In this document: piece by piece, positions 1-64,000 of the stretch
How the letters are laid out: each line of letters opens with the position of its first letter
Numbering within the stretch: position 1 is the first letter of the stretch
Assembly: GCA_016928155.1 (NCBI GenBank)
Contig: JAFGLG010000007.1
Span: 122,973-186,972 of the forward strand
Source of the DNA: Candidatus Woesearchaeota archaeon
GTDB taxonomy: Archaea; Nanobdellota; Nanobdellia; Woesearchaeales; JAFGLG01
Direction: 5' to 3'
Length of the DNA: 64,000 nucleotides
The notes under the pieces: generated by a model
Told to the model about the DNA's origin: nothing
What the model saw: the letters and a program-made list of their open reading frames with translations, nothing else
The model's database searches: none
Translations under genes and position numbers: made by a program

Positions 1-79
1 ATATCACAAGGATAATCAATAAAATTCTTTCGGAATTATCTGCTGAATACTTATATCTTGGCGGTTTAATTCAATTCTT

Positions 80-364
80 ATGGACATTCCCGGGGCCATG
101 AAGAAAGAGATGCTCAGGAGAAGATTGAGCCATAAGACAATCAGGACTTATCTGTTCTATGTAAGGAAGTCCCTCCTGTTCTGCTCTAAGGATCCAAAGC
201 AATTTTCGAAAAAGGATTGCAGGGAATTCCTTGAGAGATATATAGAAAGATCCGGCAGCACTCTGAATGTAGCTCTCAACTCACTCAGGTTCATGATGGA
301 AGAAGTTCTTCGGAAAAGCATGAGTCTGAACATAAATCATTCAAAGATACCAAAGACCGCTTGA
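80..364 (+). CDS. N-terminal fragment of a tyrosine recombinase (XerA/phage integrase-like)
   Basis: 94 aa, all resembling the SAM-like core-binding domain that precedes the catalytic domain of archaeal Xer/tyrosine recombinases: a basic helix with LSHKTIRTY near residues 17-25, then helices ending in SLRFMMEEVL. The reading frame stops just where the linker to the catalytic domain would start (near KIPKT), so the Arg-His-Arg-Tyr active site is absent and the product cannot recombine DNA alone. A TATA-like stretch lies about 25-30 nt before the ATG. It ends 36 bp from the 3' end of a tRNA-Arg gene, the usual arrangement left by integrative elements. It may be a remnant or a standalone DNA-binding protein. 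The domain is seen; the origin is inferred. Confidence 0.6.
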   Translation: MDIPGAMKKEMLRRRLSHKTIRTYLFYVRKSLLFCSKDPKQFSKKDCREFLERYIERSGSTLNVALNSLRFMMEEVLRKSMSLNINHSKIPKTA

Positions 365-400
365 TATCTGAATCAAAGACTATATGATTTACTAAAAAAG

Positions 401-508
401 CGAGCCTGGAGGGATTCGAACCCTCATCAGCCGGTCCGAAGCCGGTCGCACTTACTGGTCAAGTGCACGGTATGATGGCACGGCATATCCAGGTTATGCT
501 ACAGGCCC
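401..508 (-). tRNA. tRNA-Arg (anticodon UCG) with a non-canonical intron
   Basis: On the minus strand a 7-bp acceptor stem forms (GGGCCTG with CAGGCTC), the discriminator is G, and no CCA is encoded. The D arm is GCAT...ATGC and the T arm is GAGGG-TTCGAAT-CCCTC. The anticodon loop CTTCGGA gives anticodon UCG. The full gene is 108 nt. Removing about 35 nt between D arm and anticodon stem (roughly 446-480) leaves 73 nt and restores a 5-bp anticodon stem (GCCGG/CCGGC). The intron therefore lies near position 27/28 instead of the usual 37/38, and it contains its own GCACTT...AAGTGC hairpin. The exact splice sites were not resolved. Confidence 0.85.
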
Positions 509-554
509 TTATGAAAAATATTTCTTGATACCACTTATAAATCTTATGCCAGAA

Positions 555-788
555 TCAGTTCGGCAGATCACGCCGGTTTTTCTTTTCCCAGACCATCCTT
601 CCTATCTCTTCCTGCCAATGCCTGATCTGATCCTCTGTGGGAAAAGGAAGACCTTCAGGCCATTTATCCCTGTCATCCCTGCCAGGAACAATGTCAGGGA
701 ATTGCCTTTCTAATGGCACAGGCTCAGGAAGCCTATCATCCTGTCTCATGGTCTTATACATATCTGCCGGCTTGGGATCATAGATCAT
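555..788 (-). CDS. Small hypothetical protein
   Basis: 77 aa, hydrophilic, rich in Pro, Asp, Arg and Trp, with no signal peptide or membrane segment and no family I recognise. A TATA element (ATTTAAATA on the minus strand, about 811-819) lies 26-28 nt upstream of the ATG, which fits a leaderless transcript. This favours the frame over the overlapping plus-strand frame. Function unknown. Confidence 0.5.
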   Translation of the reverse strand: MIYDPKPADMYKTMRQDDRLPEPVPLERQFPDIVPGRDDRDKWPEGLPFPTEDQIRHWQEEIGRMVWEKKNRRDLPN

Positions 789-908
789 AGGGCATAATGT
801 GTTTTCCTGCTATTTAAATGTTACTAGATGTTACTATTATTAAGTAAGTAAAATATATTCGGCAAAATATATAAGACAGAATATGAAAAACCCTCATAAG
901 GTTGTGCG

Positions 909-1250
909 ATGAAAAGACCGATTATCACAATGGTGACAATGCTTCTTGTTCTCATATCAGCTCTCCTAATTTCAGGATGCGGTTCGCAGAACAGTGAAAA
1001 GCTGGCGCAATGCCTTTCAGAGAAAGGAGCAGTCCTATATGGAACAGAATGGTGCAGCCACTGCCAGAACCAGAAAGAGGCATTCGGCCAAAGCTTCAGC
1101 TACATAGAATTCATTGACTGCGACAGGCAAAGTGAGAAATGCTTTGCAGAAGGGATTGAGGGATACCCGACATGGGTCATCAACGGCCAGAAATATCCAG
1201 GCAATCAGGACATCATTAGGCTAGCGGACATCTCCGGTTGCCCCATCTAG
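909..1250 (+). CDS. Lipoprotein with a thioredoxin-like domain
   Basis: 113 aa. An N-terminal hydrophobic helix ends in a lipobox (LISGC, Cys24), so the mature protein is probably lipid-anchored outside the membrane. A short thioredoxin fold follows, with the redox motif WCSHC (Cys49 and Cys52) and the cis-Pro region GYPTW. The arrangement resembles the thioredoxin domain paired with VKOR in oxidative folding, so an extracytoplasmic thiol oxidase or disulfide carrier is likely. Other Cys residues (35, and those near residues 75 and 81) may form structural disulfides. A TATA-like AAATATATAAG lies about 40 nt upstream of the ATG. No partner oxidase lies next to it. Confidence 0.8.
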   Translation: MKRPIITMVTMLLVLISALLISGCGSQNSEKLAQCLSEKGAVLYGTEWCSHCQNQKEAFGQSFSYIEFIDCDRQSEKCFAEGIEGYPTWVINGQKYPGNQDIIRLADISGCPI

Positions 1251-1320
1251 CTTATTTATAAATCTGAGTCCTATTTTATAAGCATAATATTTAAATAAGC
1301 CACTTGTCCTTCATTCTTGA

Positions 1321-2808
1321 ATGCCAGAAAAGAAGACAGAAAAGAAAGACGTCGGACTGACAGTCGATAAATCACAGTTTGCAGAATGGTATCCTGAAGT
1401 GATACTGAAAGCAGAGCTTGCAGACTATAGTCCTGTCAAAGGATGCATGATAATCAGGCCGAACGGCTACTCAATCTGGGAGAAGATACAGGCATACTTC
1501 AATGCAAGGATGAAGAAGCTCAAGGTCAGGAACGCATACTTCCCGCTCTTCATACCCGAGTCATTCTTCAAGAAAGAGGCACAGCACGCAGAAGGATTCA
1601 CACCAGAAGTCGCGTGGATAGCCAACAGGGAAGATGAAAGGCTTGCAGTCAGGCCGACATCAGAGACAATCATGTATGACTCATACTCAAAGTGGGTACG
1701 AAGCTGGAGAGACCTCCCGCTCAGGATAAACCAGTGGGCCAATGTCGTGCGATGGGAGACAAGCGCAGTCAAGCTTTTCCTGAGGACAAGAGAATTCCTC
1801 TGGCAGGAAGGACACTGCGTCTATGCAACAAAAGAGGAATGCGACCAGGAGACCTTCATCTACCTGAATGAGTATGCCAAGCTCTCAGAAGAGCTGCTTG
1901 CAGTCCCAGTCATCAAGGGAGTGAAGACAGAGAAAGAGAAATTTGCAGGGGCATTATACACAACAACTATCGAAGGCCTGATGCCGGACGGCAAAGCCCT
2001 GCAGATGGGCACATCCCACCAGCTAGGCCAGGGATTCGCAAAATCATTCGAGATCAGCTTCCTCGGAACAGACGGGAAGAAGACAATACCATGGCAGAAC
2101 TCATGGGGGCTGTCGACAAGGACAATAGGTGCAGTCGTCATGACACACGGAGACAACAAAGGGCTTGTGCTGCCGCCGAAGATAGCAGAGACGCATGCCG
2201 TGATTGTCCCGATAATATTCGACGAGACAAGGAACAAGGTGCTTGAGAAATGCCAGGAGATAAAGGCATCTATAGAGAAAGAGATGCTCAAGATATCAGA
2301 TGAGCTGTCAGTGAATATCAGTGTGCTTATAGATGACAGGGACGAATACAACCCAGGCTGGAAATTCAATGAATGGGAGCTCAAGGGGATCCCTCTGAGG
2401 ATAGAGTTCGGGCCCAAAGACCTTGAGAAAGACCAGGCCATCCTTGTGAGAAGAGACACAGGCGACAAGCTCCCGGTGCCTCTCAAAGACATCGGGAAGA
2501 ACGTGCCTAAGCTCCTTGAGATGATCCAGGATAACCTCTACCAGAAAGCAAAGAAGTTCATGATGTCCAACATAGCCGAGACAGACAGCATGGATGAGAT
2601 GATACAGCAGATAGAGCAGAAGAAGATGGTCAAGGTGGACTACTGCTGCAATGCAGAATGCGAAGAGTCAATAAAAGAGAAGACAGGCGGAGCAACAGCA
2701 AGATGCATCCTGCTGGATCCAAAGATGAACAAGATAGAATCAGAAGTGAAATGCATCCACTGCAGGAAGAAAGCCAAGCATAAGGTACTTTTCGCAAAAG
2801 CCTACTGA
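1321..2808 (+). CDS. proS: Prolyl-tRNA synthetase, archaeal/eukaryotic type
   Basis: 495 aa, normal length for the short archaeal/eukaryotic-type ProRS, which charges tRNA-Pro with proline in the cytoplasm. Class II signatures are present: motif 2 around VVRWETSAVK and RTREFLWQEGH, and motif 3 near WGLSTRTIGAVVMTHGD. The anticodon-binding domain follows (VLIDDRDEYNPGWKFNEWELKGIP). The C-terminal zinc-binding domain has paired Cys residues (CCNAEC, later CIHC), and the chain ends in the conserved Tyr. ATTTAAATAA about 30 nt upstream of the ATG suggests a leaderless mRNA. Confidence 0.97.
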   Translation: MPEKKTEKKDVGLTVDKSQFAEWYPEVILKAELADYSPVKGCMIIRPNGYSIWEKIQAYFNARMKKLKVRNAYFPLFIPESFFKKEAQHAEGFTPEVAWIANREDERLAVRPTSETIMYDSYSKWVRSWRDLPLRINQWANVVRWETSAVKLFLRTREFLWQEGHCVYATKEECDQETFIYLNEYAKLSEELLAVPVIKGVKTEKEKFAGALYTTTIEGLMPDGKALQMGTSHQLGQGFAKSFEISFLGTDGKKTIPWQNSWGLSTRTIGAVVMTHGDNKGLVLPPKIAETHAVIVPIIFDETRNKVLEKCQEIKASIEKEMLKISDELSVNISVLIDDRDEYNPGWKFNEWELKGIPLRIEFGPKDLEKDQAILVRRDTGDKLPVPLKDIGKNVPKLLEMIQDNLYQKAKKFMMSNIAETDSMDEMIQQIEQKKMVKVDYCCNAECEESIKEKTGGATARCILLDPKMNKIESEVKCIHCRKKAKHKVLFAKAY

Positions 2809-2869
2809 ATCCCTTATCTATTATTAGTGATTACAAACTTTTTTAAAAACACACACTTCTCCATCAAAT

Positions 2870-3082
2870 ATGGCAGATGCAATCCCTTATGATCCGTTCC
2901 CTGTCTTCATAATGCACTATCTGAAGCAGTATGTTGACATAAGGAACCATCCCGATCCTTTTGGGCAGTTCAGAAGACCCTTAAACGCTTCTGTGCACAA
3001 CCATAATGGGCACAATGGATATCATTTCCTTGAGCATAAGAAGATGTACGAAAGGATACATTATCCCCAAGGGAAAAGATAG
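2870..3082 (+). CDS. Small hypothetical protein
   Basis: 70 aa, rich in His, Pro, Tyr and Asn (for example VHNHNGHNGYH near residues 42-52), with no membrane segment. A TTTTTAAAAA promoter element sits about 28 nt before the ATG, so transcription could start at the start codon. The His-rich stretch could bind metal, but no family is recognised. Confidence 0.45.
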   Translation: MADAIPYDPFPVFIMHYLKQYVDIRNHPDPFGQFRRPLNASVHNHNGHNGYHFLEHKKMYERIHYPQGKR

Positions 3083-3270
3083 AAGCTGTGAACACGACAT
3101 CCGGCGATAAACAGCATTCTTCACAAGCATTCTCCCAAAAAAGGGTTCATATGCGCACAACCTCCCATATATCTGTCAGATACTTGCAGGATACCTGTCA
3201 GATCAAAGAGGTCAAAGCGGTATTTATTGCAGGCATCAGGCAAGAAAATACAAAAAAATCTTTCCAAAGC

Positions 3271-4887
3271 TCATCCGAGCAGGTCCATCATCCAGTTCAG
3301 GAGGGCTTCCCAGAGAGTCACATCATCAATAGATCCCATGACCCTGTCGCCGAAAAGCGATGATGCCATGTACTTCCATTTCTTCGGCGCATTGTCGCGT
3401 GTCTCGTCTGAGAAATACTCATCGTTATAGTAAGCCCAGACCTCCTTGATGGGATAATCATGCACTTCCCAGTAATCGAAAGGGGCGCCTTCCCTCTCAT
3501 GCTTCTCGCCATCCAGGTAATATGGGCCTGAAGTCGGGTCAAGGACGATCCACTGGCCATCCTTGCTGTATTCGACCCATGCATGTCCGCCGGAACTGTC
3601 GCCGAAGTCGACCTCACCGAGAGCCACCCTCACATTCTCAGCAGGCATTCCGGAAGCCCTCAGCATGGATACAAGGGCATTGGCCTGTTCAGAGCAGTCT
3701 GAGACAAGCTTTCCCTGCACCGGGTTCTCGTCGATGCCTGCAGTGCCGAACAGCTGCTCAGGTTTTATCCAGTTGTCATTCATACCCCAAAGTTCCTTGT
3801 CAGAGATCCAGACAAAACCGACAGCTTTCAGGTAATTCTCCTCGACAGACCCTTCTGAGTGTCCTTTGACATCATCAGGTGTCACAAAATCCTGATAAGG
3901 CGTGATCCTGCCCTTCTCTGCTTTCCAGCCTGACTCGAATTTTTCCTTCAGCTCGCTGTAATCAGGGACATCATTTATGTTCTCATAATACTTCAACTGT
4001 CTGATTTTTTCAAGGGCTTCCCCTCTCATGTCTTCCTTAGCTGCATTGATGAAATTATTTATCTTGACATCATCAGCAAGCCTCATGATGCAGTTGTTCT
4101 CGAGAAGCTTGTGGACATGATCCTTGGGGAACAGGAAGACTATGAACGCGTACTTCTCTGTGTCAATCCTCTTCTTGATAAGCTTCTCAGGGACATCAGG
4201 GATCGTGCACCTGGTCTTGTCTATCTGGATAGCATATCTCCCGAGCTCACCCTTCAGGAATTTCCTCGCAGCGACGACAGCCTGGGCGCCTTCCTTGTCC
4301 TCGATGGAGCCATAATCAATCTCACCTCTCTTCTCCTTCTCAATCTGGGCCCTGACATGATCGAGATTCTTCTTTGTCATGAAATTCTTATTGTCCTTCC
4401 TCAGCTTTGCAGCGAGCTTAGGATCGATACCAGCCGGAAACTGCTCAGGAGCAAGGTCTTCAGTATCCTCTCCAGACCCATCAAGGATATCCCGCTCAAG
4501 GACATCCCCTATAGGTCCATCCTTACCGTCATCTCTGTAGGAATCGCTTGCAGATCCACTCCTGGAATGCGTAGAATCATCATCCTCTGTGCGATAATCA
4601 TCAGAATCATCATCTTCATCAGATGGCCACTCCTGCTCTCCGGTCTCCTTGTCCCCATCATGATCCCCCTCGGCAGACCCATAAACGATATCATCAAGGA
4701 CAGTCTCATTGTCTTCCAGAAGCTGGAAACCCGCAGAAGCAGGCTCGAATATAATGCTATCATAGATCCCTGAATCTTTTTCAGGGACTGCCTTAATCGC
4801 AGCATTAGATAGAGGAACAGAAAATACTGAAATCATAAATACTACAATACACATCACAGCAAATCCTTGCAAAGCATATTCTTTCAA
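3271..4887 (-). CDS. Exported transglutaminase-like cysteine peptidase-fold protein
   Basis: About 538 aa. An N-terminal hydrophobic helix (signal peptide or anchor) is followed by a long acidic, Ser/Asp-rich low-complexity segment, a charged helical region, and a C-terminal transglutaminase core. The triad is visible: Cys about 398 in SDCSEQANALV, His about 435 in GGHAWVEY and Asp about 450 in VLDPTSG. Archaeal relatives are usually peptidases or cell-surface processing enzymes; the substrate is unknown. I chose TTG at 4887 because GGGGGTG lies about 6 nt before it. An upstream GTG at 4896 is the alternative. It is divergent from the small membrane gene at 5019, with shared A/T-rich promoter DNA at 4911-4968. 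Confidence 0.8.
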   Translation of the reverse strand: MKEYALQGFAVMCIVVFMISVFSVPLSNAAIKAVPEKDSGIYDSIIFEPASAGFQLLEDNETVLDDIVYGSAEGDHDGDKETGEQEWPSDEDDDSDDYRTEDDDSTHSRSGSASDSYRDDGKDGPIGDVLERDILDGSGEDTEDLAPEQFPAGIDPKLAAKLRKDNKNFMTKKNLDHVRAQIEKEKRGEIDYGSIEDKEGAQAVVAARKFLKGELGRYAIQIDKTRCTIPDVPEKLIKKRIDTEKYAFIVFLFPKDHVHKLLENNCIMRLADDVKINNFINAAKEDMRGEALEKIRQLKYYENINDVPDYSELKEKFESGWKAEKGRITPYQDFVTPDDVKGHSEGSVEENYLKAVGFVWISDKELWGMNDNWIKPEQLFGTAGIDENPVQGKLVSDCSEQANALVSMLRASGMPAENVRVALGEVDFGDSSGGHAWVEYSKDGQWIVLDPTSGPYYLDGEKHEREGAPFDYWEVHDYPIKEVWAYYNDEYFSDETRDNAPKKWKYMASSLFGDRVMGSIDDVTLWEALLNWMMDLLG

Positions 4888-4910
4888 CGCGGACACCCCC
4901 TGTCAAGATT

Positions 4911-4968
4911 GGAGTCTATATAAATTATATAAATATTGTGCCAGAACAATCAACTATTTATATATGCG
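4911..4968. promoter_or_regulatory. Divergent promoter region
   Basis: Two A/T-rich TATA-like blocks lie back to back: TATATAAATTATATAAAT at about 4917-4934, placed for the minus-strand transglutaminase gene, and ATTTATATAT at about 4953-4962, placed for the plus-strand gene at 5019 with a leader of about 30 nt. Confidence 0.5.
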
Positions 4969-5018
4969 CCTATCCTGTGCACCGGTCAACAAAACAATCA
5001 AATTTACGGGGGAATAAT

Positions 5019-5234
5019 ATGAAAAGTCACAAAAGTGTCAAGATGCCCATATTCTGGCTTGTGATAGTGATCGTATTGATAATCGGATTGCTGCTTGGGA
5101 TGATATTCGGATTCGGTCTCGGGAAGGATGCAACCAAGTCACAGGTAGAGAGATGCATCGAGCAGTGCCGGGAAGAGTGCCCGCAGGCTGATCTTCCAGA
5201 AGTAGGGGCTCTGCACACATTCACATGGGGATAG
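5019..5234 (+). CDS. Small single-pass membrane protein with Cys-rich tail
   Basis: 71 aa from the ATG at 5019, which follows an ACGGGGG ribosome-binding stretch. A basic N-terminus (MKSHKSVK) precedes one strong transmembrane helix (about residues 9-32, ending GMIFGFGLG). A short external part carries CIEQCREEC, three spaced Cys. It resembles other membrane-anchored Cys-containing small proteins in this window (23445, 35641). Function unknown. Confidence 0.6.
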   Translation: MKSHKSVKMPIFWLVIVIVLIIGLLLGMIFGFGLGKDATKSQVERCIEQCREECPQADLPEVGALHTFTWG

Positions 5235-5273
5235 CCTTTTCGGATAATCAATATCCATGGACCAGTCCCAGGA

Positions 5274-7937
5274 TTATTTCGGGATGACTCCGTAGATGGG
5301 GATAAGTTCTTTTTTTCCCTTCACTTTCAGCGGAGCAAGAGGCACAATATCTGCTGGGAATGAATTCTCATCAAAACTTCCGTCGCTTCTCATAGCATCA
5401 TAAGTAAATCTGCTGATCAGTATGTCAGGCATCTTCTCACCAGTATCGGGATGGGTCTTCCCTGCAAGGTCACAGAGCCTCGCTCCAAGATTCACAGCAT
5501 CACCGATCACAGTAAAGTCCTCATAGATGCCTGTCACACCAAGAGGCCCTGCAATCATCCTTCCTGTGTTTATCCCGATGCCTATCGGCCTGTACAGAAG
5601 GCCTTTGCTTTCCCTCTCCTTCTCCAGCCCTTTCATCTCATTCTGCATCTTGACAGCAGCAAGGACCGCCCTATATGCATCGTCAGGCTTCTGTATTGGC
5701 CAGCCGAAATCTGCCATAATGGCATCTCCTATGGTCTTGTCGATGGTGCCGAGGTTTTCCTTGATTGTCGAGAAGCATCTTGACATGTATGCTGAAAGGA
5801 ATTCAGTGATGATCTCCGGCTGTGATGTATTCTCTTCAGTGGCTGTGGTGAATCCCCTGACATCAGATTCCAGGATTGTGGCAGTGATGGCTTTAGGCAT
5901 AAAAAGCTCATGGCTCCTCTCTCCCAACCTTATTATCTCTTCCATGACAGAAGGATCGACCATCCTGGCAAGCGCACTCTTTATCCTGTGGATATCTGTG
6001 GCGAGAGTGAATCCATTGGCAGCCCTGTCAGCGAAATACTTGCCTATCATGATCTCTTCAGGACCAATAAGCGGCCTGTATACCGGTGAGTCTGCAGTTA
6101 TCAGGCCATACATAATCCTGTTGCCCTCTGAGTCATTCCTGAAGATCGGTATCATGAAGCAATCATTATATGCGGCGCTGAACTTGTCATGCTCGTGGTC
6201 GCCTGCGGCTTCAAGATTCTTTTTGATGTCACCGATGATGGATCTCGGATCATATCCTGTCTTGTGGCAGACAACACCAGGTATGCCCCTTGCCAGAGAG
6301 ATGCATTCAAAAGGCCTGTCTTCGACACAGCCCTTGCCCCAGTCCTGCTCCTCAAGCGTATAGAACGCATTCGACAGCAGTCCAAGCTCAAGCCCGGCAT
6401 CGTCACTGTTCCCTGGCCTTCCCGCAAAATTCCTCGGCACGAGAATGCCGAAATCCATTGCATTCTGCACCTGCTTCGAGACCTCCCTGACCAGCAATCC
6501 GGTGATATCATTATTCCCCATATTATCTTCAGCATTCTCTCCTGCAGGTTCTTCAATCCTGCATTCGCTGTATCTGCCTAAGTCATATCTGCCGTCAATG
6601 ATGGATCTAACCTCATCAATGCCAAGAGCCTGTGTCCGCATCTTTTTCAGCTCATCCCTGACGAAGGAATCCAATGAGCCTTCATCTATACCTGCTTCAG
6701 AAGCCCTCTTGTATGCGACCAGAATCTGATAGGCTTTCTGCCTGTACGTCGGCAGGATTATGTCATCCAGGAGCCTTATCGTTTCAATCTTCTCTTCACT
6801 CTTCTGGCCCTTGATATGCTCTGCCATATAACTCCCCAACTGGCTGTTACTCACGTCACTGCTGAGCGCTGATTCAAATGCCGCAATCCTGTGCCTTGGA
6901 AGGATGATGCCCTGCAATTCTTCAGGTCCGAAATGATCCGCCAGCATCGAGAGATCGAAAGACTCATCTTTTATCTCATCCCACTTCCTGTAGGCCCAGA
7001 GCACACCCCTCTCAAAAGGAGTGCACTGGATGAACTTCTCAAGCAGGAACCCGAGATAAGAATGAAGAGCCTTCTTGGCAGCGACCTGATCTGTCTGGAG
7101 CACAGCCAGCTGCTCAGGGTCCAGGACTGCCCTGCTGGCCTTGAAATATCCTTTCTCATAATCCGCCCTGTCCCTGAAGACCTCATTGAACAGGATCGTT
7201 TCAGCAAGGTCCATCCTACGGGCGTGGTAATGCCTGGAAAATGTCTCAAATGATTCCGGGCTGTCGCTGATCTTCAGCTTCCCGCCCCTTAGCAGCCCCA
7301 CCACACTCTGGGCTATATCATGGTCTATAAGGAAACCGTCTATCTCTCTGCATAATTCCTCTACACTTTTTGAGGGTGTTGAGTATGGTGTCTCTTTCAG
7401 CGCACCTGACAATATCTCTGCAAGCGCCACTATCTGGCCTGCTCTGCCCATACCCCTGGCATCTCCAAAGTTGAGCTTATGATGATCCTGTATAGCTGAT
7501 CTCTCAACCCCGGAAAGCTCATATCTCCTGCAGATCTCAGCGCCCCTCATCGGGTGCTCAGTCATGGATCTGCCGAATTCAGCCCTGAACTGCTGCTTTA
7601 TCTCCCTCTCTTCCGGAGAGTCAGCATCGTCTGCAGCCAGGGGAGTCTGCGAGAAAACATAAGACTCCCGGACAGAGCCTATGTCGTGGAGCAGGGCTGC
7701 CCTGCTTATCTGGTCCAGGAGCCTATTCCCTCTGATCCCTGTCTCTTCTGCTATCATGTTGGCAACCATCCAGACATGATAAGCATGTCCGACACGGTAC
7801 TGCTCTTTTCCTGTGAACATCAGGCTGAATCTGTCATGCAGAGAGAGCGCATCAGGTTCAAGCACCGGTGCATCAACTAGCTCCTCTAGTGTGTTGACTA
7901 TTCCATCCTTGAATAAGGCTTTCTTTCGGTAGGTCAT
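5274..7937 (-). CDS. HD domain - GAF-like - class III nucleotidyl cyclase
   Basis: 887 aa, soluble. An N-terminal HD phosphohydrolase-type domain (about 45-215) carries HAYH (51-54), HD (84-85), EHP (127-129) and DHH (151-153). A long helical region and a GAF-like domain (about 480-650) follow. The C-terminal class III adenylate/guanylate cyclase domain (about 680-887) has metal Asp692 (SDVRGFT) and Asp738 (KTIGDAIMADFG), substrate Lys734, Thr809 in place of the second specificity residue, and transition-state Asn816 and Arg820 (GDAVNLGAR). All catalytic residues are present. Lys plus Thr is the pattern of class IIIb adenylate cyclases, so cAMP is the best guess. It may also hydrolyse a nucleotide through HD. 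No receptor protein is recognised nearby. Confidence 0.9.
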   Translation of the reverse strand: MTYRKKALFKDGIVNTLEELVDAPVLEPDALSLHDRFSLMFTGKEQYRVGHAYHVWMVANMIAEETGIRGNRLLDQISRAALLHDIGSVRESYVFSQTPLAADDADSPEEREIKQQFRAEFGRSMTEHPMRGAEICRRYELSGVERSAIQDHHKLNFGDARGMGRAGQIVALAEILSGALKETPYSTPSKSVEELCREIDGFLIDHDIAQSVVGLLRGGKLKISDSPESFETFSRHYHARRMDLAETILFNEVFRDRADYEKGYFKASRAVLDPEQLAVLQTDQVAAKKALHSYLGFLLEKFIQCTPFERGVLWAYRKWDEIKDESFDLSMLADHFGPEELQGIILPRHRIAAFESALSSDVSNSQLGSYMAEHIKGQKSEEKIETIRLLDDIILPTYRQKAYQILVAYKRASEAGIDEGSLDSFVRDELKKMRTQALGIDEVRSIIDGRYDLGRYSECRIEEPAGENAEDNMGNNDITGLLVREVSKQVQNAMDFGILVPRNFAGRPGNSDDAGLELGLLSNAFYTLEEQDWGKGCVEDRPFECISLARGIPGVVCHKTGYDPRSIIGDIKKNLEAAGDHEHDKFSAAYNDCFMIPIFRNDSEGNRIMYGLITADSPVYRPLIGPEEIMIGKYFADRAANGFTLATDIHRIKSALARMVDPSVMEEIIRLGERSHELFMPKAITATILESDVRGFTTATEENTSQPEIITEFLSAYMSRCFSTIKENLGTIDKTIGDAIMADFGWPIQKPDDAYRAVLAAVKMQNEMKGLEKERESKGLLYRPIGIGINTGRMIAGPLGVTGIYEDFTVIGDAVNLGARLCDLAGKTHPDTGEKMPDILISRFTYDAMRSDGSFDENSFPADIVPLAPLKVKGKKELIPIYGVIPK

Positions 7938-7949
7938 TTTCAGCAGGTT

Positions 7950-8112
7950 TTATCCCCTGTCTTGGGTTTGCAGGTCCCTGTTCTGCAGGCCGAGTTTTTT
8001 GGCTGGCTCTGAGATGAGGTCTATGGCTTCAGCAGGCTGCGGTCCACTGAGATATTCCAGCAGTCTTGAATCTTGAACCTTTCCTTACCATCTATCCAGA
8101 ACCAAGCCTCTT
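7950..8112 (-). pseudogene. Possible decayed gene upstream of the cyclase
   Basis: The 312-bp stretch 7938-8249 holds no intact gene. On the minus strand two overlapping frames look coding. One (distal) reads EAWFWIDGKERFKIQD. The other (proximal) reads LLEYLSGPQPAEAIDLIS and runs to a stop at 7950, 12 nt before the cyclase ATG. Joined by one frameshift they would give a continuous tail of about 55 residues. No start codon serves the proximal frame. It is probably the 3' end of a decayed upstream gene in the cyclase operon; family not recognised. Confidence 0.3.
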
Positions 8113-8249
8113 TTCAAACAAACAGCATAAATCTAGCATAAATTTGGGATGCCTTTAAAAAGGGAATTTCTCTATTTATAAATTTTTCGTTTGGCAGGCA
8201 AAAACTTTATATATCCCTACTTGCCTAACCAATCCCAGAATTCTTTGAG

Positions 8250-8918
8250 GTGCATACTGAAGAATTTCTAGAGGTAATCAAATTGGAAAAAGAGCTCAAG
8301 ACTGGCACAACTACAGTTGGAGTCGTTTGCAAAGATGGCGTGGTCCTGGCTGCTGACAAGAGAGCGACAGCCGGTTTCATGGTGGCGAACAAGAAGACCG
8401 AGAAGATAATCAAAATCAATGATGATGTGGCGCTGACCACAGCAGGGACTGTATCAGATGTCCAGCTCCTGGTGAAGCTCCTGAAAGCAGAGCTCAAGCT
8501 CAAGGAGATACGGACCGGAAGGAAACTGCAGGTCAAGGAAGCGGCGAACCTCCTTGCAGGCATGGTCTACAGCAACATAAGGAAGTTCAGCGTCATACCC
8601 GGCGTGAGCCATTTCATTCTCGGCGGGAAAGACAGCTCAGGAGTCTACATCTATGACCTGTATCCTGACGGATCGCTCGCAGAAGTGGATGATTTCATAA
8701 GCTCAGGCTCGGGCAGCGTGTATGCGCTCGGCGTGCTGGAGACATTATACAAGCCTTCCATGAGCCTCGATGACGGCATCAAGCTGTCGATAAAGGCAGT
8801 GAACGCGGCAATGCAGAGGGACGTCGCATCAGGCGAGGGAATAGACGTCATGACGATAACAAAAGACGAGATAAAGAAGGTATTCAGCCAAAGAGTGGAT
8901 TATAACATCAAAGTATGA
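8250..8918 (+). CDS. psmB: Proteasome beta subunit
   Basis: 222 aa. The catalytic subunit of the 20S proteasome: a short propeptide ends at KTG, and Thr20 (TTTVGVV) becomes the N-terminal nucleophile after autocleavage. Lys52 lies in the conserved AADKRAT, and GSGSVYALGVLE and the SGEGIDVM region are typical. The start is GTG at 8250, set in TTGAGGTG. TTTATATATCC about 40 nt upstream is the probable TATA box. The alpha subunit gene is far away, at 25.8 kb. A T-run just after the stop (8923-8932) may terminate transcription. Confidence 0.96.
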   Translation: MHTEEFLEVIKLEKELKTGTTTVGVVCKDGVVLAADKRATAGFMVANKKTEKIIKINDDVALTTAGTVSDVQLLVKLLKAELKLKEIRTGRKLQVKEAANLLAGMVYSNIRKFSVIPGVSHFILGGKDSSGVYIYDLYPDGSLAEVDDFISSGSGSVYALGVLETLYKPSMSLDDGIKLSIKAVNAAMQRDVASGEGIDVMTITKDEIKKVFSQRVDYNIKV

Positions 8919-9015
8919 TCTTATTTTTTTTTAATCATTCTGATCAATATCTCAGGAATGTCCTGGAAAGGATAGGTTCTGAGAATAAGCTTTTGAAAAA
9001 ATACAGGTTTTAAAA

Positions 9016-10917
9016 ATGCCGGACATAATAAAGGAAATATTGAAGGATCTGCCTGACGGCAAGATCAGCGACGCAGTATTCGAGGCTGCCAACATAGTGC
9101 TGTACACAAAAGACAAGGAGTTCTTCCTGAATGACAGCGGGATGATAAAGGATATAGTCGACAAGATAAAGAAAAGGATAGAGCTCAGGCCGGATCCCGC
9201 AATCTGCATGGAGCTTGAGAAGGCAGAGAAGCTGATAAGGGAGATAATCCCCGAAGAGGCCCAGATAGCGAACCTGATATTTGACCCACAGAGGAGCATT
9301 GTCATCATCGAGGCAGAGAGGCAGGGCCTGGCTATCGGAAAACAGGGAAGCCTCCTCAGGGAGATAAGGGCGAAGACGCTCTGGGTGCCGGTGGTCAAGA
9401 GGACACCGGCTATAAGATCAATTCTCATAGAGAACATAAGGTCAGTCCTATACCAGAATTCCGAATACAGGAGAAAATTCCTCGACAAGGTAGGCCACAG
9501 GATATATGACGGCTGGATAAGAGAGAAGAAGAATGAATGGATAAGGGTGACATATCTCGGAGCAGCAAGACAGGTTGGAAGGTCATGCCTGTTCCTCCAG
9601 ACACCTGAATCAAGGGTCCTGCTCGACTGCGGCATCGATGTCGCCGGCGGGGACAAGAACGCGTACCCTTTCCTCGAAGCTCCGGAATTCGACATAAACG
9701 AGCTGGATGCGATAATACTCACACATGCGCACCTGGACCACTGCGGTTTCATACCATACCTGTACAAGTTCGGATACAGAGGCCCTGTCTACTGCACACT
9801 GCCGACGCGTGATATTAGCGCACTGCTCCAGCTTGATTACATAAAAGTCATGCAGAACGAAGGGAAAGAACCGATCTATTCAGCAGATGACGTCAAGGAG
9901 ATGGTGAAGCATACGATACCTGTCGGATACGATGAAGTGACTGATGTGACCCCTGATGTCAGGCTGACAATGTACAACTCAGGCCATATGCTCGGAGCGA
10001 GCATGGCGCACCTGCATATCGGGAACGGACTTCACAACATGCTCTATACAGGCGATCTCAAGTTCGGGAGGACAATGCTCCTTGAGCCGGCAGTCACAGA
10101 TTTCCCAAGGCTTGAGACACTCATGATCGAAGGCACCTACGGCGGGAAGGACAATGTGATGCCGAACAGGCAGGAAGCAGATGCGATGTTCAAGGACATA
10201 ATCAAAGAGACCATCAAGAGAGGTGGGAAGGTACTGATGCCCACTCTCGGATCAGGAAGGGCCCAGGAGGTCATGATAATCATCGAGTCAATGGTAAGGA
10301 TGGGTGAGATAGAGCCCCTCCCTGTCTATATCGACGGCATGGTCTGGGATGTCACAGCCATCCATACAGCATACCCGGAATTCCTGTCAGGCCAGGTCAG
10401 GAAACAGATATTCCACAAAGACCAGAACCCATTCCTGGCAGAGTTCTTCAAGAGAGTCGGGTCGCAGAAAGAGAGGATGGAGATTGTCGAGAACCAAGGG
10501 CCATGCATAATAATCGCCACATCAGGCATGCTTGTCGGAGGCCCGTCTGTCGAGTACCTCAAGCATCTGTGCGAAGATCCCAAACACTCGCTGGTGTTCT
10601 CATGCTATCAGGGAGAAGGATCGCTCGGAAGAAGGATACAGAGGGGTGAAAGGGAATTCTCACTCAGGACAGCGAAGAACTCGGGCAGGGTCGAGACATA
10701 CCCGATAAAGATGGAAGTGCACAAGCTTGAGATAACAAACCACAGCGACAGGAAACAGCTCATGGCATTTGTCCATAAATGCAACCCGAAGCCGAAAAGA
10801 GTTCTCATGAACCACGGAGAGAGCTCACGCCTCATGGACATGGCAAGCTCAATACATAAGATGAACAGGATAGAGACACTTGCTCCAAGGAACCTTGATG
10901 CGGTCAGGATAAGATAG
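9016..10917 (+). CDS. fttA: FttA / aCPSF1 beta-CASP ribonuclease (transcription termination factor)
   Basis: 633 aa, about the usual length. Two N-terminal KH domains (about 1-140; GKQGSLLREI near residue 97) precede a metallo-beta-lactamase domain with the zinc motif THAHLDHCG (about 238-246) and a beta-CASP domain (about 390-560), ending in NHGESS. Family knowledge: the homodimer cleaves nascent U-rich RNA 3' ends and dislodges archaeal RNA polymerase. It is single-copy and near-universal in archaea. A short A/T-rich gap separates it from psmB. Confidence 0.96.
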   Translation: MPDIIKEILKDLPDGKISDAVFEAANIVLYTKDKEFFLNDSGMIKDIVDKIKKRIELRPDPAICMELEKAEKLIREIIPEEAQIANLIFDPQRSIVIIEAERQGLAIGKQGSLLREIRAKTLWVPVVKRTPAIRSILIENIRSVLYQNSEYRRKFLDKVGHRIYDGWIREKKNEWIRVTYLGAARQVGRSCLFLQTPESRVLLDCGIDVAGGDKNAYPFLEAPEFDINELDAIILTHAHLDHCGFIPYLYKFGYRGPVYCTLPTRDISALLQLDYIKVMQNEGKEPIYSADDVKEMVKHTIPVGYDEVTDVTPDVRLTMYNSGHMLGASMAHLHIGNGLHNMLYTGDLKFGRTMLLEPAVTDFPRLETLMIEGTYGGKDNVMPNRQEADAMFKDIIKETIKRGGKVLMPTLGSGRAQEVMIIIESMVRMGEIEPLPVYIDGMVWDVTAIHTAYPEFLSGQVRKQIFHKDQNPFLAEFFKRVGSQKERMEIVENQGPCIIIATSGMLVGGPSVEYLKHLCEDPKHSLVFSCYQGEGSLGRRIQRGEREFSLRTAKNSGRVETYPIKMEVHKLEITNHSDRKQLMAFVHKCNPKPKRVLMNHGESSRLMDMASSIHKMNRIETLAPRNLDAVRIR

Positions 10918-10981
10918 AATAAGGCAGATGTCAATAAATTTTCTAGAAAAGCATAAATAATCGCGCCTATACCACTGAAAA

Positions 10982-11704
10982 ATGGAACTGATACGTCTCA
11001 ACACTGCAGTTGTGGATGATGATTCCGCGAACAGGAACATATTCAAGTCCATCCTGGAATCAATGGGTCATGAGGTCACATTATACAGTGACGGAATCCA
11101 TGCCTATGATGCAATGAGAAACGGGGAACTCAAATATCTCGACCTGATGGTGACGGATTATAATATGCCTTCCATGAATGGAACAGAGCTGATAAAGAGA
11201 CTCAGAAGAGAAGGTTATACTTTCCCCATCATGCTGGTATCAGGGGATTATGAGTCAAGGGGCAAGGGAGAATACACATTATTCCTAAGAAAACCCATGG
11301 CGCTTGAAGATTTCTTCAGCGGGATAGGGAGATGTCTTCTCTCAAGACCGGATATACTCATCATAGGCGATCCTGATAATACTGATGATATCACAGAAGC
11401 ACTGTCAGGGGCAATATGCGGCGGAGTGCGTCACATAAGCCCTGCTGATGTGATGGCAGGAATGAACGGCAATCTCAGCGATATCGGCCTGGTGCTCTGC
11501 TGTGAAGCATCCGGCTACCAGCCAGGCCTTCTGGCAGAGAGAGCGAAGCAGCACCTGCATGCTCCAGTCGTGTACTGCACAGACAACCCGACCTGCACAG
11601 ATACCATAGATACAAAAGCAATAAACAGCACCCTGACAAAACCAGTCGACAGAGAATCCCTCAGGGTCATGCTGCATAAATTCTACAACCCTACAGATGG
11701 CTGA
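10982..11704 (+). CDS. Tandem receiver-domain protein (second receiver degenerate)
   Basis: 240 aa with no output domain. The first receiver (about 6-118) has acidic residues Asp12-14, phosphoacceptor Asp59 (VTDYNMP), Ser87 and Lys104 (RKP), so it should be phosphorylatable. The second (about 122-236) keeps an acidic GDPDN and Lys220 (TKP) but has Cys-Cys where the acceptor Asp should be, a pseudo-receiver. No histidine kinase gene lies in this window. It may act as a phosphate sink or protein-protein adaptor. Its 3' end overlaps the convergent HAD gene by 14 bp. Confidence 0.85.
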   Translation: MELIRLNTAVVDDDSANRNIFKSILESMGHEVTLYSDGIHAYDAMRNGELKYLDLMVTDYNMPSMNGTELIKRLRREGYTFPIMLVSGDYESRGKGEYTLFLRKPMALEDFFSGIGRCLLSRPDILIIGDPDNTDDITEALSGAICGGVRHISPADVMAGMNGNLSDIGLVLCCEASGYQPGLLAERAKQHLHAPVVYCTDNPTCTDTIDTKAINSTLTKPVDRESLRVMLHKFYNPTDG

Positions 11705-12347
11705 GTATCCTGCGGAGATCCTTCTCTTTTATGATCACATCTGCTACCTGGTTCAGCCTGTCGGATTTTGAGTTGAATGCGATTGAGAAACCTGCTTCAC
11801 TGGCTATCTCTATATCATTCAGATGGTCGCCGATGAAAGCGCAATCTTTCGTAGATATTTTCTGCTCTTCAGCCAGCTTCCTGAGACCGAGAGCCTTGTG
11901 CTCGAAATCAAATTCAGTGGCCCTGCATCCGACCAGGGCGCCGTTCCTGTCATAGACAAAACTGTTGATCAGCACATCATCAAAAATCCTCTTGTAATCA
12001 GGCATGACTGCCTCAAGCACTGTGTCGACGCTGCCGCTTATCACTGCCAGCCTGTAGCCGCGCCTCTTGAGCTCCCTGAGAGTCTCTATGGCGCCTGGGA
12101 TGAATCTTATCTTTTTTGCGATGTTGATTATATCCTGCTTCTTTGCACCCTGCTCAACAAACATCTCAATATCATGATCAGCCCATTCCTGGTAAGAGAT
12201 CTCTTTCTTCCGGAATCTCTCTGCGGCCTCCTTGCGCTTTCCCATATCTGTTTTGAGGGCAAGATGCATGTCAGTCCAGATGAACTCATTGTCAAGTATC
12301 GTGCCATCAAGGTCAAAGCAGACCAACCTATATCTCCTGCTTTCCAT
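11691..12347 (-). CDS. HAD-superfamily phosphatase, SerB-like
   Basis: 218 aa. HAD motif I is CFDLDGT (nucleophile Asp), motif II is AVISGS, motif III is the Lys in the HKALGL region and motif IV is FIGDHLNDIE. The helical cap after motif I resembles phosphoserine phosphatase-type enzymes; the physiological substrate cannot be told. ATG at 12347 was chosen over GTG at 12350 because a TATA element (ATATTTAAC, minus strand) lies about 29 nt upstream, giving a leaderless mRNA. Confidence 0.82.
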   Translation of the reverse strand: MESRRYRLVCFDLDGTILDNEFIWTDMHLALKTDMGKRKEAAERFRKKEISYQEWADHDIEMFVEQGAKKQDIINIAKKIRFIPGAIETLRELKRRGYRLAVISGSVDTVLEAVMPDYKRIFDDVLINSFVYDRNGALVGCRATEFDFEHKALGLRKLAEEQKISTKDCAFIGDHLNDIEIASEAGFSIAFNSKSDRLNQVADVIIKEKDLRRILSHL

Positions 12348-12413
12348 CACGGCAGAAATCTCTGAATGCAGTTAAATATGTTTTGGTCAGGAAACCTTCT
12401 CATAGAATATCCT

Positions 12414-12770
12414 TTATTGTGATCTTCTGATGTAAAGCTTCCTCTGCTCAAGAATATTATACACCAATGCTGATATGCCCTTCACGAAATCCTTCGGCAG
12501 ATCCTGCGTATCCTCTTCTTTTGGCAGGATGCGATACTTCCTTTCTGCAGGAAAGAGATCATTGACACCTGTCTCATAGGATATGAAATCATAGGAGAAT
12601 TGGGGGAAACTGCTAAGCTCCATGGTCCTCACATGGCCTTTTATGACCCTGCTTGTCGCTTCTGCCAGCTGCGATCCAGTCAAGCCTGCTTCCTCTGGTT
12701 CAAGGATCTCATCAACACGCACTTCAAGACCCCAATGGGGCTTGGTTATCATGAATGGGTAATCTGTCAT
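12414..12770 (-). CDS. Hypothetical protein under a palindromic operator
   Basis: 118 aa, soluble, with no recognised domain. It starts MTDYPFMITKPHWGL, with an acidic middle and a basic tail (RKLYIRRSQ). The promoter has a TATA box (TTTATAAAT, about 12793-12801) and a 7-1-7 palindrome between it and the start codon, so expression is probably controlled by a dimeric repressor. It is divergent from the signal peptidase gene. Confidence 0.6.
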   Translation of the reverse strand: MTDYPFMITKPHWGLEVRVDEILEPEEAGLTGSQLAEATSRVIKGHVRTMELSSFPQFSYDFISYETGVNDLFPAERKYRILPKEEDTQDLPKDFVKGISALVYNILEQRKLYIRRSQ

Positions 12771-12777
12771 ATATGGA

Positions 12778-12830
12778 TGGAATCTGATTCCATTTATAAA
12801 CCTTATTTTTTTAGTACTGGAGAGTACTAA
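12778..12830. promoter_or_regulatory. Two palindromic operator candidates in a divergent promoter
   Basis: TGGAATC-T-GATTCCA (12778-12792) is a perfect 7-bp inverted repeat with a 1-nt centre, lying at the expected transcription start of the minus-strand gene. TTAGTACT-GGAG-AGTACTAA (12811-12830) is a perfect 8-bp inverted repeat between the two divergent TATA boxes (about 12795 and 12843). The geometry suits occlusion of the preinitiation complex. Confidence 0.6.
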
Positions 12831-12872
12831 AGAATAGAAATATTTATAAACTTTAGTTACTCAAGAGTGGAA

Positions 12873-13418
12873 ATGGTTGGGGAGTATAAATATCCGAAAA
12901 AAGGAATGTTCACAGGATTCTTATTGTTCTCAGTAATATTCATGCTTGGATGGAGCTCAAGCGCGTTATATCAGAACTTGTCAGGCCTTACAATATCAGA
13001 ACCTTCAAATTTGGTAAAAGGAGACATAAATAGCCTTTTTAAAGCAAAAGAAAGGATTTCACCATCAGACAAGATTACAGAAGACAAGATACATGTCTAT
13101 AATGATAGAGTGATTATTTATATGGATAATCCGGTATGGGCAGGATTCACAGATACAAACAGCATGGATCCTGTGTTTGATGCTGAATCAAATGCAATCG
13201 AGATTGTGCCAAAAAGCCCTGATCAGATCCATGTAGGAGACATAATATCCTATGAGTCAAAATACGCAGAAGGGACAATAATACACAGGGTTGTAGAGAA
13301 AGGTGCGGATGATGAGGGTGTCTATTTCATAATGAAAGGAGACAACAACCCAGACAATGATCCGGGAAAAGTGAGATTCTCACAGGTCAAAAGGCTTCTT
13401 GTGGCCATAATATACTGA
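12873..13418 (+). CDS. Archaeal signal peptidase I (S26B-like)
   Basis: About 181 aa. One N-terminal transmembrane helix is followed by an extracytoplasmic catalytic domain. Catalytic Ser is in TNSMDPVF, the His that replaces Lys in archaeal/ER-type enzymes is in IIHRVV, and the acidic box is GDNNPDND. It removes signal peptides from secreted preproteins. ATG at 12873 is about 30 nt from the centre of the TATA box ATATTTATAAAC; the in-frame GTG at 12867 is possible. It shares a palindrome-containing promoter region with the gene at 12414. Confidence 0.85.
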   Translation: MVGEYKYPKKGMFTGFLLFSVIFMLGWSSSALYQNLSGLTISEPSNLVKGDINSLFKAKERISPSDKITEDKIHVYNDRVIIYMDNPVWAGFTDTNSMDPVFDAESNAIEIVPKSPDQIHVGDIISYESKYAEGTIIHRVVEKGADDEGVYFIMKGDNNPDNDPGKVRFSQVKRLLVAIIY

Positions 13419-13492
13419 TCATCAATAGTCTTTCTTTCTCTTATCTTGTTCTTCTCTGATCATAAAATGATCCATGAACATGCCTATGAATC

Positions 13493-13552
13493 CTCTTATA
13501 AATCATGCTATAAATCCTGCTATAAATCATTCCAATAATCATGCCAATAAGA
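13493..13552. repeat. 12-bp imperfect tandem repeat
   Basis: Five units of about 12 bp (consensus atgctataaatc), with the last two more diverged. It lies in the 173-bp gap between the signal peptidase stop and the convergent gene at 13592. No gene is seen in this gap. Confidence 0.6.
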
Positions 13553-13591
13553 AACCAGATGCGACATGTCTGCCGACAACATCCCAATCCT

Positions 13592-14431
13592 TCAGAATTC
13601 CCTTATGTGAATAAGAAGCCCGGCATCCCTATAGACCTTCAATGCCTTATCGAGGCTGTGATATGTGATGCCCTCAACAAGCGCATTCTCAGCGATCTTC
13701 CCAAAGCCAGATTCCCTCTGCTCTTCAGAGCCATATCCATGATAGAGCCTCTGCATATCATTGCCTGGGACATATGAGATCACTGCTTTTGAGCAGACTA
13801 CCCTCTCTGATTCGTAAGGGATGCTGTTCCTGTGCATCAGGCCCATGGTCTCGATGTTGGCAATCATGTCCCTCGCGCTCGGCAAGGCGCATATCAAGAA
13901 ATTGACGTCGTCAAGCTTCCTGAACCCTGAAGGTGCCAGATAAGATGCTGAATCCCAGACACCTTTTACACCTCTGTCAGTATGAAGATGGTAGCTTGTG
14001 ACCTTGAGCGGATATCCTCCGGATCTGTCTCCTCTGGATCTGTCTTCTCCGGATCTGTCTTCTCCGGATCTGTCTATCTCCGATGCTTTTCTTGCCATGA
14101 GCCCTGTGTTCACCCATGCTTCAGCAGGTGTCTGGCTGAAGCCGAAATCAACAAGGATACCATCAGTGTCGCTGATCCTGTAGAAAGCCCAATATTCTTC
14201 CAATCCCTGGGAGCTGGCCAGATGTCTCATCCTCTGCTCTGCAGCTGACCTTGACATACTCACCACAGGATGCAGATCCTTCTCATTGCAGACCCCTAAT
14301 GTCTGCCTGGCCGGAAACCTGTTTGAACCCAGGATGCTGTCAATCACTCCTGCAAGACCTGTCTCAGCAACTGCAGCTGTTGCCGATGCAGCCATAATGC
14401 CTGAGATGATAAGGAATTTTCTGCGGTCCAT
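13592..14431 (-). CDS. Exported protein with a twin-arginine-like signal, unknown function
   Basis: 279 aa. The N-terminus DRRKFLIISG followed by an Ala-rich hydrophobic stretch looks like a Tat signal (RRxFL), which would mean export of a folded protein. The rest has no family I can name. A region with HLHTD and a downstream Ser/Asp-rich loop is faintly reminiscent of JAB/MPN metalloproteases, which is only a guess. A hydrophilic insert near residues 116-136 is made of DRSGE-type pentapeptides encoded by a 15-bp tandem repeat. TTATTTAAAT about 25 nt upstream supports the ATG. Confidence 0.65.
   Translation of the reverse strand: MDRRKFLIISGIMAASATAAVAETGLAGVIDSILGSNRFPARQTLGVCNEKDLHPVVSMSRSAAEQRMRHLASSQGLEEYWAFYRISDTDGILVDFGFSQTPAEAWVNTGLMARKASEIDRSGEDRSGEDRSRGDRSGGYPLKVTSYHLHTDRGVKGVWDSASYLAPSGFRKLDDVNFLICALPSARDMIANIETMGLMHRNSIPYESERVVCSKAVISYVPGNDMQRLYHGYGSEEQRESGFGKIAENALVEGITYHSLDKALKVYRDAGLLIHIREF
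14021..14081. repeat. 15-bp tandem repeat inside a coding sequence
   Basis: Four consecutive copies, ggatctgtct followed by cctct, tctcc, tctcc and atctc. The period of 15 is in frame and gives DRSGE-like pentapeptides on the minus strand. The copy number is likely to vary by slippage without breaking the frame. Confidence 0.85.
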
Positions 14432-14556
14432 GATTTATGGCATGGCAGGCAATTTAAATAATTTATTATTTTTATAACTAGTTAGTAGTTACAATAATGT
14501 CCACCATATATGAAAATAAATGAAAAATGTCATCCACAAAAATAAATGAGAAAATA

Positions 14557-14829
14557 TCATCTGCCAAATCTTGTCATATTCTTGGCCAAGGGCGTGAAAG
14601 GAAAAGGCCTTTCATTTGTGACAAAAGTCATGTATCTCAAGAAAATGTAGAATTGGGTGTTCCAGATCTCACAGAAATCAGCAAGGGCTTTCTCCCTGTT
14701 CCCTTTGATGATGACAACAATCCAATGGACCACTGCCAAAACCTGGATGAGCATCTTCCAAACACCCAGAATGATCCCTGACACAATCCCGACAACAATC
14801 CTCATAAGAGCTTCAGTCCTTTCGTTCAT
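14557..14829 (-). CDS. DUF4389 family membrane protein
   Basis: 90 aa. Two hydrophobic helices (about 8-45) are followed by the family hallmark: an aromatic segment ending in RYMTFVTNERPFPF (about 65-78). Family function is unknown; bacterial relatives are longer. An AGAGGTGGT ribosome-binding site lies a few bases before the ATG. Divergent from the ZIP transporter. Confidence 0.8.
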   Translation of the reverse strand: MNERTEALMRIVVGIVSGIILGVWKMLIQVLAVVHWIVVIIKGNREKALADFCEIWNTQFYIFLRYMTFVTNERPFPFTPLAKNMTRFGR

Positions 14830-14937
14830 GATACCACCTCTTTCTTCTGCTTCTGCACAGCCATGTTTTTATATTTATCTTTCATGATCCCACTTTCAAG
14901 CGAAATATTTAAAAGAAGATGCAAGTCAAAAAATCAT

Positions 14938-15684
14938 ATGGAAGCTGTAATCTATACAATATCAAGCGTTATCATAGTATCATTGTTATCTTTGGTCGGG
15001 ATACTGTTCCTGTTCTTCAAGAAAAAGACATTGCAGCACCTGTTGCTTTTCCTGGTAAGCCTTGCAGCAGGGTCGCTTTTCGGAGGGGTCTTCCTACATC
15101 TTTTGCCTGAGGTTGTCGAAGAAGCAGGATTCAGCATCACAGTCTCAATATCAGTATTGGGCGGCATCCTGCTATTCTTCATGATAGAGAAGTTCATACA
15201 TTGGAGGCACTGCCATGTGCCGACATCAAAAGAGCATCCCCATCATCTTGCGCCTATGAACCTAATCGGGGACGGCATACATAATTTTGTGGATGGGCTG
15301 ATAATAGCAGTGAGCTATCTAGTCAGTGTTCCAGTAGGGATAGCGACTACAATAGCAGTCATACTGCATGAAGTTCCTCAGGAGATAGGAGACTTCGGAG
15401 TGCTCTTGTACTCTGGAATGTCCAAGAAAAAAGCATTGATATACAATTTCCTTTCTGCTCTGACAGCTGTTGTGGGAGCAATAGTGGGGCTGATAATGGG
15501 CAATGAGGATCTTGCAATAATAATACTCCCATTTGCAGCAGGAGGATTCCTGTACATAGCCGGAAGCGACCTGATCCCAGAGCTGCATAAGGAATGCGGC
15601 ATCAAAGATGCAATGCTCCATATGGGAGCACTTATCCTTGGAGCAGTATTGATGCTTGGCATCAAGTTTCTACACTTCCATTAG
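14938..15684 (+). CDS. ZIP-family divalent metal transporter
   Basis: 248 aa and about eight transmembrane helices. The His-rich cytoplasmic loop (HWRHCHVPTSKEHPHH) lies between helices 3 and 4. The metal-site helices carry HNFVDGLIIA (TM4) and HEVPQEIGDF (TM5), the canonical ZIP ligands for Zn2+ or Fe2+ uptake. ATG at 14938 is chosen because the TATA box (AAATATTTAA) is about 30 nt upstream; reading from 14863 would only add a non-homologous leader. Confidence 0.9.
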   Translation: MEAVIYTISSVIIVSLLSLVGILFLFFKKKTLQHLLLFLVSLAAGSLFGGVFLHLLPEVVEEAGFSITVSISVLGGILLFFMIEKFIHWRHCHVPTSKEHPHHLAPMNLIGDGIHNFVDGLIIAVSYLVSVPVGIATTIAVILHEVPQEIGDFGVLLYSGMSKKKALIYNFLSALTAVVGAIVGLIMGNEDLAIIILPFAAGGFLYIAGSDLIPELHKECGIKDAMLHMGALILGAVLMLGIKFLHFH

Positions 15685-15708
15685 AATATCAAATCCTGAA
15701 CCGGCAAA

Positions 15709-16134
15709 ATGGTCAGAATAAACCTGATAGACCCAAGCAATCTTGCAGACCAGCATCTCATCGCAGAGTACAATGAGATACTCATGCTGTTTGGGTATGT
15801 CAGGAAATATCCTGAAGCTGTCGGAATTCCCTCTTCATATTGTCTTGGTCCAGGGCATATCCGATTCTTCCAGGACAAACTGCTCTACCTCAAGAAAAGG
15901 CATGAATTGATCAAGAAAGAGATGAAGCTTCGTGGATTCAGGACAGAGAAGACTATCAAGCTTTCTGAGTTCCCAAGGTCACTCTGTAATGATTGGGAGC
16001 CCCAGGAGAAAGACAAGCAGAAGATCAGGGGAAGGCTTATTGAGAAGTTGAGCAAGAAGCCAGATTATTACTCTTATCATGGTGAGAAAAAAGGGAAGGT
16101 GTTCTTTCTGAACCTCATCAGAATGTCAAAATGA
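15709..16134 (+). CDS. Pyrimidine dimer DNA glycosylase, T4 endonuclease V (DenV) family
   Basis: 141 aa, close to phage T4 DenV. Matching blocks are VRINLIDPSNLADQHLIAEY at the N-terminus, FGYVRK, LGPGHIRFFQDKL and KKPDYYSYHG near the end. The enzyme cuts the glycosyl bond at UV-induced cyclobutane pyrimidine dimers using the N-terminal alpha-amine after Met removal, with the catalytic Glu (here in LIAEY) conserved. Residue 2 is Val where T4 has Thr. The 24-bp gap to the ZIP gene suggests read-through transcription. Probably acquired by transfer, because the family is mostly phage and bacterial. Confidence 0.9.
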   Translation: MVRINLIDPSNLADQHLIAEYNEILMLFGYVRKYPEAVGIPSSYCLGPGHIRFFQDKLLYLKKRHELIKKEMKLRGFRTEKTIKLSEFPRSLCNDWEPQEKDKQKIRGRLIEKLSKKPDYYSYHGEKKGKVFFLNLIRMSK

Positions 16135-16220
16135 GGCCTTAGACCAAAATAAGGCATTTAATGCCTTCATTTATATAACGCTGAAGAAACTTTAATATAC
16201 CCAAAACACTTCTTCGGGTT

Positions 16221-16541
16221 ATGCAAAAGGCATATGCAAGATTCCTTTATGCAGTATTTCTTGGTCTATTAGCACTGATTGGCATGATACTCCTGCGCAA
16301 TCACCTGTTCTGGCTGTTCTTTGTGCTTGGAGTCATCAGCGGTCACATGATTAGGACAAGAGATGACCTGATGCTCTATGTACTGACTGCTATACTTGGC
16401 ACCATTGCAATGATGTCCTTCCTGATCTTTGTGAGCTATCAACTATTCACATCGATCCCTCTATGGACACCGCTTGCCTGGGGCATCTTGTCTATAATAT
16501 TGAAGAGGCTGGATAGGTCAATCAGAGTGATAGCAAAGTGA
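16221..16541 (+). CDS. Small integral membrane protein
   Basis: 106 aa with four predicted transmembrane helices and short basic loops. The family is not recognised. A TTTAATATACC TATA element lies about 25 nt upstream. Its stop overlaps the start of the following HAD gene (GTGA), so the two are translationally coupled. Confidence 0.6.
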   Translation: MQKAYARFLYAVFLGLLALIGMILLRNHLFWLFFVLGVISGHMIRTRDDLMLYVLTAILGTIAMMSFLIFVSYQLFTSIPLWTPLAWGILSIILKRLDRSIRVIAK

Positions 16542-17137
16542 TAAAGGCAGTGGCAATAGATTGCGGCGGAGTCCTTTTTGCAGAAGGCAAAGCATTTGCA
16601 GTAGAAAGGCTGGCAAAAGAGGGACTTGACAGGCAGACTGTGCTGAAAGCACTCGGATCAGAGGAAGCGTCACTCCTAAGAAGAGCGTTCCTGACAGAAG
16701 ATGAATGCTGGTCAAGAGTGCAGGAAAGACTGCCAGAAGGTTATGATGCCCTATACCTGCGGGATGTCTGGTATGACAGCTACATAATAGATCAAGATAT
16801 TCTCAAGCTTGTGAAGGAACTGCGGGGCAGATACAAGCTGGTAATCTTCTCTGGGAACATCAAGAAAAGGGTCGAGCATCTGGAGAAGAAGTATAGTTTC
16901 ATGGGGTTATTCGATGATTTTGTCTGGTCATATGAGCATCATCTAGGTAAGTATGATGACGAGTTCTATAGGCTCCTTATCCGAACAGCAGGAGTTGATC
17001 CCTCTGAGATAGCCTGCTTTGAAGATAACCCGAAGCATGCGGAGCAAGCCAGATCATTCGGGATCAATGTCGTGGAGTACAGAAGAGGAGATATTAGAAG
17101 GGTTAGGAAAGAGCTCCAAGAATTGGGTGTTATATAA
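16538..17137 (+). CDS. HAD-like hydrolase
   Basis: 199 aa. Motif I is AIDCGGVLF (nucleophile Asp; the usual second Asp is Gly, as in the D-x-G-G-V-L branch). The motif II equivalent is VIFSGN, motif III Lys is in LGKYDDEFY, and motif IV is CFEDNPKHAE. A helical cap lies between I and II. It resembles the HAD-IA phosphatases; substrate unknown. It starts at GTG, overlapping the upstream stop by 4 nt. Confidence 0.8.
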   Translation: MIKAVAIDCGGVLFAEGKAFAVERLAKEGLDRQTVLKALGSEEASLLRRAFLTEDECWSRVQERLPEGYDALYLRDVWYDSYIIDQDILKLVKELRGRYKLVIFSGNIKKRVEHLEKKYSFMGLFDDFVWSYEHHLGKYDDEFYRLLIRTAGVDPSEIACFEDNPKHAEQARSFGINVVEYRRGDIRRVRKELQELGVI

Positions 17138-17202
17138 ATCCTGGTCAAATAAGGTAAAATTATTTAAATGATGAGCTCTGAGGCATGCCTGAGGTGATTG
17201 TC

Positions 17203-17436
17203 ATGCCAAAAGTCATTGTCTATTCTACCGCAACATGCCCATTCTGCCACAAGGCAAAAGAGTGGCTCAAGGAGAACAAAGTGGAGTTTGAGGATGTAGA
17301 TGTCTCAGCAGACCAGGCAAAAGCCCGCGAAATGATAGAGAAGAGCGGGCAGATGGGAGTGCCAGTCATAGAGATCGATGATAAGATCATCATAGGATTT
17401 GATGTTGAAAAGATGAAACAGGCATTGGGGATCTGA
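17203..17436 (+). CDS. Glutaredoxin-like protein
   Basis: 77 aa from the ATG at 17203, placed 5 nt after GAGGTGAT; the ATG at 17185 lies before that site and would add six residues. The redox motif is CPFC (Cys12, Cys15) and the cis-Pro motif is GVPVIEI. The C-terminal GFD resembles archaeal and NrdH/YruB-type glutaredoxins. It probably reduces disulfides in cytoplasmic enzymes. One nucleotide separates its stop from the NAD kinase start, so they form an operon, which makes sense because NADPH powers thiol reduction. Confidence 0.88.
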   Translation: MPKVIVYSTATCPFCHKAKEWLKENKVEFEDVDVSADQAKAREMIEKSGQMGVPVIEIDDKIIIGFDVEKMKQALGI

Positions 17437-17437
17437 T

Positions 17438-18142
17438 ATGACATATAAGACATTCAATGTTGTCTCTGCCAATACAAAGTCTGTGGATGAGGTCAGGCGG
17501 CATTTCAAGTTCCATGGGTTCAAGCTCTCCACGAAGCCGGACTTTGTAGTTTCAGTCGGCGGGGACGGCACATTGTTCTTTGCAGAAAGGGCTTATCCAG
17601 GAATACCTAAACTCATGCTGCGAGAATCAAAGAAATGCCTCAAATGCGAGAATGTGGAGCTCGAACTTTATATCAATGCGCTGAAGAAAGGCAAGGTGAA
17701 GACAGAGAAGCATAAGAAGCTTGAAGCCAGCTTTCCGGTAGGCAGGAAGAAAGAGAAGACATATTGTGTAAATGACTTTGTATTGCGTAATTTCTATCCG
17801 ACATATGCGCTCAGGTTCAACATCAAATCTGGCAAGAATATAATAGGAGAAGAGCTTATTGGAGATGGGATTGTTGTCGCAACATCCTTTGGGGCAACAG
17901 GATATTTCGAGTCCATAACAAGACATAAGTTCAGCAGAGGAATAGGAGTCGCATTCAACAACCTCACAAAGCCAAAAAAACATATTTTACTAAATGAAAA
18001 ATCGAAGATTGAGATAGAGCTTCTCCGCGGAGAAGCAGTCTTCACAGCAGACAATGATCCAGTCATGTATCGGATGCAGGAAGGGGCAAGGATCAGGATC
18101 AGGCAGAGCACGAAAGAGATGGGGCTGCTGAGGCTGGGATGA
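17438..18142 (+). CDS. nadK: NAD kinase
   Basis: 234 aa. Phosphorylates NAD to NADP. Visible motifs are SVGGDGTLFF (residues 39-48), CVNDFVLR (the NE/D motif) and GDGIVVATSFGATGY, the conserved Gly-rich region. It is slightly shorter than bacterial enzymes and lacks much of the N-terminal sheet. It is transcribed with the glutaredoxin gene. Confidence 0.92.
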   Translation: MTYKTFNVVSANTKSVDEVRRHFKFHGFKLSTKPDFVVSVGGDGTLFFAERAYPGIPKLMLRESKKCLKCENVELELYINALKKGKVKTEKHKKLEASFPVGRKKEKTYCVNDFVLRNFYPTYALRFNIKSGKNIIGEELIGDGIVVATSFGATGYFESITRHKFSRGIGVAFNNLTKPKKHILLNEKSKIEIELLRGEAVFTADNDPVMYRMQEGARIRIRQSTKEMGLLRLG

Positions 18143-18198
18143 GCACCAAATCATTTATATATCCTATTCTCAAATAATTCAAATCAAGGGGGGATAAA

Positions 18199-18588
18199 AT
18201 GTATCTTTATGGAATAAATATCTGGGCTGTCCTTGTTGCAGCTGTCGCATCTTTTGTTCTCGGCGGCATATGGTATAACAAGGCGGTTTTCGGCAAGACC
18301 TGGATGAAGCTTTCTGGGACAAAGCCAAAAAAAGGGTCAAATACCAAGATGGTTTATGGCTTCTTGACAACAGTTGTCATGGCATATGTGCTTGCATTAT
18401 TCATCGGAGCCGGAAGCGGAGCAATCCGAGGCATGGCAATCGCATTCTGGGTGTGGCTCGGATTCATAGCGACGATAACGCTAAGCGGATGGCTGTGGGA
18501 GAACAGGGCATTCAAGCTCTGGGCGCTGAACAACATCTACAACATTATATCCCTATTGGTTATGGGAGCCATCATCGGAGCCTGGTAA
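18199..18588 (+). CDS. DUF1761 family membrane protein
   Basis: 129 aa with four transmembrane helices. The family hallmark GGIWYNKAVFGKTWMKL lies after the first helix. Function unknown across the family. AAGGGGGGATAAA before the ATG is a strong ribosome-binding site, and TTATATATCC further upstream is the TATA box. Confidence 0.8.
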   Translation: MYLYGINIWAVLVAAVASFVLGGIWYNKAVFGKTWMKLSGTKPKKGSNTKMVYGFLTTVVMAYVLALFIGAGSGAIRGMAIAFWVWLGFIATITLSGWLWENRAFKLWALNNIYNIISLLVMGAIIGAW

Positions 18589-18592
18589 TCAG

Positions 18593-18635
18593 ACAAAAAC
18601 CTTATCATTTTTTCTTACTTTCTCGGACTTGAAAG
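18593..18635. repeat. Copy 1 of a 43-bp imperfect direct repeat (coding-like remnant)
   Basis: About 43 bp, starting acaaaaacctta, matches 18989-19031 with about six mismatches through the tgaaag block. On the minus strand both copies read KVRKNDKVFV, so they are related gene ends. They flank the A/T-rich gene at 18693. Confidence 0.55.
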
Positions 18636-18692
18636 GACAAGCTTAAGGGATACGAAATATTTATAAATTACAATTCCACAAAGTATTTTATA

Positions 18693-18908
18693 ATGAATTC
18701 AAGTCAGATTGTTCCAGGCATTGGAATACTAACTGGTTTGTTAATGATAATTTTTTATAAACAAATAACAAATGCTTTTCGAGGGTATAATCTCGTTCCA
18801 AAAGATCATATAAAGACCAAGACTGAAATTTTGCTGATGCAAATAACTTGTATCGCTGTAGGTTTACTAATGATGTTTACTGCGGCATTAGTATTCTTTG
18901 GTTTCTAA
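18693..18908 (+). CDS. Small two-helix membrane protein, A/T-rich
   Basis: 71 aa with two hydrophobic helices (about 8-27 and 50-71) around a basic loop. Family not recognised. Codon use is more A/T-rich than its neighbours and the gene lies between two copies of a decayed gene end, suggesting a local insertion. AATATTTATAAATT about 30 nt upstream of the ATG is the TATA box. Confidence 0.5.
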   Translation: MNSSQIVPGIGILTGLLMIIFYKQITNAFRGYNLVPKDHIKTKTEILLMQITCIAVGLLMMFTAALVFFGF

Positions 18909-18963
18909 GCAAATCTATCTCAGAATTTTTTTGGATATTGTTTAGATGTTTAGACATCGATTT

Positions 18964-19190
18964 TTAGTTATCTGGGCTGTGTAGCCATACAAAGACCTTA
19001 TCATTCTTTCTCACTTTCTTTGACCTGAAAGTTATGTTGTCGCCTCTCTTAGCTTCTGAGCTTTCTTTGTCATCTCCATATTTTATTAGAATTAACCTGA
19101 CAAATCCTTTTCTCTGGGTTGAAATCAACACCCATATTTAAGGATGCAATGAGGAATGCAAAGCTGATAGCAGGTGGCGTCGTCTGTATA
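18964..19190 (-). pseudogene. Decayed 3' part of an unrecognised gene
   Basis: The 333-bp stretch 18909-19241 has no intact gene. On the minus strand, residues reading AISFAFLIASLNMG (hydrophobic) continue after a frameshift into GFVRLILIKYGDDKES and end VFVWLHSPDN, with a stop at 18964. The final segment is duplicated at 18593. This looks like the remains of a membrane or exported protein. The promoter of the next gene (AATATTTATAAATT) lies at about 19210. Confidence 0.35.
18989..19031. repeat. Copy 2 of the 43-bp imperfect direct repeat
   Basis: Part of the decayed gene at 18964-19190; see the copy at 18593. Differences between copies are mostly transitions at third codon positions of the shared KVRKNDKVFV frame. 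Confidence 0.55.
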
Positions 19191-19241
19191 TTGCATGGAA
19201 AAGGGCGCAATATTTATAAATTTAGGATTTAACCACCTCAC

Positions 19242-20058
19242 ATGAACCTGAAAATCCCGGGATATCATACAGAATTCTTCTCAGAGATATATACAAGTTC
19301 AACCTTGATGGATGCTGAATCAGGCACAATAGAGGTGCAGAAGATCCTGGTGCCTCAACGGTACACCTTGCCCACAATGCCTGAAATCATAAGCCACATA
19401 CAGCAAAGGGCTCAGGAGATGGTTGAATTTCGCGGAGAGCTTGACCCGAACCTAATAGTAATTTCAAATAATCCTGTAACCAGAATGCTTGGGATATTCC
19501 CTATCGAAGTCCTCAACAATATTGTTACAGGTGATAGGGATTATACCCACTTATTTGAGAAGGCAGTACACCTACATGATCCCAAGGCACAATTCCTCAA
19601 GGTAAGCTATGGTGAGATACCAACAGGATATATCATGGAAATGATTGAGCATGAGATACCTCTTGACATTAGCTGGTTCATGTCACATATGCTTGACGAA
19701 GACCTGCGTGAGGCAGGTTGGGGGTCTCCAATGGGATGCAGATGTCAGATTAGTAAACGGGATGCTTCCTCCAAAATCAGATCTTGATGTGCTGATAAGG
19801 AATGAGACAATCAGCTCCAGGACATTCTCCATAAATATTGATAACTACCCACCTAGCGAGGTAAGCGCAGTCTTTGATGCAATATATGCCGCAATAACAA
19901 GACCAAGAGATATCTCCAGATTCCCAGATGTATCCAGTATTGGACTAGAAAATGCAGCAGTTTATCCCCTGCAGGCGCTCTACACTAAACTAGCAAGGGA
20001 ATACCAGATGCAAATGCAGATCCTCAGAAATTATAATGGCTCCACATCAGTGAATTAA
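19242..20058 (+). pseudogene. Unknown soluble protein interrupted by a frameshift
   Basis: Two frames join into one protein of about 271 aa. The first (from ATG 19242) runs coding-like to EAGWG. The second continues LQWDADVRLVNG and runs to the stop at 20056-20058. The shift falls in a run of five G (about 19718-19723); four G would give one open frame. This may be a recent mutation, a sequencing error, or +1 frameshifting. No family recognised; Pro/Ile-rich N-terminus, helical C-terminus. A TATA box lies about 27 nt upstream. Its end overlaps the convergent lhr gene by 4 bp. Confidence 0.65.
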
Positions 20059-23012
20059 TCACACTCTTCTGCTGCCTGCAGTATGAATTCCGAAAGCTCC
20101 TGCGGCCAATCCTTCCTGATGTCTTCCTTATGGTTCTCTATCTCCTTGAGGACATCAGGCCTTATGCCATAACGGTCGCCCTCGATCATCTTAAGGATCT
20201 CCATCTTCGCATAACCAGGAACTTTTTTCACCTGGAAGAGCTGCTGCTTGAGGAGCTCCTTCTTCTCATCCTTCTCTTTATCCTTCTTCTTATCCATCTC
20301 AGCCCACATGTCCTCAAAAGAGAAATCCTTCATCTCTGCTTTATCCTGCAAGGCTTCCCTGTCTTCGACGCTGAAATGGCGTCTGCTGAAATCAGAGCCG
20401 CTGCTCCTCGCTTCCTTAAGAGAGATCTTGAGAGAGACCATCTCATGCATCCTCTTGAGGAACTCAGCCTTCTCTTCCATCTTGAGGATGTCGCTGAAGC
20501 CCTGAGCAATCAGGTTGAATGCAAAAGGCGAAGGCAGTTCAGTGCTGATCTCCCTTACTTCCAAGTCCTTCCCCTCTATCCGCTTCAGCACTTTCTCAGT
20601 GTTCTCGATGTCCATCAGATCCTCCAGGACCTCTCTCCTGGCCTCCTTGAGGATAGGGAAATCATCTGAGATGCGCTTCACAGCATTCAGGAGGATCATC
20701 GACGAGACCTGCTGCCTGCCGACCCTCTTTGTGTGGCCCTTATAGTTCCTCAATATCATCAGTGCCCTCGTCGCACAGTGCCTGAACCTCCTCTTGAGGA
20801 CCTCGCTGCTGTCTATGGCCTGCTCGAGGATCTTCCTGATGTCCTGGGGCTTCAGGCCTGACAGGGCTTTCTTCACATTTATCTGCTTATGCGACGCAAG
20901 ATAGAACCCATTGTCATTGATGCCTATCTCAACATCGATATGCTGCATCCTGCCTACAGCATAAGCCAGTGCCCTTGAAAGGCAGTCATTGACCCTCCTG
21001 CCGAACAAGGTATGGAAGACAGCATATTTCTTCTTCTCATCAGAATAATTCTCGACAATGATCTTCTTGTCATGGGAGATCTCAGCGAACATGTGCTGTT
21101 CCCTCAAGTAATTGTATATCGCTTCTGCACCATAGCTGTCGACATAAAGGTAATCATTAATGAACCTGAGCACATCTTCCTTTGGATCCTGCATCCTCTG
21201 CTCCATCAGGCGCCTGAACTTTCCGATCTCCATGGCCAGGTCGAATGAGAGAGGGAGCATCTCTGAGAACCATGAAGGCACAGTGGGCTTCTTTCCGACA
21301 GCAGGGATCACCTGGGCGACCATGCCTCTCGCGAACTGGAACTGATAAGTCTCTCCTCCGAGCACAAAGATGTCATTGCGCTTCAGGCGCTCTAGGAATG
21401 CCTCATCAATCATGCCGATTGTCTGGGTCCCCATCTTGACCTGCACAGCAGTCTCGTCAGGGATTGTGCCTACATTGGTCATGAAGAGTATCCTTGCAAG
21501 CTTCCCCCTCCTGCCTATCATGTCAGTCTCCTCATCATGCCAGATCTTGGCATAGACATGACGATCCTCAAGAGAGATGTACTTCCCTGCAAGATAATCA
21601 ATGACCTCCCTGAAGTCATGGTCCGGGTAATCATGGAATGGATATGCTCTCCTGATGGTTTCGAGGAGCTCTTTCCTGTTCCAGGTATCTGAGATGGCCA
21701 TGCCGAAGATCTGCTGTGCAAGCACGTCAGAGCAGTTCTTCGGGATATGTATGCGGTCGATCTTCCTCTCATTGGCACTCTTGAGCAGGACAGAGCATTC
21801 GACAAGATCATCACGGTCCAAGACAACTATCCTGCCTAGGGATGATGCCTGGTACTTATGGCCGGACCTCCCGATACGCTGGAGGGCGCGCGCAACAGAT
21901 TTCGGCGAGCCCAGCAGGATCACAAGATCGATGTAGCCGATATCGATGCCGAGCTCCAGGCTGGTGGAGCAGACGATGCATTTGACCTTGCCTTCCCTTA
22001 GCCTGGTCTCAATGCCATGACGCAGCCTCTTAGACAATGAGCCGTGATGGGCGCCGATCTCCTTGGGATCATCTTCAGGATTGTCGCCGGTCGCAGTATA
22101 ATTCTTAGGGAACCTTTCCTTGAGGTAGTGGACAACGCGCTCAGTGGCTGCTCTGGTGTTGGTGAAGATCAGGGTGGTGCGGTGCTCCTGTACGAGCCTG
22201 TCGAGAAGCGCGTACATCTCGTTGTACATCCTGTCATATGAAGCTGTTATCAGGTTGGGGACAGGGCTCAGCACTTTCAGGTCCATATCCTTGATGAACT
22301 GCACGTCGACGATCCTGCAAGGCCTCGGGACGCCATTGTCATAGCCGACGAGGAATTTTGCGACCTCTTCAAGAGGAGAGACTGTGGCGCTGAGTCCTAC
22401 CCTGGTGAAATGAGCCAGCTTCTGGAGACGCTCCATGCTCAATGCAAGATGGGTGCCTCTCTTGTTCTCTGCCAAGGCGTGGATCTCGTCGATGATCACC
22501 CACTGGACTCCTTTCAGGAGCTCCCTGAACTTTATGGTAGTGAGCATGATCGCGAGCGATTCAGGGGTGGTGATCAGGATATGCGGCGGCTTGCCCAGCA
22601 TCTTTGACCTCTCGCTTGCGGTCGTGTCGCCGGTCCTTGCAGCTACGCGGATGTCCAGGGGCCTGCCTGCTATCTTCTCCATCTCTTCCAATGGCTCTTT
22701 GAGGTTCTTCTCAATATCATAGGACAGTGCCCTCAATGGGGAGATATAGATGCAGTACACCCTGTTTTCCAGGATGCCTTTCTCTGAGCTGTCGACCAGC
22801 TCGTTGAGGATTGATAAGAAGCCTGTCAGGGTTTTTGTTGAGCCTGTCGGGGCTGATACGAGAATATTATTCCTTGAGTGTATCTCTGTGACGCCGTAAA
22901 GCTGAGGAAGAGAGAATTCCTTGAACCTAGAGAAGAACCATTGCCTGACAACAGGGTGCAGAATATTGTGGAGAGCTTCTGCTGAGTCCGGTTCCTTTTT
23001 CCAGATTATCAT
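20055..23012 (-). CDS. lhr: Lhr-type ATP-dependent helicase
   Basis: 985 aa. A superfamily 2 large helicase-related protein: RecA1 with Walker A APTGSTKT (about 54-61, Thr where most have Gly) and DEIH (about 175), then RecA2 with TNTRAATERV and GRSGHK, then the winged-helix and Lhr-core C-terminal region. Family knowledge: a 3'-5' DNA translocase linked to repair of stalled forks and to RNA:DNA hybrids. The acidic/Lys-rich stretch near residues 900-925 is an extension. The upstream 430 bp has no gene. Confidence 0.93.
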   Translation of the reverse strand: MIIWKKEPDSAEALHNILHPVVRQWFFSRFKEFSLPQLYGVTEIHSRNNILVSAPTGSTKTLTGFLSILNELVDSSEKGILENRVYCIYISPLRALSYDIEKNLKEPLEEMEKIAGRPLDIRVAARTGDTTASERSKMLGKPPHILITTPESLAIMLTTIKFRELLKGVQWVIIDEIHALAENKRGTHLALSMERLQKLAHFTRVGLSATVSPLEEVAKFLVGYDNGVPRPCRIVDVQFIKDMDLKVLSPVPNLITASYDRMYNEMYALLDRLVQEHRTTLIFTNTRAATERVVHYLKERFPKNYTATGDNPEDDPKEIGAHHGSLSKRLRHGIETRLREGKVKCIVCSTSLELGIDIGYIDLVILLGSPKSVARALQRIGRSGHKYQASSLGRIVVLDRDDLVECSVLLKSANERKIDRIHIPKNCSDVLAQQIFGMAISDTWNRKELLETIRRAYPFHDYPDHDFREVIDYLAGKYISLEDRHVYAKIWHDEETDMIGRRGKLARILFMTNVGTIPDETAVQVKMGTQTIGMIDEAFLERLKRNDIFVLGGETYQFQFARGMVAQVIPAVGKKPTVPSWFSEMLPLSFDLAMEIGKFRRLMEQRMQDPKEDVLRFINDYLYVDSYGAEAIYNYLREQHMFAEISHDKKIIVENYSDEKKKYAVFHTLFGRRVNDCLSRALAYAVGRMQHIDVEIGINDNGFYLASHKQINVKKALSGLKPQDIRKILEQAIDSSEVLKRRFRHCATRALMILRNYKGHTKRVGRQQVSSMILLNAVKRISDDFPILKEARREVLEDLMDIENTEKVLKRIEGKDLEVREISTELPSPFAFNLIAQGFSDILKMEEKAEFLKRMHEMVSLKISLKEARSSGSDFSRRHFSVEDREALQDKAEMKDFSFEDMWAEMDKKKDKEKDEKKELLKQQLFQVKKVPGYAKMEILKMIEGDRYGIRPDVLKEIENHKEDIRKDWPQELSEFILQAAEECD

Positions 23013-23444
23013 ATCGAGTACTGCACCTCATAGGTTATCTGATTCTTTTATCTCATTTACAAATCTTTTGGTTTTGGAGTTCTGATGATCCTTTGCCTTG
23101 CCCATTGCGCAGCGTGAAAATACCAAAGGCCGAATAATTGTTTATCAAATTCACTGCGTGAATTTGTTCATAAATTTCTGACCCAGCTTAGCTGGGATAA
23201 ATCTTGTTTTATCCTTTGGTATTTTCATGATGACATATATGCAGGGCGAAGCATTTTCAGCACTTCTACAAAATTTCCTGAATCCTCTTTAAATGTGAAT
23301 TGTCGGGTTGACCTATGGTCAGTGAGCAATGCTCTATGTTAAATTTTATTCAATATTGAAAATAAATGGTTGTGATATAATATGATCCTTAGAGTAATGA
23401 GGTCAGATAAAAAGGTTTAGGAAAACTGGTAGTGCAGAGGGAAT
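23013..23444. other. 432-bp gene-free interval
   Basis: It lies between the lhr start and the end of the small-membrane-protein operon. No open frame in either strand is convincing. Its left half contains the folded element at 23115-23227; the right half (23228-23444) shows no repeat or structure that I can support. Confidence 0.6.
23115..23227. other. 113-nt multi-branched inverted-repeat element (candidate structured RNA or cruciform)
   Basis: Perfect 15-bp outer arms (23115-23129 with 23213-23227) enclose three hairpins. Hairpin A is a 9-bp stem CAAATTCAC-TGC-GTGAATTTG (23146-23166), extended by TTTAT/ATAAA across a 3-nt bulge. Hairpin B is CCCAGC-TTA-GCTGGG (23182-23196). Hairpin C is ATAAA...TTTAT (23197-23212). 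The whole folds as a cloverleaf-like multiloop. No flanking target-site duplication is seen. No known RNA family was recognised. Confidence 0.6.
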
Positions 23445-23759
23445 TCAAGGCCTCTTGATGCCATGCACTGTGCCCAATGCTGTGACAAAGACAGATTGGT
23501 TCTTATGATATTCAGGCAAGTCAGCTGGCAGCAATCCGCAGGCATATTCAATCTTGACAATATAACCAAAAATAAATCTCCTTGATTCTATCGCACCGCA
23601 GCCATTGCAGTTAACTCCGCAGCCATCAGAAACACCTTTCCACCTTCCTTCGAATGCATCCACTGCCCTCTTCTCTGCACGTTCAGCAGTGAGCCAAGGA
23701 GACAGAAGAAGGAGGAAAAGAAAAAGAAATCCAAACAAAGCAAGAATCTCTTTTCCCAT
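23445..23759 (-). CDS. Small membrane-anchored protein with conserved-looking Cys
   Basis: 104 aa. An N-terminal hydrophobic helix (about 5-22) precedes an exported part with DGCGVNCNGCG (three Cys in nine residues) and one more Cys near residue 74. No family recognised. It is the last gene of a four-gene operon, 3 nt after DUF5654. The Cys cluster may form disulfides or bind metal outside the cell. Confidence 0.6.
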   Translation of the reverse strand: MGKEILALFGFLFLFLLLLSPWLTAERAEKRAVDAFEGRWKGVSDGCGVNCNGCGAIESRRFIFGYIVKIEYACGLLPADLPEYHKNQSVFVTALGTVHGIKRP

Positions 23760-23762
23760 CTT

Positions 23763-24002
23763 TCACTTGGCCTTCTCAGCAACCTTGCCTACCCATATTG
23801 TCGCAATGATTGCAAGTATGGTTACGAGAACAGCATATACCCAAGGTCCGCCGCCAGACAAAGCGCATAATGCTCCAGCATCTTCGCTTCCGCACGGCCC
23901 AACAAACAGAGCTCTGATTGCATCGTTCCATGCAAGAGCTGCAACAAGACCGAAAGCAGCTGTGATCAATGCAGCAAGCTTCTCAACAACATCTTTCTTC
24001 AT
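23763..24002 (-). CDS. DUF5654 family membrane protein
   Basis: 79 aa with two transmembrane helices. The family signature ALITAAFGLVAALAWNDAI is residues 11-29, followed by a Gly/Cys-containing loop and a second helix. Archaeal family of unknown role, often near other tiny membrane proteins. TGAGGTGATATC before the ATG holds a GAGGTGAT ribosome-binding site. Confidence 0.8.
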   Translation of the reverse strand: MKKDVVEKLAALITAAFGLVAALAWNDAIRALFVGPCGSEDAGALCALSGGGPWVYAVLVTILAIIATIWVGKVAEKAK

Positions 24003-24011
24003 GATATCACC

Positions 24012-24407
24012 TCAAAATATCTTCTTAGTCTTCCTGTAATATTTAATTGTTTGCACTAAGCTTGTAATCAACAGCACTGCCATTATGACGACTGTGAGGA
24101 AAGCGAACCTGTTATAATGATCCCATGCATACCTGAATCTTCCGTGCAGGATGCTGGAAATGCCCCTTGTCATGTAGCAAGCAGGGCAATTGCAGTCTGC
24201 AAAAAAACCTGATTCAGGACAGACACCTCCGAATGCAAGAGGAAGAAGAAAGTGCTTCCAGACACATTTCGCCGGGGATTTCGCAAGCAATTCAGTCGGC
24301 ACAGATGCAAGTATGACAAAAGCAGAAGAGAAATTGAACAGCCTGGCCTGTGGAGTCCGGAAGCCAAGCATGTCATAGACAAAACCAAAAAATGACTCGG
24401 GCTTCAT
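24012..24407 (-). CDS. DUF2752 family membrane protein
   Basis: 131 aa. The family core is CNCPACYMTRGISSILHGRF (about 73-92), matching the usual C-P-x-C-G-x-T-R motif, followed by an aromatic helix and a C-terminal membrane helix with a basic tail. The Gly after CPAC is Tyr here. Its start overlaps the TM2 gene end by 4 nt (ATGA). DUF2752 and TM2 proteins are frequent neighbours; the role is unknown. Confidence 0.82.
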   Translation of the reverse strand: MKPESFFGFVYDMLGFRTPQARLFNFSSAFVILASVPTELLAKSPAKCVWKHFLLPLAFGGVCPESGFFADCNCPACYMTRGISSILHGRFRYAWDHYNRFAFLTVVIMAVLLITSLVQTIKYYRKTKKIF

Positions 24408-24607
24408 TCAACCCACTGGATACCCTCGAACTTATACTTTGTCGCGATGAGTATCACGTCGACAATCCACCAGATACCACATCCGCCCATTGTGATGAGT
24501 TTCAGGATGCCAAGACCGATATGGCCCATAATGAACCTGTCAACTCCAAGGCCCCCGAACAATATCGACATAACAAGACATAAAATCCAATTGACTTTCT
24601 TTGCCAT
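24404..24607 (-). CDS. TM2 domain protein
   Basis: About 67 aa from the second of two adjacent ATGs, which sits 5 nt after GGTG; starts at 24610 or 24652 are possible. TM2 hallmark: two helices around FGGLGVDRFIMGHIGLGILK (about 18-37), then GGCGIWWIVDVILI. First gene of the operon. Confidence 0.85.
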   Translation of the reverse strand: MAKKVNWILCLVMSILFGGLGVDRFIMGHIGLGILKLITMGGCGIWWIVDVILIATKYKFEGIQWVE

Positions 24608-24768
24608 CATATCACCTTTTTTATTTAGATCATTTAACTCTACTTGTATCAATCTACTTGTATTAAATTAGTTTTGCGTGTTATATTATAAAATTTATCA
24701 TGATTATTATTTACTTTATGGTAGTAAAAATACAAATATTTATATATCCCCCTAAATTTGTGTATCCT

Positions 24769-25263
24769 ATGCAATCCAGATTTATCCAAAGATTAACCTC
24801 AGGGGATTATAATAGACCAGGATTTATGATCTCAGATTTCTTCCATGCATATCTTGGCAGCCTGAAGAGGGCATGGACAACGGTCTATAGCGGAACAACA
24901 GAAGAGAATTTTCAGACTTGTGCATTCAGGACAAGATTCGGCAATATACTATTTGATAAAAGCTTAGAATCCGCCCATCATTATGATGAGCTTTATTATT
25001 CGCCAAGATTTGGATCAGCAGCTGTGTTTGGGATGCAAAGCGCTGAGAGCATCGGCCACACCCCATTAGTCATGGAAGGAAGATGTCTTGAGGATGAGAT
25101 CGTCATGGTCGGAACCCTGCCAAAAGGTGAAGCCTTTTTTGTCGATGCTATCTGGAGGATATCAGACGCAGATTGGCTTAAAACCTTCCAATCCAGGGAT
25201 GGAAGTGAAAAGTGGCGAGAACATTATTCCCGGTATGATCCTTCAATTCTTATAAGAAAGTGA
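24769..25263 (+). CDS. Hypothetical soluble protein
   Basis: 164 aa from the ATG at 24769, which lies about 28 nt after the TATA box ATATTTATATAT; reading from 24700 would place the promoter inside the gene. Mixed alpha/beta composition with many aromatic residues. No family recognised. It has no close operon partner. Confidence 0.55.
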   Translation: MQSRFIQRLTSGDYNRPGFMISDFFHAYLGSLKRAWTTVYSGTTEENFQTCAFRTRFGNILFDKSLESAHHYDELYYSPRFGSAAVFGMQSAESIGHTPLVMEGRCLEDEIVMVGTLPKGEAFFVDAIWRISDADWLKTFQSRDGSEKWREHYSRYDPSILIRK

Positions 25264-25319
25264 CCCTCATTTATAAATAATTCAAAAAATTTATAAATGA
25301 TTCTCCTCATTTCTTTATT

Positions 25320-25397
25320 GTGAGAGAAGAGAAAAAAGCTGGCTATTTGGCTTATTTCTCAGCAAATGAATGCTGTATTATGGTGATTACAGATTAA
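25320..25397 (+). CDS. Short upstream open frame overlapping the rnp2 start
   Basis: 25 codons from GTG at 25320. The TATA box AATTTATAAAT (centre about 25293) puts the transcription start right at this GTG. Its TAA stop (25395-25397) overlaps the proposed ATT start of rnp2 (25393), so it could couple translation of the operon. The peptide (MREEKKAGYLAYFSANE...) is unrecognised and may simply be a leader or a decayed gene. Confidence 0.35.
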   Translation: MREEKKAGYLAYFSANECCIMVITD

Positions 25398-25749
25398 AAC
25401 TAAGTTAAAACCAATTTTACCAAGTTTGAGAGAGAAAAAACGCTATCTGGTGTTTGAAATCATCTCAAAAGAGAAAATAAAGGATTTCAGGCAGATAAAA
25501 GAAGATTTCTACACTTCTTTCACTTTCTTTCTAGGCATATTGGGCTTAGGAAAGGCAGGCATATGGATACTTCCGGACAAGTATGACCCGAAAAGCCAGA
25601 AAGGCATCATCAAGGTAAACCATAAATATTCGGATGAGCTGAAATCATGCCTGTGCTTCATCACAAAGATCGGCAGCCAAGAAGTGATTGTCAGAAGCAT
25701 AGGCCTGTCGGGCATACTCAACAAAGCTGAAGCGCTGATAAGAAAATGA
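25393..25749 (+). CDS. rnp2: RNase P protein component 2 (Pop5/Rpp14 family), ATT start proposed
   Basis: 118 aa if started at ATT 25393; 107 aa from TTG 25426. The conserved family N-terminus (KLKPILPSLREKKRYL) begins before the TTG, no ATG, GTG or TTG exists between the upstream in-frame stop and 25426, and GGTGAT (25382-25387) is exactly 5 nt before the ATT. The protein binds RNase P RNA and helps 5' processing of tRNA. The C-terminal GLSGILNKAEALI is typical. First main gene of the proteasome/exosome operon. Confidence 0.88.
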   Translation: MKTKLKPILPSLREKKRYLVFEIISKEKIKDFRQIKEDFYTSFTFFLGILGLGKAGIWILPDKYDPKSQKGIIKVNHKYSDELKSCLCFITKIGSQEVIVRSIGLSGILNKAEALIRK

Positions 25750-25795
25750 GGATTCAACCAAATCAAAAAATAATGTCAAAAGATGAGGTGAAATT

Positions 25796-26521
25796 ATGCA
25801 ACCAATGCAGCATCAGATGATGGGATATGACAGGGCGATCACAATGTTCTCCCCTGACGGAAGGCTCCTTCAGGTAGAGTACGCGAAGAAGACAGTAAGG
25901 CAAGGCAGCACAGCATTAGGCATGGTGTGCAAGGACGGAGTGCTGTTCGTGACAGACAAGAGGATAGTCGATCCGCTCGTCGTGCCTGAATCAGTCGAGA
26001 AGATATTCCAGATAGACGACCATATAGGCGCCACAGCCTCAGGGATACTCTCAGACGCAAGGGTCCTGATAGAGCGGGCGCAGGTGAAGTCACAGCAGCA
26101 TAAGGTTACATACGACTCGCCGATAGACATACTGACAGTTGTCAAGGACATCTGCAGCCTCAAGCAGATATGCACCCAGTCAGGCGGGCTGAGGCCGTTC
26201 GGCGTCTCCACACTGGTCGGGGGCATAGATGCAGTCGGGCCAAGACTGTTCGAGACAGACCCGACAGGGATATATTTCGAATACAAGGCGACAGTCATCG
26301 GGGAGGGCGAGCCTGAGATGGAAGAGATACTCCATAAGGAATACAGCTCAGACCTAACAATAGAAGAGGGCCTGAAGGTCGCGATAGAGGCTTACAAGAA
26401 AGTGATCAAGGGAATAACAGTCGACCGGATAGATGCCGCAATCATCATGGCAAAGGAACCTGTATTCACAAGACTGCCGAGGGACAAGATACAGAAAGTG
26501 TTCGGCGGAAAGAAGAAGTGA
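25796..26521 (+). CDS. psmA: Proteasome alpha subunit
   Basis: 241 aa. The N-terminal gate region GYDRAITMFSPDGRLLQVEYA is the family signature, followed by GSTALGMVCKDGV. It forms the outer rings of the 20S proteasome and gates entry; no catalytic Thr. TGAGGTGAAATT before the ATG is a good ribosome-binding site. The beta subunit is encoded apart, at 8.25 kb. Confidence 0.97.
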   Translation: MQPMQHQMMGYDRAITMFSPDGRLLQVEYAKKTVRQGSTALGMVCKDGVLFVTDKRIVDPLVVPESVEKIFQIDDHIGATASGILSDARVLIERAQVKSQQHKVTYDSPIDILTVVKDICSLKQICTQSGGLRPFGVSTLVGGIDAVGPRLFETDPTGIYFEYKATVIGEGEPEMEEILHKEYSSDLTIEEGLKVAIEAYKKVIKGITVDRIDAAIIMAKEPVFTRLPRDKIQKVFGGKKK

Positions 26522-26526
26522 TCTAA

Positions 26527-27261
26527 ATGGGAAAATCAAGCGGACCAATAACATTCGACCATGAGAAGCTGAAGCACTTCAACCTCGCGAGGCTCAAGAA
26601 GGGAGGGCAGGTCTTTGAGATAGTGATCAATCCGGATGAGGCTATAGATTACAAGAACAGGAAGGTGAAGGACCTCAAGGAAGTCCTCAGGTCAGAGAAC
26701 ATCTTCCATGATGCCAAGAAAGGGATCATGGCATCTGAGACAGCGATGAAGGAGATCTTCGAGACAGAGGACAAGCTCAAGATCGCCGACATGATATTGC
26801 AGGAAGGGGAGATACAGCTGACTGCAGAGCACAGGGAAAAACTAAGAGAGGCGAAGAAGAAGAGGATAATAACACTCATAGCAAGGAATGCATGCGATCC
26901 GAAGACAGGGCACCCTCATCCGCCGCAGAGGATTGAGAACGCGATCGAAGAGGCGAAAGTCAAGTTCAACGAGTTCAAATCTGCCGAAGACCAGGTGAAT
27001 GACGTGGTCAAGCAGATAAGGGCAGTCCTCCCGATCAAGTTCGAGCAGAGGGAGATAGAGATAAGGATACCTCCGAATTTCGCTGCAAAAAGCTATTCTA
27101 TACTGCAGAGGTTCGGGAAGCTCCTCCAGCAGGACTGGAAGAATGACGGGAGCCTGCTCTGCGTCATCGAGATACCGGTCGGCCTCCAGAACGATCTCCT
27201 GGACGAGCTCAATCAGATGACCCATGGAGGGGTAGAGACAAAGATATTAAGATCAAAATGA
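26527..27261 (+). CDS. SBDS ribosome maturation factor
   Basis: 244 aa, all three SBDS domains: the N-terminal FYSH domain (KKGGQVFEIVINPD, LKEVLRSENIFHDAKKG), a central helical domain (RNACDPKTGHPHPPQRIENA) and a C-terminal ferredoxin-like domain. Known role: together with an EF-2-like GTPase it releases aIF6 from the new large ribosomal subunit. The aIF6 gene is also in this window (62019). Five nt after psmA. Confidence 0.97.
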   Translation: MGKSSGPITFDHEKLKHFNLARLKKGGQVFEIVINPDEAIDYKNRKVKDLKEVLRSENIFHDAKKGIMASETAMKEIFETEDKLKIADMILQEGEIQLTAEHREKLREAKKKRIITLIARNACDPKTGHPHPPQRIENAIEEAKVKFNEFKSAEDQVNDVVKQIRAVLPIKFEQREIEIRIPPNFAAKSYSILQRFGKLLQQDWKNDGSLLCVIEIPVGLQNDLLDELNQMTHGGVETKILRSK

Positions 27262-27323
27262 GCCTGGTAAAATGACAAAAGGAACAGGATATCAGGCCAG
27301 AAAACAAACGATTAGGTGATAAA

Positions 27324-28034
27324 ATGGGAACGATATTAGTGAAAGAGAAAAGTGTCGTTGTCCCCGGAGAAGAGCTGGCAGAAGGGATGGATTACCTGCC
27401 TGCGCAAGGGACATACAGACAAGGAGACTTCATAAGAGCCGCAAAACTGGGCCTTGTGAATGTAGACGGAAAGGTGATAAAGCTCATACCTCTTTCAGGG
27501 AGATACCTCCCGAAGAAGGGAGACACAATCATCGGGCAGGTCATTGATATATCCTTCAGCGGATGGAGGCTCGACATAAACTCAGCCTACTCAGCAATGC
27601 TGTCGCTTAAGGATGCCACCTCTGAGTTCATAATAAGGGGGGCAGACCTGACACAGTACTACAACCTGGGCGATTACCTTGTGGCAAAGATAACGAACGT
27701 CACCTCGCAGAAGCTCGTGGACCTGTCGATGAAAGGCCCGGGGCTGAGGAGCGTCAGGGGAGGCCGCATAGTGAAGGTCAACACCAACAAGGTCCCAAGA
27801 GTCATCGGAAAACAGGGATCGATGGTTGTCACAGTCAAGAATGCGACTGATACGAAGATCATCGTCGGCCAGAACGGCCTGGTCTGGGTGATGGGCGAGA
27901 ATCCGAAGATGGAAGCCCTGGCAGTCAACACGATCAAGAAGATCGAGGCAGAAGCCCATATGCCAGGACTGACCGAGAGGATCAAGAATTACCTGGAAGA
28001 AGAAGTCAGGAAGCTCAAAGGTGAATCACAATGA
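27324..28034 (+). CDS. rrp4: Exosome RNA-binding cap protein Rrp4
   Basis: 236 aa: N-terminal domain (KEKSVVVPGEELAEG), S1 domain (GDTIIGQVIDISFSGWRLDI) and KH domain (RVIGKQGSMVVTVKNAT). It caps the Rrp41-Rrp42 hexamer and recruits poly(A)-rich RNA. The stop overlaps the rrp41 start by 4 nt (ATGA). ATTAGGTGATAAA precedes the ATG. Confidence 0.97.
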   Translation: MGTILVKEKSVVVPGEELAEGMDYLPAQGTYRQGDFIRAAKLGLVNVDGKVIKLIPLSGRYLPKKGDTIIGQVIDISFSGWRLDINSAYSAMLSLKDATSEFIIRGADLTQYYNLGDYLVAKITNVTSQKLVDLSMKGPGLRSVRGGRIVKVNTNKVPRVIGKQGSMVVTVKNATDTKIIVGQNGLVWVMGENPKMEALAVNTIKKIEAEAHMPGLTERIKNYLEEEVRKLKGESQ

Positions 28035-28801
28035 CTTACGACAAAAGATATGACGGAAGAGACTGGACCCAGCTGAGGGATATCGAAGCCAAGGCAGGAG
28101 TCATCAAGAAGGCTGACGGCTCAGCATGGTTCAGGATAGGCAAGACCGGGGCATATGCCGCAGTCTACGGCCCAAGAGAATTATACCCTAAGTTCCTGCA
28201 GGACCCTGAGAAAGGAGTCCTGAGATGCAACTACAACATGATGCCATTCTCAGGCGCAGGAGAGAGAGTAAGGCCGGGGCCGAGCAGGAGATCAAAGGAG
28301 ATCTCAATGGTCACAGAGAACGCACTGAGGCCGGTCCTCGACCTCAATGAATTCCCGAATGCAGTTGTTGATGTTTTCATAGAACTGCCCCAGACAGATG
28401 CAGGATCAAGATGTGCGGGCATCTGCGCAGCGGCGATCGCGCTGGCTGACGCCGGGATACCCATGAAGGACCTTGTCGCAGCAGTCGCTGTCGGGAGGGT
28501 AGATGACAAGCTTGTGGTCGACCTGGATTACCAGGAGGAAGCCTATGATAGCGGGCCGACAGCAGACATACCTGTCGCGATGATACCCTCGACAGGCGAG
28601 GTGACGCTTCTCCAGCTTGACGGCGAGATAAAAAAAGAGCAGGTAGTGCAATGCATCGAGCTTGCCAGGGAAGCCATCAAGAACATAAACAGGATACAAA
28701 GGGATGCGCTGAAGGACAAGTACTATTTCGGGGATACCCACGACATGGCGCTAAACGATGATGAAACCCAGGAATTTGAAGGGGGTGATGACAGTGAATA
28801 A
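28031..28801 (+). CDS. rrp41: Exosome catalytic subunit Rrp41
   Basis: 256 aa, RNase PH fold. Phosphorolytic 3'-5' RNA degradation. Conserved basic RNA-binding stretch RCNYNMMPFSGAGERVRPGP and the phosphate-site TDAGSRCAG are present. The catalytic Asp lies in SGPTADIPVAM. The acidic C-terminal tail extends into the start of rrp42. Confidence 0.97.
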   Translation: MTYDKRYDGRDWTQLRDIEAKAGVIKKADGSAWFRIGKTGAYAAVYGPRELYPKFLQDPEKGVLRCNYNMMPFSGAGERVRPGPSRRSKEISMVTENALRPVLDLNEFPNAVVDVFIELPQTDAGSRCAGICAAAIALADAGIPMKDLVAAVAVGRVDDKLVVDLDYQEEAYDSGPTADIPVAMIPSTGEVTLLQLDGEIKKEQVVQCIELAREAIKNINRIQRDALKDKYYFGDTHDMALNDDETQEFEGGDDSE

Positions 28802-29567
28802 GGAACAGAAGAAGCATATCATACAGTCACTCAAACAGGGAGTCAGGCTTGACGGCAGGGATCTTGAGGAATACAGGGAAGTCATAATCGAGACAGGCAT
28901 CTCAGCGACAGCAGAAGGCTCAGCAAGAGTCAAGCTGGGTGAGACTGAAGTGATTGCCGGAGTCAAGATAGGCATCGATAAGCCATTTCCAGACAGGCCG
29001 GATGACGGGATACTCATGGTCAATGCAGAGTTCCTGCCGCTGAGCTCGCCGGATTTCGAGTCAGGCCCTCCAGGGATAGAGTCGATCGAGCTGGCAAGAG
29101 TCGTGGACAGGGGGATCAGGGAGAGCAAGATGATAGACCTGAAGAAGCTGTGCATCAAGCCAGGCGAGAAAGTCTGGGGTGTCATGATAGACATCTGCAC
29201 AGTCAATGTCGACGGCAATCTGCTGGATGCAGCAGGCCTTGCAGCAATGGCGGCAGTGAGGGATGCGAAATTCCCCTCATATGAGAACGACCAGGTAGAC
29301 TACAAGAAGATGACAGAGAAAGGCCTTCCGTACAGCAAGCTTCCGATACCGGTCACAATCTTCAAGGTGGGCAATGTGTTCCTTGTCGATCCCACAGAAG
29401 AAGAAGAGGACCTCTATGATGCGAGGCTCACAGTGACCACAGAAGAGAGCGGACAGCTGTGCGCGCTCCAGAAAGGTGGCGAAGGGCCGCTGTCAGCAGA
29501 TGATGTGAAGAAGATGCTTGAGATGGGTGCATTAAAGGGTGCAGAGCTCAGGGAAAAGCTGGGGTGA
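28794..29567 (+). CDS. rrp42: Exosome non-catalytic subunit Rrp42
   Basis: About 257 aa. RNase PH fold lacking catalytic residues; it alternates with Rrp41 in the hexameric ring. Motifs LKQGVRLDGRDLEEYR and GSARVKLGETEVIAGVK are typical. I prefer GTG 28794, 4 nt after GGTGAT; ATG 28788 overlaps that site and is the alternative. Either start overlaps the end of rrp41, indicating coupled translation. Confidence 0.95.
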   Translation: MNKEQKKHIIQSLKQGVRLDGRDLEEYREVIIETGISATAEGSARVKLGETEVIAGVKIGIDKPFPDRPDDGILMVNAEFLPLSSPDFESGPPGIESIELARVVDRGIRESKMIDLKKLCIKPGEKVWGVMIDICTVNVDGNLLDAAGLAAMAAVRDAKFPSYENDQVDYKKMTEKGLPYSKLPIPVTIFKVGNVFLVDPTEEEEDLYDARLTVTTEESGQLCALQKGGEGPLSADDVKKMLEMGALKGAELREKLG

Positions 29568-29571
29568 AAAT

Positions 29572-29799
29572 ATGCCTGAACAATACTCAAAATACGAGAG
29601 AGCCAGGCTCATTGGCAGCAGGGCACTGCAGATCAGCCAGGGAGCGCCTTTCATGATAAAGATATCAGAGAAAGAGCTTGAGGAGATAGGCTACAACCCG
29701 CTCGAGATCGCAAAGAGGGAATTCGAAGCAGGAGTCCTTCCGATAGAGATCAAGAGAAGCATGCCTAAGCTAGAGACCAAAGAGAAGAAATCCCCATAA
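29572..29799 (+). CDS. rpoK: RNA polymerase subunit K (Rpb6 homologue)
   Basis: 75 aa from ATG 29572, after GGGGTGA. Typical RpoK blocks: YSKYERARLIGSRALQIS, then NPLEIAKREFEAGVLPIEI. It helps assemble and stabilise RNA polymerase. It follows rrp42 by 4 nt, where many archaea instead carry L37Ae and RpoP. Confidence 0.93.
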   Translation: MPEQYSKYERARLIGSRALQISQGAPFMIKISEKELEEIGYNPLEIAKREFEAGVLPIEIKRSMPKLETKEKKSP

Positions 29800-29845
29800 G
29801 AAAATCCTCCGGACAGCATCTGAAGGATGATGGAAGCGGCTCAAG

Positions 29846-30133
29846 ATGAAAGAAGTGACTGAAGAGAAGATGAACAGGGACATCGATGTCACAAAGAGGG
29901 CTCTGGAAAAAGCAAAGATCATTGTTCCAGAGAACTCCCATCTCTTCTCTGTTGCAAAAGACTTCTATGACATGGCAGAACGATACTTCAATGATGCACT
30001 GCACTTCAAAGAGAAAGGCGATTTCGTGAGAGCGGATACAGCGGTGTATTACGCGCATGCATGGCTGGATGCCGGAGCACGGCTCGGTGTATTTGATGTG
30101 CAGCATGATTCAACATTATTCACAGTTGACTAG
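29846..30133 (+). CDS. DUF357 family protein
   Basis: 95 aa, all-helical. Matches the archaeal DUF357 pattern: AKDFYDMAERYFNDALHFKEKGDFVRA (read in parts) and YYAHAWLDAGARLG. Function unknown, but it recurs next to core information genes in archaea. Last gene of the operon; GGATGATGG precedes the ATG. Confidence 0.82.
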   Translation: MKEVTEEKMNRDIDVTKRALEKAKIIVPENSHLFSVAKDFYDMAERYFNDALHFKEKGDFVRADTAVYYAHAWLDAGARLGVFDVQHDSTLFTVD

Positions 30134-30314
30134 GTGTTGGCATCAGATATTCTTCCCATGTCTCATATCCTATATCTCCGAATACAGGCATTTCTCACTC
30201 AAAATTTTTCTCTTATAAGTGAATAAAGCATATCAATGCAACTTATATATGCCCGCATCTGGATTCTATAACACAACTAAAAATAAAAACACCAGGGAGA
30301 ATGAAACTCAGGAT

Positions 30315-32321
30315 ATGTACAAGAGATTATCTCCGGACCATAATATGATCCCCCCTGACCGGATGATGCGGAATGACAACGAATATGAAATCCTGATAAG
30401 CCAGCTCCAGGAGAATGCAAGACATCTCAGGGGCGATGCACTCATCATGACGAGCCTGGCGAAGTCAGGCCATGTCGGCGGATCAATGAGCTCAGCAGAC
30501 ATATTCAATGCACTCTATTCTTTGTTCGCCAGGGTATCTCCTGATGACCCGTGGAATCCAGAAAGGGACAGGGTCGTGATAGGTCCCGGGCATTACAGCG
30601 CCATAGCCTATGCAACACTGGCAAGGTGCGGTTTCTTCCCATTGGATGATGTATACACGGGTTTCAGGAACAGCACACTATTCGATGGCCATGTCAATAT
30701 GCACATCCCCGGGGTCGAATGGAGCACAGGCAATCTCGGCCAGGGATTAAGCGCAGCAGCAGCGATGGCTTATGCGTCAAAGCGCAAAGGAATAGGCAAT
30801 ATGGTCTGGTACATCTCCAGCGACGGCGAATCACAAAAAGGACAGCTTGATGAGGCCAGAAGAGCCGCGTCAAAACTGGGTCTTGACAATCTTGTGGCGA
30901 TTGTCGACTACAATGAGAGGCAGATCATGGGGGATTTCCACAGGATAATGGATGTTGATATCTTCGGGCAGTACACAACAGACGGCTGGGAAGCCATAGG
31001 CTCACGTCAGGAGATAATAGACGGTCATGATTACAGACAGCTGATAGAAGCGCTCGGCAGAGGAAAAGGAACAAGAGGCGGAAGACCGAAGGTGATCATC
31101 GCGAGGACAGTCATGGGGAAAGGATATTCAAGAATAGAAGGGGATTCACGCTGGCACGGCAGTCCGCTCCCTGAATCAGGCGACGGCCCGAATCTTAAAG
31201 AGGCTCTTTCAGAACTCGGCTTGAGCGATGAAGAATACTGCCGCATAAGGGACAGGAGGACAACTAATGACGGCAGGAATGTAATAAAATACAGCATCCC
31301 CAAAAGGCCGCTGCCCAGGCTCATAATAAATTCCGGCAAACCAAGAGTATACCCTGCTGGGGAGAAAAAGAGCCCGAGGGAGGGGTACGGCAATGCACTC
31401 ATGGATCTTGAAGCGCTAAATCCTGGCAAGATAACCGGAATAGACCATGATCTGGGTGGCTCCACACAGATAACAAGGCTGTCTGATGATTCTCTGCTCC
31501 AATTAGGGATTACTGAGCATAACGGAGCGGCATTCGCAGGAGCACTCTCACTCGAAGGATTCCTTGTCTTCCATTCTACATTTGCAAGATTCGGCATAGA
31601 GGAAGTGTTCAACCAGCAGTATCTCAATGCACTGAACAGGACCAATCTAAAAGCTGTATACACCCACATAGGCTCGACAGTGGGGGAAGACGGAGCAACG
31701 CATCACTCAGTCAACTATATAGGGATGATGAGGCAGATACCCTCATTTGAACCGGGTGAGAAAGGTTTCAAGGTCATGATAGCCGCTGATGCGAACCAGG
31801 CTGACAGGATGATCAGGCACATGTCCACAAAAACAGGCAATGACATACTTCTCCTTTCAAGAGAATCCCTACCAATAATAACCGACAAAGGAGGCAAAAC
31901 CTACTATGGGCGGGACTATGTGTTCGAATACGGGAAAGATGACTGGCTGAGGGGAGATGAAGATTCAGCACTCACAATATTCACCTATGGGCATATGGTA
32001 CAGAGGGTGCTTGACGCTGTCAGCGAATTCGCAGATGAAGATATAGCCGTCGTCAACAAGTCATGCCCTCTTGAGAAAGATGAGGAGTCGCTCGGAAAAT
32101 CGCTCAAGACAGGAAAGATACTTGTCGTCGAGGACCATCTTGAGGATACAGGGCTTGCGAGCATCCTGTCAAGGGAATTCTGGACAAGAGGCCTCGCCAG
32201 CGAAAATTTCCATAATATGGGTGTGAAGAGATTCGGCATCAGCGCGCCAGCAGAATCCGCCCTCACATACCATGGCATAAGCACAAAAGACATAAGACTG
32301 AAGATCCAGAGCCTGCTTTAG
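30315..32321 (+). CDS. Transketolase, full-length
   Basis: About 668 aa. The N-terminal half binds thiamine diphosphate (LAKSGHVGGSMSSAD; STGNLGQGLS; SSDGESQKGQLDEA). The second domain has GITEHNGAAFAGAL and HIGSTVGEDGATHHS, and a C-terminal domain follows. It transfers two-carbon units in the non-oxidative pentose phosphate pathway. Many archaea split this enzyme into two genes; here it is fused. Start uncertain: ATG 30315 is homologous in position, the TATA element TTATATAT is at about 30242, and in-frame ATGs at 30219 and 30249 precede it. Confidence 0.9.
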   Translation: MYKRLSPDHNMIPPDRMMRNDNEYEILISQLQENARHLRGDALIMTSLAKSGHVGGSMSSADIFNALYSLFARVSPDDPWNPERDRVVIGPGHYSAIAYATLARCGFFPLDDVYTGFRNSTLFDGHVNMHIPGVEWSTGNLGQGLSAAAAMAYASKRKGIGNMVWYISSDGESQKGQLDEARRAASKLGLDNLVAIVDYNERQIMGDFHRIMDVDIFGQYTTDGWEAIGSRQEIIDGHDYRQLIEALGRGKGTRGGRPKVIIARTVMGKGYSRIEGDSRWHGSPLPESGDGPNLKEALSELGLSDEEYCRIRDRRTTNDGRNVIKYSIPKRPLPRLIINSGKPRVYPAGEKKSPREGYGNALMDLEALNPGKITGIDHDLGGSTQITRLSDDSLLQLGITEHNGAAFAGALSLEGFLVFHSTFARFGIEEVFNQQYLNALNRTNLKAVYTHIGSTVGEDGATHHSVNYIGMMRQIPSFEPGEKGFKVMIAADANQADRMIRHMSTKTGNDILLLSRESLPIITDKGGKTYYGRDYVFEYGKDDWLRGDEDSALTIFTYGHMVQRVLDAVSEFADEDIAVVNKSCPLEKDEESLGKSLKTGKILVVEDHLEDTGLASILSREFWTRGLASENFHNMGVKRFGISAPAESALTYHGISTKDIRLKIQSLL

Positions 32322-32587
32322 CTTTTCTCCCTCTCCAGTCTGAGGAGCTCAATCTCCTTCTTCAGCTCGATATCTGCATCCTTCAGTATCCTGTTCTCTT
32401 TTGTCAGCACAGATTCCATCTTAGACTCGATGTTAGTCAGCATCAGCTCAAATTCCTCCTCTGTCTCGGCCTGCTTCCTAAGCACCTGCCTAATAGCCTC
32501 GAGCAGGACCTGGTTCTGGGAATGCAGCTCTTCCCTGACTGACTCAAACATGATCCTCACCAATTCCTTATGCTCTTCAGTCAACAT
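32318..32587 (-). CDS. Small coiled-coil protein
   Basis: 89 aa, almost entirely helical and highly charged, with heptad Leu/Ile spacing, so probably a coiled coil. ATG 32587 is 4 nt after GAGGTGAT. It follows cbf5 with a 5-nt gap and is presumably co-transcribed. No family recognised. Confidence 0.6.
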   Translation of the reverse strand: MLTEEHKELVRIMFESVREELHSQNQVLLEAIRQVLRKQAETEEEFELMLTNIESKMESVLTKENRILKDADIELKKEIELLRLEREKS

Positions 32588-32592
32588 AACAA

Positions 32593-33567
32593 TCACCTCA
32601 TCATCTTCGGATAGATACCAGGAAGCATGAAAACCTTCTTGACATTCACAGCTCTGCCCTTATCAGCCATCATCTGCCGGGACGAAGCCTGCGCGTCGCC
32701 GAGAGCGACAAGCTCATCCTTCAATGTCATCACTGCGACCATGTCACCTTCCTCAATGCCTGAATCCAGCTGGGCTATCCCCGGGACATTCAGATTGGCG
32801 CCATGGCATAGTGAGTCGACAGTTGAGTCAAGCACAAAGATCTTAGGCAGATGGGAGACCGCCTTTTCGATAGGCTGGATAACATGCTTGATGTACAGAT
32901 CATCCCCCTCTCTGAGATAATGGAATGCATCAGTAAGATCCTGCAGGGTGAACAGGGTAGATTCATCAAAAGGGCCTGCCTTAGACCTTCTCAGCTCGGC
33001 CATATGTGCGCCTGTACCGAGCTCCTTGCCTATATCATGCACGAGCTTCCTTATGTAAGTGCCGGCCTGGGTGCCGACCCTGAAGAGCACGTCCTGCTCC
33101 TTTATCTCTATGACATCCAGATAATAGATATCCCTTTCTCTCAGCTCCCTCTTCACAGCGCTCTTCACAGGAGGCTTCTGCATTATCTTCCCCCTGAACC
33201 TTTCAAGAACCTGCCCCAGTCTTGCCCCATCAACCGGCTTATGCAGGTGCATGAGACATATGTATTCCTTGCCTGCGATGAGCAAGGCCTGAGCTGCCCT
33301 GGTTCCTCTCCCTAATGCAATCGGAAGAACACCTGTGACCTTCGGGTCAAGAGTCCCTGAGTGGCCCGCCTTACTGATGCCGAGTATCTTCTGCACATAA
33401 GCAGAGACCTGATGACTGGTGGGGCCTCTGGGCTTGTCGATATTCACAACGCCATAATTAATGATATCAGAAGCTTTCCTATCCTCCGGCAGGCAGCCGA
33501 ACTTAGGGTCTGTCTTAGCCTTCTTCCTCACAAGAAGTTCTCTCTTTATCTTTTCGAACGGCAACAT
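32593..33567 (-). CDS. cbf5: Cbf5 pseudouridine synthase (H/ACA RNP and tRNA)
   Basis: 324 aa. TruB-family catalytic domain with GHSGTLDPKVTGVLP (catalytic Asp74), KEYICLMHLH and GTYIRKLVHDIG, then a C-terminal PUA domain (about 240-320). Works in H/ACA-guided rRNA pseudouridylation and can modify tRNA position 55. TTTTTATATG (minus strand, about 33617-33626) is the probable promoter. Confidence 0.96.
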   Translation of the reverse strand: MLPFEKIKRELLVRKKAKTDPKFGCLPEDRKASDIINYGVVNIDKPRGPTSHQVSAYVQKILGISKAGHSGTLDPKVTGVLPIALGRGTRAAQALLIAGKEYICLMHLHKPVDGARLGQVLERFRGKIMQKPPVKSAVKRELRERDIYYLDVIEIKEQDVLFRVGTQAGTYIRKLVHDIGKELGTGAHMAELRRSKAGPFDESTLFTLQDLTDAFHYLREGDDLYIKHVIQPIEKAVSHLPKIFVLDSTVDSLCHGANLNVPGIAQLDSGIEEGDMVAVMTLKDELVALGDAQASSRQMMADKGRAVNVKKVFMLPGIYPKMMR

Positions 33568-33767
33568 TTTAGATTCTTTGCACTCTCTATGGGTGTATCC
33601 CCAGAATATACTGTCATATAAAAAGGTTTACATCAAACCATCAGACAGCTTCCGGTGATCCATGCCCGCAAACCAAGCATGCACAGAATCTATAAAAATA
33701 AGATCTATAAGAACACAATGAATAAGAATTAGAACATAAAAAACAGGAACTGAACAACAACCATGGA

Positions 33768-34229
33768 TCATGCAGGTTTCTTATCCCCTGAATCTTCTGC
33801 ACCTTCTGCTTCAGCAGCTTCCCCAGGCTCATTGTCAGACAGCTCAGCTCCAGGCGCCTCTTTTGCAGGAGACTTCTTCTCCTTATTCTCAGCAGGCTTC
33901 TCACTCTTCTTGCCTGCGACCATATCCCTGAGCTTAGCGCCGAATTTCTTCTTCTGCACTTCACTCTTCTCCTCGACAGGAGCGCCGACAAGCTCAACCC
34001 TGACAATGCCCTCGTCATCCTTCTTCGCAAGCACTTTCACATGATGCGGAGGATTCTTAATACCATGCTCCCAGAGCTTCATATTGAGATGCTTGCCAAT
34101 CCTGACATCGTCAGACTTCATATGCTTGCTGATGAACTCCTTCACAGCCTTGACAGCCTTGTTTGTCCTCTTATATCTCTGGACCTTAAGGAATTCTTTC
34201 CTGAGCGGAATATTATACTCTCTTTCCAT
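33768..34229 (-). CDS. rpl31e: Ribosomal protein L31e with a long charged C-terminal extension
   Basis: 153 aa against about 80-95 for the family. The first ~90 residues are standard (NIPLRKEFLKVQRYKRTNKAVKA read in parts; NPPHHVKVLAKKDDEG). Residues from about 92 onward are Lys/Glu/Ala/Pro-rich and then acidic. ATG 34229 was chosen from two tandem ATGs directly after the L39e stop. Last gene of the S19e operon. Confidence 0.94.
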   Translation of the reverse strand: MEREYNIPLRKEFLKVQRYKRTNKAVKAVKEFISKHMKSDDVRIGKHLNMKLWEHGIKNPPHHVKVLAKKDDEGIVRVELVGAPVEEKSEVQKKKFGAKLRDMVAGKKSEKPAENKEKKSPAKEAPGAELSDNEPGEAAEAEGAEDSGDKKPA

Positions 34230-34234
34230 CATGA

Positions 34235-34408
34235 TCACGCTTTTGTCTTAGTCCTTCTCCAGTTCCTCTTCACTTCAGTATGGCGGCCTGGATGGACCCT
34301 CTTGCCTGTACCATAGATCTTGGGCACTGTCCAAAAAGGAGCCCATCTTGTCTGCCTGCCCAGCTTGGCAAGCCTCTGCTTCTTGTTCGGGTGCTTATAT
34401 CTCGCCAT
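34235..34408 (-). CDS. rpl39e: Ribosomal protein L39e
   Basis: 57 aa, Lys/Arg-rich, translated directly from the sequence: starts MARYKHPNKKQRLAKLGRQT, contains APFWTVPKIYGTGKRVHP and ends NWRRTKTKA. This is the typical L39e that lines the peptide exit tunnel. It lies between PDCD5 and L31e, as in many archaea; the stop almost touches the L31e start. Confidence 0.95.
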   Translation of the reverse strand: MARYKHPNKKQRLAKLGRQTRWAPFWTVPKIYGTGKRVHPGRHTEVKRNWRRTKTKA

Positions 34409-34429
34409 TGTCATTCACTTTAACTTCAT

Positions 34430-34756
34430 TCAATCTTTCCTGATATGAAAATCAGCCTTCGGCTGCTGAAGCCTCATGAGCAGATCCCTGAGCTGGTCAT
34501 CCTCAATGATGCTGACATTATTCTGCTGCATCGCCTGGAAGAGCATTGCAAGGACATTCAGCCAAAGCTCAGGATGGGCTGTCTTGATATTGCCATACCT
34601 TGACAGGGCATCTTTCGAAAGCCTCTGCTTGACAAACACGTCCATCGCACTTATCTGCTGCCTGGCATCCTCATCCTGCTGTTCCTTCTCAGCCGGGTCT
34701 TGAAATCTCTGCAGGTACTCTGTAAGCCTTCTCTTCTTTATTTCATCAAGATCCAT
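34430..34756 (-). CDS. PDCD5 family DNA/RNA-binding protein
   Basis: 108 aa, helical bundle. Family patterns: EKEQQDEDARQQI, LSKDALSRYGNIKTAHPEL and a C-terminal basic tail (ADFHIRKD). Archaeal PDCD5 homologues bind nucleic acid; the precise role is unclear. Starts 2 nt after the S19e stop (TGAAAATG). Confidence 0.93.
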   Translation of the reverse strand: MDLDEIKKRRLTEYLQRFQDPAEKEQQDEDARQQISAMDVFVKQRLSKDALSRYGNIKTAHPELWLNVLAMLFQAMQQNNVSIIEDDQLRDLLMRLQQPKADFHIRKD

Positions 34757-34758
34757 TT

Positions 34759-35376
34759 TCACTGGGAGGGAGCCGGAGATCCTTCTGTCTTTCCTGTCTT
34801 CTCCGGGGCAGCCTTGTCTTCAGAGCTTTCAGATCCTTCAGCTGCCTTCTCCTCAACCTGCTTAGGTCTCGGTTCAGGCTTTGCCTCATGTTTCGGCTTC
34901 TCAGCCTTCTCTTCTTTCTCTGCCGGCTTCTTTGTATTGAAACCGAGTGATTTGTATAAGTCTGATGCAATCTTGTCGAGGAATGAGATCCCCTTTGGTG
35001 TAAGGACCCTGCCCTTATGACTGTCCTTGCTCTTCATCTCAATAAAACCTGCAGCTGTGAGCTGCTGGAGAACCTTTCTAAGGATAGAGCCGCTCCCTTT
35101 ATACTGATGCTCCGGCTTATGGCCCCTGTTCTTCTTGCCACCATACTTTGTCCTGAGCTTCGCAACACCGATAGGCCTCTTTCTTGTGTAGATATATCTC
35201 AGCACAGCAGCTGCCCTCATATACCACCAGTCATCCTGGGCCGGAGGCCTGTCCTTGAAATGGCCGGTCTTGACAAATGAGGCCCAGTCCGGAGGCTGGA
35301 TAGCATCAATCTTCTTGAGCTCTTCAGCTGCCTTCCCTATAAGATCGTTCGGCGGGACATCATAAATTGTAGTCAT
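34759..35376 (-). CDS. rps19e: Ribosomal protein S19e with a charged C-terminal extension
   Basis: 205 aa; the family core is about 150 (TIYDVPPNDLIGKAAEELK, DWWYMRAAAVLRYIY, KYGGKKNRGHKPEH, GSGSILRKVLQQLTAAGFI). From about residue 150 a Lys/Glu/Ala/Pro tail follows, similar in style to that of L31e in the same operon. First gene of S19e-PDCD5-L39e-L31e. Confidence 0.95.
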   Translation of the reverse strand: MTTIYDVPPNDLIGKAAEELKKIDAIQPPDWASFVKTGHFKDRPPAQDDWWYMRAAAVLRYIYTRKRPIGVAKLRTKYGGKKNRGHKPEHQYKGSGSILRKVLQQLTAAGFIEMKSKDSHKGRVLTPKGISFLDKIASDLYKSLGFNTKKPAEKEEKAEKPKHEAKPEPRPKQVEEKAAEGSESSEDKAAPEKTGKTEGSPAPSQ

Positions 35377-35570
35377 TTTTCCTGTTCACCTTTGGGGTTA
35401 TTTATATAGTTTTTTATTGATATTATCATCCTATGGTTATAATCAGGCCATTTTTTTCTTATATCCTCAAACAGGTGATAAAATAGCCTTTTAACTCCAT
35501 AATAATACTTACAGAACCTCTAAACCATTTCTTAAACCCAATGTTCAGAATTAAATGGTGGTTTATATAG

Positions 35571-35603
35571 ATTGCGGATGGATTGCGGTTGGATTGCGGA
35601 TGG
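35571..35603 (+). promoter_or_regulatory. Three 11-bp direct repeats adjoining a TATA box
   Basis: attgcggatgg, attgcggttgg, attgcggatgg in perfect tandem (period 11, one helical turn), ending at the first base before TTAAATATAAA (35604-35614), the TATA box of the gene at 35641. The position matches upstream activator sites next to the TFB recognition element. No other gene lies in the 264-bp gap 35377-35640. Confidence 0.55.
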
Positions 35604-35640
35604 TTAAATATAAATAGAGCCCTGGAAACATGATAGGCTA

Positions 35641-35916
35641 ATGAATGAGTCAGCAAAAAAGGTGCTAGTGACAATATCCATCCTGGTATTGTTAGGGGTA
35701 ATACTCTTCCTCATGTTCCAGAAGAACAAGACAGCAGAATTCCCCTGCGAGGCATGCCAGGAGATGAGCGAATGCAGGGGAGAATGCACGAGCTACTGCA
35801 TGAAGAACTTCCTGTTCTATGTGGAGACAAATGCGCAGAGCAACGGCACGATAACATGCCAGTGCAACTGCAAGAATCCGCTCACTGCATTCAAGAGCAC
35901 ACCGACTCAACAATAA
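35641..35916 (+). CDS. Small membrane-anchored Cys-rich protein
   Basis: 91 aa. An N-terminal helix (about 8-26) anchors an exported domain with seven or eight Cys in a regular pattern (CEACQEMSECRGECTSYC, later CQCNC), suggesting disulfides or metal sites. Leaderless from the TATA box at 35604-35614, with three phased repeats upstream. Family not recognised. Confidence 0.65.
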   Translation: MNESAKKVLVTISILVLLGVILFLMFQKNKTAEFPCEACQEMSECRGECTSYCMKNFLFYVETNAQSNGTITCQCNCKNPLTAFKSTPTQQ

Positions 35917-35954
35917 TCAAGCGCAATAATCAAGCGGTGGTTTGGGGGGGAAAA

Positions 35955-36335
35955 ATGAGAAACCTACTGATAAGCATAATGCTGATTTTCGGATTCATAG
36001 TCGTGTATTCAAATCCTGGCGCGGGACCAATCACCGGGAAAGCGATCAGCATGAATTCGCTCACGAATGTCAAGTATGTAATGGGACATGATGCTGATCC
36101 TGTGTACAAGCTGAAGAAGCATGGCATGGAAGACAACACACGTTGGCAGAACTGGATGGAAGAGCAGGACAGGATAAGGTTTGAGAGGAAAGTGAGAGAG
36201 AAGAACTGGGACAAGAAGAAGGCAGAGTTCTGTTCTGAGTTCGATGCTGACTGTTCACTGTTCTATGATCCGAAACGAGGAGAATGGAGAGAGTGGGCAT
36301 ATGATCCGGACATCGACGGACCGGATGGTGACTAA
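35955..36335 (+). CDS. Exported protein with an ITGKAI-type N-terminus
   Basis: 126 aa from ATG 35955, after a run of seven G. A signal-like helix (MRNLLISIMLIFGFIVVYS) is followed by GPITGKAIS, a motif I associate with many exported proteins of Woesearchaeota-like archaea. The mature part is charged and helical with two Cys (CSEFDADC) and an acidic end (DPDIDGPDGD). Unknown function; same direction as the Cys-rich gene upstream. Confidence 0.6.
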   Translation: MRNLLISIMLIFGFIVVYSNPGAGPITGKAISMNSLTNVKYVMGHDADPVYKLKKHGMEDNTRWQNWMEEQDRIRFERKVREKNWDKKKAEFCSEFDADCSLFYDPKRGEWREWAYDPDIDGPDGD

Positions 36336-36389
36336 ACTTCCACAATAAATCATTTTTTATTAAATCAAATTTTATAAAATCAAAATGGG

Positions 36390-37157
36390 GTGGTTTTTAT
36401 CGAGGGTTATAAACAGGATTTTGCAAAACTATTAGCTGAGACCGGCTCCTTGTTCTTCGATAACGGCCTGAAGCTGAAAGACAAAAGAGAGACACCATAT
36501 TTCGTGAATATGGGCATATTCAATTCTGGAAGGCTGATAAACCAGCTAGGTGAATATTATGCAGATATGCTTGTCAGCAGAGGGATGGGGGGCGAGGTCG
36601 ACATAATATTCGGACCGAGCTACAAAGGCAGTGCAATCGCTGTCGCCATGGTCAGCTCATTGTACCAGAAGCATGGATTGGACCTGAAGTTCGTCTATGA
36701 CCGGAAAGAGGAAAAAACACACGGAGAAGCGACAAAAGCAGGATCGATGTGGGTCGGAGCAAAGTTCTTCGACGGCTGCAGGGTCTATCTCGTGGATGAT
36801 GTCGGGACATCGATGCAGACAAAATATGATGCAATAGATATGCTTGCAGCAGAAGCAGAAAGACAAGGCATCAAGATCAATCTTGTCGGAGTGGGGATCG
36901 GGGTTGACCGGGAACAGACAGGGCCGGTCTATGATACGGATGGGGCTCCTAAGAATGAGAAAGGAACAGATGCAATCAGAACATTTGCAGACAAGACAGG
37001 GATTCCAGTGCACAGCGTCATAGGCATAAGAGAAATCGTGCAATTCCTCCACGAGAACCAAATCCCTGTGAAGGTCAGAGGGAAGATGAGGCCTATCGAT
37101 GAGGTGCTGATGAAGGGTTTTGAGGCTTATATGCGGAAATATGGGGTGGGAAGATGA
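36390..37157 (+). CDS. pyrE: Orotate phosphoribosyltransferase
   Basis: About 255 aa. Converts orotate and PRPP to OMP. PRTase fold with GPSYKGSAIAVA, a catalytic-loop equivalent in YDRKEEKTHGE, and the PRPP motif VYLVDDVGTSMQ. GTG 36390 is the only canonical start near the N-terminal homology (GYKQDFAKLL); it lies in ATGGGGTGG, and a TATA-like TTTTTATTAAAT is about 30 nt upstream. The stop overlaps the pyrF start by 4 nt. Confidence 0.92.
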   Translation: MVFIEGYKQDFAKLLAETGSLFFDNGLKLKDKRETPYFVNMGIFNSGRLINQLGEYYADMLVSRGMGGEVDIIFGPSYKGSAIAVAMVSSLYQKHGLDLKFVYDRKEEKTHGEATKAGSMWVGAKFFDGCRVYLVDDVGTSMQTKYDAIDMLAAEAERQGIKINLVGVGIGVDREQTGPVYDTDGAPKNEKGTDAIRTFADKTGIPVHSVIGIREIVQFLHENQIPVKVRGKMRPIDEVLMKGFEAYMRKYGVGR

Positions 37158-37861
37158 GCATCATAAAATATCAAAAAAGCATAATCCCTGCATGCGATGT
37201 AGCGACACTGGAAGAACTCAGAGACTTGGTGAAAGCCACACATGATGTTCCAGGTGTCGGAGGCTATAAGATAGGATTTGAATTAGGATTGCCATTCAGC
37301 ATACCAAAAGTCGTTGAGACGATAAGGGAGTTCACTGATCTGCCGATAATATATGATCATCAGAAAGCAGGCACAGACATCCCGGCAACAGGAAAGAAAT
37401 TCGCGGATGCAGTAAGAGGTGTAGATGCTGTCATATTCTTTCCCCAGGCAGGACCTGTAACACTTGAAGCCTGGATCAAAGCAGCTCAGGAAGCAGGACT
37501 GGGCGTGATTGTCGGCGGTGAGATGACACACAAAGGATATCTCGAGACAGAAGGAGGCTATCTGAGAGCAGGTGCACCGGAAGAGATATACAAGCTGGCG
37601 GCATCACTCGGTGTCAAGGATTTTGTTGTCCCAGGCAACAGGCCTGAGAGGATCGGGATATACAAGAAATTGTTGGTTGGCATGGGTGTTGAGCCTGTAT
37701 TCTATTCACCCGGATTGATCACACAAGGTGGCGACATTGCAGAAGGGGCAAAAGCAGCAGGCAGGTTCTGGCATGCAATCATAGGGTCAGGGATCTATGA
37801 GAAAGGCACAGTCGAGGCCATGAAAGAGGCGACCAGATCATATGCAAGCCAGCTGAAGTGA
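37154..37861 (+). CDS. pyrF: Orotidine 5'-phosphate decarboxylase
   Basis: 235 aa, TIM barrel. Converts OMP to UMP. KIGFELGL gives the first active-site Lys. The catalytic Asp/Lys/Asp array reads YDHQKAGTDIP, with one extra residue in each interval compared with the usual D-x-K-x-x-D. VPGNRPERIGIY and SPGLITQGGD cover the phosphate-binding end. ATGA overlap with pyrE. Confidence 0.9.
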   Translation: MSIIKYQKSIIPACDVATLEELRDLVKATHDVPGVGGYKIGFELGLPFSIPKVVETIREFTDLPIIYDHQKAGTDIPATGKKFADAVRGVDAVIFFPQAGPVTLEAWIKAAQEAGLGVIVGGEMTHKGYLETEGGYLRAGAPEEIYKLAASLGVKDFVVPGNRPERIGIYKKLLVGMGVEPVFYSPGLITQGGDIAEGAKAAGRFWHAIIGSGIYEKGTVEAMKEATRSYASQLK

Positions 37862-37865
37862 GAAA

Positions 37866-38711
37866 GTGCAGATAGGAATAATATTCGGCATAGTGTCCCT
37901 GCTTGGATGGGGTTTCCTGGATTATTTAGTGGCAGTTGCAGTAAGAAAGCATGACAGGATCAACCTATTCTTCTGGCATACAATAGTCGTCGTGGTGCTC
38001 TTGAGCATCATATCAGTTGTCACGGTACAAGATATGATCCTATCATGGAAGATACTGGCTCTAACAATCATCATGGGTGTCTTAGGTACAGTCGGAACTT
38101 TAGGTTATTATAGGGCTTTCCAGGAAGGGAAACTGACCTTGATGAGCGCTCTAGTCAATGCTTGGCCACTGCTTACGATAATCCTGGCAATATTATTTCT
38201 CGGTGATCATATCACGAGATTCCAGGGATATCTGATTATTGCCCTCATTGTCGGATCTGTGCTCACATCAATAGAGTTCCACAGGTTCAAGTATAAGGGA
38301 TTGACAGCTGGCCTCAAGCATGTGATCATCCCCTTCTTTGCATGGGCATTCTATTTCATGGTGTTTGACATATTCACTGCACAGATCGGATGGATGCTTG
38401 CCATATTATACACCCATATATTCATATTAATCAGCACAATGATCTATGGACGATTGACAAAGATGGATTTCAGGTTCCATAAGAGCACGACAAGATATGT
38501 CCTCAGCATAGCTGTTTTGGAGGTGGTTGCATTCATATGCTATGGGTTGGGCATCACTTATGGATTCACAGCCTTGATAGCCCCCATAATCGCAGCAGTC
38601 CCTATAGTGACCGCTATACTGGCAAGGTTATTATTGAAAGAGAGGATATACCTGAACCAGAAGGCCGGGATAATCATTGTTGTCGCATGTTTAATATTAT
38701 TAGCGCTGTAG
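37866..38711 (+). CDS. EamA/DMT-family transporter
   Basis: 281 aa and ten predicted transmembrane helices in two EamA repeats. Starts at GTG, 4 nt after pyrF. Drug/metabolite superfamily members export or import small molecules; placement between pyrF and pyrB suggests a pyrimidine-related or precursor substrate, which is inference. Confidence 0.82.
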   Translation: MQIGIIFGIVSLLGWGFLDYLVAVAVRKHDRINLFFWHTIVVVVLLSIISVVTVQDMILSWKILALTIIMGVLGTVGTLGYYRAFQEGKLTLMSALVNAWPLLTIILAILFLGDHITRFQGYLIIALIVGSVLTSIEFHRFKYKGLTAGLKHVIIPFFAWAFYFMVFDIFTAQIGWMLAILYTHIFILISTMIYGRLTKMDFRFHKSTTRYVLSIAVLEVVAFICYGLGITYGFTALIAPIIAAVPIVTAILARLLLKERIYLNQKAGIIIVVACLILLAL

Positions 38712-38799
38712 TTGTCCCTAATTGCTCATAATGATTCTTAACCTCATTTTTCCAATACAATAATATTTTTATATCCTGCTCATCGCTGAATGGTTTTTG

Positions 38800-39735
38800 A
38801 TGAGAAGATCCAATTTCAGGGACAAAGACATAATTTCTATCAATGACCTGTCAAAAGATGAGATAATCCATGTTCTCGAGACAGCGAAAAAAATCGAGCA
38901 GATGAGCGACAGGAAAAAGAGCAGCCTTCTCCAGGGAAAGATCCTGGCCACATTATTCTATGAGCCGAGCACAAGGACAAGGCTGAGCTTCCAGTCTGCA
39001 ATGAAGAAGCTTGGCGGCCAGGTGCTGGGCTTTGCCGATCCACAGAAAGGAAGCTTTGCAAAAGGCGAGACTGTTTATGACACCATCAAGATGATGGAAG
39101 CATACAGCGACGTCATAGTGATAAGGCATTTCTGGGACGGAGCTGCGAGGGTTGCAGCAGAAGCGACACACAAGCCGGTCATAAATGCCGGGGACGGAAA
39201 GAACCAGCACCCGACCCAGACGCTCCTCGACCTCTACACGATAAAGAAGACACAGGGCAAGATAGGAAAGCTCCATGTCGCGATGGTCGGAGACCTGAAA
39301 TATGGCAGGACAGTCCATTCACTCGCCTCTGCACTGAGCATCTTCGACGCCACACTCTATTTTGCAGCGCCTGAATCCCTCCAGATGCCTGATTATGTCA
39401 TATCAGAACTTGAAGAGAAGGGCATCAAATTCACACTGCATGAAAAGATAGAGGAAATCATCGATAAAGTGGATGTGCTCTACATGACAAGGATACAGAA
39501 AGAGAGGTTCCCTGATGAGACAGAGTATGAAAAGGTCAAGAATGTATATGAGCTGGGCAAGTCCATGCTGAAAAGGGTCAAACCCAACCTTAAGATAATG
39601 CACCCTCTCCCCCGCGTCACAGAGATAAATAAGGATGTGGATGACACAAGATATGCCCACTACTTCCAGCAGGCTGCAAACGGAATACCTGTCAGACAGG
39701 CATTGCTATGCTTAACATTGGGAGTGATAAGATGA
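38800..39735 (+). CDS. pyrB: Aspartate carbamoyltransferase catalytic chain
   Basis: 311 aa. Carbamoyl phosphate plus aspartate gives carbamoyl aspartate. Motifs FYEPSTRTRLSF, FADPQKGSFAKGE, NQHPTQTLLDLYT and HPLPRVTEI are all intact. ATG 38800 lies about 30 nt after TTTTTATATCC, so it has its own promoter. Stop overlaps the next gene (ATGA). Confidence 0.96.
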   Translation: MRRSNFRDKDIISINDLSKDEIIHVLETAKKIEQMSDRKKSSLLQGKILATLFYEPSTRTRLSFQSAMKKLGGQVLGFADPQKGSFAKGETVYDTIKMMEAYSDVIVIRHFWDGAARVAAEATHKPVINAGDGKNQHPTQTLLDLYTIKKTQGKIGKLHVAMVGDLKYGRTVHSLASALSIFDATLYFAAPESLQMPDYVISELEEKGIKFTLHEKIEEIIDKVDVLYMTRIQKERFPDETEYEKVKNVYELGKSMLKRVKPNLKIMHPLPRVTEINKDVDDTRYAHYFQQAANGIPVRQALLCLTLGVIR

Positions 39736-40121
39736 GTTATTCACATTCCGAATCCAATACTCCTGTAGTCAAAGTGGATCTTCCCTACACAAATAACACC
39801 AGATTAGGGGTGGATAGTGGAATGAGCGAAGATACACTTGATGCGTTCGTGTGGTTCCTTGGCGCTGTCAGGACCGTTCCAGACTGGTATGGGTGCCCTG
39901 AGGCACTCATGTACCTCAGTCGAAGGGATGGGAGCCAGGCACACGTCAGGATGCTGTTCAGAGGGATAGATTTCCACGGGATATGCCTTGACAAAGGTGA
40001 CGCACAAGAAGGCGTCTTCATCAACAGGACAGAGCTGCCTGACTTCGTCACACGAAAACTGATCTATATATTTTCAGATCCTCAAGACAACTCGCTCGAG
40101 ATAAGGATGCTGGTGAACTAA
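39732..40121 (+). CDS. Unknown protein encoded between pyrB and pyrI
   Basis: 129 aa, soluble, no recognised domain; central AFVWFLGAVRTVPDWYGCPEAL and a C-terminal IYIFSDPQDNSLEIRML. It overlaps pyrB by 4 nt (ATGA) and its TAA shares one base with the pyrI ATG, so all three should be translated in coupled fashion. This predicts a role with aspartate transcarbamoylase; no evidence beyond position. Confidence 0.65.
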   Translation: MSYSHSESNTPVVKVDLPYTNNTRLGVDSGMSEDTLDAFVWFLGAVRTVPDWYGCPEALMYLSRRDGSQAHVRMLFRGIDFHGICLDKGDAQEGVFINRTELPDFVTRKLIYIFSDPQDNSLEIRMLVN

Positions 40122-40564
40122 TGAAACAGATAACAGTGAAGGCATTGGACAATGGGACTGTCATAGACCACATACCCGCTGATGAGATATTCAAAGTGGT
40201 TGAGATACTGAACCTCAAAGAGGAGTTCATGGTGCTCGGAACAAACTTCTCAAGCAAGAAGATGGGAAGGAAAGGGATAATCAAGATCGCTGACAAGGAA
40301 TTGAATGAGAATGAGCTTAACAAGCTTGCATTGGTCACGCCGAATGCCACCATCAATGTCATCAAAGACGGCGAAGTGAAAGAGAAAAAACAGGTGAAGC
40401 TGCCAGAGAAGGTCGAAAACCTTGTCCAATGCGGCAATGCAGGATGCATAACAAGATTCGAGAATGTCAGCACAAAGTTCCATGTTGTCGCAAAGAATCC
40501 TGTGACCCTCAAATGCCATTTCTGCGAGAAGACCTTCATGCGCAACGAGCTGGTCCTAAGATAA
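40121..40564 (+). CDS. pyrI: Aspartate carbamoyltransferase regulatory chain
   Basis: 147 aa. N-terminal allosteric nucleotide-binding domain (ALDNGTVIDHIPA; GTNFSSKKMGRKGIIKI) and C-terminal zinc domain with Cys104, Cys109, Cys132 and Cys135 that contacts PyrB. Presence implies feedback control by CTP/ATP. Confidence 0.95.
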   Translation: MKQITVKALDNGTVIDHIPADEIFKVVEILNLKEEFMVLGTNFSSKKMGRKGIIKIADKELNENELNKLALVTPNATINVIKDGEVKEKKQVKLPEKVENLVQCGNAGCITRFENVSTKFHVVAKNPVTLKCHFCEKTFMRNELVLR

Positions 40565-40596
40565 ACTATAAATACTCCTGTTCTAATGCAGTATGC

Positions 40597-41187
40597 ATGA
40601 CAGTCTATGAGCCAAGAGAGGACAGCTTCCTGCTCCAGAAGCATGTGAAGAAGCTGGCAAGAGGCCATGCGCTTGATATGGGGACAGGCACAGGGATACA
40701 GGCCCTTTCTGTTTATGACAAGGTCAAAGGGGTTGTCGCTCTTGACATAAATCCAGAAGCAGTTGATCTTGTCAGGAAGTCGATAGAGAAAGGCGGGATA
40801 AAGAACATGCTTGCATATGAGTCAGACCTGTTCGAAGGGCTCGAGAAAAACCAGGATCAGATAATCGAAACGCTGAGAATGAAGGAGATGAGATTTGACA
40901 CAATCATCTTCAACCCTCCCTACCTGCCATCTGATGAATATGAAGATGAGGACACTGCCTCATACACCTCTGGAGGCAAGCAAGGGCATGAGTTGCTGGA
41001 GAGATTCCTTGAGAATGCCACAAAATACCTGAAACAGGATGGCATAATATTAATCGTCTTCAGCTCGATGACAGACAAGGCGATGGTGAACAGGACACTG
41101 AAAAAGAATCATCTCATCTTCGAACAGCTTGACAATGAGAAGCTCTTCTTTGAGGAGCTTTATGTATACAAGATATGGTGTGGATGA
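40597..41187 (+). CDS. HemK/PrmC-type methyltransferase
   Basis: 196 aa from ATG 40597, about 25 nt after the TATA box CTATAAATAC. SAM-binding GTGTGIQAL, acidic ALDINPEA and the substrate motif NPPYLP mark the HemK/Mtq2 family that methylates the Gln of the GGQ loop in release factor aRF1. The overlap with the kinase gene is 4 nt. Confidence 0.85.
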   Translation: MTVYEPREDSFLLQKHVKKLARGHALDMGTGTGIQALSVYDKVKGVVALDINPEAVDLVRKSIEKGGIKNMLAYESDLFEGLEKNQDQIIETLRMKEMRFDTIIFNPPYLPSDEYEDEDTASYTSGGKQGHELLERFLENATKYLKQDGIILIVFSSMTDKAMVNRTLKKNHLIFEQLDNEKLFFEELYVYKIWCG

Positions 41188-41819
41188 GGATGGATGACCT
41201 GCCAGCAGAAGTGAAGGAGAGAGTACAGCAGTTAGAAGCGTTCATGAAGGGGCATCGCGGGGCCATCTATACAGGCAAGTATCTTGGCAGGAAAGTCGCG
41301 GTCAAAGTCCAAAGGAGCGACACAGATGCTGTGGGAACAGTCGATAATGAAGCAGAGAAGCTCAAGGTGCTGAACCAGCATGACATCGGCCCCACACTGC
41401 TTTTCTCAGGCAAGGATTTCATGGTATATGAATTTGTCGAAGGGGAGTTCATACTGGACTATTTCGAGCACTGCGCACGGGAAGAGATGCTGGATGTCCT
41501 CAAGGATGTGATGAACCAGATGTTTGCGCTTGATCAGCTGGGCATTAACAAGGAAGAGATGCATCATCCAGTGAAGCATGTTGTCATCAGGGTTCATGAC
41601 AGGAAACCAGTGCTGCTTGACTTCGAGAGGTGCAAGCATAATACAAAAATGAAGAATGTGACACAATTCTGCCAGTTCATTGTCGGCGGCAAGATGATGC
41701 CCTACATGGAGAAGCATCAGTTAGGTATAAGCCAGGCAAAGATGCTTGAGCTGGCGCAGAAATACAAGAATGAGAGGTCAAAAGACAACTTCAATGACAT
41801 AATGGAATTACTGAGATGA
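41184..41819 (+). CDS. Putative small atypical Ser/Thr protein kinase (Bud32/RIO-like)
   Basis: About 211 aa. Gly-rich loop region GAIYTGKYLGRKVAVKV (ATP Lys), hinge MVYEFVEGEFI, metal motif LLDFERC (DFE for DFG). The catalytic HxD loop is not clear; HPVKHVVIRVH stands in its place. Resembles archaeal predicted kinases of unknown target. ATG 41184 gives an ATGA overlap; 41175 and 41190 are alternatives. Confidence 0.7.
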   Translation: MRMDDLPAEVKERVQQLEAFMKGHRGAIYTGKYLGRKVAVKVQRSDTDAVGTVDNEAEKLKVLNQHDIGPTLLFSGKDFMVYEFVEGEFILDYFEHCAREEMLDVLKDVMNQMFALDQLGINKEEMHHPVKHVVIRVHDRKPVLLDFERCKHNTKMKNVTQFCQFIVGGKMMPYMEKHQLGISQAKMLELAQKYKNERSKDNFNDIMELLR

Positions 41820-42383
41820 TTGGTCAGATGAGGAATACCTGGCTTTCACCTGTGCATATAACTCATTTGTCTGAGGAAGCCTCCTGATATTATCCATCAA
41901 GATGCTTTCGAAAAGAGAGAGCTGGGCAACAAGCATATCGATCTTCTCCTCATCTTCTGAAGCAGCCAATTCTGTGAGCATCTTTTCTATTTCTGGAGGG
42001 CCTGATCTGCCAGGACCCTCATTTTTGCTTAAATCATACCCTCTCATCAGGCCATAGATGAACAATATCCTGAACTCATCTTTCAGTGCCTTATCCGGGT
42101 CCGCTGCGCATCGGAGAAAATCAATCATCCTTGAAAACTGGGTCTCACTAATATCAGTCATTCCGTCAGCCTTCTGCCTTAACCCGCAATATTCTGACCT
42201 GCATTCTGCAATCCTTGCCATGAGCACCTCAAGACTCATTTTTTTTGATGGCAGGAAAATTTCAATATCCCCACCATCCCTTCTTGCAAGGCCCAGACGA
42301 TAAGCAATATAATTCTCCATCAACTCCCGGTGAGCAGGGTCCCTGAGAACTACATCCTCATAGTATTGTCCAGGTGCTTTCAT
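41808..42383 (-). CDS. Hypothetical helical protein
   Basis: 191 aa, soluble, all-helical by composition, acidic near the middle, with a Ser/Gln tail. No recognised family. Convergent with the kinase gene, overlapping it by 12 bp. Composition resembles the unknown proteins at 51440 and 52340. Confidence 0.55.
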   Translation of the reverse strand: MKAPGQYYEDVVLRDPAHRELMENYIAYRLGLARRDGGDIEIFLPSKKMSLEVLMARIAECRSEYCGLRQKADGMTDISETQFSRMIDFLRCAADPDKALKDEFRILFIYGLMRGYDLSKNEGPGRSGPPEIEKMLTELAASEDEEKIDMLVAQLSLFESILMDNIRRLPQTNELYAQVKARYSSSDQSSQ

Positions 42384-42450
42384 GCAGATGGTGATATCTG
42401 CGGATTTAATAATATTTTGGGATATATTTTTAAATCAGAAAGGCAAACAT

Positions 42451-42771
42451 ATGTTCATGGAATTCGATGAGAAGGTCTATAAAGCATTGCGGAAAGTGCC
42501 AAGAGGAAAGGTCACGACCTATAAAGAGTTAGCGAAAGCGATCCACTCGAAAGCATACAGAGCAGTGGGGGGAGCGATGAAAAGGAATCCAAGTGCTCCA
42601 GAGATCCCATGCCATCGTGTTGTCAGGAGTGATGGATCAATCGGAGGATTCGGCGGCCAGACAAAAGGAAGGAAGATCAATGAGAAGATCGCATTGCTGA
42701 GGAAAGAGGGTGTTGAGGTCTCTCAAGGGAAGATAGTTGATTTTGAGAAGAGGCTCTACAGATGGAGATAA
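42451..42771 (+). CDS. Methylated-DNA--protein-cysteine methyltransferase-like protein
   Basis: 106 aa, only the C-terminal DNA-binding and active-site domain of the MGMT/Ogt family. Active Cys in EIPCHRVV, preceded by VPRGKVTTYKELAKAI and RAVGGAMKRNP. Reverses O6-alkylguanine by accepting the alkyl group. ATATTTTTAAAT about 25 nt upstream. Its end overlaps the broken GNAT gene by 10 nt. Confidence 0.88.
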   Translation: MFMEFDEKVYKALRKVPRGKVTTYKELAKAIHSKAYRAVGGAMKRNPSAPEIPCHRVVRSDGSIGGFGGQTKGRKINEKIALLRKEGVEVSQGKIVDFEKRLYRWR

Positions 42772-43192
42772 GAGAAGTGTCATTTGAGGAAGCGATAAAG
42801 CTTGACAGGGAGATACCTAAATTCTCTGGAGAGAACAAGCTTGCTGATAACATAAACCTGATGAAAGAGAACAAGAGCCTCTGTATCATGGTTTTTGAGA
42901 ATGGCAAACCCTGTGGTTAATGGCATCATATGACCGGTACAAGGATGGAAGCTTCTATTGCTGGATGACAGGGGTCAAGCCAGAATATCGCGGCAAGGGC
43001 GTTCTAAAACTGATGATGGACCATCTGATGAAGTGGGCAAAGAAAGAGGGTTATAAAAGTATCAAGATAAAGACCAGGAACAATAGGAGAGAGATGCTTG
43101 CTTATCTTGTCAAGTACGGATGGAATATCCTGGAGATAGATGACAGGGGTTCAGTTGAAGAAAACAGGATAATATCAGAAAAGGAAATATGA
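42762..43192 (+). pseudogene. GNAT acetyltransferase broken by a frameshift
   Basis: The first part (ATG 42762, ending FENGKPCG at a TAA, 42916-42918) and the second (from about 42917, LMASYDRYKDGSFY onward) form one GNAT domain. The acetyl-CoA motif VKPEYRGKGVLKLMM is intact in the second part. One extra T in GGTTAATGG would restore the frame. True pseudogene or base-calling error. Confidence 0.8.
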
Positions 43193-44125
43193 TTATTCTT
43201 CGTCGGGCTTTTTCTTCTTCTTGGTCTTCTTGATATCCTTCTCAAGATCAAGCTTCTCAAGAAGCTCTTTATACCTGTTCCTGATAGTGACCTCAGTCAC
43301 ACCCGCAACATCAGCGACTTCCCTCTGGGTCCTCTTCTCGCCGTGGATGAGAGCGCTGACGTACAATGCAGCTGCTGCAATGCCAGTCGGGCCTCTTCCG
43401 CTTGTCAGCTCAGCTTTCTGAGCCTTATCAAGGATCTCGACTGCCTTTGACTGGGTCTCTGCACTGAGCTTCAATGAAGATGCGAACCTCGCAATGTAAT
43501 CTGCAGGATTGCTTGGAAGGATTGCAATACCAAGCTCTCTTGTTATGAACCTGTATGTCCTTCCTATTTCCTTCTTCTCGATGCTGGAAGCCTCGCTGAG
43601 CTCGTCTAGTGTCCTAGGCACATCATGACGCCTGCAAGCAGCATACAAGGCCCCTGCAACCACAGATTCCATTGAACGGCCTCTGACAAGGCCTCTCTGG
43701 ACTGCCAAAGTATATATCCTGGCTGCTTCTTCCTCTACAGATTTCGGGAGCTTCAGGAAAGATGAGACCCTCTTCAGCTCTGCCAATGCGAGCTTGAGAT
43801 TCCTCTCGATAGCAGTGCTTATCCTGTACTGCCATTTCCTGAGCCTGAAGAACTTGTTCTTTGATTTTCCGCCGAGCTTGTACAGGTCAGCCTTCTGGCC
43901 GACTTCAGTGCCCAATCCCTGGTCGAACTGAGTATAAGTCATAGGAGCACCAGTCCTTCTCCTGGCCTGCCCCTGATCAGAATCAAACTCTCTCCATTCC
44001 TGGGTGAAGTCCACCATCTTGTCTTCGATGACTAGACCGCAGTCTTTGCAAATGACCTCTCCCTTCTCCTTGTTCCAGAAAAGGTTTATACCGCCGCATT
44101 CCGGACATTTCTTCACATATGCCAT
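43193..44125 (-). CDS. tfb: Transcription initiation factor TFB (TFIIB)
   Basis: 310 aa. N-terminal zinc ribbon (CPECGG ... CKDCGL), the B-finger/linker (EWREFDSDQGQARRRTGAP read in parts) and two cyclin folds. Recruits RNA polymerase to TBP-bound promoters. ATG 44125 follows AGGTGAT by 3 nt. A perfect ATTGTACAAT palindrome (44149-44158) sits just upstream. Confidence 0.97.
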   Translation of the reverse strand: MAYVKKCPECGGINLFWNKEKGEVICKDCGLVIEDKMVDFTQEWREFDSDQGQARRRTGAPMTYTQFDQGLGTEVGQKADLYKLGGKSKNKFFRLRKWQYRISTAIERNLKLALAELKRVSSFLKLPKSVEEEAARIYTLAVQRGLVRGRSMESVVAGALYAACRRHDVPRTLDELSEASSIEKKEIGRTYRFITRELGIAILPSNPADYIARFASSLKLSAETQSKAVEILDKAQKAELTSGRGPTGIAAAALYVSALIHGEKRTQREVADVAGVTEVTIRNRYKELLEKLDLEKDIKKTKKKKKPDEE

Positions 44126-44389
44126 GCTATCACCTGTGCAACTAGGATTGTACAATTACGGATTTTTTTACCCCCTTAACCCCAACTTTGTTTGATTAGT
44201 AACTACAATAAGTTTATATAATACATCTATAAGTTATATATAAAGGTTTTGTTTTTATTTATAAAGCTTTCGCAAAATATATAAATTTTTCTCGGAAATG
44301 CTGTTTAATAATTTTGCTAAAACCTGATAAATCCAGGGCAAAATTTAAATAAGCCGCTCAATCAATCACATCATCCTTGAGGTGATTAA

Positions 44390-44782
44390 ATGGAAAAAAC
44401 AGCTAAAGAAAATTCTAGTGGAAATTCATTCGCATATCTTGCAATTGTTGCGATAGTTGCGATTGTGGCCCTGGTGGTGCTTGTGAGCGGGAGAAACAAC
44501 GATTCAGTAACTCAAATGATATCTTCGGATTATTGTAAACAAATCGGAGAAAGTTTTGGACTTGAATTGCTAGAGTTCCAAGAAAACAGGTTGATACAAA
44601 TTGATGAATGCAAAATTATCCTTGAATCAAAATATGATCAGATTATGCTAGATCGTGGGAATACTGTGGGTATGACACTGCAGGATGAGATTGGTGAACT
44701 ATTGCCATATGGAAATCCCTTTAGAAATTGCAGAAAATATGGATTTGTAGCCTATCTAGATTGCCTTTCACAATACATCTGA
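44390..44782 (+). CDS. Membrane-anchored exported protein, unknown
   Basis: 130 aa. Short polar start, then one anchor helix (SFAYLAIVAIVAIVALVVLV) and an exported helical domain with four Cys (DYCKQIG, DECKII, RNCRKY, LDCLSQ). TTGAGGTGATTAA precedes the ATG. Family not recognised. Confidence 0.6.
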   Translation: MEKTAKENSSGNSFAYLAIVAIVAIVALVVLVSGRNNDSVTQMISSDYCKQIGESFGLELLEFQENRLIQIDECKIILESKYDQIMLDRGNTVGMTLQDEIGELLPYGNPFRNCRKYGFVAYLDCLSQYI

Positions 44783-44844
44783 GCTTTTTTTAATTTTCCT
44801 TTAAAAATATTTATAAAGTGCAGTTTTTTCTTAATGACAAAAAT

Positions 44845-44941
44845 GCCACGGTCGCATAATCTGGTATTGCGCTAGCCTTGAGTCACGCGCAAGCAAGCTA
44901 GTTTCCTTCGGGATGTCCTGGTTCGAATCCGGGCCGTGGCG
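44845..44941 (+). tRNA. tRNA-Ser (anticodon UGA) with a 13-nt intron
   Basis: Acceptor GCCACGG/CCGTGGC with G73, no encoded CCA, D arm from GCATAATCTGG, anticodon stem CTAGC/GCTAG, loop CTTGAG|A with UGA. A 13-nt intron (44883-44895) sits at the canonical 37/38 site. A long variable arm (TCC-TTCG-GGA) identifies the serine type. T arm CCTGG-TTCGAAT-CCGGG. Confidence 0.88.
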
Positions 44942-46061
44942 TATTCTTATCCTGAACCTTCCTAACCAATTCAACGACTGCCTCGCAATGCAAGGTCTGG
45001 GGAAAGAAATCAAACAATGCAGCACTCTTGACAATATAATCCTTGAATTTCTTCAGATCCTTGGCTAGCTGCCCGATATTGCAGGATACATAGATAATCA
45101 CTTCTGGCTCCAGCCTTTTCAGCTCCAGGATGGTCTTCTCATCCATACCGCTCCTTGGAGGATCGGTTATGACATACAAAGGCTTGCGCAATGGAACCTT
45201 CCTAAGCTGTTTGGCGTCAAGGAGAATCGCCTTTGCATTCTTCACACTGTTCTTCTCAATATTAAGCTCAGCTGCCCTGATTGATTCAGGCACATTCTCG
45301 ACTATCAGCACATCCCTGAAAAGATCTGCGCAGATGATGCCGAAGCAACCTACACCACCATACAGATCCAGGAGGCATGCGCTCCCAGTATCATACTGAC
45401 TCAGGACATCGCGGCCATAGCTGTACATCTTCTCAGCCATGCCATGGTTGTTCTGGAAGAATCCCTGGGAGCTGAAGGAGAAATGCCCGCCAAGATAGGT
45501 CTCCTCAAGGAAGGAACGGCCTTTCACCACAAAGAAATCATCTGAGACACTCGCATCAGAATCCTTGGGCACAAAAGTCACCAAGATATTGTCTGCAGAA
45601 GTCCCCTCACTGAAAGCTCTGACCTGCCCGATCGCCTTATCCAGATGAGCAGAATCCCTGTTAAGCACAAATGAAATGCCCGAGCCTCCTTCTGCGCACC
45701 TGATCACTGCATATCTGAAGGTCCCTGCCTGTCTTCTCCTGTCAAAAGCATCTGCACCCTTGAAATATGCCCTGACCTCATGCAAGAGCCGGTTCAGCAC
45801 CTCATCTGAAATCACACATCTATCGATATCCACAAACCTGTCAGGCCTGGATTTCTGCCTGAAGCCTATGCCCTCGCTGAAGAAGATGAAATCCATCCTG
45901 TTCCTGTAATGATATTCATCGCCGAAGAAAGCCTTTACCTGCCCGAAGCCGATGGACTTGGCAAGCCTTTTCCTCTTATTCTCGACCTGCAATCCATAGT
46001 CAATATGCTGTGCTGTGCAGCCACCGCATTGGCTGAAATATTCGCATAAAGGATCTCTCAT
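44898..46061 (-). CDS. RumA/TrmA-type RNA (uracil-5)-methyltransferase
   Basis: 387 aa. A [4Fe-4S] motif lies at the N-terminus (Cys6, Cys12, Cys15, plus a later Cys in DIDRCVIS). Rossmann fold with DLYGGVGCFG, ITDPPRSGMD and the catalytic Cys in YVSCNIGQLAKDL. Makes m5U in rRNA or tRNA; archaeal copies were acquired from bacteria. The last ~15 codons (RPGFEPG...) are antisense to the 3' half of tRNA-Ser, an unusual end. Confidence 0.9.
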   Translation of the reverse strand: MRDPLCEYFSQCGGCTAQHIDYGLQVENKRKRLAKSIGFGQVKAFFGDEYHYRNRMDFIFFSEGIGFRQKSRPDRFVDIDRCVISDEVLNRLLHEVRAYFKGADAFDRRRQAGTFRYAVIRCAEGGSGISFVLNRDSAHLDKAIGQVRAFSEGTSADNILVTFVPKDSDASVSDDFFVVKGRSFLEETYLGGHFSFSSQGFFQNNHGMAEKMYSYGRDVLSQYDTGSACLLDLYGGVGCFGIICADLFRDVLIVENVPESIRAAELNIEKNSVKNAKAILLDAKQLRKVPLRKPLYVITDPPRSGMDEKTILELKRLEPEVIIYVSCNIGQLAKDLKKFKDYIVKSAALFDFFPQTLHCEAVVELVRKVQDKNTPRPGFEPGHPEGN

Positions 46062-46092
46062 GATATGCTATCAGAATCTCCCATATAAATAA

Positions 46093-46380
46093 TTAGCCCT
46101 GCGATATCCTGATAAACAGCATCCTTAGGAATACCAGCAGGATCATCAGGCCCAGATAATGAATGAAGAAATCTGCCAGCAGCTTGACAGAGCTCGGATT
46201 CTTCATCTTATCGATCTTGATGATTATGTGGCAGGCATAATAATATGAGAAGATGAAGAACAGGATGAAATAAAACCATGATGCTGAGAAAGCACCGAGG
46301 AAGATGACAAACAAGATAGAGATCGAGAGGAAGACATAGATCTTCAGCTTGGACGGCGCAAAAAATTCTTTCAGGTCCAT
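46093..46380 (-). CDS. Small integral membrane protein
   Basis: 95 aa with three hydrophobic helices and a basic loop (IKIDKMKNPSS). No recognised family. Lies 31 bp upstream of the RumA-like gene on the same strand. Confidence 0.55.
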   Translation of the reverse strand: MDLKEFFAPSKLKIYVFLSISILFVIFLGAFSASWFYFILFFIFSYYYACHIIIKIDKMKNPSSVKLLADFFIHYLGLMILLVFLRMLFIRISQG

Positions 46381-46413
46381 GAAGCCATCAATCGGACAGA
46401 GATTTAAAAATGT

Positions 46414-47820
46414 TTAGAAATTGACAACACGCAGCTGGGGCCTTTCTCTCTCGCTCCGGATTATCTTAGACTTCACAAGGTATTCCAGGACCTGCACAAA
46501 TCCTGGATCATACCAAGTGCCAGAATGCCTCTTGATATCATCAACAGCATCAATAGCAGAGCGGCTGTCCTTGTAGTTCCTCCCATTCACCATCACATCG
46601 AATGAATCAGCAATCCTGATGACTCTTGACTCCGGCAATATCTCCCTGCCTTCCAGACCCCTCGCGTAGCCTGTCCCATCATAGTTCTCATGATGCTGGC
46701 TGACAACGACACCCACCCTCTTGAGACCTGGGATCATGCAAAGCTTCTGAGCGCCCAATTCGGGATGGAATTCCATCATGGCCCTCTCCAAGGCCCCATA
46801 TCTCCCTTTTGTCCTGATAAGCTCAGAGGGAACAAGCATCTTGCCGATATCATGCACCATGGCAGAATTCCTGAGGCATCTCATCTGGTCATCAGAGAAC
46901 CCTATCTCTGAACCCATCCCCCCAGCAATATCACTGACTCTCCTCGGATGGCCCAGATTCATATGATTGGCTATCTCAAGCATGCCCATAAAGGAACATA
47001 TTGTTGATCCTGAGACCTCAAGCAGTTGCAGATGAGATTCCACATAATTCGCAGGAACCTTGACATGCTCGATATCTCCCTGGTCAAATCTCCTGCCTGT
47101 GCTTCCGAGCACTATCGCACCAATGACCTTGCCAAAATTGATGATAGGATAAGTCAATATGGAGCCTGACTCTGTGCCGCACACAATATTGGCATCAACA
47201 CCCGAAATATCAGGACCTGTCAAGGAAGAGTATCTTGAGCCAAGACCATTCATCAGAGATACCTTGACTCTGCTTCGCTGCTCATCGTTCAGGCCCCGGC
47301 TTGCACCAAGCTGATAGAAACTGTCATTAGGCGCCTTGAAGGCAACGAATCCGAAATCATAACCCACTGAATCCTTCAGCGCATCAAGGGATTGCTCCAT
47401 CTTGTCATTATTGTATCTTGTCTTGACACCTGTGTTCTCCCTCCTGAACCACTCAAGGTCAGTGGAATCAAGAGCAAAGACAACAGAGCGATCCTCATCA
47501 GGGATAGCCTGAAGCAATAGATAAGCATTATTCCGATCTGCGACAGGATTGGGCTTGCCTGGTATTTGCAGTCCAGCATACATCCTGGATGCCTGGCCGA
47601 TAATAGCAGTCTGGCGCATCCACTCATCATAACCTCCCTGCTCCAATGATGGTATCCCAGAAATATCTGACGGAATCTCATCAAGGCCTACCATGGACAT
47701 GAATTGCTCATTTATCCCAGAAACAGCTCCGTCACGCCGGTACTGGATGAATCCGAATGGACCAGCATTTATCAAACCGATCATTTCCTGCGCATCCAAA
47801 ACCCTCAGACAGTTCTCCAT
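46414..47820 (-). CDS. PAS - GAF - HD-GYP-like phosphohydrolase
   Basis: 468 aa, soluble. PAS-like (about 15-120), GAF (about 145-265) and HD-GYP-type domain (about 270-450). The metal ligands are all there: His in GHPRR, HD in MVHDIGKM, His in EFHPELGA, HH in SQHHENYDG, Asp in RIADSFD. The signature reads GTGYARG (GYA for GYP). Family knowledge: HD-GYP enzymes degrade cyclic dinucleotides such as c-di-GMP; the group is rare in archaea. ATG 47820 is preceded by GATGAGG. A neighbouring cyclic-dinucleotide synthase is not seen. Confidence 0.87.
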   Translation of the reverse strand: MENCLRVLDAQEMIGLINAGPFGFIQYRRDGAVSGINEQFMSMVGLDEIPSDISGIPSLEQGGYDEWMRQTAIIGQASRMYAGLQIPGKPNPVADRNNAYLLLQAIPDEDRSVVFALDSTDLEWFRRENTGVKTRYNNDKMEQSLDALKDSVGYDFGFVAFKAPNDSFYQLGASRGLNDEQRSRVKVSLMNGLGSRYSSLTGPDISGVDANIVCGTESGSILTYPIINFGKVIGAIVLGSTGRRFDQGDIEHVKVPANYVESHLQLLEVSGSTICSFMGMLEIANHMNLGHPRRVSDIAGGMGSEIGFSDDQMRCLRNSAMVHDIGKMLVPSELIRTKGRYGALERAMMEFHPELGAQKLCMIPGLKRVGVVVSQHHENYDGTGYARGLEGREILPESRVIRIADSFDVMVNGRNYKDSRSAIDAVDDIKRHSGTWYDPGFVQVLEYLVKSKIIRSERERPQLRVVNF

Positions 47821-47948
47821 CAAGCCTCATCCTGCCACCTCTCCTTTTCAATGGAAAATACCCAAATCACTGATCAATTTTATTGATTGTCAAGTAGATA
47901 TGGGATTTAATCCTCAGGCAGGAGAAATAGTGCCTATAAAAGCATTTG

Positions 47949-47998
47949 TGTAATCATATCCATGTAATCACATTTATGTAATCATATCCATGTAATCA
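47949..47998. repeat. 14-bp tandem repeat upstream of rad50
   Basis: Three full copies (tgtaatcatatcca, tgtaatcacattta, tgtaatcatatcca) and part of a fourth, ending about 10 bp before the rad50 TATA box (AAATTATAAA, about 48009-48018). Confidence 0.75.
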
Positions 47999-48043
47999 GG
48001 AAAACGAAAAATTATAAACCCTATTTTTTTAATCACTAATCCT

Positions 48044-50512
48044 ATGCGATTGCAGTACATAAAACTTGAGAACATAAGGAGCTATGTCACTAACATGATA
48101 CAATTCCCTGAAGGTTCTCTGCTGCTTAGTGGAGACATCGGCAGCGGGAAATCAACTATACTCCTAGCAATAGAATTCGCCCTGTTCGGACTCAAGAGGA
48201 AGCAGCTCTCAGGGACAAGCCTCCTGCGTCATGGGAAACCAAGCGGCAGTGTTGAGCTGTGCCTCGGCCTCGACGGGAAAGAGATAATTATCAAAAGAGG
48301 GCTCAAGAGGAGCAAGACAAGCGTGACGCAAGACTCAGGATATATCATAATCAACGGCGTCAAGGAAGAGCTGACACCCATGGAGCTAAAGGCCAGGGTA
48401 TTCGAGATACTTGGATATCCAAGCGAGCTCGTAGGCAGATCCGAGGACCTGATATACAGATATACTGTCTATACACCCCAGGAAGAGATGAAGCACATCC
48501 TGTACGAGGATCCTGATGCCAGGCTTGATACTCTCAGGAAAGTCTTCGGAATAGACAAGTACAAGAGGGTCGTCGAGAACACGAATATATTCCTCAGAAA
48601 GGTCCGGGAGACCCAGAAAGAGCTTGAGGGCCAGATACAGGACCTTGAAGAGAAGGAAAAGGCATATCAGGCCCGCGAGGAAGAGATAACCTCACTTGTG
48701 CTGAAGCTGGAGACAATCAGGCCAAACCTCGAGAGGGTCCAGAGACAGATGAGAGATGCCAGGACAAGGTTCGAGGAGACAGAGAAGAAGATAAGCGAGC
48801 TCATGGAGCTCAGGAAGCTCAAAGAGCTCAACGAGCAGGCATTGAAGCACCTGAATGAAGACAAAGAGAGATGCAAGTCAGAGATAGCAGACAGCGAGCG
48901 CCAACTGGCACACCTCAGCAAGGAAGCACAGGATGTGCTGATAGAGGGGATAATCGAGGATCCCTTGAAAATCGAAGAGGACATAATCAACCTCCAGAAC
49001 AGGATATCAGAATACAACACGAACAAGATAAGAACAAAGGACAAGATCAATTTCCTGACACAGAAGATAAGCGAGCTCAAGCATGATATCAATGAGAAGA
49101 CTGCAAGGGCTGATGTGGATGTGAAGAGACTGCAGATAGAAGACATCAAGAGCAGGATATCAAGAAAAGAGGAGCTGGCCGAGTCCATCAGGCGGGCGGA
49201 ATCAAGAATCGAGACGCTCAGGGACAGCATCAGCAAACTGAGAGCCCACAAGGAGAACACTGAAGGCATTATACAGGACATATCAGGCTTAAGGGAATGC
49301 CCGACATGCTTCCAGCTTGTCACAGAAGACCATAAGCACAAGGTGGCTGTCAAGCAGAAATCAGTATTGGGAGAGTTTGAGAGAAAGCTTACAGATATCG
49401 ATGCAGAATATAGACGAATAATCGAGGACAGGGATCTTACAGTACAGAAGAAAGAGGGGATATCAAAGCTGGAAAGGGAGTATGATAGGCTGATGCTGGA
49501 GATAAAGCAGGCTGAGAGCCTCAGTGAAGAGGTAGAGAAGAAGATGAGGATCATCTCAACATATGAGGCTGAGCTGAAGAAAGCTGCCGAGGACAGCAAG
49601 GCCTTCGAGAGCTTCGACGCGACAGGTGCAGCAAAGAGCATAGAAGAGCTGAAAAGGAAGCTCAATGCAATCAACCAGATAAAAATCAAGATGGAGCGAA
49701 AGAGAAATATCGAGAACAACATGAGACAGGCAACTGCCAGGATTGAATCTCTCAGCAAATCACTCATAGAAAACCAAGATAAGCAAGACAAGCATTCCAG
49801 GAAGATAAGGGATATAGATGCGCGCAGATCACAATTGTCAGGTGTTGAGGGTATATTCGACAAGATAAAAAGAGATCTGGAAGAGATAACAGAGGCTGAA
49901 AGGAGACTGGAGCTGGATAAAATATCAGTGGAGAAAGAGAAAGAGACACTAGTGAACATAAACAAGTCATTGAGGGAAGAGATCAGGAAGAAGCAGGAGA
50001 CAAGAGCGAGGATAGAATCGCTCCTCAAGCTCAAGAACTGGTTCAGCGAGCATTTTGTGAACATGGTCAATACAATGGAGAAGCATGTCATGTACCGCGT
50101 CTATAATGAATTCAATGACACATTCAGGAAATGGTTCAATGAGCTCATTGAAGAGGAAATAATGACCACAAGGCTTGATGACTCATTCACACCGCTCATT
50201 GAGCAGAATGGATATGAAGCAGAGCTGGACGCCCTGTCAGGGGGTGAGCGGACTGCGGTGGCGCTCGCTTACAGACTTGCACTGAACAGGGTCATAAATG
50301 ACATAATCTCAGACATTAAGACAAATGACCTGATCATACTCGATGAGCCCACAGACGGGTTCTCGACAGAACAGCTCGACAAGGTGGGTGATGTGCTGCG
50401 GGAGATGGGGGTCAAGCAGACCATCATAGTATCACATGAGACAAAGATCGAAGGATTTGTAGATAATGTGCTGAGGGTCAGGAAAGAGGGGCATGTCAGC
50501 AGCGTGTCATGA
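48044..50512 (+). CDS. rad50: Rad50-like DNA double-strand break repair ATPase
   Basis: 822 aa. N-terminal Walker A GDIGSGKST, a long coiled coil broken near residue 425 by the zinc hook CPTC, then signature SGGERTAVAL and Walker B LIILDEPTDG, with SHETKIE as switch His. With Mre11 it tethers and processes DNA ends. mre11 is not adjacent, unlike in most archaea. Leaderless: TATA about 30 nt upstream. Confidence 0.93.
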   Translation: MRLQYIKLENIRSYVTNMIQFPEGSLLLSGDIGSGKSTILLAIEFALFGLKRKQLSGTSLLRHGKPSGSVELCLGLDGKEIIIKRGLKRSKTSVTQDSGYIIINGVKEELTPMELKARVFEILGYPSELVGRSEDLIYRYTVYTPQEEMKHILYEDPDARLDTLRKVFGIDKYKRVVENTNIFLRKVRETQKELEGQIQDLEEKEKAYQAREEEITSLVLKLETIRPNLERVQRQMRDARTRFEETEKKISELMELRKLKELNEQALKHLNEDKERCKSEIADSERQLAHLSKEAQDVLIEGIIEDPLKIEEDIINLQNRISEYNTNKIRTKDKINFLTQKISELKHDINEKTARADVDVKRLQIEDIKSRISRKEELAESIRRAESRIETLRDSISKLRAHKENTEGIIQDISGLRECPTCFQLVTEDHKHKVAVKQKSVLGEFERKLTDIDAEYRRIIEDRDLTVQKKEGISKLEREYDRLMLEIKQAESLSEEVEKKMRIISTYEAELKKAAEDSKAFESFDATGAAKSIEELKRKLNAINQIKIKMERKRNIENNMRQATARIESLSKSLIENQDKQDKHSRKIRDIDARRSQLSGVEGIFDKIKRDLEEITEAERRLELDKISVEKEKETLVNINKSLREEIRKKQETRARIESLLKLKNWFSEHFVNMVNTMEKHVMYRVYNEFNDTFRKWFNELIEEEIMTTRLDDSFTPLIEQNGYEAELDALSGGERTAVALAYRLALNRVINDIISDIKTNDLIILDEPTDGFSTEQLDKVGDVLREMGVKQTIIVSHETKIEGFVDNVLRVRKEGHVSSVS

Positions 50513-50530
50513 TCAGGTTAATCAATCCTT

Positions 50531-50655
50531 TCAGTCCTCCGGATTTATTTTTCTTGGCAGGACAATGTTTTTTGCAGGATCATGACCACTGATGCCAAGA
50601 ATGCTCCTGCAAGATTAAATATTATATCAAGAATCGTGTTCTGCCATTCCCCACA
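50531..50655 (-). pseudogene. Duplicated 3' end of the DUF2238 gene
   Basis: About 124 bp matches 50703-50826, the end of the DUF2238 gene, with scattered substitutions. The match covers cagtcctcc, ttttcttggcaggaca, ttgcaggatcatga and the identical block attatatcaagaatcgtgtt. The copy keeps no start codon. It is a partial tandem duplication and a recombination scar. Confidence 0.8.
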
Positions 50656-50680
50656 GCTGTGAAGTCAGCTGGCACCTTAT

Positions 50681-51322
50681 TTAAGGAGGACATTCGTTAC
50701 ACTCAGTCCTCCGAATTTCTTTTTCTTGGCAGGACATTGCTTTTTGCAGGATCATGATCATGGATCCGAAAAGAGCCCCTATAAGGTTGAATATTATATC
50801 AAGAATCGTGTTCTGCCATTCCCCAAAGTCACCTGTGCCATAGAACAGAATACCCTCACCTGGTCCGAAGAACCTGAATCCCACATATTCTGTTATCTCA
50901 ATTATGGACCCAAATCCAAGCGATATCATTATGGAGAAGAGAGCGATCTCGAACAATTTCCTCCCCCTGCTGATGCCATTACCCCTTGCTGTCTCATACA
51001 GATAATTGAAGACAATGAGGCAGAAGACAAAAGCCCCGAAGAAATGGGTGTAATGGTCATATCTTATCCCAAAAGGCTCAGTGGAATACCAGCCGAAAGT
51101 GCCAAGGCCATGAAGCAATATCCCAAGAGAGCCCATGACCATCAGATAAGGGTTTATTTGATACTTCTTCCTGACAGCATAAAGGATTAATGCGATGCCC
51201 ATAAGCATGATATTGTCGATGACCCATTCCGTGCCTTGGAATGATGCATAGATATAGAATGAGATCAAGATAATCAGAAGCAATGATATAATCGACTGTT
51301 CAATCCTATCCTGTTCTACCAT
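50681..51322 (-). CDS. DUF2238 (YjdF-like) membrane protein
   Basis: 213 aa with six predicted transmembrane helices. Motifs typical of the family: RYDHYTHFFGAF, SLGFGSIIEITEY and GDFGEWQNTILDIIFNL. Function unknown. The C-terminal Cys-rich tail (SCQEKEIRRTECNECPP) follows the point where the downstream duplicate diverges. Confidence 0.85.
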   Translation of the reverse strand: MVEQDRIEQSIISLLLIILISFYIYASFQGTEWVIDNIMLMGIALILYAVRKKYQINPYLMVMGSLGILLHGLGTFGWYSTEPFGIRYDHYTHFFGAFVFCLIVFNYLYETARGNGISRGRKLFEIALFSIMISLGFGSIIEITEYVGFRFFGPGEGILFYGTGDFGEWQNTILDIIFNLIGALFGSMIMILQKAMSCQEKEIRRTECNECPP

Positions 51323-51377
51323 TTCAGGAAGTTAATGTCCATAATTCTTAAATCTTTTGCCTGCAAAATACAACATG

Positions 51378-51445
51378 ATTAGACCCAAAAATGGATAGAC
51401 CTAAATCAATAATAGACCTAAATCAACGATAGACCTAAATCAATA
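51378..51445. repeat. 17-bp tandem repeat
   Basis: Three near-identical units starting atagacctaaatcaa at 51395, 51412 and 51429, plus a degenerate copy at 51378. It runs into the stop codon region of the gene at 51440 and lies upstream of the DUF2238 gene. Confidence 0.75.
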
Positions 51446-52288
51446 TGATCCATCCCTTGGTCCGGCAAATGTCTGGATAAGATTATTCGCAAGAACACTG
51501 ACCTGTTCTTCAGGTCTTCGTTCAGGCAGATCCAGGCCTCCCAGAACACGCGCATAACAATAATGTAGCATCTGGCTTGTCAACCTGAAATATGCTGATC
51601 TCAGCTTAAGGATTGATTTCAGCGCCTTATCATTGTTATGTGCCTTCAATTCATCTTCTGCATTATGGTATTGCCTGTCAAATTCAGAGACAAGCAGGTC
51701 TATCTTCCTCGCCTTCTCAGGACTCTTCATTGATTTGTGATACCTTAATGCAGATGAGATGTCCATGTCCAAGATGCCCATTATATGATTCAATGATTTC
51801 ATATGGCCGCTGCAATAAGATTTGATCCTTTCGACCCTGGATGCAAGCAACCCTTTCTCTCTTCCGTCCTCAAAATTCGCTTCAATGAATCTCAATGACT
51901 CATGCGCGAACATGTAATCCATGTAATTGAGCGCATTATCAAGGGCTTCCTGATAAGGATTCCTGAACAATCCCTTTGCCTTGGCAATCATCCCCTGATA
52001 TCTCATCTCAAGGGCGGACCTGGCGATCTCATACAAGGTCTGGATCTCATTCAGGCTTCCGTGCCCAGGACTTGTCAGAACCTCAGCAGTGATCTGGGGA
52101 TTCAGCTTGAGCAGGAAAACCTCAATCACATCATCAAGATTCACAGATCCTTCTGAACTGCCATATCCTATCGTGCTTTCTATAAACTGCTCTCTTGCAC
52201 TCTGGTCCATAGAGAAAATATCAGAATCATATAGGCCATGCTCCCTAAGCCTCAGGTCCTTCCTAGTCAGCTCTTCATCAGTCCCCAT
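51440..52288 (-). CDS. Hypothetical all-helical protein
   Basis: 282 aa from ATG 52288, about 25 nt after the minus-strand TATA element TTTTTAAATAT. Soluble and helical throughout, no recognised family. Composition is similar to the protein at 41808. Possibly part of a pair with the gene at 52340, 51 bp upstream on the same strand. Confidence 0.6.
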   Translation of the reverse strand: MGTDEELTRKDLRLREHGLYDSDIFSMDQSAREQFIESTIGYGSSEGSVNLDDVIEVFLLKLNPQITAEVLTSPGHGSLNEIQTLYEIARSALEMRYQGMIAKAKGLFRNPYQEALDNALNYMDYMFAHESLRFIEANFEDGREKGLLASRVERIKSYCSGHMKSLNHIMGILDMDISSALRYHKSMKSPEKARKIDLLVSEFDRQYHNAEDELKAHNNDKALKSILKLRSAYFRLTSQMLHYCYARVLGGLDLPERRPEEQVSVLANNLIQTFAGPRDGSY

Positions 52289-52339
52289 AACAGGTGGCAA
52301 GCCCGGATATTTAAAAAGTTAATTATCAGAATATATAAA

Positions 52340-53437
52340 TCAGTCCAGAATCGGGCATATCCTGAATCCGTCCTGCCTCTTCTTCTGCTTGAAAAGATGA
52401 TGGTTGCCCTTATCAACCTTAAGCATATCCACATCAAGGATCTGCAATTCACCAGGACTGCCTCTCCTGGGAGTGCCATCACTGTCATAGACCCCCATCA
52501 GCAGATAGAATGAGATCTTCTCAAATCCAGGAACATCAGGATCCTCCACTATAATCCCTCCCGGTATCATCCTCAAGCCTGGTTTTCTGTTCTTCCCTAA
52601 CATAGATTTCGCAAAATATGAGAACTCAGGATGGGAGTATGGCTTGTCCCTCTCCCTCAAAGCCAGGAGGTCATAGGTTATATTATCATTCTCCTGCAGA
52701 TTTCGCAGTACATCATCTGCTTCTGAGATATCACCAAGTATCAGCTTTGCTCTCACCAGATCATGTATGGGATCAGTTCCTGAATCATGGATCTTGTCAA
52801 TAAGGCTCTGGTATGGCTTCTTGTTCATGATTATCCTGGCAAATCTCCTTCCAGCAGAGGCATGGCTCCTGAACTCCTCTTCTATCCTAGGCATCTCAGT
52901 TTCGAGAAACCTCCTGGAATCCCCCTGTGTCGGATCATATTCAGCAACAACCTCATATCCAATACCCCTGAGTATATATCCCAGATGGCCTATAAAACCC
53001 TCAAAATCTCTTGTCACTTCACTTGGCAGATAATTCTTCCTTACAAATTCAGCAGGCTGAGTCCTCAGGTATTCTTTCAGGTCCGACATCATCTCATCCA
53101 AAATAATATCACTCAACCCCCTTGTTCCTTGAGGCATGGACACTACAGCTGAAAAAGAACCAAAATTGCCTGCAATAAGATCAGGGATAACAGCTCCATT
53201 CGCAGCCAGCCAGGCATTTGCAGCAATATCTGATCTTGTCCACTTATCATAATAATTGTGCAATCTTTCCTGAAGCATTGACTTTTGTCTGAACAGAGAA
53301 TCCGGAATCGGGACACTCAGGCTGATGCCAGGCAGAAGACCTCCTTGGTATGTTCGAGGCGGATTAAGGATACGCAGGTTATTCTCATCAATTCTTGCAC
53401 TCACTCCGTCATATTGCATGACATTGCCAAGGCCCAT
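52340..53437 (-). CDS. Unknown protein, possibly RelA/SpoT-like nucleotidyltransferase fold
   Basis: 365 aa, soluble. N-terminal ~130 residues unrecognised. The C-terminal part has SLIDKIHDSGTDPIHDLVRA, then SMLGKNRKPGLR and GELQILDVDML, spaced like the D-x-x-x-x-R and E-I-Q-I elements of RelA/SpoT synthetase domains. The match is weak and several catalytic residues cannot be placed. Unknown otherwise. Confidence 0.5.
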   Translation of the reverse strand: MGLGNVMQYDGVSARIDENNLRILNPPRTYQGGLLPGISLSVPIPDSLFRQKSMLQERLHNYYDKWTRSDIAANAWLAANGAVIPDLIAGNFGSFSAVVSMPQGTRGLSDIILDEMMSDLKEYLRTQPAEFVRKNYLPSEVTRDFEGFIGHLGYILRGIGYEVVAEYDPTQGDSRRFLETEMPRIEEEFRSHASAGRRFARIIMNKKPYQSLIDKIHDSGTDPIHDLVRAKLILGDISEADDVLRNLQENDNITYDLLALRERDKPYSHPEFSYFAKSMLGKNRKPGLRMIPGGIIVEDPDVPGFEKISFYLLMGVYDSDGTPRRGSPGELQILDVDMLKVDKGNHHLFKQKKRQDGFRICPILD

Positions 53438-53682
53438 CTTAAATCACCAGAAAATGAACGACCGGCCTCAGAAAGCCTGGACGTACAAAATATGTGCAAA
53501 ATTAACGATGTCTAATATATACCTAATCAAATCCGGGTTATTGGGATGATTCATTGGGTAACAATGTGTTTTTTATGTTTATAAATGTTTTGGTTATCCC
53601 TGGATTTATAGGTTTTATCATCAGTTTTTCAGAAGAATCCATAGCAAGCTTTAAAATAAGGTGGCTTATGGATTCAAGCATC

Positions 53683-53786
53683 GGGGCTGTAGTGTAGCTT
53701 GGCATCACTGGCCCTTGGGGCAGAGCTGTGCGCGAGTGCAGCGCTACAACATGGGTCCAACCGGGGTTCAAATCCTCGCAGCCCCA
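53683..53786 (+). tRNA. tRNA-Pro (anticodon GGG) with a 31-nt intron
   Basis: Acceptor GGGGCTG/CAGCCCC with A73, no CCA. Anticodon stem GGCCC/GGGTC, loop TTGGGG|T, anticodon GGG. The intron 53721-53751 at site 37/38 folds into GCTGTGC-GCGA-GTGCAGC, a GNRA-capped hairpin. T arm CGGGG-TTCAAAT-CCTCG. Confidence 0.92.
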
Positions 53787-53812
53787 TCAATCCAATCTAG
53801 GTTGCTGTCACA

Positions 53813-54022
53813 ATGGAGAAAATAAAGATCTGGGGATATTGCATCATTGCCATAGGGCTGCTCTTCCTGATACTTGATGCCGCAACAATAAGATTCTGCC
53901 AGACCATGATGTGCAGGGCAACGCAGCATTTTGCTGTCGGCTTGATGGTTCTCCTATCTCTGATTGTCGGCATCGGCATGATAAACTACCACAGGATGAA
54001 ACATCTTGTGAAGATGAGATGA
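53813..54022 (+). CDS. Small two-helix membrane protein
   Basis: 69 aa: helices at about 7-27 and 40-58, with a loop containing CQTMMCRATQH. Begins 27 bp after tRNA-Pro. No recognised family. Its end lies in a 27-bp imperfect tandem duplication (gatgaaccatggatat motif, about 54009-54062) that also forms the start of the next gene. Confidence 0.55.
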   Translation: MEKIKIWGYCIIAIGLLFLILDAATIRFCQTMMCRATQHFAVGLMVLLSLIVGIGMINYHRMKHLVKMR

Positions 54023-54052
54023 ATCATGGATATTGTGAAGACGAGATGAACC

Positions 54053-54721
54053 ATGGATATCGGAAAAATCAAGGGGAAAGTGCCTGACAGGTTCTATGCA
54101 GTATTGGAGCAGGAGAAGATAACAGAGCTCAGGCCAAGCCAGGAGAAAGCAGTGGCAGCAGGGCTTCTCGAGGGTAAAAACCTCCTCGTCTGCACACCTA
54201 CAGCATCAGGCAAGACACTCATAGCAGAGATGGCGATCATGAACTCTGTGCTGCGAGGGAAAGGCAAAGGTATCTATATCGTGCCCCTCAAGGCACTAGC
54301 CTCAGAGAAAGCTAAGGATTTCAAGAGGAAATACGGCGAGATGGCAAAGATCGCACTGTCAATAGGAAATCTCGATTCATCTGATCCTTATCTGGCAAAA
54401 TATGACCTGATCATAGTCACAGCAGAGAAATTCGATTCACTGATAAGGCACAGGACCCCATGGCTGCAGGATATATCGGTTGTTGTCGTAGACGAGATAC
54501 ATCTGCTGAATGATGCATCCCGAGGTCCGACACTCGAGGTGCTTATCACAATACTCAGGGAAGTGCTCCCCAATCTGCAGCTGATCGGGCTGAGTGCAAC
54601 CATAGGGAATCCAGACAATCTTGCAGGATGGTTAGGTGCAGAGCCCGTCATCGACACCTGGAGACCGGTCAAGCTCTACAAAGGGATATATCATGACGGA
54701 AAAGTGGAATTCGAGAAATAA
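54053..54721 (+). CDS. N-terminal RecA domain of a Hel308/Ski2-like helicase (truncated)
   Basis: 222 aa; full Hel308 is about 700. Q motif (ELRPSQEKAV), Walker A TPTASGKTLIAEM, PLKALASEK, Walker B DEIH and motif III GLSATIGNP are all intact, then a stop in VEFEK. RecA2, winged-helix and ratchet domains are absent, and the next 20 bp belong to a convergent gene. Alone it should not unwind DNA. Either a remnant or a split gene whose other half lies elsewhere. Confidence 0.85.
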   Translation: MDIGKIKGKVPDRFYAVLEQEKITELRPSQEKAVAAGLLEGKNLLVCTPTASGKTLIAEMAIMNSVLRGKGKGIYIVPLKALASEKAKDFKRKYGEMAKIALSIGNLDSSDPYLAKYDLIIVTAEKFDSLIRHRTPWLQDISVVVVDEIHLLNDASRGPTLEVLITILREVLPNLQLIGLSATIGNPDNLAGWLGAEPVIDTWRPVKLYKGIYHDGKVEFEK

Positions 54722-54738
54722 AAAATATTATGCGCAGA

Positions 54739-55083
54739 TCACTTGACCTTAGTCTTCTTGAAGCCCGACGACTGCTTGAACCTCTTCTCAGCTATCTTCA
54801 GGATGTGCTCAAATGCTTTTTTCGTGATGACATTCATCTCGCCGAAGCCTGATTCATTGGCTTCCAGCACCTTCCCCGGCGCCTCAATCCTGACATTTAT
54901 CGAGTACTTAGTCCCTTTCCTCGTCTCAGTCTCAGTGCCGCTGTACTTCTTGACATGGAGCACCATCTTTATGTCCTGATGGACAGCCCTCTGCATCCTG
55001 TTCCAATACTGGTCAATCAGCTCATTGAGCATATCTTTCTCAGAAGAGTCCAATTCTGATGATCCAATCAGCTGGAAATCCAT
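54739..55083 (-). CDS. Hypothetical protein with alternating beta-strand pattern
   Basis: 114 aa, basic C-terminus (SSGFKKTKVK). Alternating hydrophobic strands (IKMVLHVKKYSG; KYSINVRIEAPG) followed by a helix suggest a small RNA-binding or ribosome-associated alpha/beta fold, somewhat like HPF/S30AE, but no family is confirmed. Convergent with the helicase fragment, 17 bp apart. Confidence 0.55.
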   Translation of the reverse strand: MDFQLIGSSELDSSEKDMLNELIDQYWNRMQRAVHQDIKMVLHVKKYSGTETETRKGTKYSINVRIEAPGKVLEANESGFGEMNVITKKAFEHILKIAEKRFKQSSGFKKTKVK

Positions 55084-55117
55084 GAAGCACCTTGTCCCTG
55101 AATAAGAAAAAAGAAAT

Positions 55118-55264
55118 TTAGGCCTTGCCCAGAATCCTGAAGACCTTTGTCCCGCACTTAGGGCATACTCCTTTCACTGCTTTCATCTTGTTCTTCATCA
55201 CGACTTCTGTCGGGTTCTTGATCTCAACCTGTTTCTGGCATTTCATACATCTTGCTTGTGGCAT
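55118..55264 (-). CDS. DUF5679 zinc-ribbon protein
   Basis: 48 aa, read directly from the sequence: starts MPQARCMKCQKQVEIKNPTE and ends CPKCGTKVFRILGKA. Two CxxC pairs (Cys6/9, Cys34/37) bind zinc. Matches the archaeal/bacterial DUF5679 pattern. AGAGGTGCAGTTT precedes the ATG. Upstream of the gene at 54739, likely one transcript. Confidence 0.85.
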   Translation of the reverse strand: MPQARCMKCQKQVEIKNPTEVVMKNKMKAVKGVCPKCGTKVFRILGKA

Positions 55265-55489
55265 AAACTGCACCTCTTTTTTTGTGATTGTTTTTGTAAT
55301 CTGTATTTATGCCATAAATCCCATACCAGTATATAAACTCTTCTATTTTTCTAATCTGTTTTTATATGAAAATTATTAAAATCACAAAATTATGGTGCCT
55401 AACAACCAGATTATTCCCTTTTTGTTACCTTAAAAAGTGTAGCGTAAACTATATAAGTATCTGATAGGGACTCCGGGTCAGGTGGAAAT

Positions 55490-56140
55490 ATGTTTGATCT
55501 ATTGCTTTATCTGGGGGACAAGACAGAGCTTTTCGGAAATCTCAACAGCTCGACAGTCACAATCTCAAAAGACATAGGCATATCCCAGCAGTCAGTGTCG
55601 AGGAAGCTCATCGAGCTCGAGCAGTCAGGCATGATAAAGAGGCAAGCCTCGACATCAGGCATAACCCTCTCGCTCAGCGAAAAAGGCAGGAACAGGATAC
55701 TTGACCATTTCGAATACATAAGGAAGATTGTCGACAGGAACAGAGTGGAGTCATTCAGCGGCAGAGTGCAGACAGGCATCAGGCAGGGGAAATATTATGT
55801 CAAGAAATATTCAGACAAATTCTCCGAAGTGCTCGGATTCGAGCCGTTCCACGGCACACTGAACCTCGACGTGAACAGGACGCTGGTCAAGAAGTTCGTC
55901 AACCAGCTCGAGAGCTTCAAGATATTGGGTTTCGAGGATGAGCTGAGGGAGTTCGGGCCGGTCTTATGCTATGAGATAGAGCTCGGGATAAACGGGAAGG
56001 CACTGAACGGCGCACTCATAGTGCCTGAGAGGACAAAACATCCAGAGAACATAATAGAGATACTGGCGCCGATAAATGTCAGGGAGCATCTGAAGGTCAA
56101 GGATGATGACGAGATACTCATCAGAAAGGTGAAAAAATGA
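55490..56140 (+). CDS. rbkR: CTP-dependent riboflavin kinase with HTH domain (RbkR-type)
   Basis: 216 aa. N-terminal winged HTH (about 1-75; SKDIGISQQSVSRKLIELEQSG read in parts) and C-terminal archaeal riboflavin kinase (about 90-216; GFEPFHGTLNLDVN, GKALNGALIVPERTKH). Makes FMN using CTP. Family knowledge: HTH-fused RibK proteins (RbkR) also regulate riboflavin genes. It is coupled to an ECF transporter (ATGA overlap), fitting control of vitamin uptake. ACTATATAAGTAT upstream is the promoter. Confidence 0.92.
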   Translation: MFDLLLYLGDKTELFGNLNSSTVTISKDIGISQQSVSRKLIELEQSGMIKRQASTSGITLSLSEKGRNRILDHFEYIRKIVDRNRVESFSGRVQTGIRQGKYYVKKYSDKFSEVLGFEPFHGTLNLDVNRTLVKKFVNQLESFKILGFEDELREFGPVLCYEIELGINGKALNGALIVPERTKHPENIIEILAPINVREHLKVKDDDEILIRKVKK

Positions 56141-56796
56141 AGAGCAAGACGATAAGAGACGCTTCGATAAGAGACACTTCAGGGCGCACAGAGAAGCATG
56201 AGAATCATGATACCCGGGCGGATCACCGCAGGATGGAAGACAGAAAAAATGAGCACAGGAAACAGAACAATTATCTCATATACTCAATAGCGGCAATGCT
56301 GTCAGGAATTTCGATAATATTCCAGCTCATGCCATTCTGGCCCACAACATGGGGGATGAGGATAGACCTTGTCACAGTCCCATGGATAATCGCCCTGTTC
56401 CTCTTCGGATGGAAAGCATCATCGCTGACGAGCATACTGTCGGCGATATTCATAGGATTCATAGCAGTCAGCAGCTGGCTGGGTGCAGGGATGAAACTGC
56501 TGGCAACAGCATGCATATTGGTGCCCCTGATGATATCATATGATATCAGGAAAAGGAAGTTCCACCATCTCTGGGCCATGATGCTCCTCGGCCTGATACT
56601 CAGGAGCGTGGTGATGCTCTATATAAACTATCACTTCGCCCTCCCCATATGGCTTCACCTGCCCACTGAGGAGATAATGACGAAGTTCCCCTGGTATTTC
56701 CTGGTCATACCGAATCTGGTGCAGTCGATCGTGGAGATTCTTGCAGCATATGCCATCGTATTCAGGACGAAACTGAAGACTTACATCTCTGCCTAA
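56137..56796 (+). CDS. ECF transporter substrate-binding S component (probably riboflavin)
   Basis: 219 aa. A charged ~45-residue N-terminal extension (HENHDTRADHRRMEDRKNEH in part) is followed by six membrane helices in RibU-like style. Substrate assignment rests on the coupled riboflavin kinase gene; sequence alone does not prove it. Confidence 0.8.
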   Translation: MKSKTIRDASIRDTSGRTEKHENHDTRADHRRMEDRKNEHRKQNNYLIYSIAAMLSGISIIFQLMPFWPTTWGMRIDLVTVPWIIALFLFGWKASSLTSILSAIFIGFIAVSSWLGAGMKLLATACILVPLMISYDIRKRKFHHLWAMMLLGLILRSVVMLYINYHFALPIWLHLPTEEIMTKFPWYFLVIPNLVQSIVEILAAYAIVFRTKLKTYISA

Positions 56797-56815
56797 AAAG
56801 AGGGAAAAGGCAAAA

Positions 56816-57982
56816 ATGAAAGACATACAAGCTAGAAACCTCTCTGTAACCTTCAAGGAGAAGGTGTTCGAGACAGACCTTGATATACAGAAGAACGAAT
56901 TCGTCTCAATAATAGGCGACAATGGATCCGGGAAATCCACACTCGCCAATGCGCTTCTTGGCGTGATACCAGGATTCCTGCCCGGGAAAGTGGGCGGCCA
57001 ACTCGACATCAGGACCGACAGCATAGGTTTTGTGCTGCAGAACCCAAGTTCGCAGTTCCTCGCATTCAAGGTGAGGAATGAAGTGAGGCGGATCGATGAT
57101 GAGACCCTAAAGAAGAACGGACTATACAGCCTCAGGAACAGGAATGTCTTCGAGCTTTCAGAGGGGGAGAAACAGAAGATAAACCTCCTGAACCAGCTGA
57201 TGAGCCCAATCCAGACACTCATCCTGGACGAGCCTCTTGAGCTCCTTGACCCTGTCGAAGCGAGGGGATTCCTAAGCATAATAAGAGCGTTCAAGGGAGA
57301 GAGGACCATCATCTGGCTCGACAAGAGGCAGCCTCCTGTCAAGGCAGACAAGACCATATCCCTGAAGAGGAGGAGGCCTTTCAGGCTCGGGAAGAAGTTC
57401 AGGGGCCGAGGCGGAACAGTGCTGGACAGGAGAATCAGTTTCAGGAGAGGCCCATACTCACTCTGCGGCACAATCAAGGCAAATGAGGGAGAGAAGATAG
57501 CGCTGATAGGAAGGAACGGAAGCGGCAAGACAACACTGCTCAAGATACTCTGCGGGCTGGTCGGCATATGGCAGAGCACCAAGCCCAGCATGGCCTACTG
57601 CGTGCAGAACCCGTCGCATTTCCTATACGAAGACAAGGTCTCAGATGAGGTAAAGAGCCATGAGATGATGGAAGCATTCGGGATAGACGGACTGAAGGAC
57701 AATGATCCCAACAAGCTGAGCAAAGGCCAGCAGAAGATGGTGGCGAATGCTGCGGCTTTCTCGACAGGTGCTGATGTGCTGCTCCTCGATGAGCCTACGG
57801 TCTGGCTTGACGAATACAACCGATGCATATTCTACCAGAACATGATGAACAGCCACAAGACAATGATAATAGCGACACATAATCCCAAGGTCGTCTCATT
57901 ATGCGACAGGGCGTATATGATAGAAGATGGAGAGATAAGATGTACAGATACAAGGCAGGCAAGACAATTTTTCACAGACTGA
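56816..57982 (+). CDS. ECF transporter ATPase, two fused ABC domains
   Basis: 388 aa, shorter than most fused EcfA proteins. NBD1: GDNGSGKSTLANAL, LSEGEKQKINL, LILDEPLELLDP, but WLDKRQ where the switch His should be. NBD2: GRNGSGKTTLLKIL, LSKGQQKMVAN, LLLDEPTVWLD and IIATHNP with switch His. So probably one competent and one degenerate ATP site. Energises vitamin import with the EcfT gene that overlaps its 3' end. Confidence 0.9.
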   Translation: MKDIQARNLSVTFKEKVFETDLDIQKNEFVSIIGDNGSGKSTLANALLGVIPGFLPGKVGGQLDIRTDSIGFVLQNPSSQFLAFKVRNEVRRIDDETLKKNGLYSLRNRNVFELSEGEKQKINLLNQLMSPIQTLILDEPLELLDPVEARGFLSIIRAFKGERTIIWLDKRQPPVKADKTISLKRRRPFRLGKKFRGRGGTVLDRRISFRRGPYSLCGTIKANEGEKIALIGRNGSGKTTLLKILCGLVGIWQSTKPSMAYCVQNPSHFLYEDKVSDEVKSHEMMEAFGIDGLKDNDPNKLSKGQQKMVANAAAFSTGADVLLLDEPTVWLDEYNRCIFYQNMMNSHKTMIIATHNPKVVSLCDRAYMIEDGEIRCTDTRQARQFFTD

Positions 57983-58548
57983 GCATAGAATACAAGCTGT
58001 CATATATGACAGCTCTACTCGTGCTCGTCTTCCTGACAGCAGACTGGGTGCTGCTCACACTGCTCATGCTGCTCCATCTCGCACTGCTGAAACTTTCCGG
58101 GTACAGGGGGATAATAAAGCTTGCCGCCCTGATATTCGCATTCCTCATCATCCCTGTGGGCCTGCTTTACGCATTCATCAGACCAGACCTGATAATAGTG
58201 TACAACATGACAGCAAGGGTCTATGTGATGCTGTCATTCGGTGCTCTGTTCACGACAACAACAGACAACCTCCAGCTTCTTGCGCTGCTCAGGCGATTGA
58301 GGGTGCCTGAGCCGATCTACATACCGATGTACATAATGCTCAGATTCCTCCCTGAGCTCGAAATGGACTATAAGGAGATAAGGGAGATGCAGAAGATAAA
58401 GCGCATCAGGTTCAGCCTGAAGCCGGGGCCTCTCAAGATATTCATGAGAAGCCTGTTCGTACCTCTGATCACAATAATAATAGAGAGATCAAGGGAGATT
58501 GCGGTAATATTGTACCTGAAAAGGGAGAGAAAAAGGGATACCGACTGA
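57940..58548 (+). CDS. ecfT: ECF transporter transmembrane component EcfT
   Basis: 202 aa. Membrane helices in the first half, then the cytoplasmic coupling helices with ARG-like motifs (LLRRLRVPEPIYI; IIIERSREIAVILYLKR). Starts at ATG 57940, after GGAGAGATAAG, overlapping the ATPase gene by 43 nt in another frame. Confidence 0.88.
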   Translation: MYRYKAGKTIFHRLSIEYKLSYMTALLVLVFLTADWVLLTLLMLLHLALLKLSGYRGIIKLAALIFAFLIIPVGLLYAFIRPDLIIVYNMTARVYVMLSFGALFTTTTDNLQLLALLRRLRVPEPIYIPMYIMLRFLPELEMDYKEIREMQKIKRIRFSLKPGPLKIFMRSLFVPLITIIIERSREIAVILYLKRERKRDTD

Positions 58549-58602
58549 TACTGATTAAAATCCTAATAAAAAACCAAAGGCAGGAATAATAAAAAATAAG
58601 AT

Positions 58603-59331
58603 TTAACCCATACCCGGATAGCCGGGCATCTCGAAATCCTGAGGCTGCGCAGGAAGCACAAAATCAGAATCAGAGACAGAGCCTATGCTCTTTGCAGTCA
58701 TCTTGAATGTGCCGTCAGGCATAGTGACCTCTGACAGGAGAAGCACACCGTCTGATGAGAAGCAGATCCTTGACGATGATCCCTGCTGGACATCAACCTT
58801 CCAGCATTCACCCTTCTTCCCTGCAATCGTCACAGTGCCGTCATACACCGGGCTGTACATGTCAGGATTGTCCTTGATATCGTCGACAATCTGCTCGCCC
58901 TGCGGAGGCTCATAATTGGGCTGCTCGAAGCACATTATCTGGCCCTGATCTATGCAGAAATAACCCTGCTTATCAAGCATGAAGAACATCATTGTCATTG
59001 TCCTTCCCTCGGCAGTGGCTGTAATGTCAGACCTGAACTTATCCTCATCCTTGAAATACAGTGTGTATTCCTGCAATGTGGAGATCTCTTCAGCAGAGCC
59101 GGTGAAGTCGTAGGTCGCCTTATATGAAGGGGATTTCCCTAGGGTATCCAGGAAATATGACTTGCTCTTCCCATCACCTGTGCCAGGATCATCCTTCTCG
59201 GCTGCGCTGTCATCCTGCATTCCATCAGTCCCATCATCCTGTCCGTCATCCGAGCCGCTGTCCTGCCCATTTTCGCATCCGACTGCGAAAACCACCATCA
59301 TCAGGATGAAAAAAACAAAGAAATGCCTCAT
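58603..59331 (-). CDS. Lipoprotein, unknown
   Basis: 242 aa. Lipobox FAVGC (Cys19), then an Asp/Gly-rich linker (about 20-55) and a beta-rich domain similar in layout to LolA/LppX-like lipoprotein folds (YTLYFKDEDKFRSDI, GYFCIDQGQIMCFE). Coupled to DUF4013 (ATGA overlap), so the pair may work together at the cell surface. Confidence 0.7.
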   Translation of the reverse strand: MRHFFVFFILMMVVFAVGCENGQDSGSDDGQDDGTDGMQDDSAAEKDDPGTGDGKSKSYFLDTLGKSPSYKATYDFTGSAEEISTLQEYTLYFKDEDKFRSDITATAEGRTMTMMFFMLDKQGYFCIDQGQIMCFEQPNYEPPQGEQIVDDIKDNPDMYSPVYDGTVTIAGKKGECWKVDVQQGSSSRICFSSDGVLLLSEVTMPDGTFKMTAKSIGSVSDSDFVLPAQPQDFEMPGYPGMG

Positions 59332-59990
59332 CTTTTCACCTCAGCATAGACCTGGCCGAAGACTGACATGGCCATGATTGTCGAGAACATGCTGAACATC
59401 GCTGAGATCGCCCATGGGAGCACCACAGTGACTGCTAGCAGAGCGCTGACAAACCCCACTACAATACCCACACCGATAAGTATCAGCAGGGTGATGAGCC
59501 AGGCAACAAAATAAGTCCCTGTGAGTGCCATCTTGAACACATTCCCGAACTCGAACGCCGCTCCCAGATTCCCCTTGTCTGCGAAAAGCATTGTCGCAGC
59601 AGGAAGGAAATAAGCTGTTACAAGAATGATGAGGAAAGCGACACCGCCTAGCGCACCCACAGCGCCGAGCGCAGTCATCCAATTCTCTCCTGAGAAAATG
59701 GCAGCAGCTGCAGTGAACCCTGCTATGGCCCCCACTATCATCGCCGGCAGCATATAGATGATCCCGATGACCATCAGAAGAAGACCCTTGACAAACATCC
59801 CTCCCCAGTCGTCCCATTCAGGAAGCTTGAAGTCCTTCTTCATCGCGCTCTTCGCGCACATGACGCTGTAGCCTGAAGCGAAGATGCCTGTTATGATATT
59901 CAAGAAAGGAATAACATACAGGGCACACCCAATCAGATATTTCTTCCAGTCAGAAAAAGGTCGCTGGATAGCTTTCGCATAATCAACCAT
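59328..59990 (-). CDS. DUF4013 family membrane protein
   Basis: 220 aa and about five to six membrane helices, with the family pattern PEWDDWGGMFVKGL (about 57-70) and SAMFSMFSTIMAMSVFG near the end. Unknown function. GGGGTGA lies 5 nt before the ATG. First gene of a two-gene operon. Confidence 0.85.
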   Translation of the reverse strand: MVDYAKAIQRPFSDWKKYLIGCALYVIPFLNIITGIFASGYSVMCAKSAMKKDFKLPEWDDWGGMFVKGLLLMVIGIIYMLPAMIVGAIAGFTAAAAIFSGENWMTALGAVGALGGVAFLIILVTAYFLPAATMLFADKGNLGAAFEFGNVFKMALTGTYFVAWLITLLILIGVGIVVGFVSALLAVTVVLPWAISAMFSMFSTIMAMSVFGQVYAEVKR

Positions 59991-60118
59991 TCAATTCACC
60001 CCTTTTACCTTCAACAGGTATTTTTAACTATTCCCTGCTTTAATATGGTGGTTTGTTTATAAAGGTTATGTGCGGATTTATAAACAGATCAAAAATCAAA
60101 AGCAGTATCCGAGGACAC

Positions 60119-61579
60119 CTAAGCCAGCCCGAGATTCTTCATCACGAAATCCTTATCGAACTCCTTCAGGTCCTCATAGCCCTGGCCGGTCCCGAAGAAG
60201 ATGATAGGCTTGTTGATTACATATGATATAGAGATCGCTGCGCCACCTTTCTCGTCGACATCAGCTTTCGTGAGTATTATGGCGTCGATACCTGCAGCAT
60301 CATTGAAGAACTGCGCCTGCTCAATGCAGTCATTGCCTGTTATGGATTCCCCCACAAACACCCTGAGATCCGGTCTGCTCACCCTGACTAGCTTCTTCAG
60401 CTCATCCATCAGATTCGTGTTCGAGTGCTGCCTGCCTGCAGTATCTATCAGGACAACATCTTTGCCCTTTGCCTTGGCATGCTTTATCGTGTCGAATGCG
60501 ACAGCTGCTGCATCAGCCCCGTAATCATGCTTGATGACCTTCACACCGACATTAACTGCATGCTCCTCGAGCTGCTGGATGGCTGCTGCCCTGAAAGTAT
60601 CGCAGGCTGCTATGACGCAGGAAAGCCCATTTGATTCGAGCAGCTTAGCTATCTTGACAAGGTTTGTCGTCTTGCCGGCGCCGTTCACTCCGAAGAATGC
60701 GATGATGAAAGGCTTTTCTTCCTTCTCCTTCACCATATCTATTATATCCAGCCTTTCGAAATCAAGGACGCGGCCTATTGTCTCCTGCAAGGAATGCATG
60801 ATGATGTCAGAGGTCCTGCCCCTGTCGAATTTCTGGTCGACAAGCTTTGCCTTGAGGTCAGACCTTATCCTTTCGATGACCTCCATCGCGACATTGTTCT
60901 CGAGCATGACCAGCTCAAGCTCCCAGAAAAGGTCATTGAACCTCGATTCAGAGAGGGAAGTCTTTGTGACAATATCGGTCATCTTGGAGAAGATGCTTCT
61001 CTTCTCAGGAACCTCGGGCTTGATAGATCCAGACTCAAATTTGACCTCAGTTTTTATTAGCTCTTTCTTTTGTTCTTTTCTAGTCTCTCCTTTCTCAGAG
61101 ACCTTGATATAGTCTTTCTTTATGTCTTCCTTTTCTTCCTTGATCTCTTTCTTCTTCCTGAAGAATCCAAAGAAGCCCTTCTTCTCTTCTTTCTCTGGTA
61201 TTTCTTTTTCAACAACTTCAGGCTCTTTTTCAGCAACGCTCTTTTCTATCGGGATCTGTGCAACAGGTTTCTCCGCTTCCGGCTCTGGTTCAATTGTCTT
61301 GTTGTCTGCCTTAGGCGGCTCTTGAATCTTTTCTTCTTCCTTCAGTCCAGGCTCTTCCGCTGCTTCTCTCCCGGGTTCAGGTTTGATCTTAGAAACAGGC
61401 TTCTTATTGATATCAGGCTTTTGCTTTCCAACCTTCTCTAGTCCCTCAGTCTTCGCTATCCCTGGCTCCTCTTTGGTATCTCCCTTGATCTCTGTCGGAG
61501 CAGGTTCCACCTCCTGTTCAACATCCCTCGAGAACCTGTTCACAGCCTGCTTCAGCTTCTCTTTTAAGAATTTGAACAT
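60119..61579 (-). CDS. ftsY: Signal recognition particle receptor FtsY with a long charged linker
   Basis: 486 aa from ATG 61579. The N-terminal amphipathic helix is followed by about 180 residues of Lys/Glu/Pro-rich low complexity, then the NG domains: GVNGAGKTTNLVKIA, VIAACDTFRAAA, DTAGRQHSN, TKADVDEKGGAA and GTGQGYEDL. Docks SRP-bound ribosomes at the membrane. Seven nt after prefoldin alpha. Confidence 0.96.
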   Translation of the reverse strand: MFKFLKEKLKQAVNRFSRDVEQEVEPAPTEIKGDTKEEPGIAKTEGLEKVGKQKPDINKKPVSKIKPEPGREAAEEPGLKEEEKIQEPPKADNKTIEPEPEAEKPVAQIPIEKSVAEKEPEVVEKEIPEKEEKKGFFGFFRKKKEIKEEKEDIKKDYIKVSEKGETRKEQKKELIKTEVKFESGSIKPEVPEKRSIFSKMTDIVTKTSLSESRFNDLFWELELVMLENNVAMEVIERIRSDLKAKLVDQKFDRGRTSDIIMHSLQETIGRVLDFERLDIIDMVKEKEEKPFIIAFFGVNGAGKTTNLVKIAKLLESNGLSCVIAACDTFRAAAIQQLEEHAVNVGVKVIKHDYGADAAAVAFDTIKHAKAKGKDVVLIDTAGRQHSNTNLMDELKKLVRVSRPDLRVFVGESITGNDCIEQAQFFNDAAGIDAIILTKADVDEKGGAAISISYVINKPIIFFGTGQGYEDLKEFDKDFVMKNLGLA

Positions 61580-61586
61580 AACAATA

Positions 61587-62000
61587 TCAACCCACCAATT
61601 TCTTGAGTTCAGTCTCCAGCTCCTGTGACTTGGATGCAAGCAGCTCCATCTGTCTGCCTACCTCCTGCTGGAACTTCAGGATCTCTGTCCTCTGATTCTC
61701 GACAAGCTCCTTGGCACCATCGACATCCTTCTCCACAACAACACCAGCGCCCACATTGATGAGAAGATTCCTGTTGTCCACCAGGCTTGCCTTAGAGAAG
61801 ATGCCTGAGCTGACAGGCACCAGTATCTCAGAGCCCACATCTGCGCCCTTGAGCAGCTCAAGGGATTCAAGGACCTGCTCTATCTCAATCCTCTGCTCCT
61901 CAATCTTCCCGAACTGATGCTCAAGCTGTTGCATCTGCTGGTTGATCATCTGAAGCTCCATATATTTCGACTGGGTATTGTCATCAATCTTATCAGCCAT
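61587..62000 (-). CDS. pfdA: Prefoldin alpha subunit
   Basis: 137 aa. Two coiled-coil helices around a beta-hairpin (LVPVSSGIFSKASLVDNRNLLINVGAGVVVEKD read in parts). Chaperone that hands nascent proteins to the thermosome. GAAGGTGATAAT before the ATG. The usual L18a/LX gene between aIF6 and prefoldin is missing; the gap is 18 nt. Confidence 0.95.
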   Translation of the reverse strand: MADKIDDNTQSKYMELQMINQQMQQLEHQFGKIEEQRIEIEQVLESLELLKGADVGSEILVPVSSGIFSKASLVDNRNLLINVGAGVVVEKDVDGAKELVENQRTEILKFQQEVGRQMELLASKSQELETELKKLVG

Positions 62001-62018
62001 ATTATCACCTTCGCATAA

Positions 62019-62681
62019 TCATCTTCGCGCGAAACCCAATGCGATATCCGCATTCTGTATCTCAGGGCCGCCGCTCAGGTCACCTATCACATACCCATTG
62101 GTGTTGCAGATGATACCTGATCTAATATATGGGTTGCCCATATTCACAGAACCTGTCTCGATCTCAAGCTTCAGGATCCCTGAGATAATATCCTTCTCTG
62201 CAGCTGTGGCATCACGGTGGAGCAGGAGCCCTTTCCTGTTCATGGCAGCGCATGAGCCCACTGTCGGATGGCCTGCCACAGAACATGCCTTTATGGGGAT
62301 GTCCAAGGCTTTCCTTATCCCGTCAATCTCCATCTCCGGATTCATTATGCATCCATGATCGTTCATGAGTATATTATTGCCGAGCGCAGTGTGCGTCGTG
62401 CTTATGACCCTGTAATCTATCTTCAGCCTGTCAAGCATGGCAAGCTCCTCATCAAAGGCGATATCAGGGACAAGGAGGACCTTTGAGTTACCGACGACAA
62501 AAACACCAACAAGATTGGTGCCTGCAATCGTGATCCGGCTGACAGGCACCTTGAGCACCTTATGCAGCAGCTTCATCTGCGAGTCAGGCACCTCATGCCC
62601 AACAAGGCAGAAGCTGTCAGAGGCAAAGGCATACAGCCCGATGTTCGGGTTCCCGTTGAAATTCGTCATAGCAGTATTCAT
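62019..62681 (-). CDS. eif6: Translation initiation factor aIF6
   Basis: 220 aa. Pentein fold with the usual TNFNGNPNIGLYAFASD start, NNILMNDHGCIMNPE and a C-terminal NADIALGF. Blocks joining of subunits until released by SBDS/EF-2. ATG 62681 places the conserved start after five residues, as in homologues; GTG 62690 and ATG 62669 are alternatives. Confidence 0.95.
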   Translation of the reverse strand: MNTAMTNFNGNPNIGLYAFASDSFCLVGHEVPDSQMKLLHKVLKVPVSRITIAGTNLVGVFVVGNSKVLLVPDIAFDEELAMLDRLKIDYRVISTTHTALGNNILMNDHGCIMNPEMEIDGIRKALDIPIKACSVAGHPTVGSCAAMNRKGLLLHRDATAAEKDIISGILKLEIETGSVNMGNPYIRSGIICNTNGYVIGDLSGGPEIQNADIALGFARR

Positions 62682-62700
62682 GGGGGTCACATTCTTTTGG

Positions 62701-63423
62701 TCAGATCTTCTCCATATTGAGGGTTATCTCTATCTCGCCGAAATGCTCCTTCTGCTCAAGGTCTATCTTCCTCGCATTGGTTAGATGGAGCATGGGGATG
62801 AATGTATATATCTTGTCCTCTTTCTTGTCTGACTGCACAAGCTCTGTGAAGGTCAGCTTATCCTCCTTCTGCCGGCAAAGAAGCATGATCTTCTGCAGTA
62901 TCTCCTCTATGAGCTTGCTGATGTCAGCCTTCTTCTCGGGGATCTCAAGCTCGATCTCAATATCTCTGAGGACTCTCCTGTTCTTGACCTCCAAAGCTTT
63001 CTCAAGCGCATTCACGAGATCATAGACAGAGACTTTCCTCTTCCTTGGCTGAGGTGTCCTCGGGATCAGCCTGAAATCCTCCGGCCTTTCTATAATCCGC
63101 TCCTCAATCAGATCAGGAATATCCTCATCATCTGTGTCCTCCTCATCCGGAGCGAACAGCTTGTCGAACTCAAGGATATCCTCCCCGAGAAATTTCTTGG
63201 ACTTTATCTTGAGCAGGATGGCGGCGGCAAGTATCACCTTTCCGGAAAGCTTGAGGTCAAGCTCCTTCATCTTGCGCACTGTATCAAGGAATTCCTTTGC
63301 AATGCTTGAGACATCAATGTCCCATGGATCCATGCCTTCATTGTTTATGATATCCAGGATTATCTGCTTCCAGGAGATCTCTTCCTCTTTCAGGATAGTA
63401 TTCATTATCTTTTCTTGTGTCAT
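62701..63423 (-). CDS. scpA: Condensin subunit ScpA
   Basis: 240 aa, kleisin. N-terminal segment DPWDIDVSSIAKEFL (read from ~32), LKLSGKVILAAAILLKIKSK and C-terminal winged helix (FIPMLHLTNARKIDLEQ). Bridges SMC heads. No smc gene is next to it here. Leads the aIF6-prefoldin-FtsY operon. Confidence 0.93.
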   Translation of the reverse strand: MTQEKIMNTILKEEEISWKQIILDIINNEGMDPWDIDVSSIAKEFLDTVRKMKELDLKLSGKVILAAAILLKIKSKKFLGEDILEFDKLFAPDEEDTDDEDIPDLIEERIIERPEDFRLIPRTPQPRKRKVSVYDLVNALEKALEVKNRRVLRDIEIELEIPEKKADISKLIEEILQKIMLLCRQKEDKLTFTELVQSDKKEDKIYTFIPMLHLTNARKIDLEQKEHFGEIEITLNMEKI

Positions 63424-63589
63424 CTTCCTATCTCATCGTCTCTGATTTTATTTTATGCATAAATAATATAAAAATGTATACTAGTATATTAATGTGATTA
63501 ATCTGTTGTCTTATCTTTTATCAGAAATCTTCGCCTGACTTTATATAGATTATGAATAAATATGTAAATCATAAAAAAGAATCTGCAAA

Positions 63590-63880
63590 TCATAAACAAG
63601 AACCTAAGCCACTGTCAAACAAGCAATGGAGCTTTCTGGGCTTCTTGCGCTCAGCTTCAATCTCTTCCGGAGTCCTATGGCCATGGCCCTGGTGGTTGAT
63701 ATACTGCATCACATTGCTAACGACCGGAACCTGAAGCTCTCTTACATTGATATCTGTGTTGCTTTGGGCCCATCCCAACAGAAAATCAGAATATTCTTTT
63801 CTTGGATCTATATACGCATGAGGTACAGGTTCCCCATTCCCATAAATGGCATAGATTGGTCTTGTCTGTTGGTCTGGCAT
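63590..63880 (-). CDS. Small hypothetical protein
   Basis: 96 aa, soluble, Pro- and His-containing (QYINHQGHGHRTPEEIEAE read in part). TTTATAAAG at about 63931-63939 (minus strand) is a promoter candidate, and AGAGGT lies 7 nt before the ATG. No family recognised; style resembles the small protein at 555. Confidence 0.5.
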   Translation of the reverse strand: MPDQQTRPIYAIYGNGEPVPHAYIDPRKEYSDFLLGWAQSNTDINVRELQVPVVSNVMQYINHQGHGHRTPEEIEAERKKPRKLHCLFDSGLGSCL

Positions 63881-64000
63881 GGATATGACCTCTGGGATTA
63901 TTCAGCAGTGGTTACTATAGTGTTTTTATACTTTATAAATCTTTTGTTATTTCAATAACAGATGCATCATCAAAGACAGCAGAAAGCAAAAAGGATATTA

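Follow-up and report, generated by a model that had tools for sequence, protein, structure and literature searches.

Can an archaeal protein both make one cyclic nucleotide and act on another? The question is raised by P0001, a fusion of an HD domain and a class III nucleotidyl cyclase encoded in a stretch of 64,000 nucleotides from a Candidatus Woesearchaeota archaeon (the window). The genome of this archaeon is 1.48 Mb in size and its phylum is one of small genomes. The features of P0001 are collected in Table 1.

Table 1. Features of P0001, with residue numbers and positions in the window.
Feature	Residues	Positions	Strand	Evidence
P0001, whole gene (HD / helical / GAF-like / class III cyclase)	887 aa	5274..7937, stop codon included	-	ORF calling, shuffles, codon usage
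HD domain	46-217	7287..7802	-	PF01966, TIGR00277, HD-GYP alignment, helical model
Orphan helical region	~227-449 (elsewhere ~227-480)	6591..7259	-	Helices predicted, no family match
Region read earlier as GAF; GAF-like by position only	~478-645	6003..6506	-	Alignment position
Connecting helix and pre-cyclase segment	626-670	5928..6062	-	Match to the F.RYVSP.V motif that related cyclases conserve in front of the domain
Class III nucleotidyl cyclase domain	682-887	5277..5894	-	Pfam, solved relatives, alignments, model
Metal ligand	Asp692	5862..5864	-	Residue check and alignment
Adenine-specifying Lys	Lys734	5736..5738	-	Residue check and alignment
Metal ligand	Asp738	5724..5726	-	Residue check and alignment
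Second base-specifying position	Thr809	5511..5513	-	Residue check and alignment
Ribose/transition-state Asn	Asn816	5490..5492	-	Residue check and alignment
Transition-state Arg	Arg820	5478..5480	-	Residue check and alignment

The gene and its cyclase domain

P0001 is encoded by a single stop-free open reading frame of 887 codons that starts with ATG. When the window was shuffled 20 times, the longest stop-free run was 259 codons, and the codon usage of P0001 agreed with that of the other window genes used for comparison (r 0.95). Therefore, we regard it as a real gene without sign of recent arrival. Recent transfer was considered and rejected; in its codon usage the gene is in line with the genome, and the tree leaves the cyclase unplaced. 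The gene stands alone. A divergent gene for a proteasome beta-subunit starts about 310 bases upstream, and downstream there is a short convergent ORF.

The Pfam model Guanylate_cyc (PF00211) matched residues 686-823 with 38.7 bits, which is above the curated cut-off of 21.9, so that the profile search confirmed the cyclase. No other gene of the genome contains PF00211. The same model gave 66-116 bits for the relatives, and the weak score of P0001 shows that its cyclase is strongly diverged. The six catalytic residues listed in the preliminary description were all present and were invariant across alignments of 12-22 cyclases. The best solved sequence relatives were Cya2, CyaB and CyaC, with E values down to 3.6e-19. 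In the guanylyl cyclase Cya2 (2w01), glutamate and glycine are aligned to Lys734 and Thr809 of P0001. Lysine and threonine at the base-specifying positions are the pattern of the ATP-using class IIIb enzymes, and their presence in P0001 suggests that ATP is the substrate.

The model of the cyclase (residues 680-887) had pLDDT values mostly between 70 and 95, with lower confidence at 731-750 and 801-810, and the cyclase part matched CyaB (3r5g) with a TM of 0.79 on the target. Structure prediction thus supported the cyclase fold and gave a mostly confident HD domain, but the full-length model was poor (mean pLDDT 52.8) and the putative GAF region was mostly below 50. The tree, which comprised 116 cyclase domains, showed P0001 as a long branch of 2.43 changes per column with no supported neighbour. 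That all catalytic residues were kept on such a long branch suggests selection for cyclase activity.

The class III adenylyl cyclases of the CyaB/CyaC/CyaB1 type (PDB 3r5g, 1wc0, 6fht) have the same catalytic fold and the same six active-site residues, and like P0001 they end in the cyclase, which follows signal modules and a linker. The inputs of the known members are GAF, PAS, REC, HAMP or CHASE domains, whereas the N-terminus of P0001 consists of an HD domain and an orphan helical region. Proteins of the GAF-GAF-cyclase and CHASE2-cyclase kinds from this phylum (L003, L014, L064 and L004) share the cyclase and the pre-cyclase motif at 33-41% identity. However, they have no HD domain, and the tree does not nest P0001 within this set. 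L064, a Woesearchaeota cyclase, is 60.5% identical along almost all of its length to proteins from genomes of the order to which the host of P0001 belongs.

The HD domain and the middle of the protein

The HD model (PF01966) matched residues 49-176 with 35.3 bits (cut-off 22), and the HDIG model TIGR00277 of NCBIfam also matched above its cut-off. With the Pfam match to the cyclase, this placed the HD domain at the N-terminus and the cyclase at the C-terminus, in the order described earlier. When P0001 was aligned with 13 HD-GYP domains from its own phylum, we found the candidate metal ligands His51, His84, Asp85, His128, His152 and His153 to be kept. These are six of the seven ligands of the H...HD...H...HH...D pattern, which is the pattern of dinuclear phosphodiesterases (PMC8177086). 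The seventh position, the last aspartate, is Glu174 in P0001. Ser88 replaces the lysine of HDxGK (P0001 reads HDIGS) and Thr183 the arginine of RPY. The GYP loop is about 11 residues shorter and the GYP motif is absent; at the place of the HHExxDGxGYP signature, two HD-GYP alignments gave HHKLNFGDARGMG. The Pfam model HD_5 (PF13487) had no match to P0001 at E<=10.

The domain had been called intact and a possible cyclic nucleotide hydrolase. It is an HD domain by its profile match and keeps most of its ligands, but intact is too strong a word and hydrolysis of c-di-GMP is doubtful, because of Glu174, Ser88 and the loss of the GYP signature. With the signature residues of the HD-GYP c-di-GMP phosphodiesterases changed or absent, the proposed hydrolysis is not supported. 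In Bd1817 the last aspartate is changed and the GYP motif degraded, and this protein is inactive on c-di-GMP (PMC8177086). Judged by the kept ligands, the altered signature and the example of Bd1817, the domain of P0001 likely binds metals and is a doubtful c-di-GMP phosphodiesterase.

The HD model was helical, and its nearest folds were PgpH, followed by HD-GYP proteins, among them the degenerate Bd1817. The match to PgpH was the best one, with an E value of 1.7e-3 for a query that included the low-confidence remainder of the model. The HD domain of PgpH, a c-di-AMP phosphodiesterase (4s1b/4s1c), has the dinuclear H...HD...H...HH...D site and is not a GYP enzyme. It is 17% identical to the domain of P0001. 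PgpH is a 7TM-HD protein that is not fused to a cyclase. We found no c-di-AMP synthase (DAC) in the genome of P0001, so that the substrate of PgpH itself is an unlikely one here. The fold and most metal ligands are also common to P0001 and the HD-GYP phosphodiesterases PmGH, PA4781 and DvhD, from which P0001 differs by the changes described above. The HD domain of P0001 has lost the GYP signature as well as two other HD-GYP positions and has glutamate for the last aspartate, so that it is more likely a sensor, or a hydrolase of low activity or altered substrate, than a canonical c-di-GMP phosphodiesterase.

Behind the HD domain, residues ~227-480 had no match to any family. Helices were predicted there with pLDDT mostly below 60, and for the middle half of P0001 there is no homologue on which a mechanism could be based. 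The GAF-like sensor of the preliminary description was not supported. Pfam gave no GAF match in P0001 even at E<=10, and hhalign of the putative region against the GAF domains of related cyclases gave a probability of 0.2%, which did not exceed the result for a control region. The shuffle z-scores resembled those of the control region as well, and the model is of low confidence. MAFFT aligned residues ~480-645 with the second GAF domain found in related proteins. BLAST gave a long collinear alignment with a Myxococcota GAF-cyclase that extended into the region and vanished when the cyclase part was left out. Between this region and the cyclase, a helix was predicted at residues 626-656 with low confidence. 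The pre-cyclase segment is conserved in the cyclase alignments, with Val660 invariant, and is likely a signal-transmitting linker.

Distribution of the fusion and signalling genes of the host

We searched for relatives of the whole protein and of its N-terminal part. No relative of residues 1-643 was detected across 371 genomes from the same phylum, and peptide patterns found no whole-protein relative in GTDB contigs or viral contigs. By tblastn, the N-terminal 648 amino acids had no match among phages and two weak matches among plasmids. About 120 cyclase relatives, taken from the phylum itself and the 80 best loci of GTDB, were screened by motif and not by profile, and none showed an HD domain at its N-terminus; the few HDxG-like words sit late in the N-terminal part, near the cyclase. 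Nine of the phylum relatives were searched with Pfam, and their inputs were GAF, CHASE2 or unknown. Against 379 genomes of another phylum (that of a Myxococcota record), the HD region gave weak matches to the HD domain only, and the class III cyclase motif was absent from the eight best of these HD loci. HD-cyclase fusions were also not found in the literature searched. An archaeal cyclase with complete catalytic residues behind an HD domain, as described earlier, is supported, and the same fusion was found in no other genome searched. By its sequence, P0001 is a new combination of known domains that was not found in those genomes.

The genome contains three GGDEF genes, one of them with EAL, two HD-GYP-type genes and a full-length RelA/SpoT-type protein with HD_4, RelA_SpoT, TGS and ACT domains (L046:1-2265:-, contig C5). 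A CRP-type cAMP receptor with the cNMP-binding domain PF00027 was not found in it. GGDEF was present in 149 of the 371 sampled genomes of the phylum (40%), and class III cyclases, often of the CHASE2-cyclase type, in 68 of them (18%). HD-GYP (HD_5) was present in 55 of 342. RelA/SpoT has been reported in 41.7% of Woesearchaeota (PMC8407392). Many GGDEF matches have been described in DPANN and Asgard archaea and very few archaeal class III cyclases (PMC8646023). The second-messenger network proposed for this archaeon thus has its genes in place, namely GGDEF, EAL, HD-GYP and RelA/SpoT, but the set is not peculiar to it, because it is widespread in the DPANN phylum and RelA/SpoT of Woesearchaeota is already published.

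Several further genes were noted. On contig C1 of the genome, a PAS-GGDEF-EAL protein (L053:622-2799:+) has GGDKF, and EVL replaces EAL. A REC-GAF-HD protein on contig C15 (L045:1237-3117:-) has a degenerate HD dyad and adjoins a second multidomain sensor-like ORF. In the window, a GAF-like/HD-GYP protein at 46414-47823 (-) has the signature GYA, not GYP. The tandem receiver protein at 10982-11704 (+) has a first receiver that looks complete and a second one that looks degenerate. An SMC/Rad50-like ATPase of 822 amino acids at 48044-50512 (+) matches LmuB, mad3 and similar PADLOC models and may act in defence or DNA repair.

Proposed mechanism and its alternatives

With a probability of about 0.6, we propose that P0001 is a cAMP-making class III adenylyl cyclase whose output is set by a degenerate N-terminal HD module. 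By analogy with the family, the C-terminal cyclase domains would dimerise and convert ATP to cAMP in shared two-metal sites. The PgpH/HD-GYP-like HD domain would bind metals and, probably, also a nucleotide. Its state would reach the cyclase through the orphan helical region, the GAF-like region and the conserved pre-cyclase segment. Points against this reading are the poor full-length model, the lack of homologues for the middle half, the strong divergence seen in the cyclase profile score and the failure to recognise a cAMP receptor in the genome. The cAMP might be read by a protein other than a CRP-type receptor, speculatively by the GAF domain of one of the c-di-GMP enzymes of the genome. 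In Leptospira Lcd1, according to its citation in PMC6416229, a cAMP-binding GAF stimulates a GGDEF enzyme.

If the HD domain were itself active, P0001 would be bifunctional: its cyclase would make cAMP, its HD domain would hydrolyse a cyclic nucleotide or dinucleotide, c-di-GMP or cGAMP for example, and cAMP synthesis would be tied to the turnover of this other messenger. This possibility is favoured by the six kept ligands of the dinuclear phosphodiesterase pattern (PMC8177086) with a conservative glutamate as the seventh, by PgpH and the HD-GYP phosphodiesterases as the nearest folds, and by the c-di-GMP synthase genes of the genome. However, the GYP motif, the HDxGK lysine and the RPY arginine are lacking, the comparable Bd1817 is inactive on c-di-GMP (PMC8177086) and the genome has no c-di-AMP synthase, so we hold it to be possible but doubtful. 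The altered HD signature, taken with the long branch and the low profile score of the cyclase, would also agree with a nucleotide-binding scaffold in which both halves are catalytically weak. Such a scaffold is improbable, as the six cyclase residues would not be expected to be all kept had catalysis been lost.

The match of PADLOC PycC models to residues 645-855 (E 7.7e-16) brings in a Pycsar-type defence cyclase with cCMP or cUMP as its product. Class III cyclases in general are expected to match these models, though, and Lys734 and Thr809 point to ATP. Moreover, the flanking ORFs, the proteasome subunit and the short convergent one, include no TIR or PycTM-like effector. We consider a defence cyclase very improbable and retain the adenylyl cyclase with a regulatory HD module as the preferred reading.

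A bolder form of the proposal is that one archaeal polypeptide makes cAMP and also, by means of a domain of HD-GYP origin whose active site has been rewired, senses or breaks down a second cyclic nucleotide, in a host without CRP. We regard this as rather unlikely; if true, a single molecule of a DPANN archaeon would connect two messenger systems. The frequencies of class III cyclases and GGDEF that we found in this DPANN phylum exceed what the literature suggests for archaea. With no recognisable cAMP receptor in its genome, P0001 offers a compact test case for cAMP signalling and its cross-talk with c-di-GMP in DPANN archaea.
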